Positions 1-33,396 of a DNA stretch of 33,396 bases are shown piece after piece. The stretch covers positions 1 through 33,396 of IMG/VR virus record IMGVR_UViG_3300029319_000234; one strand, written 5' to 3'. Both the position numbers and the translations under genes were made by a program. The notes beneath the pieces were generated by a model, which saw nothing but the letters and a program-made list of their open reading frames with translations, did not search any database and was not told the DNA's origin. Each line of letters starts with the position of its first letter. The stretch's first letter is position 1. Source of the DNA: a virus.

Positions 1-142
1 CATCTACAGATACAAGAATATCTTCGTCAGTGCCAACTGCTTCATCTAATGTAAATGCAGTTGTTGATCCATCACCAGAAAAAACTGATGCTGCTCTTGG
101 TGTAACAAATCGATCAACTGTAGGATTACCAATATAAGGCAT
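1..142 (-). CDS. Partial virion/tail protein, N-terminus only
   Basis: The first 47 codons of a leftward gene that leaves the window at its left edge. It begins MPYIGNPTVDRF and continues through an FSGDGSTTAFTLDEAVGTDE-like stretch. Short N-terminal modules of this kind (a 'YIG..P' start followed by a 'DGSTTAFTL' beta segment) occur at the start of marine phage tail-fibre and baseplate-like proteins. The start is the ATG at 140-142, just downstream of the preceding gene's stop at 144. It is the last visible member of the leftward tail cluster. The C-terminal function cannot be seen, so fibre or baseplate assignment is inference. Confidence 0.75.
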   Translation of the reverse strand, partial: MPYIGNPTVDRFVTPRAASVFSGDGSTTAFTLDEAVGTDEDILVSVD

Positions 143-143
143 A

Positions 144-500
144 TTATGTTATCTCCATATAACTCATTATAACAGATACTTTATCTGCCACTGAACAAGC
201 CACTTTGATTATATCTCCTGCGTTAAGTATTATTTTATTACCAGCCATTATCTCAACTGTAGAACCAACTGGCAAAGGAATATCTTTTACAATATGTGCC
301 TCTGTATTTTGTGTTTGACTTGTTTGTGTTGTAGTAGACGTAAGTTTTACTGTAGCAGTGACTTGTGCCGTATGCACATTAGCTAATGTCATTCCTATGA
401 TAACAACAGTGCTTCCAGATTGTGTTGTGTAAAGTGTTTCATCAGTGTTTGCAGACGCTGACATCACATCTCTTGTTATAACTTTGAATGTATTCGCCAT
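144..500 (-). CDS. Small beta-rich virion-associated protein, 118 aa
   Basis: A 118-residue Thr/Val-rich protein starting MANTFKVITRDV with no Cys-rich or catalytic motif. The composition (many TTQTSQ and VxVxV segments, a C-terminal VSVIMSYMEIT strand) suggests an all-beta fold typical of small tail or fibre-associated subunits. It lies between the repeat-bearing fibre-like gene (stop at 505) and the partial tail gene, with only a few bases between them, so it is probably translated from the same late message. I do not recognise a named family; the structural role is inferred from position and composition. Confidence 0.7.
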   Translation of the reverse strand: MANTFKVITRDVMSASANTDETLYTTQSGSTVVIIGMTLANVHTAQVTATVKLTSTTTQTSQTQNTEAHIVKDIPLPVGSTVEIMAGNKIILNAGDIIKVACSVADKVSVIMSYMEIT

Positions 501-504
501 AATA

Positions 505-1665
505 TTATCCTAACGCTATTGCTAAAGCTGTTGCCTCATCTGATGCTTCTGTTAATGTTATTGCAGATATGTCGCTTCTTGTTTCTGCTGCACTTCTACC
601 CTCTAATCCGTTTGCTGTGAATCTTGCAAAGTCATCATCAGCAACACTTGCATGATCTATCTTTACAGCATTTGTGTTAGCTATACCAAATGTTAATGAT
701 GCCTGACCACCAATATCTGATAGCACCTCACTTGCTGACCTACCTTCGATAGAAGTTCCTGCAACTCTAAGAAAATCATCATCTGCTACACCACTAGTAA
801 ATATAGGTATGTTAGTATCAGATATTCCAAAAGTGAGTGCCGCTTGACCACCTATGTCGGACAGTACTTCAGACGCACTTCTACTTTCCAATCCATTAGC
901 AGTAAATCTAGCGAACTCGTCATCCGCAACGCTTGAACTGTCTATCTTAACTGCGTTTGTATTTGATATTCCAAAAGTTAAACTAGCTTGACCACCAATG
1001 TCAGATAAAACTTCACTAGCTGATCTACCCTCTATTGAAGTTCCGTCTACACGCAAAAAGTCATTATCTGCTACACCAGATGTAAATTTTGCTACGTTGG
1101 TATTAGAAATACCAGTGTCTAATGTTGCAGCTGTGCCCAACCCCAAAGATGTTCTAACTGTTGCACCAGTTTCTAAAACAAAATTAGACCCGTCACCTAC
1201 AATAAAACCACTGTCTGTTACCGCCAATCCAGCAACATCCTGTAGTTGTGCATCTAATCTTGCATTTGGCACAGTGCCACTTGATAGGTTAGAGGCATTT
1301 AATGCAGTTAAATTACTACCATTTGCTGCAACTATATTCCCACTTCCATCTAAAAATACTGTCTTTGACGCTGGTAATGTGCAAAAAATAGTTTTAGTTC
1401 CTGCGCTAAAGTTTACTGCGCTATCACTATTTGAACTACTTATAACTGTTGTTCTTGTTATTGTAGTCGAGTCACCATTAAGTGTACCTAAACCAACCTC
1501 AAACTCTGCTGTACCAGGCAATGTCACTGCGTAATATGTTGTATTAGAATTACCAACTCCAGTGCCAAAAGTTTCAAATCCAGTAACTGCACCAGCTAAT
1601 GTTAAAGCACCAGTGCCAGTTGTGGTTGTTGTTTCTTTAACTCTGTCGTTTATTACTAACGCCAT
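505..1665 (-). CDS. Tail-fibre-like protein with four alternating repeats
   Basis: A 386-residue protein. The N-terminal ~95 residues (MALVINDRVKETTTTTG...) resemble the virion-attachment module common in marine phage fibre proteins. A Gly/Ala/Asn-rich linker and a shaft-type 'TSLGLGTAATLDTG' segment (172-185) follow. Residues 185-371 are four units of 46-48 residues starting at 185, 232, 280 and 327, each opening with GI(S/A)(N/D)TN and most containing SASEVLSDIGG. Units 1 and 3 share FTSGVAD.DFLRV.GTSIEGRS; units 2 and 4 share SVADD.FARFTANGLE.RS, giving an A-B-A-B order. It probably forms a trimeric fibre or appendage. The start ATG overlaps the stop of the next upstream gene at 1665. Confidence 0.8.
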   Translation of the reverse strand: MALVINDRVKETTTTTGTGALTLAGAVTGFETFGTGVGNSNTTYYAVTLPGTAEFEVGLGTLNGDSTTITRTTVISSSNSDSAVNFSAGTKTIFCTLPASKTVFLDGSGNIVAANGSNLTALNASNLSSGTVPNARLDAQLQDVAGLAVTDSGFIVGDGSNFVLETGATVRTSLGLGTAATLDTGISNTNVAKFTSGVADNDFLRVDGTSIEGRSASEVLSDIGGQASLTFGISNTNAVKIDSSSVADDEFARFTANGLESRSASEVLSDIGGQAALTFGISDTNIPIFTSGVADDDFLRVAGTSIEGRSASEVLSDIGGQASLTFGIANTNAVKIDHASVADDDFARFTANGLEGRSAAETRSDISAITLTEASDEATALAIALG

Positions 1666-2096
1666 TATTTCAACTCTATAGTTAAGTTGTTTGCATTAAT
1701 TCTAAATATATCACCACTAGCTATCGCTTTACTAGCATCTAAAGCACCTACAAAAAGTATGTTACCACTGCTTGATGCGTCTGCGATAAATACATGTGTA
1801 ATGGTGTTGTCTGTTCCACCAGACGCTGGAAACTCTATGTTAGCTGCGTTCTTTGCAGTTTGTGTGTCTGTTGAATCAGCACCTATTGTTGTCCAGTTTG
1901 CTGCAGTCACTTGTTGCCTTGCATAATTTGTAAAATTTGCCTCTGTTACAGATCCAGTTTCTGCTGCACTCACTGCTGTTGCAAGTCCAACATAAATACT
2001 ATCACCAGGGGATGAAAAACTAAGAGAATTATTTTTAAATAAAAAATGTAGTATTCTTCTCTCTAGATAATTAGTTGCTGCATTTGCTGTTGCCAT
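1665..2096 (-). CDS. Phage tail-fibre-region protein, 143 aa
   Basis: Begins MATANAATNYLERRILHFLF, an amphipathic N-terminal helix, followed by GDSIYVGLATAVSAAETGSVTE, then NYARQQVTAANW and a beta-rich C-terminus. The order 'helix - .L.D/ERIL.hlf - YVGL.T....E....NYARQ.V' is characteristic of a widespread small protein found beside fibre genes in many tailed phages. The function is unknown beyond virion association. The stop overlaps the fibre gene start at 1665, which supports translational coupling. Family resemblance is from memory of the sequence pattern. Confidence 0.75.
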   Translation of the reverse strand: MATANAATNYLERRILHFLFKNNSLSFSSPGDSIYVGLATAVSAAETGSVTEANFTNYARQQVTAANWTTIGADSTDTQTAKNAANIEFPASGGTDNTITHVFIADASSSGNILFVGALDASKAIASGDIFRINANNLTIELK

Positions 2097-2105
2097 TTTT
2101 TACTC

Positions 2106-2753
2106 CTATGTCCTTTGCGCTCTTGGAAGTCCTTGTCTATAAGCATCTTCGTTTTCTCTTGCCTCACCGTAATCTTTTAATCTAGTAATCTGATCTACAA
2201 ATCTTTTTTCATACTGTTGTATCAGATCGGGCTCACCTTTCATAAATATATAAGCGTCAACTAAAGATCCAAACAACAAAGCAAATGGCGCATTTGTGCT
2301 TAACCATGTGGTTCCACTTTCTGCGCCTGCTGTTAGACTGGTAGGTCTATAATAATAATGTAATTCAAAAGTATAATTACTATTAGGAGTTGGTGCTACT
2401 ATAAAATTGTTGGCATCAAATTGTGCGTAGAACCTTGGTGCCCCTGTTGATGCAGAGCCATTAAAAGCTTCTTGTAAAAAATTTACATCTTTTTGTAACA
2501 AAAAATCTTCACTACCAGCAGTTGTAAGTTGAAATGAAAAAGAAGCAAGGTAGTCATTAGGTATGGTAACAAACTTATCATCTGTAGATAAAGCTGATGT
2601 TACATTTTTTCTAAATATTTCTAAGTCTACATTTTTAAATATTCTCTCTTCTGCAGCCTTAATGAAATCAGATAAGTGATTTACAAATGTTGTTTCGCTA
2701 TTATCTGTATAATCTTGTATTGCTGTTTTTAGTTGTGCAAATGTAAAACTCAT
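2106..2753 (-). CDS. Head-tail adaptor-like protein, copy 2 (SU10-type)
   Basis: A 215-residue protein: a helical N-terminus (MSFTFAQLKTAIQDYTDN...DFIKAAEERIFKN), then a beta domain with FVTIPNDYLASFSFQL, APRFYAQFDANNFIVAPTP and YTFELHYYYRPTSLT, then a helical C-terminus. This arrangement matches adaptor proteins of SU10/N4-like podoviruses that sit under the portal. The gene at 4657-5340 has the same domain order, so the genome carries two related proteins. The start ATG overlaps the TGA of the upstream gene (ATGA at 2750-2753). The adaptor role is from family resemblance; which copy binds the portal is unknown. Confidence 0.75.
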   Translation of the reverse strand: MSFTFAQLKTAIQDYTDNSETTFVNHLSDFIKAAEERIFKNVDLEIFRKNVTSALSTDDKFVTIPNDYLASFSFQLTTAGSEDFLLQKDVNFLQEAFNGSASTGAPRFYAQFDANNFIVAPTPNSNYTFELHYYYRPTSLTAGAESGTTWLSTNAPFALLFGSLVDAYIFMKGEPDLIQQYEKRFVDQITRLKDYGEARENEDAYRQGLPRAQRT

Positions 2754-3274
2754 GATGTTATGCTGACAGGACCTGCAGTAGCAAAGTCTCCGCCTCCCTT
2801 TATATTTCCTGTTGTTGATGATTCAGCAACAGTGAATGTGTATGTATCAGATGTTACAACTGTAATGCTATAGCCACTAGAAAGTTCAAGTGCACTTTTT
2901 GAAAGACCATCAAATCCTGTGCATGTTCTAAACCTTACTGTATCTGATGTTGATCTTCCATGAGCAACTTCAGTTACTGTCACCACTGTGCTACCGCCAC
3001 CTGCAACCGCAGATGTAAATGGATTATGTACTAAAACACGCTCCACATCTGGCTCTGATCTTTGATCTGGTCTTGGATCGTTTAAAGATTGCGCATCTTC
3101 TGCTTTAACTCTGCCTATAAAGTTTTGAGGATGATCTTGATCTACCATATCTTTACCAACACGAAGACCATTTCTAACACCATTACGAAATTCGTATACT
3201 AGATCTGCAAGATCATATCTAAAACCAGATCTATCACAAAATCCAAATGCGTATTTACCTCTTGCTCTTGCCAT
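2750..3274 (-). CDS. Conserved marine-phage virion protein, 174 aa
   Basis: Begins MARARGKYAFGFCDRSGFRYD and continues LADLVYEFRNGVRNGLRVGKDMVDQDHPQNF, a block that is highly typical of neck/tail-region proteins in T7-like and other marine phages. The C-terminal half is a Ser/Thr/Val-rich beta domain (about residues 85-174). The conserved FCDRSGFRY block could help contact neighbouring adaptor proteins, but I know of no solved function. It overlaps the upstream gene by 20 bp (3255-3274) and the adaptor gene downstream by 4 bp, so the three form one translational run. Confidence 0.75.
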   Translation of the reverse strand: MARARGKYAFGFCDRSGFRYDLADLVYEFRNGVRNGLRVGKDMVDQDHPQNFIGRVKAEDAQSLNDPRPDQRSEPDVERVLVHNPFTSAVAGGGSTVVTVTEVAHGRSTSDTVRFRTCTGFDGLSKSALELSSGYSITVVTSDTYTFTVAESSTTGNIKGGGDFATAGPVSITS

Positions 3275-3908
3275 TCTTTATCTCATAAAAGTATTCATCT
3301 GTTTCACCAAGTCTAAACTTTTCTGCATTTTCTACCTGATACTCTATTGTACTAACTTTAAAGTCAGGCTGCAATGGTTTCTCAGGAGATAATGAATTAT
3401 CATACATCCTTGTTCTATTGTTTGGATATAAACAATACTGACCATTGCTAAGTTCTATAAGATTATTAGACTTGTGTTCTGCTGGTCTTTCGCTAGTACT
3501 ATAATCTATCTGATCACAATCGTAGTGATAGTTATCTAAGGTGCATATGTAAGATCCTTTTTGTACCCCAAAGTCTCTTGTATACACCTCAAACTCCATT
3601 GTAGATATAAATTGCTTCTGCACTGCTACAACTCCATAATCCATGCAATTCCAAAACTGCAAATTAGGTAAGTCCAAATCAGGGTCTGGTGTTTTTGGTT
3701 CTGAAACAAATGCTGATATTGGGAGCTTATCAAACATTGCGCCATAGTCAGGTAGGAATGTTTCAAAGTAGAAAGCACGACCAGGAATTGATTTAGCCGA
3801 TATCCATACTCCTTTGATAAACTCACCATGACTGTCATCCAGATCCCTTAAATATTCTTTTCTGACCCAAACCTCTATAGAGGGTAAATTACAAATTAAT
3901 CCTGCCAT
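3255..3908 (-). CDS. Conserved marine-phage virion protein, 217 aa
   Basis: Begins MAGLICNLPSIEVWVRKEYL and contains SIPGRAFYFETFLPDYGAMFDKLPISAFV, a very recognisable block found next to the GFCDRSGFRY-type protein in marine phage genomes. Five Cys residues are present without a metal-site pattern. It has no enzyme motif; it is probably a structural protein of the neck or tail. A GT/Lys-rich tail (NGKSKR) ends the protein. The gene overlaps its downstream neighbour by 20 bp and its ATG is adjacent to the stop of the upstream basic protein at 3908. The function is unknown. Confidence 0.75.
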   Translation of the reverse strand: MAGLICNLPSIEVWVRKEYLRDLDDSHGEFIKGVWISAKSIPGRAFYFETFLPDYGAMFDKLPISAFVSEPKTPDPDLDLPNLQFWNCMDYGVVAVQKQFISTMEFEVYTRDFGVQKGSYICTLDNYHYDCDQIDYSTSERPAEHKSNNLIELSNGQYCLYPNNRTRMYDNSLSPEKPLQPDFKVSTIEYQVENAEKFRLGETDEYFYEIKNGKSKR

Positions 3909-4273
3909 TACATTACTTTGAAATTAATACCTCTCATAGCTGCGCCACCGCCTCTCATCTTCATAACTTTACCACCCTTTTTCATGTATCCCATTTTGTT
4001 ACGAACTTCTGTGGGCAACTTTCTTAAACCAGGATTTTCTCCAGCAGATGGTAATGGTTTTAATGATCCACCCTTTGCCTTTTTCTTGACATTTTTCATA
4101 GCTTCCCGATTAGCCCTTGCTGTTCTTTTGCTAAACTCTCTGTTAAGCGATGTGGTTTTATCAGCTCTAAATGGATCTTTTTTCTTGGTTTTCTTTTTAG
4201 TTTTACCAATATCCATTCCGCCTCCACCCATTAGATCTCTACCTTTTCTTGTAGGTTTTATTACTATTGGCAT
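3908..4273 (-). CDS. Very basic Gly/Lys-rich small protein, 121 aa
   Basis: A Lys/Arg/Gly-rich protein (MPIVIKPTRKGRDLMGGGG...) with a KKTKKKTKKKD-like patch near residues 25-33 and a C-terminal segment with MKKGGKVMKMRGGGAAMRG. The 'KKGGKVMKMRGGG' type of tail recurs in small proteins of marine phage late clusters. It could bind DNA or RNA, or be packaged in the capsid; neither is shown. It is one of about seven strongly basic proteins in this module. It overlaps the LysM gene at 4273 by one base. Low complexity makes any homology claim weak. Confidence 0.7.
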   Translation of the reverse strand: MPIVIKPTRKGRDLMGGGGMDIGKTKKKTKKKDPFRADKTTSLNREFSKRTARANREAMKNVKKKAKGGSLKPLPSAGENPGLRKLPTEVRNKMGYMKKGGKVMKMRGGGAAMRGINFKVM

Positions 4274-4653
4274 TATGTTCTCCTTGCTTTTCTTCTAGCT
4301 ATTCTACCAGCAGCACCAGCTAGTTTCTTTTTTTGTGGCGGCTTGGCTGGCATTGGTGGTCTTTTCTTTGGCATAGCTACTTTTGTAGGTGTTTTCTTTG
4401 GTGCCTTCCCTGCCATCTTAGCCATTTGTGTTTTAGTCATACCAGAATAAGGACCTCTTTTTGATGTTCCCACATCTTTCTTTCTACTCATTAAGCTAGT
4501 AGCTGCATAAGGCAATTGTAATGTTGCACCTGCTCTTATCTTATTGACATCTGTAATTTTAGGATTTGCAGCTTTTAATTGTTTTAATGTAAATCCTTTG
4601 TTTTTTGCTATTTGTGATAATGTATCACCGCTTTTTATTTTGTACTGTGGCAT
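4273..4653 (-). CDS. LysM-domain protein with basic tail, 126 aa
   Basis: Residues 3-48 form one LysM domain: YKIKSGDTLSQIAKNKGFT, then LKQLKAANPKI and KIRAGATLQLP. LysM binds N-acetylglucosamine-containing glycans such as peptidoglycan. The rest (50-126) is Lys/Pro/Ala-rich with KKTPTKVAMPKKRPPMPAKPP-like low complexity and ends KLAGAAGRIARRKARRT. There is no catalytic domain, so it is a cell-wall-binding virion or lysis accessory protein rather than an endolysin. It lies between an adaptor gene and the basic 121-aa gene. Confidence 0.85.
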   Translation of the reverse strand: MPQYKIKSGDTLSQIAKNKGFTLKQLKAANPKITDVNKIRAGATLQLPYAATSLMSRKKDVGTSKRGPYSGMTKTQMAKMAGKAPKKTPTKVAMPKKRPPMPAKPPQKKKLAGAAGRIARRKARRT

Positions 4654-4656
4654 AAT

Positions 4657-5340
4657 TTAACTCCCAAAAAATGTGTTATATGGTACAAATCTAGCAGAGG
4701 CGTTTTCAGTATCTTCACCTGCAGCTAGTTCAAATTGAAACTCGTATTCTTGTTTCAATGCATTGACCCTGTCGTTTACCTCTGGTCTCTTCATGGCAAC
4801 ATAGTAGGCAAGACCAGAAACTAAGCAGGGGACAAACCTTGGAGGAATAAAGGCAGTTGTAGTTCCTGATATTCCAGAGGATATTCCGTCTATGCCTACT
4901 ATTCTGTAATAAAACAAAGTATATGTTTGTGTGCTGTCTGGCACTGGATAAAATGTTACATCTACTTTGTTACTTAATCTTTGTATAAATATTTGTGTTG
5001 GTCTTCCTGTAGTGTTTTTATTAGCAGTTTGCGCATATGTAGAAACACTTATTCTAGTTAAGTTTGTGTCTGTTTGATTTGTTCCTGTGCCTGTTCTTAT
5101 TTGATGTTCTAACAAATCAACAGTGTCTGTAGGCAATGTATATGTGGCAGTTCCTGATGACAATGTTTCTGTGCCCTCTGCTATAGTCCAAAGGTTTAGT
5201 CCTCTATTCTGCCACTCTGATGTAAGTATGTTAAAAGATCTTCTTATAGTTTTTAGGTCATAACCAGTTTTCATATCAAGACCTGCTCTCTCATAAGCCT
5301 CTTGAAATATTTCTGGTATATCTGGTGTTACTGCTGCCAT
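4657..5340 (-). CDS. Head-tail adaptor-like protein, copy 1
   Basis: A 227-residue protein: helical N-terminus (IPEIFQEAYERAGLDMKTGYDLKTIRRSFNIL), 'W.NRGLNLWTI', then TATYTLPTDTVDLLEHQIR, GRPTQIFIQR, VDVTFYPVPDSTQTYTLFYYR and a helical C-terminus. The domain order matches T7 gp11-like / SU10-type adaptor proteins that attach the tail to the portal. It shares this plan with the 215-aa protein at 2106-2753 (LP.DYL/TD.., .PRF/PTQ..., ..P.P.....Y.L.YY.R). The start ATG is directly after the stop of the DUF5872-like gene at 5341. Confidence 0.8.
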   Translation of the reverse strand: MAAVTPDIPEIFQEAYERAGLDMKTGYDLKTIRRSFNILTSEWQNRGLNLWTIAEGTETLSSGTATYTLPTDTVDLLEHQIRTGTGTNQTDTNLTRISVSTYAQTANKNTTGRPTQIFIQRLSNKVDVTFYPVPDSTQTYTLFYYRIVGIDGISSGISGTTTAFIPPRFVPCLVSGLAYYVAMKRPEVNDRVNALKQEYEFQFELAAGEDTENASARFVPYNTFFGS

Positions 5341-5601
5341 TTATGTGACCTTTCTATAAGCTCTCGTCTTTCGAGCAATCTTTTTGGGCTGTTTAGAAAA
5401 TTGTTTACCTTTTCTAGTTGCCTTGCGTTTAGCAGCCGAAGAACGGGCGTATTCAGAGGGCGAAAGAGCCTTAATTGCTTTTTCAGGTAAGTAACGCTCG
5501 CCAGTTGCCTTTGGTCCCTGTGTACTAGGTTTACCACTTTTTGTTCGCCACTTCTGTTTACCCCAAGCCTTTAAGCTCCTTTGTGATTTTTTTAAAGCCA
5601 T
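5341..5601 (-). CDS. DUF5872-like basic protein, 86 aa
   Basis: Starts MALKKSQRSLKAWGKQKW and continues RTKSGKPSTQGPKATGERYL, then PEKAIKALSPSEYA and a Lys/Arg-rich tail. This pattern is the one I associate with DUF5872 proteins of cyanophages and other marine viruses; the domain label is from memory. No function is established for that family. Charge and size would fit a nucleic-acid-binding or capsid-internal protein. It sits immediately between the adaptor gene and another basic protein (5602-5889), with no gap on either side. Confidence 0.75.
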   Translation of the reverse strand: MALKKSQRSLKAWGKQKWRTKSGKPSTQGPKATGERYLPEKAIKALSPSEYARSSAAKRKATRKGKQFSKQPKKIARKTRAYRKVT

Positions 5602-5889
5602 TTACTTTACCTTTTTTGCTTTTCTAATAGCTTCTTTACCTTTTTTAAATATACTAGCCACCTGACTCTTACCCATCACCTTTGCCCTTTGTTCTCCCAC
5701 TGTAAGTATTTGTATCTTACGAGCATAAGGTTTGTTAATCTTTTTTACCTTTGATACCGTAGCTCTTGCATCTGCTGGTGTTGCAAACTTGATACTTACT
5801 GTATCTCTAGGATTTTCATCTGTATATAGTCTCCTTCCGCTACCCTTTGGTTTTTTTCCTGTACCAACTTTTGGATCTCTCTTTTTCAT
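5602..5889 (-). CDS. Basic conserved marine-phage protein, 95 aa
   Basis: Contains GTGKKPKGSGRRLYTDENPRD, TVSIKFATPADARATVSKVKK and KIQILTVGEQRAKVMGKS. These blocks are strongly conserved in small proteins of marine phages in my memory, often near the DUF5872-like gene, but no role is known. Apart from the basic tails there is a likely small folded alpha/beta core (residues 25-75). It overlaps the EF-hand gene by 4 bp (ATGA, 5886-5889), so it is probably coupled to it in translation. Confidence 0.7.
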   Translation of the reverse strand: MKKRDPKVGTGKKPKGSGRRLYTDENPRDTVSIKFATPADARATVSKVKKINKPYARKIQILTVGEQRAKVMGKSQVASIFKKGKEAIRKAKKVK

Positions 5890-6212
5890 TTTTTATTCAT
5901 CCAAGCTGTGGTGCCCATATATGCACCCACGATGCCTGCGCCTGAAATGTAAAAAAGTGAAGAAATTTCTGCAAGTGCATTTATTCTTTCTATACTAATA
6001 AAAGGCATAAACATCATAAAAGTAAATAATCCCATAGCTATTAAAGTATACCTTGCCATTCTTAGTTGAGCAAGGTTCTTGCGAAGTATCGTTTCTGTTT
6101 CTTTTATTTCTTTCATATTAGCAAGCTCTGCATCAGAAACCACACCATCGCCATCTAAGTCGTATTCATTATATTTGCTTGATGTTTGTAATTTTTTCTG
6201 TTTTGTTTTCAT
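5886..6212 (-). CDS. EF-hand membrane protein, possible holin-type, 108 aa
   Basis: Residues 18-29 form a canonical EF-hand calcium loop, DLDGDGVVSDAE, with acidic ligands at loop positions 1, 3, 5 and 12 (D18, D20, D22, E29). A short charged helix follows (32-52). Two hydrophobic segments follow: about 55-72 (LIAMGLFTFMMFM) and 83-101 (ISSLFYISGAGIVGAYMG). It is therefore a two-pass membrane protein with an N-terminal calcium site. The lysozyme lies 1.5 kb upstream in the same operon, and two-pass membrane proteins in lysis regions are often holins. That role is inference; a virion membrane-interacting protein is equally possible. Confidence 0.75.
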   Translation of the reverse strand: MKTKQKKLQTSSKYNEYDLDGDGVVSDAELANMKEIKETETILRKNLAQLRMARYTLIAMGLFTFMMFMPFISIERINALAEISSLFYISGAGIVGAYMGTTAWMNKK

Positions 6213-6367
6213 TTATTTTTAACCGCACTGTTCAAAGAATCAATAATATCATCAATATTGGGCTCTTTTTGCCACGGATTGTAAACGCATTTAAATTTGC
6301 GTGGACACCAACTTTCTATCATCATCTCGTATGTTTTATTTCCTCCTATATAAATACACGCCATCAT
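6209..6367 (-). CDS. Small Cys-containing protein, 52 aa
   Basis: A short gene chained by ATGA overlaps at both ends: its first ATG (6365-6367) overlaps the stop of the 197-aa membrane gene, and its TGA (6209-6211) overlaps the start of the EF-hand gene. It encodes MMACIYIGGNKTYEMMIESW followed by CPRKFKCVYNPWQKEPNIDD and an amphipathic helix. Three Cys residues (C4, C21, C27) and two Trp are present. A second ATG at 6362-6364 would shorten it by one residue. There is no known family. Coupling at both ends is the main evidence that it is real. Confidence 0.6.
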   Translation of the reverse strand: MMACIYIGGNKTYEMMIESWCPRKFKCVYNPWQKEPNIDDIIDSLNSAVKNK

Positions 6368-6957
6368 GCCACTCTTTGATTTGATTCTTTTAGCAAGTCT
6401 ACAAGTAGTGTATTTTTTTTTTTAATTTTACCTTGATGTATTTTTTGTTGTCTAGTGTAATCCTTTGGTTTGTAAATATAACCCTCAGTCATATGTAAAT
6501 AATTTTCTGCTCTTGATTCTTTAATCCATATACTTGCAACTAAAACAGCAAACCCACCCACAATACTTACAACTATTAGCCAAGCAATACCCTCACCTAT
6601 TTGTCTTCGAAGTTGTTGTTGCTTGTAAATTGTTTGTTGTCGTTCTTTTCGTATCTGACCTTCCATTTTTAAAAGATCATCATATGCTTGAGGTCCGTAT
6701 GTCATATTCAAAAACATTTTCAACTCGTACCTTTGCTCTTCAAGTTTTTTCTTTGCAGCATATGCTGAGAGAGCTGCCTCTTCAATTGACCCTGCTTTAA
6801 ACAACTTACCAAATAAGGGAGGATTCTTTGCTTGTTTTTCTGCATTGTCCACATCTGATACAGCTCCCATCCATCTTCCAATATCTCCAGACATTTGTTC
6901 AATATCACGACCTACTGCAAATCCTTTCTTGATTGCATCAAATGCTTTTGAAGCCAC
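6364..6957 (-). CDS. Single-pass membrane, coiled-coil marine-phage protein
   Basis: Read from the GTG at 6957 it has 197 residues: 'GRDIEQMSGDIGRWMGAVSDVDNA', 'NPPLFGKLFKAGSIEEAALSAYAAKK', a long charged helix (85-120), one membrane segment (about 124-146) and a basic tail. This is a common unnamed marine-phage protein. The GTG abuts an AGGA, which is an impossible ribosome-site spacing. Reading upstream in frame gives IDPATISLAVGVASKAF, and the ATA codon at 6988-6990 lies 7 nt behind a perfect AAGGGAG (6998-7004). The true start may therefore be ATA, adding 11 residues. The position near lysozyme suggests a lysis or envelope role, unproven. Confidence 0.75.
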   Translation of the reverse strand: MASKAFDAIKKGFAVGRDIEQMSGDIGRWMGAVSDVDNAEKQAKNPPLFGKLFKAGSIEEAALSAYAAKKKLEEQRYELKMFLNMTYGPQAYDDLLKMEGQIRKERQQTIYKQQQLRRQIGEGIAWLIVVSIVGGFAVLVASIWIKESRAENYLHMTEGYIYKPKDYTRQQKIHQGKIKKKNTLLVDLLKESNQRVA

Positions 6958-7002
6958 TCCTACGGCTAATGATATTGTTGCTGGATCTATTGCTCAACTC
7001 CC

Positions 7003-7707
7003 TTAACCTCTATACCCACCACCTTTGGCTTTGTATTGTTTAGCAAGCATTTGCGCTTTTCTAGCTGACCACTGACCAGGTGCCCCACCTTTACCGCCTG
7101 CCTTTATTCTATTAAACAAAGCTTTTCTCATGGTTGGTTTTGTGTAGTTACCTGCTTTGTTAACTGTGCTTTTTGTTTTTCCACCCTTATTCATTTTTTT
7201 TGTAATGTCACCACCAACAACACGCTTGCCTCTTCTTCCTGTCATAACACCCAGACTAGGAGGACCCATACTAAATGCACCAAACTTAGAAGTTTGACTT
7301 CTTTTCTTTCTCTCTAGTGTTTTTTCAAACTCTGCTGCATCTTTTTTTTGTTTTTCTAGTCTATCAAGTGTTTTTTGTAACTCACCTTTAACTTGAGTTC
7401 CAGGTGGAGTTTTTCTCATTTTTGCAGGTTTGTTTATTTTTTTCTTAGCATCTGATTTTTTCTTACTTGTAATGGCTCTTCTTTCTGCAGGAGAAGCGCC
7501 AATCTTATCCATGTTACCACCATTTTTCATTCTACTAAGGATGCCACCACGCTTCATACCGCCAGAAGATGAACTTGAAGATGTTGAAGATGAAGAAGAA
7601 GCTGGACCATCATCTAAATTCTTTGCAGATCTAATGATGTTTAAATCTTTTCTGTCATCACCTGTAGATAAAAATCCACCTGTTTTTAGTCTCATTGGCT
7701 TCTTCAT
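7003..7707 (-). CDS. Large basic low-complexity protein, 234 aa
   Basis: Lys/Gly/Ser-rich: an N-terminal MKKPMRLKTGGFLSTGDDR, a run of about 14 Ser around residues 38-50, repeated GG(M/I)..RGGILSRMKNGG blocks, then a Lys-rich central helix (KKKSDAKKKINKP; 80-130) and GKGGAPGQWSARKAQMLAKQ near the C-terminus. The last block is the best candidate for a short conserved segment. The protein has no enzyme motif. Possible roles are DNA condensation in the head or a scaffold for assembly. It lies just downstream of the lysozyme gene in the leftward message. Confidence 0.65.
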   Translation of the reverse strand: MKKPMRLKTGGFLSTGDDRKDLNIIRSAKNLDDGPASSSSSTSSSSSSGGMKRGGILSRMKNGGNMDKIGASPAERRAITSKKKSDAKKKINKPAKMRKTPPGTQVKGELQKTLDRLEKQKKDAAEFEKTLERKKRSQTSKFGAFSMGPPSLGVMTGRRGKRVVGGDITKKMNKGGKTKSTVNKAGNYTKPTMRKALFNRIKAGGKGGAPGQWSARKAQMLAKQYKAKGGGYRG

Positions 7708-7716
7708 ATTACACTC

Positions 7717-8163
7717 CTATGTGCTAATAGCTTCCATTCTTTCACAAAGTCTCTCTGCTCTCTTAGTTACTTGATCATACCACCTTGAACTGCGCATCTC
7801 AGCCGCTGCAGATTTCCAATCTCTTTTATTTACATTTTCTCTCATGCGAATAAATTTGGATAAACGAGGTCTGCCTAGATTAAACATCATATTGGCAATA
7901 ATTCTTTTTGCCTCTTCAGGTAAGTCATCAAAGTCATCGTATAAAACTTTACATTCATTTATTGTTGTCTGTATGTCTTTGTCAAATAACTCATTGACTC
8001 TTTCTTCAGAAACTTCAGTGCCCACTGGTTTGTCGTACTCTTCATCCCACTCTGTCAGAAGGTGCCCAATTCCTACAGTCTTCAGATTTAAGTGGTCTAA
8101 ATACACAGAGTGCACACAACCCTCATCTCTTTTTAGTTCTTCTCTTAACTTGTCAATATCCAT
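7717..8163 (-). CDS. T4-type endolysin, glycoside hydrolase family 24
   Basis: A 148-residue lysozyme that cleaves the beta-1,4 bond between N-acetylmuramic acid and N-acetylglucosamine. The catalytic region reads LKRDEGCVHSVYLDHLNLKT then VGIGHLLT, matching T4 lysozyme E11/D20/T26 with E14, D23 and T29 here. Further family features are MFNLGRPRLSKF and the C-terminal SSRWYDQVTKRAERLCERM. There is no signal peptide, so a holin should be needed; the two-pass and one-pass membrane proteins downstream (5886-6957) are candidates. The length is normal for the family. Confidence 0.95.
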   Translation of the reverse strand: MDIDKLREELKRDEGCVHSVYLDHLNLKTVGIGHLLTEWDEEYDKPVGTEVSEERVNELFDKDIQTTINECKVLYDDFDDLPEEAKRIIANMMFNLGRPRLSKFIRMRENVNKRDWKSAAAEMRSSRWYDQVTKRAERLCERMEAIST

Positions 8164-8645
8164 TATCTCATAGAGCCTTTTGTTTTACCTTTAGTAGCCA
8201 AGCCATCAATAGGTTTAGATCTTTTCATCATACCACCCATCATCATTCTCTGCATTTGATTAGCACCTGTTGCTGCCACAGAGCTTTGTCCTGCTTGAGG
8301 CATTTGTGCTGATGCCATTTCCATTTGTCTTTTTTTTCTTTTATCTTTTTGTTTTCGTGCAAAAGCCATTGGTAATATTCCGCCTAGCCCTGACTCTGCA
8401 AGTTTCATTAATGGTTTTTTCCCAATAAGTTCAGGCAACAAACCACCACCAAGTACTCCACCTAAATTTTTCTTTTTTACAGGTTTTTTCTTTTTATTAA
8501 GTATTTTTCTTTTTGTACCTTTATCAGAACCCATTTTTTCACCAATGAATTTTTTTCTCATTCTTTCTCTGTTACCCTTTAGACCATACATGGTGCCACC
8601 TTTCATTTGTTGTCTCATGGAAGCTCGACTAATCAACACTTCCAC
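8163..8645 (-). CDS. Basic Met/Gly-rich protein, up to 160 aa
   Basis: Extremely basic: KRKILNKKKKPVKKKNLGG (about 45-63), a hydrophobic Gly/Leu segment (GGVLGGGLLPELIG), a charged ARKQKDKRKKRQMEM block, and a Met/Gly cluster MQRMMMGGMMKRS near the end. The start is uncertain: the longest frame begins inside the DUF6321-like gene (8633-8645), while the ATG starting MYGLKGNRERM (around 8591) has an AAAGGTGG a few bases ahead of it and may be real. The function is unknown; it is probably virion-internal or nucleic-acid-binding. Confidence 0.6.
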   Translation of the reverse strand: MEVLISRASMRQQMKGGTMYGLKGNRERMRKKFIGEKMGSDKGTKRKILNKKKKPVKKKNLGGVLGGGLLPELIGKKPLMKLAESGLGGILPMAFARKQKDKRKKRQMEMASAQMPQAGQSSVAATGANQMQRMMMGGMMKRSKPIDGLATKGKTKGSMR

Positions 8646-8929
8646 CTACGTCTTGCTTGTCTTAATCTACTGTTAGGATTCTTTGCAGCCTTTGGAAACT
8701 TTTTCATTTGACCAGCAGATCTGGCGCAGAAAGACTTTCTTCTTTTAGCATCTTTGCTGCCAGGCTTTACTTTGCCAGTTACTGCGGTCTTAAGTTTACT
8801 GCCAGGGTTTTGCCTTCTATATTTAGCTACACCTTTTGCGGTCATACCAGCGCCCTGTTTAGTGGGTCTTTTATCTCCGCTTTTTATAGTGAAGCCCTTT
8901 AGGCTACCCTTTTTCTTAGTGCTAGGCAT
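8633..8929 (-). CDS. DUF6321-like basic protein, 98 aa
   Basis: The central block AGMTAKGVAKYRRQNPGSK followed by LKTAVTGKVKPGSKDAKRRK, SFCAR and a C-terminal RRRWKC matches the pattern I remember as DUF6321 from cyanophages and other marine viruses. The two conserved Cys (in SFCAR and the last residue) could be functional. No biochemical role is known. It overlaps the 201-aa virion gene upstream by 8 bp (8922-8929). The domain name is recalled, not searched. Confidence 0.8.
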   Translation of the reverse strand: MPSTKKKGSLKGFTIKSGDKRPTKQGAGMTAKGVAKYRRQNPGSKLKTAVTGKVKPGSKDAKRRKSFCARSAGQMKKFPKAAKNPNSRLRQARRRWKC

Positions 8930-9527
8930 AAAAGAATGTCATCATATCGATAGTACCTATCGTATAATTGACAACAAAACCATTTTCAAACAACACACCA
9001 TCCTCTGGTATTGTTCTGTCAACAGTTGTGTTATCAGTTCCAATAGTTCTTGATTTAAACAAGATTGTACCATCTTCTGGTGCGCCATTATAAAAGTTTA
9101 TAACTCCAGCACTACCACCTGAAACAATAGAGAAACCTTTTAACCTAACTCTGTTACTGCCTAAAACAGCTTGAGCTGCAAGAGTTCCTGAACCAACTGA
9201 TACGTTAGCCGCATACTGCGCTGAACAAGTGGCACTACTAACTGTCTTAAATAGTTTTGTGCCTGCCACAGTTTCTGCTGAACCTGTTGATGTAATAACT
9301 TCTGTCATAGAATCACCAAAAACATCGGTGCCTACTATGGTAACAGTTTTTTCATTATCACCAGTTCCCGCTGTAGTAACTGTTATATTTCTAGCTCCGC
9401 CTGATGCAAAACTTGTATTAGCTAAAGTAAAAGCTGTGTTGGGTCTAGCAGCCGCTGCGATAAAGGTGGTTGATGCAGCCACCTCATCGCTAACTGTTAT
9501 AGCCTGAACATCTGATCTTCCTGCCAT
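8922..9527 (-). CDS. Beta-rich virion protein, 201 aa
   Basis: Starts MAGRSDVQAITVSDEVAAST and consists almost entirely of short Ser/Thr/Val/Gly-rich strands, with no catalytic motif. It ends VVNYTIGTIDMMTFFYA. Such proteins next to capsid genes are usually head decoration, spike or minor head proteins. It has a TAGGAGAATATT leader with an ATG start. It is encoded just downstream of the 327-aa beta-rich gene and after the terminator that follows the major capsid gene. The exact role is unknown. Confidence 0.75.
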   Translation of the reverse strand: MAGRSDVQAITVSDEVAASTTFIAAAARPNTAFTLANTSFASGGARNITVTTAGTGDNEKTVTIVGTDVFGDSMTEVITSTGSAETVAGTKLFKTVSSATCSAQYAANVSVGSGTLAAQAVLGSNRVRLKGFSIVSGGSAGVINFYNGAPEDGTILFKSRTIGTDNTTVDRTIPEDGVLFENGFVVNYTIGTIDMMTFFYA

Positions 9528-9547
9528 AATATTCTCCTATATTTTAA

Positions 9548-10531
9548 TTAAAGTCTCTCGAAAGATGACCCAGGAGTTCTAGTGACAGTAATGTCTTTTA
9601 GAAATATTTCATCAGTCGCTGTAGCGTTTTTAAGAATAGCTAAATAAGGCACAAGAACATCACCGTCATCAAATGTAAATGCGGCTGTAGTTGCTGGTGC
9701 AGCTAGTGTACCTTCTCCTGCTACTTCATTTACAACTAACTCATATGTAACTACACCAGCAGAGGATAAATTAACCTTTAATCTTAAATTTTGGTTATCC
9801 ACTGGAACTGAAGCACCACAGTCTGTTGATGTTGATGTACCAGAGTTATTCAGGTCTGTTTGAATTTCAATATTGGTATCACCCTGTGCTCCAAAAGCAA
9901 CAACGTCTGTATAAACTAAATCACCTGCCGCTGCTGCTGTAATCTGAGCGTTAAATGCAGTTTGAAATTCTTCAGTTTTTCTAAAACCTATTACAATACA
10001 ATCAAAGTCTGTATAATCTGCAGCTTGGAAAGTTGCATCAATAGATCCAGAATGTGTTCCAACTGTAAAAGTATGAGGACCTGTTCCTTGTGCATTACCG
10101 CCACAAATCATTTGCAATCCGACATTATTAGTTGTTTCACCATCCATACATAAGTTCAAACCTGCATGAGTTGTCGCTGTGTCTGTTGCTGGTACTGTTC
10201 CATCTAACATTGGCGCAGTTCCACCTGCAGAAAACGCACCAACTGCAACACATGCTGCAGGATACATTTGTCCTTGAGGACCAATGAACAACATACCAAA
10301 CTTGTCACCATCTGCTAAAACACCAACAGCACTATTTGCCATCATTGTTGTGATTGGTGGTGGGCATGTAATATAATTATATTGAAAAATAGTTGTTGAT
10401 GCTGCCGCTGTTATTTGTCCAGTTGAGCTAACTGAATAATTTTCTGTGATAGCACCAGTTGAGGTATTTTTGGTGATTTGTTTAAAACCACCTTCAGATC
10501 TGACTGGACCTGAAAAAGTTGTATTAGCCAT
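9548..10531 (-). CDS. Virion protein with 'SGPVRSEGGF' N-terminus, 327 aa
   Basis: The start MANTTFSGPVRSEGGFKQIT is a recognisable N-terminal tag of marine phage virion proteins located just after the major capsid gene. The remainder is beta-rich with Gly/Thr/Ala composition and a C-terminal DEIFLKDITVTRTPGSSFERL. It is a candidate head-fibre or decoration protein. A strong terminator (10597-10621) lies between it and the capsid gene, so its expression may depend on read-through or a separate promoter in 10532-10596. I see no clear promoter there. Confidence 0.75.
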   Translation of the reverse strand: MANTTFSGPVRSEGGFKQITKNTSTGAITENYSVSSTGQITAAASTTIFQYNYITCPPPITTMMANSAVGVLADGDKFGMLFIGPQGQMYPAACVAVGAFSAGGTAPMLDGTVPATDTATTHAGLNLCMDGETTNNVGLQMICGGNAQGTGPHTFTVGTHSGSIDATFQAADYTDFDCIVIGFRKTEEFQTAFNAQITAAAAGDLVYTDVVAFGAQGDTNIEIQTDLNNSGTSTSTDCGASVPVDNQNLRLKVNLSSAGVVTYELVVNEVAGEGTLAAPATTAAFTFDDGDVLVPYLAILKNATATDEIFLKDITVTRTPGSSFERL

Positions 10532-10596
10532 TTCAATCTCCTTGTCTTGGCAATTGTCGAAGTTAATTCTTCGTCAAGGTAATTTAAGTATATATT

Positions 10597-10621
10597 AAAA
10601 AGGGCGGTTTGTAACCGCCCT
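10597..10621 (-). terminator. Intrinsic terminator after the major capsid gene
   Basis: A perfect 9-bp inverted repeat (AGGGCGGTT at 10601-10609 and AACCGCCCT at 10613-10621) has a 3-nt loop. On the minus strand it is followed by TTTTTAAT. It lies 12 bp beyond the capsid stop. Its G+C content stands out from the surrounding A/T sequence. It probably caps a capsid-rich late message, with partial read-through to downstream virion genes. Confidence 0.93.
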
Positions 10622-10632
10622 AAGTAATTTTT

Positions 10633-11538
10633 TTATGCTCCAGGTGAGCCGAACATTCCTAATGGGTCTGAAACACCAAATGAATATCTCTCACGGGCTT
10701 TGTATCTAACATTACCTGTGTCAAAGTCTCCATCCATTGATGTAGCCATAGGTGTTCTTACAAACATCTTCATGCCGTTAGGTACATCAGTTGTTAAGAA
10801 GAAAGCATCTGTATCTGTGAGATAGTGATTTATAGTAAATCCCTCAGGTATAGATCCGTTGTTTCTTAACGCATTGATGTCATTATCAGCAGTGCCTGTT
10901 CTTTGCTCTGTCTGCAATAACCTTGTTGCAACAAACATTAATGCTGGTGGAACGATTAATTTTCTAGGTCTAGCAGCAATCAACAAACCTCTTTCATCTA
11001 CGAAAGCAGCAATGTCAATTACCATTTGCTCTAGAGAAGTTTCATTTAAGTCAGCATTAGTTGTAAGTCTATTCTTTTGGTTTCCACCTGCCACAGTTGG
11101 GTGTGCTGTGTTAAATAATGTCACGCCATCACCACTCTGAAATGTGTCAAAACCAGTGTTTAATAAACTTGCAGCTTTTGTTTGCTTTGTATAAGCCATA
11201 GCTCTTGCTAGTGCTTTTGTATAACGAGCAGACAATGAATCATAAAGATTATCTTCCATTGCCTCTTCTGTTATTGAAAAGCCCATTGCAACAGTTTCAT
11301 GGTTATACCTTGCAGTAAAAGACTCTTGCGCTGAATCAAAACTTACTGCACTTCCCTCAGGTTTCACTGGGGCTGCACCAAATCCTGATAACTTGACTTC
11401 CTCTTCAAAGCTACGCTCTGAATTTTCTGTCTCATATATCTCAGCATGTTCGTCTTCATATTTTGCATACTCAAGCCCAAATAAAGCATTTAAGCCAGGT
11501 AATAACTCCTTAAGGAGTTGCGCTCTTGAAATAGCCAT
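10633..11538 (-). CDS. Major capsid protein, Mu gpT-like HK97 fold
   Basis: A 301-residue protein starting MAISRAQLLKELLPGLNALF. It has FEEEVKLSGFGAAPVKPEGS, then ESFTARYNHETVAMGFSITEE followed by 'LYDSLSARYTKALARAMAYTKQ', the pattern of Mu-like head subunit gpT proteins, and LIAARPRKLIVPPALMFVA, the conserved strand-helix of the HK97 P/A domain. The C-terminus has RYSFGVSDPLGMFGSPGA. No delta domain of the HK97 protease-cleaved kind is obvious; a separate scaffold gene is present at 12614. It has a strong AGGAGG-like site (AAGGAGGTTGTAAT) before the ATG and a terminator after the stop, both fitting very high expression. Confidence 0.88.
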   Translation of the reverse strand: MAISRAQLLKELLPGLNALFGLEYAKYEDEHAEIYETENSERSFEEEVKLSGFGAAPVKPEGSAVSFDSAQESFTARYNHETVAMGFSITEEAMEDNLYDSLSARYTKALARAMAYTKQTKAASLLNTGFDTFQSGDGVTLFNTAHPTVAGGNQKNRLTTNADLNETSLEQMVIDIAAFVDERGLLIAARPRKLIVPPALMFVATRLLQTEQRTGTADNDINALRNNGSIPEGFTINHYLTDTDAFFLTTDVPNGMKMFVRTPMATSMDGDFDTGNVRYKARERYSFGVSDPLGMFGSPGA

Positions 11539-11550
11539 ATTACAACCTCC

Positions 11551-12150
11551 TTAAGCTGCGCCACTAGTTGATGTAAGCTGATGATAGTTAAACTTACAAA
11601 CCAATATTGGAAAGTTGCTTCCCTTTTCATCACCTAAGTCACCACCTAGATAGTCAATTATTTTTATTCCGTCACCTGCATTTGTGGATATTTCAGATGC
11701 ATCTAATGATACTCTAGAAATTCCCAATGTTGTATTTGCAGAACCCTGCACAACAGGTGCGTTCTTACCGTATATGTCTCTTTCATTAGAAAAAGATCCA
11801 TCAGCTTGGATTGTAAATAATACGTTTGGATCATCTACAACGTAAGCCATTATGTCATCCGCTGCTGTACTTGCAGGGAAATGTTGACTAAATGTCAACT
11901 GATTTGTATTTGGATCTGTAAATCGACATCCCATGAAAATACCACATAGATCAGTTGCTGAACCATCCATAGTACCTGTCATTTTTGCAATTGTAGTTGC
12001 ATTACTGGCATTAACTAATTGAACGATGTCGCCCTTGACTATCGCTGTACTTTCTCCAGATTTAATAGGGTATTGTCTAAATACCTCTAAAGAACCTGCA
12101 TCGAATCTGCCGATTGGGTTTAATCCAAATGGTGCTGCTACACTACTCAT
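11551..12150 (-). CDS. Capsid-proximal virion protein, 199 aa
   Basis: Begins MSSVAAPFGLNPIGRFDAGS and has a beta-rich body: 'FRQYPIKSGESTAIVKGDIVQLV', 'GIFMGCRFTDPNTNQLTFSQHFPAS', and a C-terminal 'FPILVCKFNYHQLTSTSGAA'. Proteins with this N-terminus are found just upstream of gpT-like capsid genes in marine phages. Decoration or cement protein is the likely role, from position and the beta composition. It is separated from the capsid gene by 12 bp and read in the same direction. Confidence 0.75.
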   Translation of the reverse strand: MSSVAAPFGLNPIGRFDAGSLEVFRQYPIKSGESTAIVKGDIVQLVNASNATTIAKMTGTMDGSATDLCGIFMGCRFTDPNTNQLTFSQHFPASTAADDIMAYVVDDPNVLFTIQADGSFSNERDIYGKNAPVVQGSANTTLGISRVSLDASEISTNAGDGIKIIDYLGGDLGDEKGSNFPILVCKFNYHQLTSTSGAA

Positions 12151-12179
12151 TTTAAGCCTCTTCGGTTAATTATGTTACA

Positions 12180-12614
12180 CTAACTTGTGCGAGTAACCTT
12201 TTCTGGTTTTAGAACTGGCATCCTCGGATCGGACTCTCTCATGTAATTATTATCGACTGAACTCATTTGTTGTACGTTCTTTTCACGATAATGATCTCTT
12301 CGAGCATCCATGTTTTCTTTGGAGTTCTTGCAAAGTAGCAATCCTCCAACCTCTACATTGCCACTAAACTTAGAATCAATATCAGGCATGACTTTCAATT
12401 CAGGATGGTCTTCTGCTTTTACGGCTTCCCAACCTTCACGAAATTTAGCTGAGACGTTTGTCATATCGGCTTGACCAAGTGTTGATGTGCGTATCCACCT
12501 GTATTCTACTCCATCTACTGGATCAGGATCTGGTAGAGCGTTTGGTCTTGTCCAAGTGACCTTTCTTTTTGTGCTGTCTCTTGTTTCTGCTGTGCGTGAT
12601 GTTCTATCTGCCAT
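12180..12614 (-). CDS. Conserved head-module protein, 144 aa
   Basis: A hydrophilic, charged protein with TKRKVTWTRPNALPDPDPVDG, EYRWIRTSTLGQADMTNVSAK, KFREGWEAVKAEDHPELKV and GLLLCKNSKENMDARRDHY. This set of blocks is conserved among SU10-like head modules in my memory, always between scaffold and capsid genes. The function is unknown. The start overlaps the scaffold gene stop by one base (12614). Confidence 0.7.
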   Translation of the reverse strand: MADRTSRTAETRDSTKRKVTWTRPNALPDPDPVDGVEYRWIRTSTLGQADMTNVSAKFREGWEAVKAEDHPELKVMPDIDSKFSGNVEVGGLLLCKNSKENMDARRDHYREKNVQQMSSVDNNYMRESDPRMPVLKPEKVTRTS

Positions 12615-13564
12615 CAGTTAGCCTCCTTCAAAAGCTGTGCTGCGTATTGTTCATTTGTTAGTCCAAGTCGTTTAGCAAGTGCGACTTGTGTTGAGGTCAG
12701 TTGCACTTTGCGTGGTTTTTTTGCAGTTCTACTAGGAGCGGCAACCACGGAACCAACAGATCGTAGAGGTGCCTCTGCCTCTTTTGTCTCTACATTCTGC
12801 TTGTCAAAATAATCAGGAAATGTTCTTTGCATCGCCTCATCTATCTTTTGATAGTATGTTTGAGCATCTGTGATAGGGTTTATTTTATCTAGAAGTAACT
12901 TTTGATGCACTCCCATTGCAAACCCTGTCATTTCCTCGTGTCCTTTTTTTTGAAACCAATCATTATTAGCTAACCACTCTTTGTCCTCACGAGTTGGTTG
13001 ATGCGGTTTGGCTTCTGTATAAGCTGGTTCTGCTTTCTTTAGCGCTGGCTCTTCAGTTCTTTTTCTAGGCTTATAGTCATTTACCTTGAACTGTTCTGCT
13101 TGCGCTTTATTAAGTTTAGATTGCGCTTCTACAATCTTGTCTGGATCTCCAGCTTCATACGCTTCTTTGTATTCTTTTTTTGCAGCTTCTATAACTGCAT
13201 CTGTTCTGCCTTTTACTTGCTCAACTAATAAAGCCTCACCATCATCTAAAGTTTTCTTTAGTGTGTTATTCTCTTTCAAAATTCTTTCAGCATGCGCTAT
13301 GGCTTCATTCTTTTCTCTTTCAGCGGCTTCTTTAGCTCTTCTTTCTTCGTGATACTCATACTTTAATTGTTTAATTCTTTTTTGAGCATCGCCTTTGTAT
13401 TTTGAAATTTCGTCATCCTCAGGGATGTCAGGTTTAGTTCCCTCTGTTCTAGCGGGTCTTCCCTGATCTTCCTGAGGTGTATCGTCTACGACTTGAACCT
13501 CTATATCAGGAACTACATTTTCTTCTTGTTCTACTTCTAAGTTTTCTGCAGTGTTTTCATTCAT
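12614..13564 (-). CDS. Capsid scaffolding protein, 316 aa
   Basis: The sequence profile is that of an assembly scaffold: an acidic disordered N-terminus (NLEVEQEENVVPDIEVQVVD), a long coiled coil from about 50 to 170 (KRIKQLKYEYHEERRAKEAA and onward), 'DKEWLANNDWFQKKGHEEMTGFA', and a basic C-terminus (PSRTAKKPRKVQLTSTQVAL) of the type that binds the inner capsid surface. It is located between portal and capsid genes, as expected. It overlaps the GroES gene by 4 bp. Confidence 0.85.
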   Translation of the reverse strand: MNENTAENLEVEQEENVVPDIEVQVVDDTPQEDQGRPARTEGTKPDIPEDDEISKYKGDAQKRIKQLKYEYHEERRAKEAAEREKNEAIAHAERILKENNTLKKTLDDGEALLVEQVKGRTDAVIEAAKKEYKEAYEAGDPDKIVEAQSKLNKAQAEQFKVNDYKPRKRTEEPALKKAEPAYTEAKPHQPTREDKEWLANNDWFQKKGHEEMTGFAMGVHQKLLLDKINPITDAQTYYQKIDEAMQRTFPDYFDKQNVETKEAEAPLRSVGSVVAAPSRTAKKPRKVQLTSTQVALAKRLGLTNEQYAAQLLKEAN

Positions 13565-13929
13565 ACTCTTGCATACCCTCTTGGATCATCGACAACTGCT
13601 TCCACAGTGTCATCGTTAATTAATCTAAATTCTTCACCTTTTATTTTAAATCTGGTTCCAGAATACGATCTAAAAATAACAAAATCACCTTTTTGACAGT
13701 AAGCACCGTTAGGAAATTTCTCTGAGTCTTTATAGGCTTCTTCACCCATATCAACTACGAAACCAATAATAGATGCTGTTTCTTCTGCTTTCACTAAAGT
13801 ATCTGGCATATGAACGCCACCCTCAGTTTTCTCAGCCATTTTAGGTATACTGATAAGTAATTTATACCCTTTTGGCACAGGTAATTTTAACTTAACTTCT
13901 TCTTTTATTTCTTTTTGCGCTGTATACAT
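13561..13929 (-). CDS. Phage GroES-like co-chaperonin, 122 aa
   Basis: Matches the Cpn10 fold in order: PVPKGYKLLISIPKMAEKTE (first strand and start of the mobile loop), GGVHMPDTLVKAEETASIIG (mobile-loop return), FVVDMGEEAYKD, then YCQKGDFVIFRSYSGTRFKI and EEFRLINDDTVEAVV. GroES caps GroEL; phage versions (T4 gp31 is the classical case) help fold the major capsid protein. Its place in the head operon between portal and scaffold fits that role. It is slightly longer than bacterial GroES (about 97 aa) because of N- and C-terminal extensions. Confidence 0.88.
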   Translation of the reverse strand: MYTAQKEIKEEVKLKLPVPKGYKLLISIPKMAEKTEGGVHMPDTLVKAEETASIIGFVVDMGEEAYKDSEKFPNGAYCQKGDFVIFRSYSGTRFKIKGEEFRLINDDTVEAVVDDPRGYARV

Positions 13930-13967
13930 ATTTCATATATATCCTAATTTTTTGTTTTAGAAAAGCC

Positions 13968-14162
13968 TTAATCTTCAATAAATCTCTTTTCAATAGTTTT
14001 AATCTCTTCTTCAATCTGCTTAGTCGCTTCGATTTTACCGCATGTTTCCCTATATTCTTCATAGGAAGATGCTCCGCCATTCGAGACATAATTAGACCAA
14101 TCATACCTCATCTCCTGTATTTTTTTAATAATTGGTGTGTATATTGTTTCATTTTTACTCAT
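13968..14162 (-). CDS. Small helical protein downstream of portal, 64 aa
   Basis: I place the start at the ATG at 14160-14162, which overlaps the portal stop (ATGAGTAA), rather than at an earlier in-frame codon. The product begins MSKNETIYTPIIKKIQEMRY and ends with a charged helix (KIEATKQIEEEIKTIEKRFI). It contains one 'WSNYVSNGGASSYEEYRETCG' block, probably a conserved loop between helices. The function is unknown; small proteins in this position in related phages are also unnamed. Confidence 0.7.
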   Translation of the reverse strand: MSKNETIYTPIIKKIQEMRYDWSNYVSNGGASSYEEYRETCGKIEATKQIEEEIKTIEKRFIED

Positions 14163-16584
14163 CTTGCAACTGCTTTGCTGCATCTAATACTAGTTTAGCC
14201 TCTTCTTTTTGATCTTTTGATGCGTCTGTGGCTAACTTTGCGGCTATTCTTACACCCTCACGCTTGTCTTCACTTTCCAATCTATCTTCTTGTAAATCTT
14301 TGTTTATCTTAGTTTTGGCAGTTTCTAACTCTAATTTTAATTTGTCCATTTCAATTTTATGTTGTAGTTCTGCTTCTTTTATAGCTAGTTCTCTTTGTTG
14401 TATTATTGTCAAAGGATCTTCTTGTGCTTTCTTTGCAGCCTGTGCTTGCATCTCTGCTTCGTTAGACGATAATAATTTTTGAGCTGCTTGAGCGGTCAGT
14501 CTGGAAAGCTCCGCTTCTGCATCTTCTGGTAATGGCTTTTCCTCCGATGGCATAGGTACACCTAGTTTTAATTCCATCTCTTTTCTATATTGAAAAGCAA
14601 CATGCTCTGTAATATGTGCAGCTATTGCTGCTTGTATTGCCCCTGCAAACGGTGACTGTCCAACTATTTCTTTTATCTTGGGATCATTTGCTGCTGCTAG
14701 GTGAACGGTTATATGTGCCTCATGATCCTGATATTTAAATGCTTTTACTGGCTCTTGTTTTAATATCATCATATTTTCAGTAACAGGATCGTTAGGTTTT
14801 ATGTCTTCTTTTAATTTAACAATATCTTTAGCATCTGTTATGCCCAATACTTCTAACATTTGTCTGTGTAGTTTACCCATATCATAAAGTTGTGGTGCTT
14901 GTTGTGCTAATTGTAATGCAGCTTGATATTGCATGATACGCTGTGACATGGTTGCGGCATTAGGATCTGATACAGGTATTACATCAACTCTGTCATCAAA
15001 ATCTTTTGTTCTAGAAAACTCACCCTCTATTTCGTAAATATATTCTGATGGCATGTAGTCATGAATTATATTAGCTATCAATCTTAATTCTTTTTTCAAA
15101 GAGCTATGCAATCTTGACTGAACACCTGACATAACTTTCATGGATCTTTCCATGAGAGCTAGTGTTGTTCCTACTGGCGCTTGCGAGTTGATGTCTCCAA
15201 CTTGTATATCTGCAACGGAGCCAATCCTTCGCCCCTCGTCAACGATATTTTGGAGTAATTGGTACAAGACTGAACTCGGTTCCTTGTAAGGAATGAAAGT
15301 AATTGCGTCACGAATCGCACCACCAGGCACATCAACGTCACGGAACTCACCAGGCATGAGAGGCGAATCATCCCCTTTGATGCGTAAACCCCTAGCTTTA
15401 AGACCAGCTGGTAAATTAGATAAAGTACCAGCATCGATAAGTTGACGCAAAATCGAAGTAGCGCTTTTGGCAAGACCACCAATGAGGTGAATAAGCCCTG
15501 TGCCATAGAAACCCAATCCAGGAAGATACTTGTAATGTACGAAGTATTGTATTTTCTTTTTCTTCTCATCGTCTTCATAGTAGTTTCTCCTAATTGATAA
15601 TATCATTTTTGATGATTTATCAATGGTCACAACATAAGGTCTTGCTATGCCTTCTTTGTCTTGAAATGGTTCTGGTAACTCAAGATCTGCATGTATTTCT
15701 AACAAAGTATGCCTGTCATCATCTTCTATTGTTGCAGACTCACCATCTAGTTCGTCATATTTTTCTTGTATATCTGAAAAATCAGGCTCTGGATCTGGTA
15801 AATCTAGATCTTTATAAAATCCATTTACCATTAACTTTGCTATTTCATTAGCAGTTTTTTTCATAACATGTGTGTATCTGATACAACTCATCAGATCTGT
15901 TGCGCCATAGGAAACAACAAAATCCTCTGCAGGGACAAACATTGCGCAAGGTCTTTCGAGAAGGGGATCGTAATATACCTTTTTAAAAGCTGACCCTGCT
16001 AGAGGAAGTTTAAAGAGCATTTGCTCTGTTTCGTCTCTATACTCTGTCATCTCTTCTGTTAAAAGATAGTTCATCTCATTTTCTACACGAGCTGCTTGTT
16101 CTGTTTTTTCTCTCGTTTGTTTACCAACCGTCTTTGTTCTCACAGGACCTGCAGCAGGAAATATCTCGCCCATAGCTTGCGCTTGGAATCTAACTATTGA
16201 CTCTGTCAATACAGGGTGAAAAACACCAGAAGCACCAGACCAAGGTTGTTGACGTTCTTCTATTTTCATACCCAAAAGGTCTAAACCTTTTACATATGAC
16301 TTAGCCCAATCACCACGAGATTGCCTATCTGTGTTAAAATTTTCTATTAGTTCGCTAGATAATTCCTCTAGAGCAGCATCTTCTAAATACTCTGCAAGGT
16401 TTGAGTCGTGCGCTGCACCAAGTAATTCTTCTGTTTTGTTGCCCTCAAAGTCTATGACAACACCACCATCCTCTGTTCCAATACTTACAGAGTCAGGGTT
16501 TTCTATCTCTATCTCAAGCTGTTCTTCTAGCTCTGCTAGTTTTTTTACACCTGTGTCAGGAATCATTTGTTTTTCAACAGCCAT
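14155..16584 (-). CDS. Portal protein, SU10/N4-like, 809 aa
   Basis: A large portal forming the dodecameric DNA channel at the capsid vertex. Signs are: an acidic N-terminus; 'ERQQPWSGASGVFHPVLTESIVRFQAQAMGEIFPAAGPVRTK' (split here as ERQQPWSGASGVFHP and RFQAQAMGEIFPA) at about 110-150, typical of SU10-type portals; GLGFYGTGLIHLIGGLAKSA in the wing/stem; DEGRRIGSVADIQVGDINSQ then APVGTTLALMERS in the clip/stem region; and a long C-terminal coiled coil (about 690-805) resembling a barrel. The length matches large podovirus portals (700-800 aa). Confidence 0.88.
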   Translation of the reverse strand: MAVEKQMIPDTGVKKLAELEEQLEIEIENPDSVSIGTEDGGVVIDFEGNKTEELLGAAHDSNLAEYLEDAALEELSSELIENFNTDRQSRGDWAKSYVKGLDLLGMKIEERQQPWSGASGVFHPVLTESIVRFQAQAMGEIFPAAGPVRTKTVGKQTREKTEQAARVENEMNYLLTEEMTEYRDETEQMLFKLPLAGSAFKKVYYDPLLERPCAMFVPAEDFVVSYGATDLMSCIRYTHVMKKTANEIAKLMVNGFYKDLDLPDPEPDFSDIQEKYDELDGESATIEDDDRHTLLEIHADLELPEPFQDKEGIARPYVVTIDKSSKMILSIRRNYYEDDEKKKKIQYFVHYKYLPGLGFYGTGLIHLIGGLAKSATSILRQLIDAGTLSNLPAGLKARGLRIKGDDSPLMPGEFRDVDVPGGAIRDAITFIPYKEPSSVLYQLLQNIVDEGRRIGSVADIQVGDINSQAPVGTTLALMERSMKVMSGVQSRLHSSLKKELRLIANIIHDYMPSEYIYEIEGEFSRTKDFDDRVDVIPVSDPNAATMSQRIMQYQAALQLAQQAPQLYDMGKLHRQMLEVLGITDAKDIVKLKEDIKPNDPVTENMMILKQEPVKAFKYQDHEAHITVHLAAANDPKIKEIVGQSPFAGAIQAAIAAHITEHVAFQYRKEMELKLGVPMPSEEKPLPEDAEAELSRLTAQAAQKLLSSNEAEMQAQAAKKAQEDPLTIIQQRELAIKEAELQHKIEMDKLKLELETAKTKINKDLQEDRLESEDKREGVRIAAKLATDASKDQKEEAKLVLDAAKQLQDE

Positions 16585-16597
16585 TAAGAACTCCTAT

Positions 16598-16804
16598 TTA
16601 TTTCATTCTTTCTAAAATTCTATCTACTTTTTCTTCTAGTCTGTTTATCGCTACAGTGACATCATCTCTCTTAGCATAATCTTCTCTAGTTTTATTTAGC
16701 AATATATCAATTCTTTTTAATTCTTTTGATTGTGTTCCCAAAAACCATCCTCCACCTAGAATGATAATACCTATCAGACCATCTATTATGTGAACCAAAT
16801 CCAT
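16598..16804 (-). CDS. Small membrane-anchored coiled-coil protein, 68 aa
   Basis: An N-terminal membrane segment (IIDGLIGIIILGGGWFLG, residues 6-23) is followed by a charged coiled coil ending AINRLEEKVDRILERMK. This plan is common for small phage proteins next to terminase or lysis genes. It could be a holin-like or inner-membrane protein, but nothing decisive is seen. Its start overlaps the large terminase stop by one base, so it is translated with the packaging genes. Confidence 0.65.
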   Translation of the reverse strand: MDLVHIIDGLIGIIILGGGWFLGTQSKELKRIDILLNKTREDYAKRDDVTVAINRLEEKVDRILERMK

Positions 16805-18339
16805 TAGTAGTACTCCACTGGTCTTCTGTAGGTTGGTTCGTCATCCCAGTCATCCATAGTGGTTCTTATCCAGCCACCTTGTCTGAATCTTAACAGAGCC
16901 TGTGTAGTTGAGTCAACTAGATCATCATTATCTCCTGCAGGAAAAGCTGCGCACTCTTCTATAACTTCATCAGCCCACCTAGTTGGTGGGTGCCATATTA
17001 CATTGCTTGCAAATAAATCTGTGACTGCATTTACTCTAGCAATTTTATCTTGACCTCTGCTTGGTGTAAATTCTGTGACAGGTATGCCCATAGCTCTTAA
17101 TTCAAAAATTAATGGTGAACCTGCAGCCTTTGCTTCTATTATCATTTGGTCAGGTTCAAACTCATGATATTTATCATATGCTGCTTTTTTTAATTCTGGA
17201 AATTCTAATTTTTCTTTGTAGGCATCTATCAATATTAAATTAGGTACAGTCTGCCCATCTGCATTTGGATGATGAAATATTCCCCATGTAGTGCATGCAC
17301 TGTAGTCTGCTCTCTGTGTTTTTAAGAAAGCAGTATCCCAAGATTGTATTATTGCTTCGCAAGGTGGTAGATGAGGCTTATCCCATTCCTGCCACCATTC
17401 TCTTTTTATTAGGGCACCCTCTTCTGATGTTGGGTCTTGCTGATATTGTGCTGACCATTTTGATATTGGAAGTTCTGCTTTTAGTGACAGTAGTTCTTCT
17501 TTCTTCCAAAACTCTTCCCACAAAGCATTTCCTGACGGCATAATAGCTGGAAGTTCTATAACTTCCCATTCACTACTACCTTCTTTTTGTGTTGAATTTT
17601 TTATTATCTGCCCAGTTAAATCTCTCTTACTCCATCGTGTCATAACGATAATTATGGCACCCCCAGGCTGTAATCTTTGTCTTGGACCAGAGGTGTACCA
17701 CTCGTAAACCTTGTCATAAACATCTGGATTGTATGCACCAATAGTTGCATCCTGCTCTGAATGTGGGTCATCAATAACAAGAACGTCTGCACCTTTACCA
17801 GTTACAGCACCGCCAACACCAATAGCGAAATATTCACCACCTTTATTGGTATTCCATCTACCTGCCGCCTTACTATCAGCAGAAAGTGCCACACCCTTAA
17901 AAATTTTCTGATAATCTTCAGACTGGATAAGATTCCTAACCTTTCTTCCAAATCCCACAGATAACTCGGCAGTGTGCGCTGTCTGTATTATTTTTTTATT
18001 GGGGTACCTACCTAAAAACCATGCTGGAAACAAGTAACTTGCGAACTCTGACTTAGTATGACGGGGTGGCATATTGATTATTAGTCTTTTTAATTCACCC
18101 GATGCCACCTTTTCAAACGCTTCAGCCATAATTTCATGGTGCCTACCATGTATAAAAGAAGCCCACTGAGAGCGAACAAAGGGCAGAAAGCTAGTTTGAC
18201 AGCTTTCACGCTCTTTCACCCCCTCCAGCTCCTCTAAAAGGGCAAGAATCTCCCTTTTCTTTTCCATAGGAAGGTTTTTTATGTCTGAAAGTATGTTTTT
18301 ACTATTAATCGCTTGTTTCATCATCCCAGTCAAAGTCAT
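16804..18339 (-). CDS. terL: Large terminase subunit (ATPase and nuclease)
   Basis: A 511-residue packaging motor. The N-terminal ATPase has the Walker A variant MPPRHTKS (90-97), Walker B VLVIDD (187-191 region) with DPHSEQD, and the coupling motif MTRWSKRDL (233-241). The C-terminal RNase H-like nuclease has D334 in SWDTAF, E402 in IIEAK and D472/D473 in GDNDDLVDS. The first Met overlaps the upstream 87-aa gene by 35 bp; a start at the ATGATG around residues 6-7 (MMKQAINSK) is also possible. Headful versus cos packaging cannot be told from this sequence alone. Confidence 0.95.
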   Translation of the reverse strand: MTLTGMMKQAINSKNILSDIKNLPMEKKREILALLEELEGVKERESCQTSFLPFVRSQWASFIHGRHHEIMAEAFEKVASGELKRLIINMPPRHTKSEFASYLFPAWFLGRYPNKKIIQTAHTAELSVGFGRKVRNLIQSEDYQKIFKGVALSADSKAAGRWNTNKGGEYFAIGVGGAVTGKGADVLVIDDPHSEQDATIGAYNPDVYDKVYEWYTSGPRQRLQPGGAIIIVMTRWSKRDLTGQIIKNSTQKEGSSEWEVIELPAIMPSGNALWEEFWKKEELLSLKAELPISKWSAQYQQDPTSEEGALIKREWWQEWDKPHLPPCEAIIQSWDTAFLKTQRADYSACTTWGIFHHPNADGQTVPNLILIDAYKEKLEFPELKKAAYDKYHEFEPDQMIIEAKAAGSPLIFELRAMGIPVTEFTPSRGQDKIARVNAVTDLFASNVIWHPPTRWADEVIEECAAFPAGDNDDLVDSTTQALLRFRQGGWIRTTMDDWDDEPTYRRPVEYY

Positions 18340-18568
18340 CTACAAGGTCAGGAGGTCTGCACTCTATGATCTTTTTAGCCATATCTATCATAAACATAGC
18401 TTCTTCCTGCGGAAATGGTGAATAAACAAACAAATTCTTCTCACCATTAGCCTCTTTAGTCCATCCTATAAAAATAGGTTTATCTATTTCTACAGGATCA
18501 GGGCTATCCTGTCCATTACCAGAATAATATTTCTTAAATTTTTTGAAATCAATGACATTCTTAGACAT
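18305..18568 (-). CDS. Small acidic protein between terminase genes, 87 aa
   Basis: Begins MSKNVIDFKKFKKYYSGNGQ, then PVEIDKPIFIGWTKEANGEK and FVYSPFPQEEAMFMIDMAKKII, and ends with an acidic tail (DDFDWDDETSD). A lone alpha/beta fold is likely. No family is recognised. It overlaps the large terminase gene and follows the long non-coding gap (18569-18868) after the small terminase. The acidic tail suggests binding to a basic partner, perhaps a terminase subunit, but that is speculation. Confidence 0.65.
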   Translation of the reverse strand: MSKNVIDFKKFKKYYSGNGQDSPDPVEIDKPIFIGWTKEANGEKNLFVYSPFPQEEAMFMIDMAKKIIECRPPDLVDDFDWDDETSD

Positions 18569-18591
18569 GAGATAAAAATTATCCCTCTCTC

Positions 18592-18702
18592 TAACTAGTT
18601 ATAACTAGTATTATAACTAGTTATAATAATATTACAACTAATAATATAGTTATAACTAGTTATTTATAGTTATAGCTAGTTATTTTATAGTTATAACTAT
18701 AG
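18592..18702. repeat. Array of AT-rich palindromes (TAACTAGTTA family)
   Basis: This stretch is built from half-sites TAGTTATA and TATAACTA in alternating orientation. It includes the perfect 16-bp palindrome ACTAGTTATAACTAGT and the 15-mers ATAGTTATAACTAGT and ATAGTTATAGCTAGT, which recur at 28443-28506. It could form cruciforms or bind a dimeric protein in tandem. It lies in the gap between the terminase genes, where packaging sites are often found. Confidence 0.8.
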
Positions 18703-18868
18703 GGTTAGAAGTTTCTTAAACTGTTTGAAATTATTTGTGTGGAATAACATGTAGTACGCACGGCTAGCCCCCACAGCAACATGGGGGGTCGTGGGTAGGT
18801 GGGGGTAAATGCAACTAGAAAAACACGAATAGAGACCTAAAAAGCTAGTAAAAACAATGACTTAGCAG
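18703..18868. other. Non-coding gap with G-rich hairpin (possible cos/pac region)
   Basis: No gene is visible between the palindrome array and the small terminase stop. The notable element is CCCCCAC (18768-18774) facing GTGGGGG (18799-18805), a perfect 7-bp inverted repeat. Its right arm lies in a G-rich tract with runs of 6, 3, 2 and 5 G. In an A/T-rich genome this is a strong compositional outlier. The place beside terS suggests a terminase recognition site, but no cohesive end can be proven from sequence. Confidence 0.5.
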
Positions 18869-19306
18869 TTAGCTTGCTTTATTTCCTAGTAATTCAGATA
18901 ATTTTTTTTCTAATTCTTCTTCAATGTCTACACTATTCCTGTCAGTGTTATTTACAGTTTCAACTTTATCAGTAAACAAGCCTACACTTTTTCCTAGTAG
19001 TGCTAGTGCTGATATTTTATCACTAGATCTATTGTCATTACGTTCAACTTCCTCTTGCAGTTTTCTTAAAACGTATTCTGATCGCCTACGCACTTGCGTG
19101 CTATGATCTTCCTCTTTTAACCTTGTTAGTGCAGAAATCCTTGATGCAACCTTGAGATTACTTGCTAATGCACTTGCTTGCTCCCAAACTGATTTTTCCT
19201 TGGTTGTATTCTTTACGTTATATACTTTCCTATAAGCTGAAGTTAACTTTTCACCATCACTAACCAACCTAGCAAACTTTTCCTGCTTATCTGTCAATCC
19301 AATCAT
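18869..19306 (-). CDS. terS: Small terminase subunit, 145 aa
   Basis: The N-terminus LTDKQEKFARLVSDGEKLTS followed by AYRKVYNVKN is the helix-turn-helix pattern of Terminase_2-type small subunits, which bind the packaging site. The middle is a helical oligomerisation region, and 'SDKISALALLGKSVGLFTDKVE' is the typical end of the core before a C-terminal tail that contacts the large subunit. It is the first gene of the leftward late module. The start ATG has CAGGAGAATTTCAGG ahead of it. Confidence 0.85.
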   Translation of the reverse strand: MIGLTDKQEKFARLVSDGEKLTSAYRKVYNVKNTTKEKSVWEQASALASNLKVASRISALTRLKEEDHSTQVRRRSEYVLRKLQEEVERNDNRSSDKISALALLGKSVGLFTDKVETVNNTDRNSVDIEEELEKKLSELLGNKAS

Positions 19307-19337
19307 CCTGAAATTCTCCTGAAGTTATTCAAAATAA

Positions 19338-19359
19338 AAAAAGTTCATGTGCACTTTTT
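19338..19359. terminator. AAAAAGT/ACTTTTT hairpin, possible two-way terminator
   Basis: A 7-bp inverted repeat (19338-19344 with 19353-19359) has loop TCATGTGC and A and T runs on either side. The same hairpin type occurs at 24146, 26476 (inverted) and 32358. Here it stands upstream of the small terminase on the leftward side, so it could limit early leftward transcription into the late genes. The stem has few G/C pairs, so its strength as a terminator is doubtful. Confidence 0.5.
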
Positions 19360-19430
19360 ACCATGATCTAATCATAATTATCAAATAAATAAAAAAAATT
19401 TCAGTGCTGTATCCTGCAGGTTACCTAGGT

Positions 19431-19470
19431 TTCAATTACTTTCAATTACTTTCAATTACTTTTAATTACT
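19431..19470. repeat. Four tandem 10-bp repeats, TTCAATTACT
   Basis: Three exact copies of TTCAATTACT and a fourth with one change (TTTAATTACT) lie end to end. A 10-bp period places each copy on nearly the same face of the helix. They end 7 bp before the -35 hexamer of the rightward promoter, so they look like an activator or repressor binding array, or an UP-type element. Confidence 0.9.
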
Positions 19471-19477
19471 TTAGGAG

Positions 19478-19508
19478 TTGACTATTAATCAAAAGTATGA
19501 TCTATAAT
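19478..19508 (+). promoter_or_regulatory. Sigma70-like early rightward promoter
   Basis: TTGACT (19478-19483) and a perfect TATAAT (19503-19508) are spaced by 19 bp, slightly longer than ideal. The transcript would begin near 19512-19516, at the GGGCATCC that forms the first helix of the leader RNA. No other promoter of this quality is visible before the early genes. No phage RNA polymerase is encoded here, so host sigma70 use is plausible. Confidence 0.65.
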
Positions 19509-19510
19509 AG

Positions 19511-19871
19511 GGCATCCACCTTATTTGTGGTTTTTAGAGTTTCACTACCAACCTCTAAAGTAAAAATGGGATGCAGGTTAAACTCCCTGCTCTTCTATCT
19601 CAGAGAGTACTGAGACGATGTTGACAACTCCCTTGATTGTGTGCACTCAATTTTGTGCATGTGGCAATCAAGACTAGTTGGTTGGTAGTCAATTATAATC
19701 TCCTATGATTATAGCAATGCAGTTTATGGTGTAGCCTAGTAAGTTATTGATCAACTTATAGTAGTTCAAATTCTTGAAATTTGCGAAAGAAGTAGAGCAA
19801 GTATGCTCGACTTGGTCTTTAACTGAAGTGTAGCTTTTGCTTTGAATACATTATCCATAAACTGCACTGTA
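19511..19871 (+). ncRNA. Structured leader RNA ending at the first ribozyme cut
   Basis: No open reading frame of note occurs here, but helices are dense. They are GCATCC 19512-19517/569-574; TTTAGAG 19533-19539/553-559; CTCAG 19599-19603/610-614; CTTGATTG 19632-19639/665-672 with TGCAC/GTGCA inside; GACTA 19672-19676/686-690; TATAATC 19694-19700/707-713; and an 11-bp perfect helix, GCAGTTTATGG 19719-19729 with CCATAAACTGC 19855-19865, enclosing hairpins at 19740-19758, 19767-19783 and 19795-19808. The last helix abuts ribozyme 1. If the ribozyme cuts after 19871, a roughly 355-nt RNA is released. It does not match an RNA class I know. Some of the short helices exclude one another. Confidence 0.55.
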
Positions 19872-19916
19872 ATCTAGTGTGTGCTAGGTCTGATGATCTC
19901 AAAAGAGTGAAACAGT
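19866..19916 (+). ncRNA. Type III hammerhead ribozyme 1
   Basis: Helix III: ACUGU 19866-19870 with ACAGU 19912-19916. The cleavage triplet is GUA, with the cut after A19871. Helix I: AUCUAG 19872-19877 with CUAGGU 19884-19889 (one G-U), loop UGUGUG. Core CUGAUGA is at 19890-19896. Helix II: CUC/GAG with loop AAAA and a flanking U-U. GAAA is at 19909-19912. Every conserved core nucleotide of the hammerhead family is present. The layout and the UGUG of loop I match the satellite tobacco ringspot virus type III ribozyme. The ribosome binding site of the 120-aa gene follows 13 nt later. Confidence 0.93.
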
Positions 19917-19941
19917 TAATCTATAACGTAGGAGTTCAATT

Positions 19942-20304
19942 ATGAAATTTAATAAATCAATAACTAGACCTTTTTCAAATATTTTAAATTATAAGTTTGG
20001 TTGGGCATTTGGTGAGTTAGCAAATCAAACAGTTGTTAAGCATGAAAGTTTCCATTTTGTTATCGATAGCCTTGATGAGTTAGTCAAGGTTATTGAGATG
20101 ATGGATGCCATACCACCACAAAAAACTAGAGACATGTGGCACGACAAAGTCAAAAAGCAATTGACTAACATTGAGCGAGCAAAAGCATTGGTTGCAGATT
20201 ACCAAAAAGCAGTAGTTTGTGAATACAAGTTTTTATCGTCTCCAATGGCTGACACTATGCTTAAACAAGGTTTTGTTGGTGATGAAGAAAAGTTACAAGC
20301 ATAA
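19942..20304 (+). CDS. Early protein of unknown function, 120 aa
   Basis: The first gene of the early operon, starting MKFNKSITRPFSNILNYKFG with TAGGAGTTCAATT ahead of the ATG. It has an aromatic-rich N-terminus, FHFVIDSLDELVKVIEMMDA, and a charged helix QLTNIERAKALVADYQKAVV. It is probably mostly helical. No family is recognised. As the first gene after the leader and ribozyme 1, and followed by hairpin plus ribozyme 2, it would be on its own RNA segment. Host takeover is a typical job for such genes but is not shown. Confidence 0.75.
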   Translation: MKFNKSITRPFSNILNYKFGWAFGELANQTVVKHESFHFVIDSLDELVKVIEMMDAIPPQKTRDMWHDKVKKQLTNIERAKALVADYQKAVVCEYKFLSSPMADTMLKQGFVGDEEKLQA

Positions 20305-20312
20305 ATTGATTA

Positions 20313-20335
20313 GGGGCAGGATTATTTCCTGCCCT
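20313..20335 (+). other. Hairpin between gene 19942 and ribozyme 2
   Basis: GGGCAGGA (20314-20321) pairs perfectly with TCCTGCCC (20327-20334), loop TTATT; G20313-U20335 can extend it. It lies 9 nt after the stop codon and directly abuts ribozyme 2, with no U run, so it is not a standard terminator. A 3'-end-protecting hairpin left by ribozyme cleavage is the best reading. Confidence 0.8.
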
Positions 20336-20386
20336 ACTGTATAGGAATGTGTGTTCCTACTGATGATTACAAAAGTATGAAACAGT
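20336..20386 (+). ncRNA. Type III hammerhead ribozyme 2
   Basis: Helix III: ACUGU 20336-20340 with ACAGU 20382-20386. The triplet is GUA, cut after A20341. Helix I: UAGGAA 20342-20347 with UUCCUA 20354-20359, loop UGUGUG. Core CUGAUGA 20360-20366. Helix II: UAC/GUA with loop AAAA and a flanking U-U. GAAA 20379-20382. Compared with ribozyme 1, helix I has changed at nearly all positions on both strands while staying fully paired. AGGAG follows at 20400. Confidence 0.93.
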
Positions 20387-20412
20387 TCATAATGAACATA
20401 GGAGAATATTTG

Positions 20413-20616
20413 ATGGCTAAAGTTAAAAGTAAAAAGGTTGTGGAATATATTTGGAAACTTACTGAAGATGAAGTTGGAGCAATTCAAAGTGCAATGATGA
20501 GTTCTGATTATTTTCATTCAGATAGTTTATCTGACCAAGGTTTGGATGATGCAGGCATTGATGCAATGGTTTCAGCATTTAAAAAGTTTGGTATTGATAT
20601 TTCAGAAAAATCATAA
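20413..20616 (+). CDS. Early protein of unknown function, 67 aa
   Basis: I start it at ATG 20413 (MAKVKSKKVVEYIWKLTEDE), 8 nt after GGAG. The open frame extends back to 20347, but those codons lie inside ribozyme 2 and should not be translated. A TTG at 20410 would add one residue. The rest, VGAIQSAMMSSDYFHSDSLS followed by GLDDAGIDAMVSAFKKFGID, looks like a compact helical protein. No family is recognised. It is flanked by ribozymes 2 and 3, so it is predicted to be a single-gene segment. Confidence 0.75.
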   Translation: MAKVKSKKVVEYIWKLTEDEVGAIQSAMMSSDYFHSDSLSDQGLDDAGIDAMVSAFKKFGIDISEKS

Positions 20617-20625
20617 TTGTTAAAT

Positions 20626-20644
20626 GGCAGGATTTATTCCTGCC
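20626..20644 (+). other. Hairpin between gene 20413 and ribozyme 3
   Basis: GGCAGGA (20626-20632) pairs with TCCTGCC (20638-20644), loop TTTAT. It is nearly the same as the hairpin at 20313 and again stands just after a stop codon and directly before a ribozyme, without a U run. The repeated pair suggests that hairpin and ribozyme are one unit that was duplicated. Confidence 0.8.
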
Positions 20645-20645
20645 T

Positions 20646-20696
20646 ACTGTCTAGGAAATGTTATTCCTACTGATGAGACCAAAGAGGTCGAAACAG
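20646..20696 (+). ncRNA. Type III hammerhead ribozyme 3
   Basis: Helix III: CUGU 20647-20650 with ACAG 20693-20696. The triplet is GUC, cut after C20651. Helix I: UAGGAA 20652-20657 with UUCCUA 20664-20669, loop AUGUUA. Core CUGAUGA 20670-20676. Helix II: GACC 20677-20680 with GGUC 20686-20689, loop AAAGA. GAAA 20690-20693. It differs from the others in three ways: the preferred GUC triplet, a 4-bp helix II without the U-U, and a different loop I. It is the closest to textbook hammerheads. Confidence 0.95.
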
Positions 20697-20727
20697 AAAT
20701 TTAACAATCATAGTAATGGAGATTATA

Positions 20728-21426
20728 TTGAGCAAGAACACAAACACAAAAACAACTACCTTTTCTTTTTCATCACAAGCGATTACTGACATTGCAGAAT
20801 GTGAGTTTCAAATTGGTAAAATGCAAACTGCTAACAAAGCCAACACATTGGCTAAGAATGGTTTTAAACTAAAACAATATTCTGAAACAGTTAGTAGTTT
20901 GGCTAATCCTGCTTATCTTAAAAAGTCAGGATTTTTTGTCGATGATGTTAGAAAAGCAGTTGATCAAGAACTGCAGGATGCAAAAATGTCTAAGGCATCT
21001 AGGAAGAGAATGTTAGAAAACTCCAATAGGTTTATCACTCAAATAGTTAAACCTAAAAAGGGATCTAATTACACTCCTGATACTTTTTTTGATTATTGTA
21101 AAGAACATGACATTACGTCAGAAACTTTACTTAAAAAGCATATTGCTGAAGAGTATAAACCTAGCCAAGCTAAAGACATATTTGCTAGTCAGATTGTTGG
21201 TGGTTGGTCTACTAAAAAGGATGATGATGGAAAAATTGTTCAAGGCGATACTTACAAGCCTAGTAAATATTCAATTGAAGAAATTGATGAAATCATCAAT
21301 CACCTAACTACTGAGAAACTTGCTAGGAAAAAGATTGAGGATGATGCATCCAAGTCTAAGTCTAGTCATGACAAAGAAATGGATAATGTATCATCTAATA
21401 TGTCAGCCTTAGGAGTTCAATTATGA
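20728..21426 (+). CDS. Early protein of unknown function, 232 aa, TTG start
   Basis: The start is TTG 20728, 6 nt after GGAG, giving MSKNTNTKTTTFSFSSQAIT; the ATG at 20716 lies within the ribosome site and is less likely. The body is helical and Lys-rich: CEFQIGKMQTANKANTLAKN, SGFFVDDVRKAVDQELQDAK, TPDTFFDYCKEHDITSETLL. The C-terminal third is low complexity (SKSKSSHDKEMDN). No domain is recognised. ATGA overlap couples it to the next 62-aa gene. It lies just upstream of the MoxR/VWA pair, so a partner or substrate role is possible but not shown. Confidence 0.75.
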   Translation: MSKNTNTKTTTFSFSSQAITDIAECEFQIGKMQTANKANTLAKNGFKLKQYSETVSSLANPAYLKKSGFFVDDVRKAVDQELQDAKMSKASRKRMLENSNRFITQIVKPKKGSNYTPDTFFDYCKEHDITSETLLKKHIAEEYKPSQAKDIFASQIVGGWSTKKDDDGKIVQGDTYKPSKYSIEEIDEIINHLTTEKLARKKIEDDASKSKSSHDKEMDNVSSNMSALGVQL

Positions 21427-21611
21427 TAACTTATCCAAAAGGTTTTAATGATCTTGATGAACTTACTAAACAAGATATTGAGATTAATTTAAAACTACAA
21501 AAAAGATTGGGTAAAAATACTTTCAAAAACATATTTATTGGAAGTGGTTGGCTATCTGCAGATAAGGATGGAAAACTAGTTTTTACACCAATTAAGCATA
21601 AATCATCCTAA
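21423..21611 (+). CDS. Small early protein, 62 aa
   Basis: Begins MITYPKGFNDLDELTKQDIE and has KNIFIGSGWLSADKDGKLVF. Its ATG overlaps the stop of the 232-aa gene, and AGGAGTTCAATT precedes it inside that gene. It is followed by a G6/C6 hairpin and ribozyme 4, so genes 20728 and 21423 should share one ribozyme-bounded segment. No family is recognised. Confidence 0.7.
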   Translation: MITYPKGFNDLDELTKQDIEINLKLQKRLGKNTFKNIFIGSGWLSADKDGKLVFTPIKHKSS

Positions 21612-21636
21612 AAAGTCTTGATTTAAGCGTCACTGA

Positions 21637-21658
21637 GTGGGGGGAAACATCCCCCCAT
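21637..21658 (+). other. G6/C6 hairpin upstream of ribozyme 4
   Basis: TGGGGGG (21638-21644) pairs with CCCCCCA (21651-21657), loop AAACAT; a G-U pair can extend it. It is very stable and lies 26 nt after the stop codon and 20 nt before ribozyme 4. No U run follows. It occupies the same place as the hairpins at 20313 and 20626 but is unrelated in sequence, so function rather than descent keeps a hairpin here. Confidence 0.75.
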
Positions 21659-21677
21659 GTGTGATTGTACCTTGGAA

Positions 21678-21732
21678 AACTAATAATCTAGTGTGTGCTA
21701 GATCTGATGATTACGAAAGTATGAAATTAGTT
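21678..21732 (+). ncRNA. Type III hammerhead ribozyme 4
   Basis: Helix III: AACUAAU 21678-21684 with AUUAGUU 21726-21732, 7 bp and different in sequence from the other copies. The triplet is AUA, cut after A21685. Helix I: AUCUAG 21686-21691 with CUAGAU 21698-21703, loop UGUGUG. Core CUGAUGA 21704-21710. Helix II: UAC/GUA with a GAAA tetraloop and a flanking U-U. GAAA 21723-21726. The paired changes in helix III against copies 1-3 and 5 are good covariation evidence. GGAG (21750) and the TTG start of the MoxR gene follow. Confidence 0.93.
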
Positions 21733-21759
21733 AACTCAATATAAAAATAGGAGATAAAA

Positions 21760-22869
21760 TTGAGCAAGCAAGAAAACATTACTTTTTTAAATGATGCAAT
21801 CGATGGCAGTTTTGAAGTTCTAAAATGGAACTACTTGAACTATGGAAAAGATAAGCAATTATTTGTTCCAATGTGGTCAGGTCGTGTTGGTTGTGGAAAA
21901 TCTCAAGGTGTTAATCAAGTTAAAAATCTTTTAGCTGATTGGATGCTAGATCAAGGTAAAATCAAAGATAAATCAGAATACAAGTTGGTTTATGTTGATG
22001 CACCTCAATACGATGCAGGGGAAATTAGTGGTTGGTTTGTTCCATCCAAGGATGGTCAATCTATGACTAGATTGAGACCTAACCATTGCCCTGCTGATGG
22101 TGCAGGAGTTATCTTTATTGATGAGATTACACAAGCTCCAACATCAATCCAAAATATTTTAGGTCAGCTTATCCTAGAACGTAGATTAGGTGAGCATAAA
22201 CTTGGCAAAGATTGGATGATTGTTTGTGCAGGCAATAGAGTTAAGGATAGGGCAGGATCTAATGTTATGCCAACTCAAGTTAGAGATAGGCTTAAGCCTT
22301 GGTATAATGTCGATAACAATATTGATAGTATTGTCGCCCACTTTTCTAAAAAAGGTGTAAATTCTAAAATCATTTCATGGCTAAAATATCAGCCTAGATA
22401 TGTTGAAGAAAGTGCCTTTGATCGTGATGCAAATTCAAATCCAACTCCTAGATCATGTGAAATAGCAGGATCAGTTTTGGATATGGAGTTGTCTGATCAT
22501 TTAGTATTTCCTACTCTAGCAGGCACAATTGGGGAAGAGGGAGCACAAGCCTTAATGAGTTTCTTAAAGTACTACGATAGGTTACCAAATATTGATAACA
22601 TTATCAAAAATCCTAGTACTGCTGAGATGGTCGAAAAAGGCACTGCTCTTGCATTTGTTTTAACTACTGAGTTATCTAAAAGAGCAAATAAAAGTAACTT
22701 TGGTAACATTGCCGATTACATGGTCAGAATGTATCAAGAAAATGATACTGCTGAACTTGTAGCAAGTTTTGTTAAAGAGTGCTTGGCAAGGGATGGAACA
22801 TTAAAAACTCATCCTAAAATGCTAGAACTTTTTGGTAGCAATTCACCATTCAAAAATCTTTTAAATTAG
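21760..22869 (+). CDS. MoxR-type AAA+ ATPase, 369 aa, TTG start
   Basis: Starts at TTG 21760, 6 nt after GGAG. Walker A is GRVGCGKS (41-48), Walker B VIFIDE (117-122), sensor 1 N159 in CAGNR, and RDR at 175-177 is a likely arginine-finger region. MoxR ATPases act with VWA-domain proteins as chaperone-like machines that insert metal or remodel protein complexes; the next gene supplies such a partner. The pair lies between ribozymes 4 and 5 with no ribozyme between them. In a phage the target could be a host complex or a virion component; this is unknown. Confidence 0.9.
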   Translation: MSKQENITFLNDAIDGSFEVLKWNYLNYGKDKQLFVPMWSGRVGCGKSQGVNQVKNLLADWMLDQGKIKDKSEYKLVYVDAPQYDAGEISGWFVPSKDGQSMTRLRPNHCPADGAGVIFIDEITQAPTSIQNILGQLILERRLGEHKLGKDWMIVCAGNRVKDRAGSNVMPTQVRDRLKPWYNVDNNIDSIVAHFSKKGVNSKIISWLKYQPRYVEESAFDRDANSNPTPRSCEIAGSVLDMELSDHLVFPTLAGTIGEEGAQALMSFLKYYDRLPNIDNIIKNPSTAEMVEKGTALAFVLTTELSKRANKSNFGNIADYMVRMYQENDTAELVASFVKECLARDGTLKTHPKMLELFGSNSPFKNLLN

Positions 22870-22877
22870 GTGCTGAT

Positions 22878-24101
22878 ATGACTTATTCAGTTACTGAACT
22901 TTTATCTAGATCTCAATGGCGAATGGTTGCAGACTATGGCGATTTAGCGTTAGGCTTTATCGCTAGTAGTTTGTACTACATGAAACAAATTGAAGATAAT
23001 TCAATTCCCACGATGGCAACTGATGGCAAGGATATATTTTACAATCGTGAATATACTTTGTCATTGGAAGAAAGCGAAATTGATTTTGTTCGTATTCATG
23101 AGTGCATGCATCGTATATCAAAACATCATTTAAGAAGAGGTGATCGAGATCCTATAGTTTGGAATTTTGCCTGCGACTTTGTAATTAATCCTACTGTTGA
23201 GGGATTTAGTTTTATTAATCACAGTGGCGATGGTCGTAGGTCTCATATAATCAAAATGCCTAAAGGTGGTTTATTAGATCCTATGTTCATAGGAAAATCT
23301 GCTGAATGGACATATGATTATCTGATGCAAAATTTCGATAAGCAGGATGATGGTAAGGGAGGTGTTAAACTTGTAGCCAAGGATGGAAGTGGAAAAGAAT
23401 TTCATCAATGTCCTTGGGGGCAAGTTAATGAAACTCCTATGAGTGCACAAGAGAAAGTTATTGAGGGGCAAGAAATTGACCAAGAAATAATGGCAAGTGC
23501 TAACCAACAAAAATCCATAGGCAAAGGAACACCAAACTTTGTTAAAGGTCTTTTAGATAAGATCAAGCAAAGCAAGGTTTCTTGGCAGGATGTTTTGAGA
23601 CGTTTCATAGGTGGTGACCAACCTGACGATTATTCTTTCAGAAAGCCTAACAAAAAAGTGTATCACAACTACAAGATTTATGCCCCAACAGTTTTAAAAG
23701 TTGGTGCAGGCGATATTGTGGTAGCATGTGATACTAGTGGCAGTGTTACCAATGATGAACTAAGTCAGTTCCTTGGTGAGATTAGGGCGATCAGTGAGGA
23801 TCTAATGCCTACATCAGTAACCATAATTTCATGTGATTACAAAATAAGAAACGTAATCAGATATGAGCAAGGTGAAGAAATCAAAAACCTAAATACTACT
23901 GGCAGGAGTGGAACAAGAGTTTCACCAGTGTTCAGCTATTTAGAGGATGAAAATATCCAGTTTGATACCTTGGTTTATATGTCAGATTTATGGATTGATG
24001 ATTATCCTAAACAATTTGATAAGCCATTGTTATGGGTAGGCACTGCAGTTGAGGGGCAACGTAAACCTCCAATTGGTGAGGTCACTTATATTACAAAATG
24101 A
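22878..24101 (+). CDS. Metallopeptidase-like/VWA protein (DUF2201 type)
   Basis: A 407-residue protein. The N-terminal part has HECMH (74-78), a zinc-metallopeptidase HExxH motif, and WNFACDFVIN (95-104), both typical of the DUF2201 N-terminal domain. The C-terminal part is a VWA-like fold with the metal-ion site DTSGS (285-289) after the strand GDIVVAC. The order metallopeptidase-like then VWA, next to a MoxR ATPase, is a known two-gene unit in bacteria. It starts 8 bp after the MoxR stop. Whether the HExxH domain is an active protease is unproven. Confidence 0.9.
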   Translation: MTYSVTELLSRSQWRMVADYGDLALGFIASSLYYMKQIEDNSIPTMATDGKDIFYNREYTLSLEESEIDFVRIHECMHRISKHHLRRGDRDPIVWNFACDFVINPTVEGFSFINHSGDGRRSHIIKMPKGGLLDPMFIGKSAEWTYDYLMQNFDKQDDGKGGVKLVAKDGSGKEFHQCPWGQVNETPMSAQEKVIEGQEIDQEIMASANQQKSIGKGTPNFVKGLLDKIKQSKVSWQDVLRRFIGGDQPDDYSFRKPNKKVYHNYKIYAPTVLKVGAGDIVVACDTSGSVTNDELSQFLGEIRAISEDLMPTSVTIISCDYKIRNVIRYEQGEEIKNLNTTGRSGTRVSPVFSYLEDENIQFDTLVYMSDLWIDDYPKQFDKPLLWVGTAVEGQRKPPIGEVTYITK

Positions 24102-24106
24102 TTTTT

Positions 24107-24137
24107 GGGGCAGTTTAGATTAGATCTAGATTGCCCT
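24107..24137 (+). other. GGGGCA hairpin after the VWA gene
   Basis: GGGCA (24108-24112) pairs with TGCCC (24132-24136), with a second small stem TAGAT/ATCTA (24116-24120 with 24124-24128) inside. The GGGGCAG...TGCCCTA theme matches the hairpins at 20313 and 26187. It is 5 nt after the stop codon and precedes the A/T hairpin at 24146 and ribozyme 5. Confidence 0.65.
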
Positions 24138-24145
24138 AAAAAAAT

Positions 24146-24168
24146 AAAAAGTTCGCATGCACTTTTTT
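24146..24168 (+). terminator. AAAAAGT/ACTTTTTT hairpin before ribozyme 5
   Basis: AAAAAGT (24146-24152) and ACTTTTT (24161-24167) with loop TCGCATGC, followed by another T. It resembles the hairpins at 19338 and 32358. With so few G/C pairs it may cause only partial termination, which would lower expression past the MoxR/VWA pair. Confidence 0.5.
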
Positions 24169-24171
24169 AAA

Positions 24172-24224
24172 AACTGTAATCGTATGTGTGTACGATCTGA
24201 CGATTGGGAAACCATGAAACAGTT
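24172..24224 (+). ncRNA. Type III hammerhead ribozyme 5
   Basis: Helix III: AACUGU 24172-24177 with ACAGUU 24219-24224. The triplet is GUA, cut after A24178. Helix I: AUCGUA 24179-24184 with UACGAU 24191-24196, loop UGUGUG. Core CUGACGA 24197-24203 uses C at the one free core position (CUGANGA). Helix II: UGG/CCA with a GAAA tetraloop and a flanking U-U. GAAA 24216-24219. The only unpaired core change among the five copies falls exactly at the position that tolerates any base, which strongly supports function. Confidence 0.95.
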
Positions 24225-24248
24225 AATTCTAAAATGGAGATTATATTG

Positions 24249-24422
24249 ATGAGTATAAAAGAACAAAATCTAGATATGGATACCAAACCTAATTGGAGAC
24301 AATCTTGTATTGAAATTGAAAAGGTCGTTCGTAATGTCATAGATAGCCATAAAAAGCAGGGCAACCAAGCGATGGCAGGATACATTGAAGAGTGTTGGAA
24401 TACTATGTTGCGAGGTCATTAA
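24249..24422 (+). CDS. Small early protein, 57 aa
   Basis: Starts MSIKEQNLDMDTKPNWRQSC at ATG 24249 behind TGGAGATTATATTG; the TTG just before it (24246) could be used instead. Reading further upstream enters ribozyme 5 and is not real. Body: IEIEKVVRNVIDSHKKQGNQ, AMAGYIEECWNTML. It is a small helical protein of unknown function. Its stop overlaps by a few bases the ribosome site of the next gene (GCGAGG at 24409-24414). Confidence 0.7.
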   Translation: MSIKEQNLDMDTKPNWRQSCIEIEKVVRNVIDSHKKQGNQAMAGYIEECWNTMLRGH

Positions 24423-24423
24423 G

Positions 24424-25593
24424 ATGAAATATAAAGGTTGTTTTAGATCTAATTTTGATAACGTAGAGGTGTTGCGATATACTGCACACAGTTATTATAG
24501 ATCGAAATTAGATTTCAAATCGTATCTAGATAATAATAAGATCACTAGTTTCATGCATAGAGTATTTTACTTTATGCATGAAGTTGCACATAACAGAAAA
24601 GTCGAAGAGAGAAAAGAGAGTAGCCTTAAGGAGTACGATTATACAGAGACTACCAAGGCGATGCTAGATGACCTAGACTTTGATGTTCGTAAATGGGAAT
24701 TAGACAACTCATTCAACAAGAGATTGAAGAACATGCACAATGGTCATGCCAATCAATATGCTTGGCAGAATGACGAACCTAAAGAACCATGCAAATGCAA
24801 AATGTGTGATAATCCAAAGGCTTTGAAAGTCATGCAGTATTTTAGGAACTTAGCTAAAAACGAAGATATTACTTTCAATGGATACAATACTAAAAATCAA
24901 ATGCAGAAGTTTATCATATCTAAAAAGATGGCGAGGTTTTACTTCTCCAAAATTTTAGACCAAGGTATATTTCATAAGCATGGTATCATGTCCAAGGTAA
25001 GTGCCACTAAATCATGGAGAAACCTTTTTCCAAATACTAGGGGAATGTTTAAAGTTATGCCTTTGTACTGCCCAATACTTAAAGAACGTAATAGTCGATC
25101 TATATTAGGTTTTGGTTTACAACAAGAACCTAGTAAAGAACAAGGTTATTATGGCAATCATGTTTTGGAGATTAGTCCTACATATTTTTACAAAGTCTAC
25201 ATGAAAGGCTTTGGTCATAACAAAGTAGAGATTAACTCCAAGCGAGTATTTATTGCTGACGTTAAGTTACTAAAAGCTGATAAAGAGATATCAACAGATC
25301 CTAGGATGAAACTTTACAAGGCAGTGGGATACGTTTCACTGAACGAAAAAGTTACTAAACATTTTTACACAATCCTTACCTATCAATACGAAGATGGGCA
25401 TGGAACAATAGAAATGAATACATCTATTGGTGGCACTCAAAATAGACTTGGAGACTTTGTACCTCCTAAAGTTCACATTAGTGGCATAGAAAAAGATCAT
25501 CAAGACTTAACATCTGCTGAGAAACGTAGGTTGGTTAAGATGATGGAGAGCAGAGTATCAAAGGGTAATTTAAAAGCTATCAATGCTATCTAG
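24424..25593 (+). CDS. Large early protein of unknown function, 389 aa
   Basis: The start is ATG 24424, 9 nt after GAGG, giving MKYKGCFRSNFDNVEVLRYT. It contains a Cys cluster, CKCKMCDNPK (around residues 121-130), that could bind metal, and HRVFYFMHEVAHNRKVEERK with a HEVAH sequence (an HExxH-type motif) near residues 52-56. The C-terminal half is beta-rich with DGHGTIEMNTSIGGTQNRL. HEVAH could mark a zinc peptidase, but the surrounding fold is unknown to me and the motif may be chance. It ends in front of the unusual leader at 25594. Confidence 0.7.
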   Translation: MKYKGCFRSNFDNVEVLRYTAHSYYRSKLDFKSYLDNNKITSFMHRVFYFMHEVAHNRKVEERKESSLKEYDYTETTKAMLDDLDFDVRKWELDNSFNKRLKNMHNGHANQYAWQNDEPKEPCKCKMCDNPKALKVMQYFRNLAKNEDITFNGYNTKNQMQKFIISKKMARFYFSKILDQGIFHKHGIMSKVSATKSWRNLFPNTRGMFKVMPLYCPILKERNSRSILGFGLQQEPSKEQGYYGNHVLEISPTYFYKVYMKGFGHNKVEINSKRVFIADVKLLKADKEISTDPRMKLYKAVGYVSLNEKVTKHFYTILTYQYEDGHGTIEMNTSIGGTQNRLGDFVPPKVHISGIEKDHQDLTSAEKRRLVKMMESRVSKGNLKAINAI

Positions 25594-25790
25594 TTTAGGG
25601 TCTAGTGGTCACTCCTTTCAAGAACATGGGATGGTTGTTCTTAAATGCCATATCTGTCTGTATATAAAGTTCCCCTATTTCTTAATATTATGATGGCTTT
25701 ATATAACGATCAAGTGCAGACCACTTGTAATCAAGAGAGCATAAAGATATGGAAACCATCCACTAACTATCAATATAAAAGGAGATAAAA
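25594..25790 (+). ncRNA. Structured leader without intact hammerhead core
   Basis: Nested helices: GGATGGTT 25629-25636/754-761 (8 bp), CCATATC 25648-25654/746-752 (7 bp), TATATAAAG 25661-25669/697-705 (9 bp), and CAAGTG 25711-25716/722-727 (6 bp). AGTGGTC 25604-25610 can pair with GACCACT 25719-25725 as a pseudoknot that competes with the last hairpin. GAAA followed by CCATCC and then a leader like that of gene 21760 echoes the 3' half of the hammerheads, but no CUGANGA is present. It could be a decayed or replaced ribozyme or another RNA element. Confidence 0.5.
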
Positions 25791-25991
25791 TTGAGAGATA
25801 ATCCTGACGATTTATCAAATCAATTGATAAACAAAATAAAGAAATGGTTAAAAGCAGAAATATCTGATGCTCGTTCTTATGGTGAAGATGCTGATGTTGA
25901 TAGCAGAGAACTAGGTATTCTTGATGGCAGATATGAATGTGCTAGAGGTTTATTAACACAAATTAAAAAATGGGAGAAAGAAAATGACTAA
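25791..25991 (+). CDS. Small helical early protein, 66 aa, TTG start
   Basis: TTG 25791 lies 6 nt after GGAG, as in genes 20728 and 21760. The product MRDNPDDLSNQLINKIKKWL then KAEISDARSYGEDADVDSRE and LGILDGRYECARGLLTQIKK is an all-helical protein. The 'GRYECARGLL' type ending is seen in small phage proteins of unknown function. It overlaps the next gene by 8 bp. Confidence 0.7.
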   Translation: MRDNPDDLSNQLINKIKKWLKAEISDARSYGEDADVDSRELGILDGRYECARGLLTQIKKWEKEND

Positions 25992-26181
25992 GATTAGTTT
26001 TATTCGTTTAGTGCTTGGCACTATGTCACTCATCTGTATAGTCTTTGGCATGCTAATAGTCGAGAATACAAATGGAATTATCGCTACAATGTCACCAACT
26101 GATTGGCTTATGTCACTCATTGGTGGCACATTCGTTTTAGTTGGCATCATGTTAACTTTTATAACTTACGAAATAACATAA
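25984..26181 (+). CDS. Two-pass membrane protein, 65 aa
   Basis: Two hydrophobic helices: ISFIRLVLGTMSLICIVFGM (4-23) and DWLMSLIGGTFVLVGIMLTF (40-59), joined by a short polar loop with IIATMSP. It overlaps the 25791 gene by 8 bp. It is the last gene of this rightward block. Small two-pass early membrane proteins can alter host membranes or block superinfection; nothing here decides. Confidence 0.7.
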   Translation: MTKISFIRLVLGTMSLICIVFGMLIVENTNGIIATMSPTDWLMSLIGGTFVLVGIMLTFITYEIT

Positions 26182-26186
26182 ATAGT

Positions 26187-26202
26187 GGGGCAGAAATGCC
26201 CT
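26187..26202 (+). other. GGGGCA hairpin with GAAA loop
   Basis: GGGCA (26188-26192) pairs with TGCCC (26197-26201), loop GAAA. It stands 6 nt after the last stop of the early block, like the hairpins before ribozymes 2, 3 and 5, and is followed by TACT like those at 20335 and 20645. No ribozyme follows. A second pairing, GTGGGG with CCCCAC (26185-26190/26207-26212), is an alternative. Confidence 0.6.
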
Positions 26203-26259
26203 ACTTCCCCACCTTTCAAGCTGACATTCGTTCAGCTCACAATCCCAAAAATTTAAAAT

Positions 26260-26431
26260 TACATAAAAAAAAATTAAAAATTACAGGGCTGGTACCTGTG
26301 GATAAGTTGTAGACTGACTTGTGGACTGAGATAAAATTAAAAAATTATTTGAGCGTGGATAAGCGTTACAGAGAATGGGCGACTCCCTGGGATAGCGTGA
26401 GAAAAAAAATTTTTTTTCTGTCGCTGCGACA
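26260..26431. other. Candidate replication origin
   Basis: A perfect DnaA box TGTGGATAA (26297-26305), a near match CGTGGATAA (26354-26362) and a weaker TGTGGACTG (26320-26328) lie on one strand. A/T-only stretches around 26255-26285 and 26330-26350 could open. A 20-bp A8/T8 palindrome (26400-26419) and an inverted repeat TGTCGCTGCGACA (26419-26431) follow. No gene is visible from 26182 to 26589. The primase-helicase gene is next to it. Host DnaA use is inferred. Confidence 0.5.
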
Positions 26432-26462
26432 ACTTTTCAAGGCGACCTTCAGTGGCTGCCAC
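26419..26462. repeat. Two short inverted repeats beside the origin
   Basis: GTCGCTGCGAC (26420-26430) and GTGGCTGCCAC (26452-26462) have the same plan: five-base arms around a central T, 32 bp apart, about three helical turns. They look like binding sites for one dimeric protein, with two changed bases per arm that keep the symmetry. Confidence 0.55.
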
Positions 26463-26475
26463 GATAAAAAAATAA

Positions 26476-26493
26476 AAAGTGCATGTGAACTTT
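26476..26493 (-). terminator. AAAGT/ACTTT hairpin, inverted copy
   Basis: AAAGT (26476-26480) and ACTTT (26489-26493), loop GCATGTGA. Read on the minus strand its loop is TCACATGC, identical to the copy at 32358. It lies beyond the end of the leftward primase-helicase gene and so is oriented as a second terminator for that message. Confidence 0.5.
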
Positions 26494-26530
26494 CTGGCTC
26501 AGTGGGACAATTTGGGGGTCTAAATAAATA

Positions 26531-26569
26531 AAAAAAGGACATTGCTGGTGAAAACAATGCCCCTTTTTA
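26531..26569 (-). terminator. Two-way intrinsic terminator
   Basis: CATTG (26540-26544) pairs with CAATG (26555-26559), extended by GG/CC with one mismatch, with A and T runs outside. On the minus strand the hairpin is followed by seven T, fitting termination of the primase-helicase message. On the plus strand it is followed by TTTTT, so it can also stop rightward transcripts. Confidence 0.8.
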
Positions 26570-26589
26570 ACTAGTAGTCGGAGATAATA

Positions 26590-26685
26590 TTGAACAACAA
26601 AATGCCGAGGTATGGAAATGTTGCGAATATTATTATTTATTTTTACCATCAGGCGTGGCTAGATGTCAAGCAATACCGAAGCTAG
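26590..26685 (+). CDS. Possible 31-aa peptide with phage-style TTG start
   Basis: TTG 26590 stands 6 nt after GGAG (26580-26583), exactly like the starts of genes 20728, 21760 and 25791, and the leader GGAGATAATATTG is typical of this phage. The product is MNNKMPRYGNVANIIIYFYH followed by 11 residues. It sits behind a terminator and converges on the primase-helicase gene, overlapping its end by 4 bp. It could be a relic of a longer early gene whose remainder was replaced. The evidence is the start signal only. Confidence 0.4.
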   Translation: MNNKMPRYGNVANIIIYFYHQAWLDVKQYRS

Positions 26686-28430
26686 ACCTCTACAATATTT
26701 GGTGCAAGCATGTCATCACCATCAAAAGGTCTGTAGGTAGACTTAACTTTGTCATACACAAAACTACAATCGCCTTGTTTGCCTATCCAACTATATCTGC
26801 ACTTCCATATGTGGACATCTGTTTGGTTAGTTCCTGCAGGATTAGGTCTGTTGATTGTTACACCACAGTCTGCCTTAGAAAAGAAACTTGCACTACCTGA
26901 TATATCGTAACCCTTTGGTACTGGAATTGTGCCATCTTCTCTCCTCATCATCTTGGTGGGATGGGCAACAAACCATATGTGTATATCGTGCGATTGTGCA
27001 AACGAGCGTAGCTGACTTAACATGTCAGACACCCAATCAGTTTCTCTGTCAACTTTATTCTTTGCAATGTAGTTGTAAGGATCTATAATAGCACCCCTGC
27101 AACCATACCTCTGCACTGATACTTTTAATCTTTCTATAACACTGTCGATGGAGGCAAGTGAGCCGTCAGCTTGGTGCAAAAAGAAAAAGTGCTCGTGCAC
27201 AAAATCCAATCCCTTTTTCATTTCCTCTTTTGTCATCCTATCTGTAGAGCCTTGAAAGAATGGCTTGCCCATATGTTTGCTTATTAACTTAGCTATGTGT
27301 ATGCGAGGCTCGTTTTCAAAGGAGCAGATAGCGAACTTCCACTTCTCTTTTCGTGCAATGTTGTACATAATTTGATCTATAAATTCTGATTTTCCTGATG
27401 CAGGATGTCCAGTTACCACAGATAGCTGACCTTGAACTATCGTATATAGCTCATCTAAATTATCAAAGCCAGTGCTGACACCTCTGCCCTGACCCTTTTC
27501 ATAAATATCTTCTAACTGCTCATGGAACTTTTTTGCATTGTACAAACCACTAACTGGGAATGGCTCTGCGTTGTCGGGTAAATTAAATAAATACTCTCTC
27601 CCGTGACGGAGAAGCACCTCGTTTGCATCCTTGCAGTCATCAGGATATTTAATTTTATAACACTTGTGTTTTCCTATGCGTCTTGCCAACTCCTCTGCCA
27701 TAGCATTGCCTGCAGTATCGTTGTCCATAGATATGATTATCTTATTGATTTTATTGAGTTTTTCTATTGAGTTCCATACAAATTTGAACTTCGTATCTTC
27801 GTGGGCATGTGTCTTACCATTGACAACTTTGCTAACTGCACCTGACGGAATGGAAACGCAGTTAGATTTTCCTGATTCAAAATAAGATAGACAATCTATT
27901 TCGCCCTCACAAATAATTAGCTCTGATTTTTCTTCAAGTTCATCAACAACATTAAAATTATAAAATTCTTCTGCACTGCCCTGACTCGAAAACCCCTTGC
28001 CATGACAACTTCTAATCTTTGCAAACTTTATATTTTCATCACTGCCATATGGAAAAACAACACAGTCAACCTCGCCAAGGCTAGCGATATAATTAATTTT
28101 TTGTTTGATGTTAAAGTGTTGTGTAGTTTTTTGGGATATGCCCCTAGTTTTAAAGAATTTAATTGCTGACGTACCTAGATCTTTCCAACTTTCTTTTTCT
28201 TTGTGAGGGTTAAACATATCCACGACCTTTGCCTTTCCATAATTTATATTATAATTGATAGTTCCAGTAAGATTACAGTGCCAACATTGGTATTTAATCT
28301 TATCTGCAATTACATGAACAGACAAAGTTTTTAGATTCTTTTTTTTCCTATTGTTGCCACATGACGGACAGTTAATTTTATGTTGCCCATCACCTAAATA
28401 GTTTGCTTTTAGTTTAATAATATCTTCCAT
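26682..28430 (-). CDS. Primase-helicase, T7 gp4/Twinkle-like, 582 aa
   Basis: Zinc-binding domain CPSC (21-24) and CWHC (49-52); TOPRIM primase domain with EGEID (175-179) and SMDND (234-238); and a RecA-like hexameric helicase with Walker A GHPASGKS (341-348), then SFENEP and a Walker B-like GAIIDPYNYI. It synthesises primers and unwinds the fork. Length and domain order match T7 gp4. It is transcribed leftward, opposite to the genes on either side, with RusA and a small protein upstream. No phage DNA polymerase is seen, so host polymerase, or one outside the window, is needed. Confidence 0.95.
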   Translation of the reverse strand: MEDIIKLKANYLGDGQHKINCPSCGNNRKKKNLKTLSVHVIADKIKYQCWHCNLTGTINYNINYGKAKVVDMFNPHKEKESWKDLGTSAIKFFKTRGISQKTTQHFNIKQKINYIASLGEVDCVVFPYGSDENIKFAKIRSCHGKGFSSQGSAEEFYNFNVVDELEEKSELIICEGEIDCLSYFESGKSNCVSIPSGAVSKVVNGKTHAHEDTKFKFVWNSIEKLNKINKIIISMDNDTAGNAMAEELARRIGKHKCYKIKYPDDCKDANEVLLRHGREYLFNLPDNAEPFPVSGLYNAKKFHEQLEDIYEKGQGRGVSTGFDNLDELYTIVQGQLSVVTGHPASGKSEFIDQIMYNIARKEKWKFAICSFENEPRIHIAKLISKHMGKPFFQGSTDRMTKEEMKKGLDFVHEHFFFLHQADGSLASIDSVIERLKVSVQRYGCRGAIIDPYNYIAKNKVDRETDWVSDMLSQLRSFAQSHDIHIWFVAHPTKMMRREDGTIPVPKGYDISGSASFFSKADCGVTINRPNPAGTNQTDVHIWKCRYSWIGKQGDCSFVYDKVKSTYRPFDGDDMLAPNIVEV

Positions 28431-28442
28431 AACATCTCCACT

Positions 28443-28506
28443 ACTAGTTATAAGTATATATATATATAAAAATATATAGTTATAACTAGTATAGTTATAG
28501 CTAGTA
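28443..28506. repeat. Second AT-rich palindrome array
   Basis: Contains CTAGTTATA (28444-28452) facing TATAACTAG (28481-28489), plus the 15-mers ATAGTTATAACTAGT and ATAGTTATAGCTAGT that also occur at 18592-18702, and a TA run. It fills the 70 bp between the primase-helicase start and the next upstream gene, so it could regulate or process the helicase message. Two arrays about 10 kb apart suggest a shared binding protein. Confidence 0.75.
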
Positions 28507-28815
28507 TATCTTTATAAATCTTTTGAGTTTATCACCTAGCTCGACATCGGTGTATGGTTTACTCAAAATTATCTCCTGAATGAACTTTTGCAAATTTTCA
28601 GGATTAATGCAAGCAAAATCACAACAAGCTATAAAATCCTCACTGCCTAACCATTCTATAACTCTCATTTTATCTTTCTTTTTTCCCATGTATAAATCAG
28701 AAATCGCTTGGCAGACTACGGATCTCCAAAGGCGTGACTCGGATGTGAGTCCTAGGTTCTTCTTTGTCAATCCAATGCCATATGTGTTTCTCTTTGACTT
28801 GTCTATCATTCTCAT
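28501..28815 (-). CDS. Small conserved phage protein, up to 104 aa
   Basis: The conserved part reads SESRLWRSVVCQAISDLYMG, then MRVIEWLGSEDFIACCDFAC and INPENLQKFI. This 'SRLWR.V..QAI.D....' plus 'A..WL.S.DF...C..A...P' pattern is common in small phage proteins near recombination genes; the function is unknown. The longest frame overlaps RusA by 119 bp, so the true start may be further in, just before LTSESRLW. Confidence 0.7.
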   Translation of the reverse strand: MRMIDKSKRNTYGIGLTKKNLGLTSESRLWRSVVCQAISDLYMGKKKDKMRVIEWLGSEDFIACCDFACINPENLQKFIQEIILSKPYTDVELGDKLKRFIKIY

Positions 28816-29089
28816 AAATCTTGTTTTGCATACAATCTAAAATTAAACTTTCATCCAAATCAGGTCTGCGAGTTTTGTAATATATTTTCATCTCAACTCT
28901 GACATCGCAAGTTAAAAGATTTTTTAATGGTGGGCACTGTTTGTCAAATGTTTTCACATAATCCAATGCTTTTTTTGATTTTATAAATAACATTTTACCT
29001 TTGACATAAACTAATTTTCTAGTGTTTGCCTTACTTGCAGGCTCTCCATATATTACTAAAACTATTTCTTTATCATTAATCGTTGACAC
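28697..29089 (-). CDS. RusA-like Holliday junction resolvase, 130 aa
   Basis: Begins VLVIYGEPASKANTRKLVYV, the RusA-type start, and has RRPDLDESLILDCMQNKIYE followed by NDRQVKEKHI. RusA uses three Asp residues; D-x-D in RPDLDE and the Asp in ENDRQV fit them, though the usual DD is ND here. It resolves branched DNA before packaging. The start is GTG, 7 nt after GGAG. It heads the leftward replication block. The C-terminus overlaps the next gene. Confidence 0.85.
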   Translation of the reverse strand: MSTINDKEIVLVIYGEPASKANTRKLVYVKGKMLFIKSKKALDYVKTFDKQCPPLKNLLTCDVRVEMKIYYKTRRPDLDESLILDCMQNKIYENDRQVKEKHIWHWIDKEEPRTHIRVTPLEIRSLPSDF

Positions 29090-29130
29090 TTAATTACTCC
29101 TGTGGTACTTAGGGTGTAGGAGATAATATT

Positions 29131-30051
29131 ATGAAAATTACTAACAAAACAAACCTACCTCAGGCTTTTGTGGATTTCGCTAGGTCTGATAAATATTCAA
29201 AAGGTCCATCTGACATCTCCGTTACTTCCTTAATTGATAGTCCAAAAGTTAGGATAATGAAAGAACATTTTTACGATGATATGGAAGTTGATGCAGTTGA
29301 CATGGTATGGGCACTATTTGGCACTGCAGTGCATGCCATACTAGAAACATCTAAACAAACAGAGAACATTGTAACTGAAGAAAGATTATACACCAAGGTG
29401 GATGATTGGATACTGTCAGGTGCAATTGATAGGCAAGAGATAGATGATGATGGTGTATCTATTTATGATTACAAAGTTACATCTGTGTGGTCACTAATCT
29501 TTGATAAGCCTGAGTGGGAAAGACAGTTAAACTGTTATGCCTATTTGGTCGAAAAAGAAAAAGGTATAAAAGTAAAAGATATAAACATATGCGTCATTGC
29601 TAGGGATTGGAATAGGCGTAAGGCAGAGCAAGACCCATCTATGCCACCATCCCCCATACAAATTAAAAAGATCCCTCTGTGGTCGTTTGAGAGGCGTGCA
29701 CGGTATGTTCAAGAAAGAGTGGCACTTCATCAACAAGCACAGATAACTTTTGACCTTGAAGAAAACTTTGGTGAATGTTCTGATGATGACAGATGGAAGA
29801 AGTCAGATACATGGGCAGTAAAAAAGTCAGGTCAAAAGAGAGCATTAAGAGTTTTTAATAACGAAAAAGATGCCAACGAATATGTAGAGTGGCACAATGA
29901 AACTGACAAAGCCTACGTCAATAAAAGTAATTTAGAAATAGAAATTCGTAGTGGTGAATACACACGATGTAAAGGCAACTACTGTTCAGTTGCTGAATTT
30001 TGTAACCAGTATAAAGGAGATAATTATGGTGAACAAAAAGAAAGAGCCTAA
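29131..30051 (+). CDS. PD-(D/E)XK nuclease, Cas4/RecB-like, 306 aa
   Basis: Shows the nuclease core in order: GTAVHAILE (His), ILSGAIDRQE (Asp), SIYDYKVTS (D-x-K), then an 'ERQLNCYAYL' helix. Three Cys in RCKGNYCSVAEFCNQ near the end resemble the C-terminal iron-sulfur Cys triplet of Cas4/AddB-type enzymes. It probably resects DNA ends for recombination with the annealase candidate downstream. GGAG lies 8 nt before the ATG. It has no CRISPR context. Confidence 0.88.
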   Translation: MKITNKTNLPQAFVDFARSDKYSKGPSDISVTSLIDSPKVRIMKEHFYDDMEVDAVDMVWALFGTAVHAILETSKQTENIVTEERLYTKVDDWILSGAIDRQEIDDDGVSIYDYKVTSVWSLIFDKPEWERQLNCYAYLVEKEKGIKVKDINICVIARDWNRRKAEQDPSMPPSPIQIKKIPLWSFERRARYVQERVALHQQAQITFDLEENFGECSDDDRWKKSDTWAVKKSGQKRALRVFNNEKDANEYVEWHNETDKAYVNKSNLEIEIRSGEYTRCKGNYCSVAEFCNQYKGDNYGEQKERA

Positions 30052-30289
30052 AAAGGTTGTGAGAAAAGTTAAGAAAAGTGGTTTGGTAAAACTTAAACCA
30101 TCACTCTCTGAAGATATTAAGAAAGCTAAAGTTGGTAGACCAAAGAAAATACCTACTAAAAGAGAAGCCTATGCCAAGCATATTCGTGATGCCACAGTTA
30201 AGTCACAAAACAGAACAAATGATAGTAGGTTTCGTGATTTTATTGATGCAGTGATTGATACTATTAAACAAAAGTTAGGTATCAAATGA
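30026..30289 (+). CDS. AT-hook-like basic protein, 87 aa
   Basis: ATG 30026 follows AAAGGAGATAATT and lies within the end of the nuclease gene. The N-terminal half is Lys-rich; VGRPKKIPTKRE has the G-R-P core of an AT-hook, which binds the minor groove of A/T DNA. The C-terminus is a helix, DFIDAVIDTIKQKLGIK. In an A/T-rich genome such a protein could bind the phage's own DNA. It overlaps the next gene by 4 bp. Confidence 0.75.
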   Translation: MVNKKKEPKKVVRKVKKSGLVKLKPSLSEDIKKAKVGRPKKIPTKREAYAKHIRDATVKSQNRTNDSRFRDFIDAVIDTIKQKLGIK

Positions 30290-30906
30290 GTGAGAGTTCA
30301 GATTCCACATTAAAAAATCTATTGAAAAATATTGGTATGACATACGAACAAGCAGTTTGGGATTGTCATGGCACTAAAGTTATCCTGCACAAAGCACTAG
30401 AGAGGATTGCCACATACAAGAATATTGTATTTGATCCACCTCAGGTCATTGAGGGTAACTCTGAAAAAAAGATAGTAAGTCTTTCAGTGTCAGGAACTAT
30501 GGGCGATAGATCTGAATGGTCTATTGGTGAGGCATCCCCATCTAATAATAAGAATAGTTATCCATATGCTATGGCAGAAAAAAGAGCAAAGGATAGAGTG
30601 GTTCTTAAGTTAGTTGATTTATCAGGTAATTTTTATAGTGAAGATGAAGCTGATGATTTCAAGGATGCTAAACCACAAGGCGAAGTTTATGAACCTGAGA
30701 TGATAGACTTTCTAAAAGAAGCGTTTACACAATTTATGCTTGTGCAAAATACTAAAGAAGAGGTGCAAAGTTTCTACAAAAACAATAGCAAAATTCTCGG
30801 TAACTTGCAGACAAATCATAACTCTGTATACGAAGAGATAAAGACTGTATTTAAAGACAGAATAAAAGAAATTCAAAACCTAAATAAAGGAGATAAAAAT
30901 GGGTGA
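30286..30906 (+). CDS. Candidate single-strand annealing protein, Rad52-like
   Basis: A 206-residue protein with DCHGTKVILHKALERIATYK, then a strand pair around VSLSVSGTMGDRSEWSIGEA, then SYPYAMAEKRAKDRVVLKLV and DEADDF. The strand-turn-strand 'W..GEA' followed by a 'A.KRA..R..L.L....S.DEA' helix fits Sak/Erf-type annealases. The nuclease upstream and ssDNA-binding candidate downstream fit a recombination set. Family assignment is moderate because I cannot run a profile search. Confidence 0.6.
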   Translation: MSESSDSTLKNLLKNIGMTYEQAVWDCHGTKVILHKALERIATYKNIVFDPPQVIEGNSEKKIVSLSVSGTMGDRSEWSIGEASPSNNKNSYPYAMAEKRAKDRVVLKLVDLSGNFYSEDEADDFKDAKPQGEVYEPEMIDFLKEAFTQFMLVQNTKEEVQSFYKNNSKILGNLQTNHNSVYEEIKTVFKDRIKEIQNLNKGDKNG

Positions 30907-31255
30907 TGTTTTAAGAAAGTATAAGCCAAGTGGTGCTTTGTTCCAACAAAAGGGTAACAAGGGTATTGACTACAGTGGTAAGCTAGAAATTAGTGATGAA
31001 GTTTTTGAGGATCTAGTAGCACAATATAAAAAGAATAAAGAGGATGCTAGTGTTCCTATGGATGAAAAACCATACCTCATGATTAGTCTAGTTGGTTGGA
31101 GAAAGATGGGTAAGATTGGTGCTTTTCTATCTTTGGCAGGCAACAAGTATGAAGAGTATAAGCCATCATTTAAGTCAGGTGATAGTATGTCTTCACAAAC
31201 CTCAACTACAGTTGTTAGGGAAGAAAAAGAAGAACTACCTGACGATTTGCTATAG
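30899..31255 (+). CDS. Possible ssDNA-binding protein, 118 aa
   Basis: Start MGDVLRKYKPSGALFQQKGN; a beta domain with YSGKLEISDEVFEDL, PYLMISLVGWRKM and IGAFLSLAGNKYEEYKP; then an acidic tail ending EEKEELPDDLL. The 'GALF...DY.G...IS' and 'YL.ISL.GW......FLSL' pattern resembles DUF736-like OB folds, and an acidic tail is typical of phage single-strand binding proteins. It overlaps the annealase gene by 8 bp. No experimental anchor. Confidence 0.6.
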   Translation: MGDVLRKYKPSGALFQQKGNKGIDYSGKLEISDEVFEDLVAQYKKNKEDASVPMDEKPYLMISLVGWRKMGKIGAFLSLAGNKYEEYKPSFKSGDSMSSQTSTTVVREEKEELPDDLL

Positions 31256-31264
31256 GTGATAGCC

Positions 31265-31489
31265 ATGAATAAATTAGAAGATAATGATGAGTTTTTAACT
31301 GTTAATCAGGTAGCTGATTATCTAAAATGCAGTACAAATCATATATATAGACTTAGGTCTTCCGATCCTGATTTTCCAAAAAGATATGACATATCTACAA
31401 AATTAGGTAAAGGTGGTATGGTTGAGGCAAGATGGATGAAAAGTGAGATCAAGGACTGGGTCATAACCAAAAAAGTATTGGATGATTGA
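31265..31489 (+). CDS. AlpA/excisionase-type HTH protein, 74 aa
   Basis: EFLTVNQVADYLKCSTNHIY followed by RLRSSDPDFPKR is a winged helix-turn-helix of the MerR/AlpA/Xis type. Such proteins bind DNA as regulators or excision factors. No integrase is present, so a transcription regulator is more likely. ATG 31265 follows AGGTGATAGCC; an ATG-like start at 31256 is possible. It overlaps the next gene by 8 bp. Confidence 0.8.
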   Translation: MNKLEDNDEFLTVNQVADYLKCSTNHIYRLRSSDPDFPKRYDISTKLGKGGMVEARWMKSEIKDWVITKKVLDD

Positions 31490-31766
31490 TATGTTAGAAA
31501 AAGTAGTAAACAAACTTTGGCAGGGAAAATATGTCTCTGTCAGAGACTACGAGGTCAGGAAAGCAATCAAGCAGGGTGGTATGATTATTCGTCACAAAGA
31601 TAAGCATATGAAAATGTCTGCTGATGAACTGGCTAAACTGAAACCTAATCCAAAAGAAATACAGTCTTTCTACAAAGGCACATACAAACTTGTTGATATA
31701 GAGTTTGAACCATATATGGCTGATAAACGTCAGATGAACTTTGAAGACATACTAAAAGGTCTGTAG
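31482..31766 (+). CDS. Small early protein, 94 aa
   Basis: Begins MIDMLEKVVNKLWQGKYVSV (ATG at 31482; a second ATG at 31491 gives MLEKVV) and has RDYEVRKAIKQGGMIIRHKD and SADELAKLKPNPKEIQSFYK. Alpha/beta with a basic middle. No family is recognised. It overlaps the HTH gene by 8 bp and ends 2 bp before the HNH gene. Confidence 0.7.
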   Translation: MIDMLEKVVNKLWQGKYVSVRDYEVRKAIKQGGMIIRHKDKHMKMSADELAKLKPNPKEIQSFYKGTYKLVDIEFEPYMADKRQMNFEDILKGL

Positions 31767-31768
31767 TT

Positions 31769-32137
31769 GTGGAGAGACATACTAAAGAGTGGTATCAACT
31801 ACTCGACAAAGTGTTAGATGAAAGAAAAGAAGAACTAAGGAAAGTTATAGAGAAAGCTAGTGTTAAAAGAAAAGCTAAGAATATTCTCACTGCAAAAGCC
31901 AAGAAGAAAAAGAAAGAGCAAATCAACCAATATAAAATGACAGTTGGTTGTGCTCACTGTGGTTACAAAGACAATCCTGACATTCTTCACTTTCATCACA
32001 TAGATCCATCAACCAAGATTGCCAATGTATCACGGATGGTTGGTAAAAATCATTCGATGGAAAAGATAAAGCAAGAAATTGACAAGTGTATTTTGTTGTG
32101 CATCACATGCCATCACAAAGTGCATGATATAAAATAG
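31769..32137 (+). CDS. HNH-type nuclease-like protein, 122 aa
   Basis: A long basic helix (about 10-50) is followed by a zinc-containing HNH-like domain: CAHCG, LHFHHIDPSTK and CILLCITCHHKVHD. The two CxxC pairs hold a zinc and the HH motif is the likely catalytic His. HNH enzymes nick or cut DNA; free-standing ones may be homing-type. It starts at GTG 31769. Length is short but includes all motif parts. Confidence 0.82.
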   Translation: MERHTKEWYQLLDKVLDERKEELRKVIEKASVKRKAKNILTAKAKKKKKEQINQYKMTVGCAHCGYKDNPDILHFHHIDPSTKIANVSRMVGKNHSMEKIKQEIDKCILLCITCHHKVHDIK

Positions 32138-32145
32138 GAGTTATT

Positions 32146-32358
32146 ATGGAAGAAGAACACTACGATGTAGTAGATACATACATTGCCACTGTTAAGAAAG
32201 CAAAGACTGGCAAGTGTGAGATATGTCAAGACACTTACGAAAAAGAAATATCAGAAGAAGACAAGAAGCACTTGGAAGAAATAAGATATAAGTATGACCT
32301 TGGATTTCATCCTGATGTTGATGTTGACAAGTTTCATTCTGGTATAAGAATTAAATAA
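32146..32358 (+). CDS. Small acidic protein with one CxxC, 70 aa
   Basis: Begins MEEEHYDVVDTYIATVKKAK, then GKCEICQDTYEKEISEEDKK and a LGFHPDVDVDKFHSGIRIK tail. A single CxxC could share a metal with the His residues near the end, but this is a guess. TAGGAGTTATT precedes the ATG. The stop overlaps the hairpin at 32358. Confidence 0.65.
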   Translation: MEEEHYDVVDTYIATVKKAKTGKCEICQDTYEKEISEEDKKHLEEIRYKYDLGFHPDVDVDKFHSGIRIK

Positions 32359-32377
32359 AAAGTTCACATGCACTTTT
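32358..32377 (+). terminator. AAAAGT/ACTTTT hairpin
   Basis: AAAAGT (32358-32363) and ACTTTT (32372-32377), loop TCACATGC. It is the fourth copy of this hairpin family and stands right after a stop codon. Genes on the same strand continue beyond it, so it would give partial termination or 3'-end protection. Confidence 0.5.
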
Positions 32378-32398
32378 CTACAACGTCAGGTTTTGGTC

Positions 32399-32539
32399 AT
32401 GCAAAAAGTTAGATGCGATAAATGTAATACAGAGTTACAGAAATATGGGATTACTTTTAAAGGATTAGAAGTGTACATAGCTTATGGTTGTGTAAAATGT
32501 TTAACTAAAAAGTTGGTGAAAGAAGAAGATGATAAATGA
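32399..32539 (+). CDS. Zinc-ribbon miniprotein, 46 aa
   Basis: Begins MQKVRCDKCNTELQKYGITF and ends GCVKCLTKKLVKEEDDK. CxxC (C6, C9) and CxxC (C31, C34), 21 residues apart, are a classic four-Cys zinc ribbon. It overlaps the next gene by 11 bp, as neighbouring genes do. The ribosome site is weak (CAGG, 13 nt ahead). The zinc-ribbon pattern makes chance unlikely. Confidence 0.7.
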   Translation: MQKVRCDKCNTELQKYGITFKGLEVYIAYGCVKCLTKKLVKEEDDK

Positions 32540-32852
32540 TAAAGATATAGATAATGCAGTTCATTGGTTGATAGATAATGCTAATGAGATTGCCAATGCA
32601 AAAGCAACACTGGTCTACATGGAAGAGTTTAGAAAGTCGTTGAAAGCACAGATAATGAAAGAGCATGCAGAGATGTCTGTGTCTGCACAAGAGCGTGAAG
32701 CATACGCAGATAGCAGAATGTTGAAACATCTTGACGCACTACGACATGCCACGCACCAGTATGAAAAGCATCGTTTTACAAGAGAGGCACAGTTAGCTAA
32801 GATAGAGGCATGGCGAACTTATCATGCGAATTTAAGGTCTATCAAACTATGA
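32529..32852 (+). CDS. Helical conserved phage protein, 107 aa
   Basis: MINDKDIDNAVHWLIDNANE, then MEEFRKSLKAQIMKEHAEMS, VSAQEREAYADSRML and KHLDALRHATHQYEKHRFTR. The 'MS..AQERE(A)YA' block with flanking coiled coil is a familiar pattern in small phage proteins near replication genes. The function is unknown. Its stop overlaps the DUF3310 start (ATGA). Confidence 0.75.
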   Translation: MINDKDIDNAVHWLIDNANEIANAKATLVYMEEFRKSLKAQIMKEHAEMSVSAQEREAYADSRMLKHLDALRHATHQYEKHRFTREAQLAKIEAWRTYHANLRSIKL

Positions 32853-33058
32853 GGGATATGGTCAACAAACCACCTCACTACAACAATGGTGACATAGAAA
32901 CTATAGATGCCATACAATCAGCTTTAGGTGATGGCTTTGAGTTTTACTTGCAGGGTAATATCTTGAAGTATGTTTGGAGATATAGGCACAAGAACAACGT
33001 AGAAGATTTGAAGAAGGCACAGTGGTATTTAAATAAATTAATAAATATCAAGTCTTAA
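32849..33058 (+). CDS. DUF3310 (SaV-like) protein, 69 aa
   Basis: Read from ATG 32849 (ATGA overlap), it has VNKPPHYNNGDIETIDAIQS followed by ILKYVWRYRHKNNVEDLKKA and QWYLNKLI. This is the full DUF3310 signature: P-x-HY...G.IE.ID.I, then G..KY..R...K....DL.KA..YL. It is a small helical fold often found in phage replication regions and has been suggested to act in nucleotide metabolism; its role here is unknown. It converges on the leftward gene at the window edge, with stops overlapping by 4 bp. Confidence 0.9.
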   Translation: MRDMVNKPPHYNNGDIETIDAIQSALGDGFEFYLQGNILKYVWRYRHKNNVEDLKKAQWYLNKLINIKS

Positions 33059-33396
33059 CCTGCTTCTTTTATCCCTGCACCTCTCATTATAATTAATCCA
33101 TTCTTTTGGAACTCGTTGATCTTCTTTCTGATGTTTTTAATTAACTGTTTCTTACGTTCTTCTTCGAGTCTAGGGTTTCTTTCTATCTTTTTAATTTGTC
33201 TTAGCAGTCTATTTCTAGCATTATCGATCGCTTTTATCCTGCCATACACTCTTAACTCATCACGATACTTGTCAGTTACATCCTTGATTCTTTCTGTATC
33301 TCCTGCTCTTCTAGCAATATCTAGCTCTGCAAATATCGTAAATAGCTCTTTTCTGTTTTCTAAATATGTACCAGTATCTGCTATCTCTGATGGTGT
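33055..33396 (-). CDS. C-terminal part of a larger helical protein
   Basis: The last 113 codons of a leftward gene that enters from the right edge. It reads TPSEIADTGTYLENRKELFT onward, then a long charged helical region (ERNPRLEEERKKQLIKNIRK), ending GLIIMRGAGIKEAG. No start is visible; a GTG at 33247-33249 is internal. Large helical proteins ending like this in related phages are virion-internal or polyvalent proteins, but nothing here proves it. Being leftward, it may belong to the late tail or internal-virion genes. Confidence 0.65.
   Translation of the reverse strand, partial: TPSEIADTGTYLENRKELFTIFAELDIARRAGDTERIKDVTDKYRDELRVYGRIKAIDNARNRLLRQIKKIERNPRLEEERKKQLIKNIRKKINEFQKNGLIIMRGAGIKEAG

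Follow-up and report, generated by a model that had tools for sequence, protein, structure and literature searches.

Background

Multiple hammerhead ribozymes that flank prophage genes were described by Perreault et al. (2011), and cutting into operon- or gene-length mRNAs was proposed as their effect (PMC3088659). As in the locus reported here, several hammerheads flank genes or short blocks of one operon in those clusters (the ardA triple of A. tumefaciens and the sets of C. scindens and A. caulinodans). Clustered phage hammerheads cleave in vitro, and the triple set cleaves in E. coli (PMC3088659). The survey first rejected matches mispaired at positions 10.1-11.1; it also documents U10.1-U11.1 as a natural, active variant and the best tolerated mispair (PMC3088659). 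A comparable placement is known from HHphage of the haloviruses HF1 and HF2, where an early polycistronic unit has its start codon 13 nt after the hammerhead and a mapped 5' end within 3 nt of the cleavage site (PMC3088659). HHphage differs in being a single copy of a salt-adapted variant in an archaeal virus. What hammerheads do in bacteria and their phages has been called an open question (PMC6155905).

Two other systems resemble the present one in part. In RiboJ a ribosome site directly follows a satellite-derived type III hammerhead, which leaves a 5' hairpin and in E. coli raises the transcript about 2-fold and the protein 2- to 10-fold (PMC6206723). RiboJ is artificial, however, and its extra hairpin is downstream of the ribozyme, whereas the phage hairpin is upstream, would fall on the 3' end of the previous mRNA and recurs serially in one operon. 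In phage T7, RNase III cuts the long early transcript between genes, which yields mRNAs with structured ends. The intergenic cuts and structured ends are similar to those considered here, but in T7 a host protein does the cutting and here the RNA itself is proposed to do so.

Here we describe five type III hammerheads along one phage operon and their relatives in other viral contigs. The DNA analysed (the window) is a linear IMG/VR virus record of 33,396 bases with tailed-phage genes. With five predicted cuts in one operon, a hairpin at each junction, and relatives that display gains, losses and compensatory changes, the role of hammerheads becomes testable.

Results

The terminase, portal and head genes are on the minus strand in the left part of the window, and a plus-strand operon begins at about 19,900. 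Unit 1 is a gene of 120 amino acids (family F0, 19942-20304) and unit 2 a gene of about 68 amino acids (F18, 20410-20616), both of unknown function. Unit 3 consists of a gene of about 232 amino acids with a TTG start, also of unknown function (F1, 20728-21426), and F10 (62 amino acids, 21423-21611), which has no hammerhead ahead of it. Unit 4 encodes an AAA ATPase of the MoxR type (21760-22869; phrog_1297, 4.9e-59; PF07728) and a metallopeptidase-like and VWA-like protein (DUF2201; 22878-24101; PF13203, PF09967). Unit 5 contains a gene of about 58 amino acids (24246-24422) and one of 389 amino acids and unknown function (F4, 24424-25593). All of these genes are on the plus strand, and one hammerhead stands ahead of F0, of F18, of the F1-F10 pair, of the ATPase-VWA pair and of the F4 unit. 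Calling the genes early, as the initial annotation did, reflects only gene order and strand.

The window was searched with a descriptor composed of an NUH site, a helix I with 4 bp or more, CUGANGA, helix II, GAAA and a closing helix III. Exactly five type III hammerheads were found, all on the plus strand, and no sixth copy was present on either strand of the window. A single match arose in 100 Markov shuffles searched on both strands, or about 0.01 per window. These are the five copies that the initial annotation had located, and the cut positions it gave agree with the predicted sites: 19871/19872 in copy 1 (19866-19916), 20341/20342 in copy 2 (20336-20386), 20651/20652 in copy 3 (20646-20697), 21685/21686 in copy 4 (21678-21732) and 24178/24179 in copy 5 (24172-24224). 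All five have the order cleavage site, helix I hairpin, CUGANGA, helix II hairpin, GAAA and an open helix III. The core (C3 U G A N G A9, G12 A A A15.1, U16.1 H17) is present in every copy, and copy 5, with CUGACGA, departs solely at N7, the any-base position noted previously. Judged by these features the five motifs are confirmed as type III hammerheads. Helix II of copies 1, 2, 4 and 5 opens with a U10.1-U11.1 mismatch, after which just 3 bp follow. Copy 3 has a normal G10.1-C11.1 pair and an AUGUUA loop I; the loop I UGUGUG common to the other four was read before any search.

The window copies share part order, core and cleavage site with Rfam model RF00008 (Hammerhead_3), but most of the phage copies described here lie outside that model. 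Copy 3 alone was reported by RF00008 in the window (40.6 bits, E 1.2e-5; gathering score 48.5), and copies 1, 2, 4 and 5 gave no RF00008 hammerhead match, even in short stretches at E <= 10. All five are therefore below threshold, an outcome that the initial annotation had named as refuting its claim and that formally does so. This verdict is set aside because our own covariance model scores copies 1, 2, 4 and 5 at 75.2, 76.3, 72.9 and 71.0 bits and copy 3 at 36.4 bits. The model was built from 23 distinct copies of the window and its relatives, four of them from the window, with copy 3 left out. It recovered all five copies and no further hammerheads elsewhere in the window, where the next best place had an E value of 0.74. 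The failure of RF00008 reflects the Rfam model and not the sequence, and is presumably owed to the U-U start and 3-bp helix II of most copies. The gathering score itself is a curators' cut-off and not a property of the ribozyme. Current Rfam models thus miss a large group of phage hammerheads. The 10.1-11.1 filter of the 2011 survey would also drop most copies of this group, and because the same survey documents an active natural U-U variant, a paired N10.1-N11.1 is a consensus feature and not a strictly defining one (PMC3088659).

The helices had been described as differing between copies while staying paired, and this is borne out by the relatives. Among 23 gaplessly aligned copies covariation was 0.932, against 0.227 in shuffled alignments; both sides had changed at 13 of 15 pairs, and helices I and III were 100% paired. 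Among 99 distinct copies it was 0.955 (0.229 shuffled, at most 0.126 in slid controls) with helix I 100% paired; this alignment was fitted to the model, so the gapless set is the cleaner evidence. The 10.1-11.1 position of the 99 copies is U-U in 52, G-C in 42, A-A in 4 and G-U in 1. Loops I and II, the candidate partners of a tertiary contact, are near-constant among them (UGUGUG and RAAA), a regularity for which the search pattern selected. The closest relative, contig L002, is 94-97% identical over long flanking matches and less so over the front genes. Every helix difference between the two in copies 1, 2 and 4 preserves pairing: two altered helix I positions in copy 1 (L002:4516), an A-U to G-C change in copy 2 and three compensatory double changes in copy 4. 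Copy 5 is identical in L002, and copy 3 shows a one-base indel in loop II.

Placement is equally regular. An ORF starts 12-60 nt downstream of the hammerhead in 121 of 124 usable copies, which upholds the earlier statement that the copies lie just ahead of each unit's ribosome site. By a strict test (ATG, at least 50 amino acids) the figure is 113 of 124, compared with 13% at random positions. Most leaders have a Shine-Dalgarno sequence. A large group (L099, L085, L098, L093, L079 and others) has leaders that are AT-rich and contain no such sequence; this resembles Bacteroidota and hints at other hosts. No forward hairpin-plus-T-run terminator was found at the unit boundaries, and promoter-like (sigma-70) sites between units showed no excess over shuffles.

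Hairpins are found upstream of the hammerheads. G+C hairpins that lack a U-tract touch copy 2 (20313-20335) and copy 3 (20625-20645), a G+C hairpin lies 21 nt ahead of copy 4 (21637-21658), and a hairpin lies about 33 nt ahead of copy 5 (24105-24139), followed by a second, weak one at about 24146-24167; all are on the plus strand. In L002 the hairpin at copy 2 has a compensatory A-U to C-G change. At copy 1, in the place where relatives have a compact hairpin, the plus strand carries a long-loop stem, GCAGTTTATGG/CCATAAACTGC (repeat I10, 19719-19865), that encloses a 125-nt loop and touches the hammerhead; in L002 and L006 this place is taken by GGGGCAGGCTTTATGCCTGCTCC. Counting G+C hairpins with 6 or more pairs whose end lies no further than 30 nt upstream of the hammerhead, 93 of 129 contexts have one, which touches helix III in 54, and 36 contexts do not. 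The frequency was 3.5% in shuffles and 3.7% at positions 250-800 nt away. A fairer control is provided by other same-strand junctions of the same contigs, of which 85 of 189 (45%) have a hairpin, as opposed to 49 of 55 hammerhead junctions (89%). The hairpins of hammerhead junctions are less often U-tailed than those of the other junctions. Since a T-run follows only 1 of the 93, these are not ordinary intrinsic terminators.

The strict pattern matched 29 viral contigs and a looser pattern at least 118 IMG/VR contigs, with one to six copies per contig in whole-contig searches. A 59.9-kb contig (G017), nearly a full genome of its size class, has three copies within 5 kb. The strict U-U pattern had no match in 84,980 host genomes. 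Among cultured phages that share the terminase or ATPase, our model found no hammerhead in HTVC027P and HTVC023P (whole records), DSL-LC04 (first 50 kb), CRP-7 (9.4 kb of it) or MW202828 (part of it). In 023Pt_psg01, again over the first 50 kb, a 33-nt match (E 0.012) was all that appeared, and it was rejected as the motif was absent on reading.

Discussion

The reading that we prefer, with a probability of roughly 0.7, is that hairpin-hammerhead cassettes at unit boundaries would dice one long transcript into separate, end-protected mRNAs. The putative cassette would consist of the previous stop codon, a G+C hairpin, a type III hammerhead, a leader of 21-33 nt with a Shine-Dalgarno sequence, and a start codon. 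A single RNA probably covers the operon, and the conserved catalytic structure suggests that each hammerhead cuts 3' of its NUH triplet. Hammerhead cleavage leaves helices I and II on the downstream piece. The downstream mRNA would then begin with a 5'-OH directly on a stem of 6-7 bp, and the upstream mRNA would carry at its end the G+C hairpin, followed by a short tail with a 2',3'-cyclic phosphate. Five messages would result from one polycistronic transcript (F0; F18; F1 and F10; ATPase and VWA; the F4 unit), and no protein enzyme would be needed. Cutting should isolate each ribosome site from upstream RNA, and the structured, unusual ends should resist host decay.

The 5'-end pathway of RNase E in E. 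coli uses a 5'-monophosphate, and 5'-OH RNA is reported to be a poor substrate (PMC4191395). This preference, together with the mRNA and protein levels raised by a hammerhead in E. coli, makes stabilisation of the diced mRNAs plausible. RNase E can also cut internally, by direct entry, with no need of a free 5' end (PMC4191395); protection may therefore be partial, and a protected 5' end need not stabilise. The U10.1-U11.1 mismatch and 3-bp helix II may slow the predicted cleavage, and internal promoters of an unfamiliar type are a possible substitute for one long transcript. Points against dicing are that the hairpin is missing in 36 of 129 contexts and lies off the site at copies 4 and 5, and that the bare motifs have a competing inactive fold, described below.

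The hairpin could instead be a part of the ribozyme that stacks on the short helix III and aids folding; it would then do nothing for the 3' end of the preceding mRNA. This is possible, if somewhat doubtful. Of the 93 hairpins, 75 lie no more than 3 nt from helix III, which averages 5.4 bp in these cases and 6.3 bp where the hairpin is further off; in the type I copy of L013 helix III ends in the hairpin itself. Against this, the two helix lengths differ little, and some hairpins, those of copies 4 and 5 among them, keep a distance of 9-33 nt, which is too long for stacking. A general outer helix around the hairpin, present at copy 3, occurred in 3 of 75 cases and 24 of 375 controls, hence not above control.

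An unlikely alternative is that the hammerheads cleave but that their purpose is to make interchangeable, insulated gene cassettes, the repeats helping recombination and processing being a by-product. Small front genes, each equipped with a hairpin, a ribozyme and a ribosome site, would work anywhere in the operon, and the synthetic RiboJ is used as just such an insulator. The operon maps, which also count in favour of dicing, have this flavour, as unit order is conserved and front genes are swapped while hammerheads stay at the boundaries. In L002 the unrelated F11 replaces F18 and F10 is absent; the 16.9-kb contig L178 has six hammerheads and F9 in front; F9, F0 and F21 are present in some phages and absent from others. 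The order F1-F6-ATPase-VWA-F4 is retained in a second group, with ribozymes only before the front genes and before F4. The maps therefore indicate that the ribozymes mark unit boundaries and that front units are exchanged. The ATPase, VWA and F4 units are not swapped, yet their ribozymes are kept with compensatory changes, and the stem sequences are so different that the shared tracts are short; both points speak against exchange as the purpose.

Decidedly improbable is a role as regulated switches, in which the speed of cleavage, and with it the timing of each unit, would depend on leader pairing, on a protein or ligand, or on whether the preceding gene is being translated. In minimum-energy folds of the bare motifs the core CUG often pairs with the 3' strand of helix III (its CAG), a competing inactive fold that a switch could use. 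A conserved hairpin at about 19697-19716, before copy 1, has a loop that by reading could base-pair with the ribosome sites of units 2 and 4. A sensor would hardly fit into loops as short and fixed as UGUGUG and RAAA, and no conserved expansion or aptamer occurs in the 99 copies, though the search pattern favoured these loops. That the motifs are inactive relics or chance is very improbable: no Rfam score is above threshold, but about 0.01 matches are expected per window, close relatives differ by compensatory changes, and an invariant core sits inside a covarying frame.

Dicing may extend well beyond this operon. With slightly better than even odds, the cassette would be a general, protein-free means of operon processing in whole groups of uncultured phages, of both the Shine-Dalgarno and the AT-rich leader kinds. 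Every unit would receive an mRNA of its own that carries a hairpin at each end and no triphosphate or monophosphate, and units would be interchangeable. If true, this would be a natural counterpart of the RiboJ insulator.

The initial annotation knew of no described phage operon with five hammerheads. Its claim of novelty holds only in part: clusters and the dicing idea were published in 2011, and the window fits that arrangement, with several coding-strand hammerheads flanking genes of one phage operon (PMC3088659). The earlier clusters differ in that they surround genes of varying identity, and the main text of that paper mentions no adjoining hairpin or terminator. The present group has up to six copies, nearly all of type III with the same loop I, at boundaries conserved across related phages. 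As far as the searched literature shows (mostly non-subscription papers), what is new is the serial, conserved use of one hammerhead per unit, the frequent upstream hairpin, the dominance of U-U and the breadth of the group. The U-U mismatch, the upstream hairpin and the gene-cassette pattern had been overlooked in the first reading. Genes downstream of the hammerheads elsewhere include those for a gamma-glutamyl cyclotransferase-like protein and an ArdC-like antirestriction protein, which recall the ardA of the earlier clusters (PMC3088659).

Structured RNAs in and around the operon leaders

The first hammerhead (copy 1) is preceded by a non-coding leader (19307-19865) that contains long-range pairing and is about 80% alike in L002, the closest related contig. 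The predicted cut at copy 1 would release this leader as a separate RNA. At about 19697-19716 within this leader, the hairpin TATAATC-TCCTA-TGATTATA is conserved, and its UCUCCUAU shows complementarity to the ribosome sites of operon units 2 and 4. Tandem TTTCAATTAC repeats upstream of the operon (19430-19470) are possible operator sites. Palindromic TATAACTAGTTATA repeats are dense at 18595-18700, adjoining the terminase genes.

At copy 3 both the hairpin and the ribozyme are enclosed by an outer helix, ATTGTTAAAT/ATTTAACAAT (20613-20625 / 20699-20711), which is also found in L002 and is not a general feature of the hammerhead sites.

Variant and putative ribozymes in related contigs

A type I hammerhead in L013 (3880-3941, plus strand; Rfam RF00163, 27.7 bits, below the gathering score of 34) has the same setting as the other hammerheads, and the end of its helix III is the intergenic hairpin. 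Upstream of the relatives of the unit 3 gene, L178 (6152-6215, minus strand), L018 (7399-7500, plus strand), L019 (10712), L027 and L030 (2581-2641, minus strand) carry an unusual permuted element. This putative ribozyme has type II order (GAAA, cleavage site, CUGANGA); it forms two hairpins that are separate from each other, and an outer helix of 9 bp, which covaries, takes the place of helix II.

A Mu-gpT-DE RNA match

An Rfam match to Mu-gpT-DE RNA (10529-10579, minus strand), at 45.2 bits against a gathering score of 49, lies immediately upstream of the gene at 9548-10531. A second instance is found in the related contig L004 (10491-10538).
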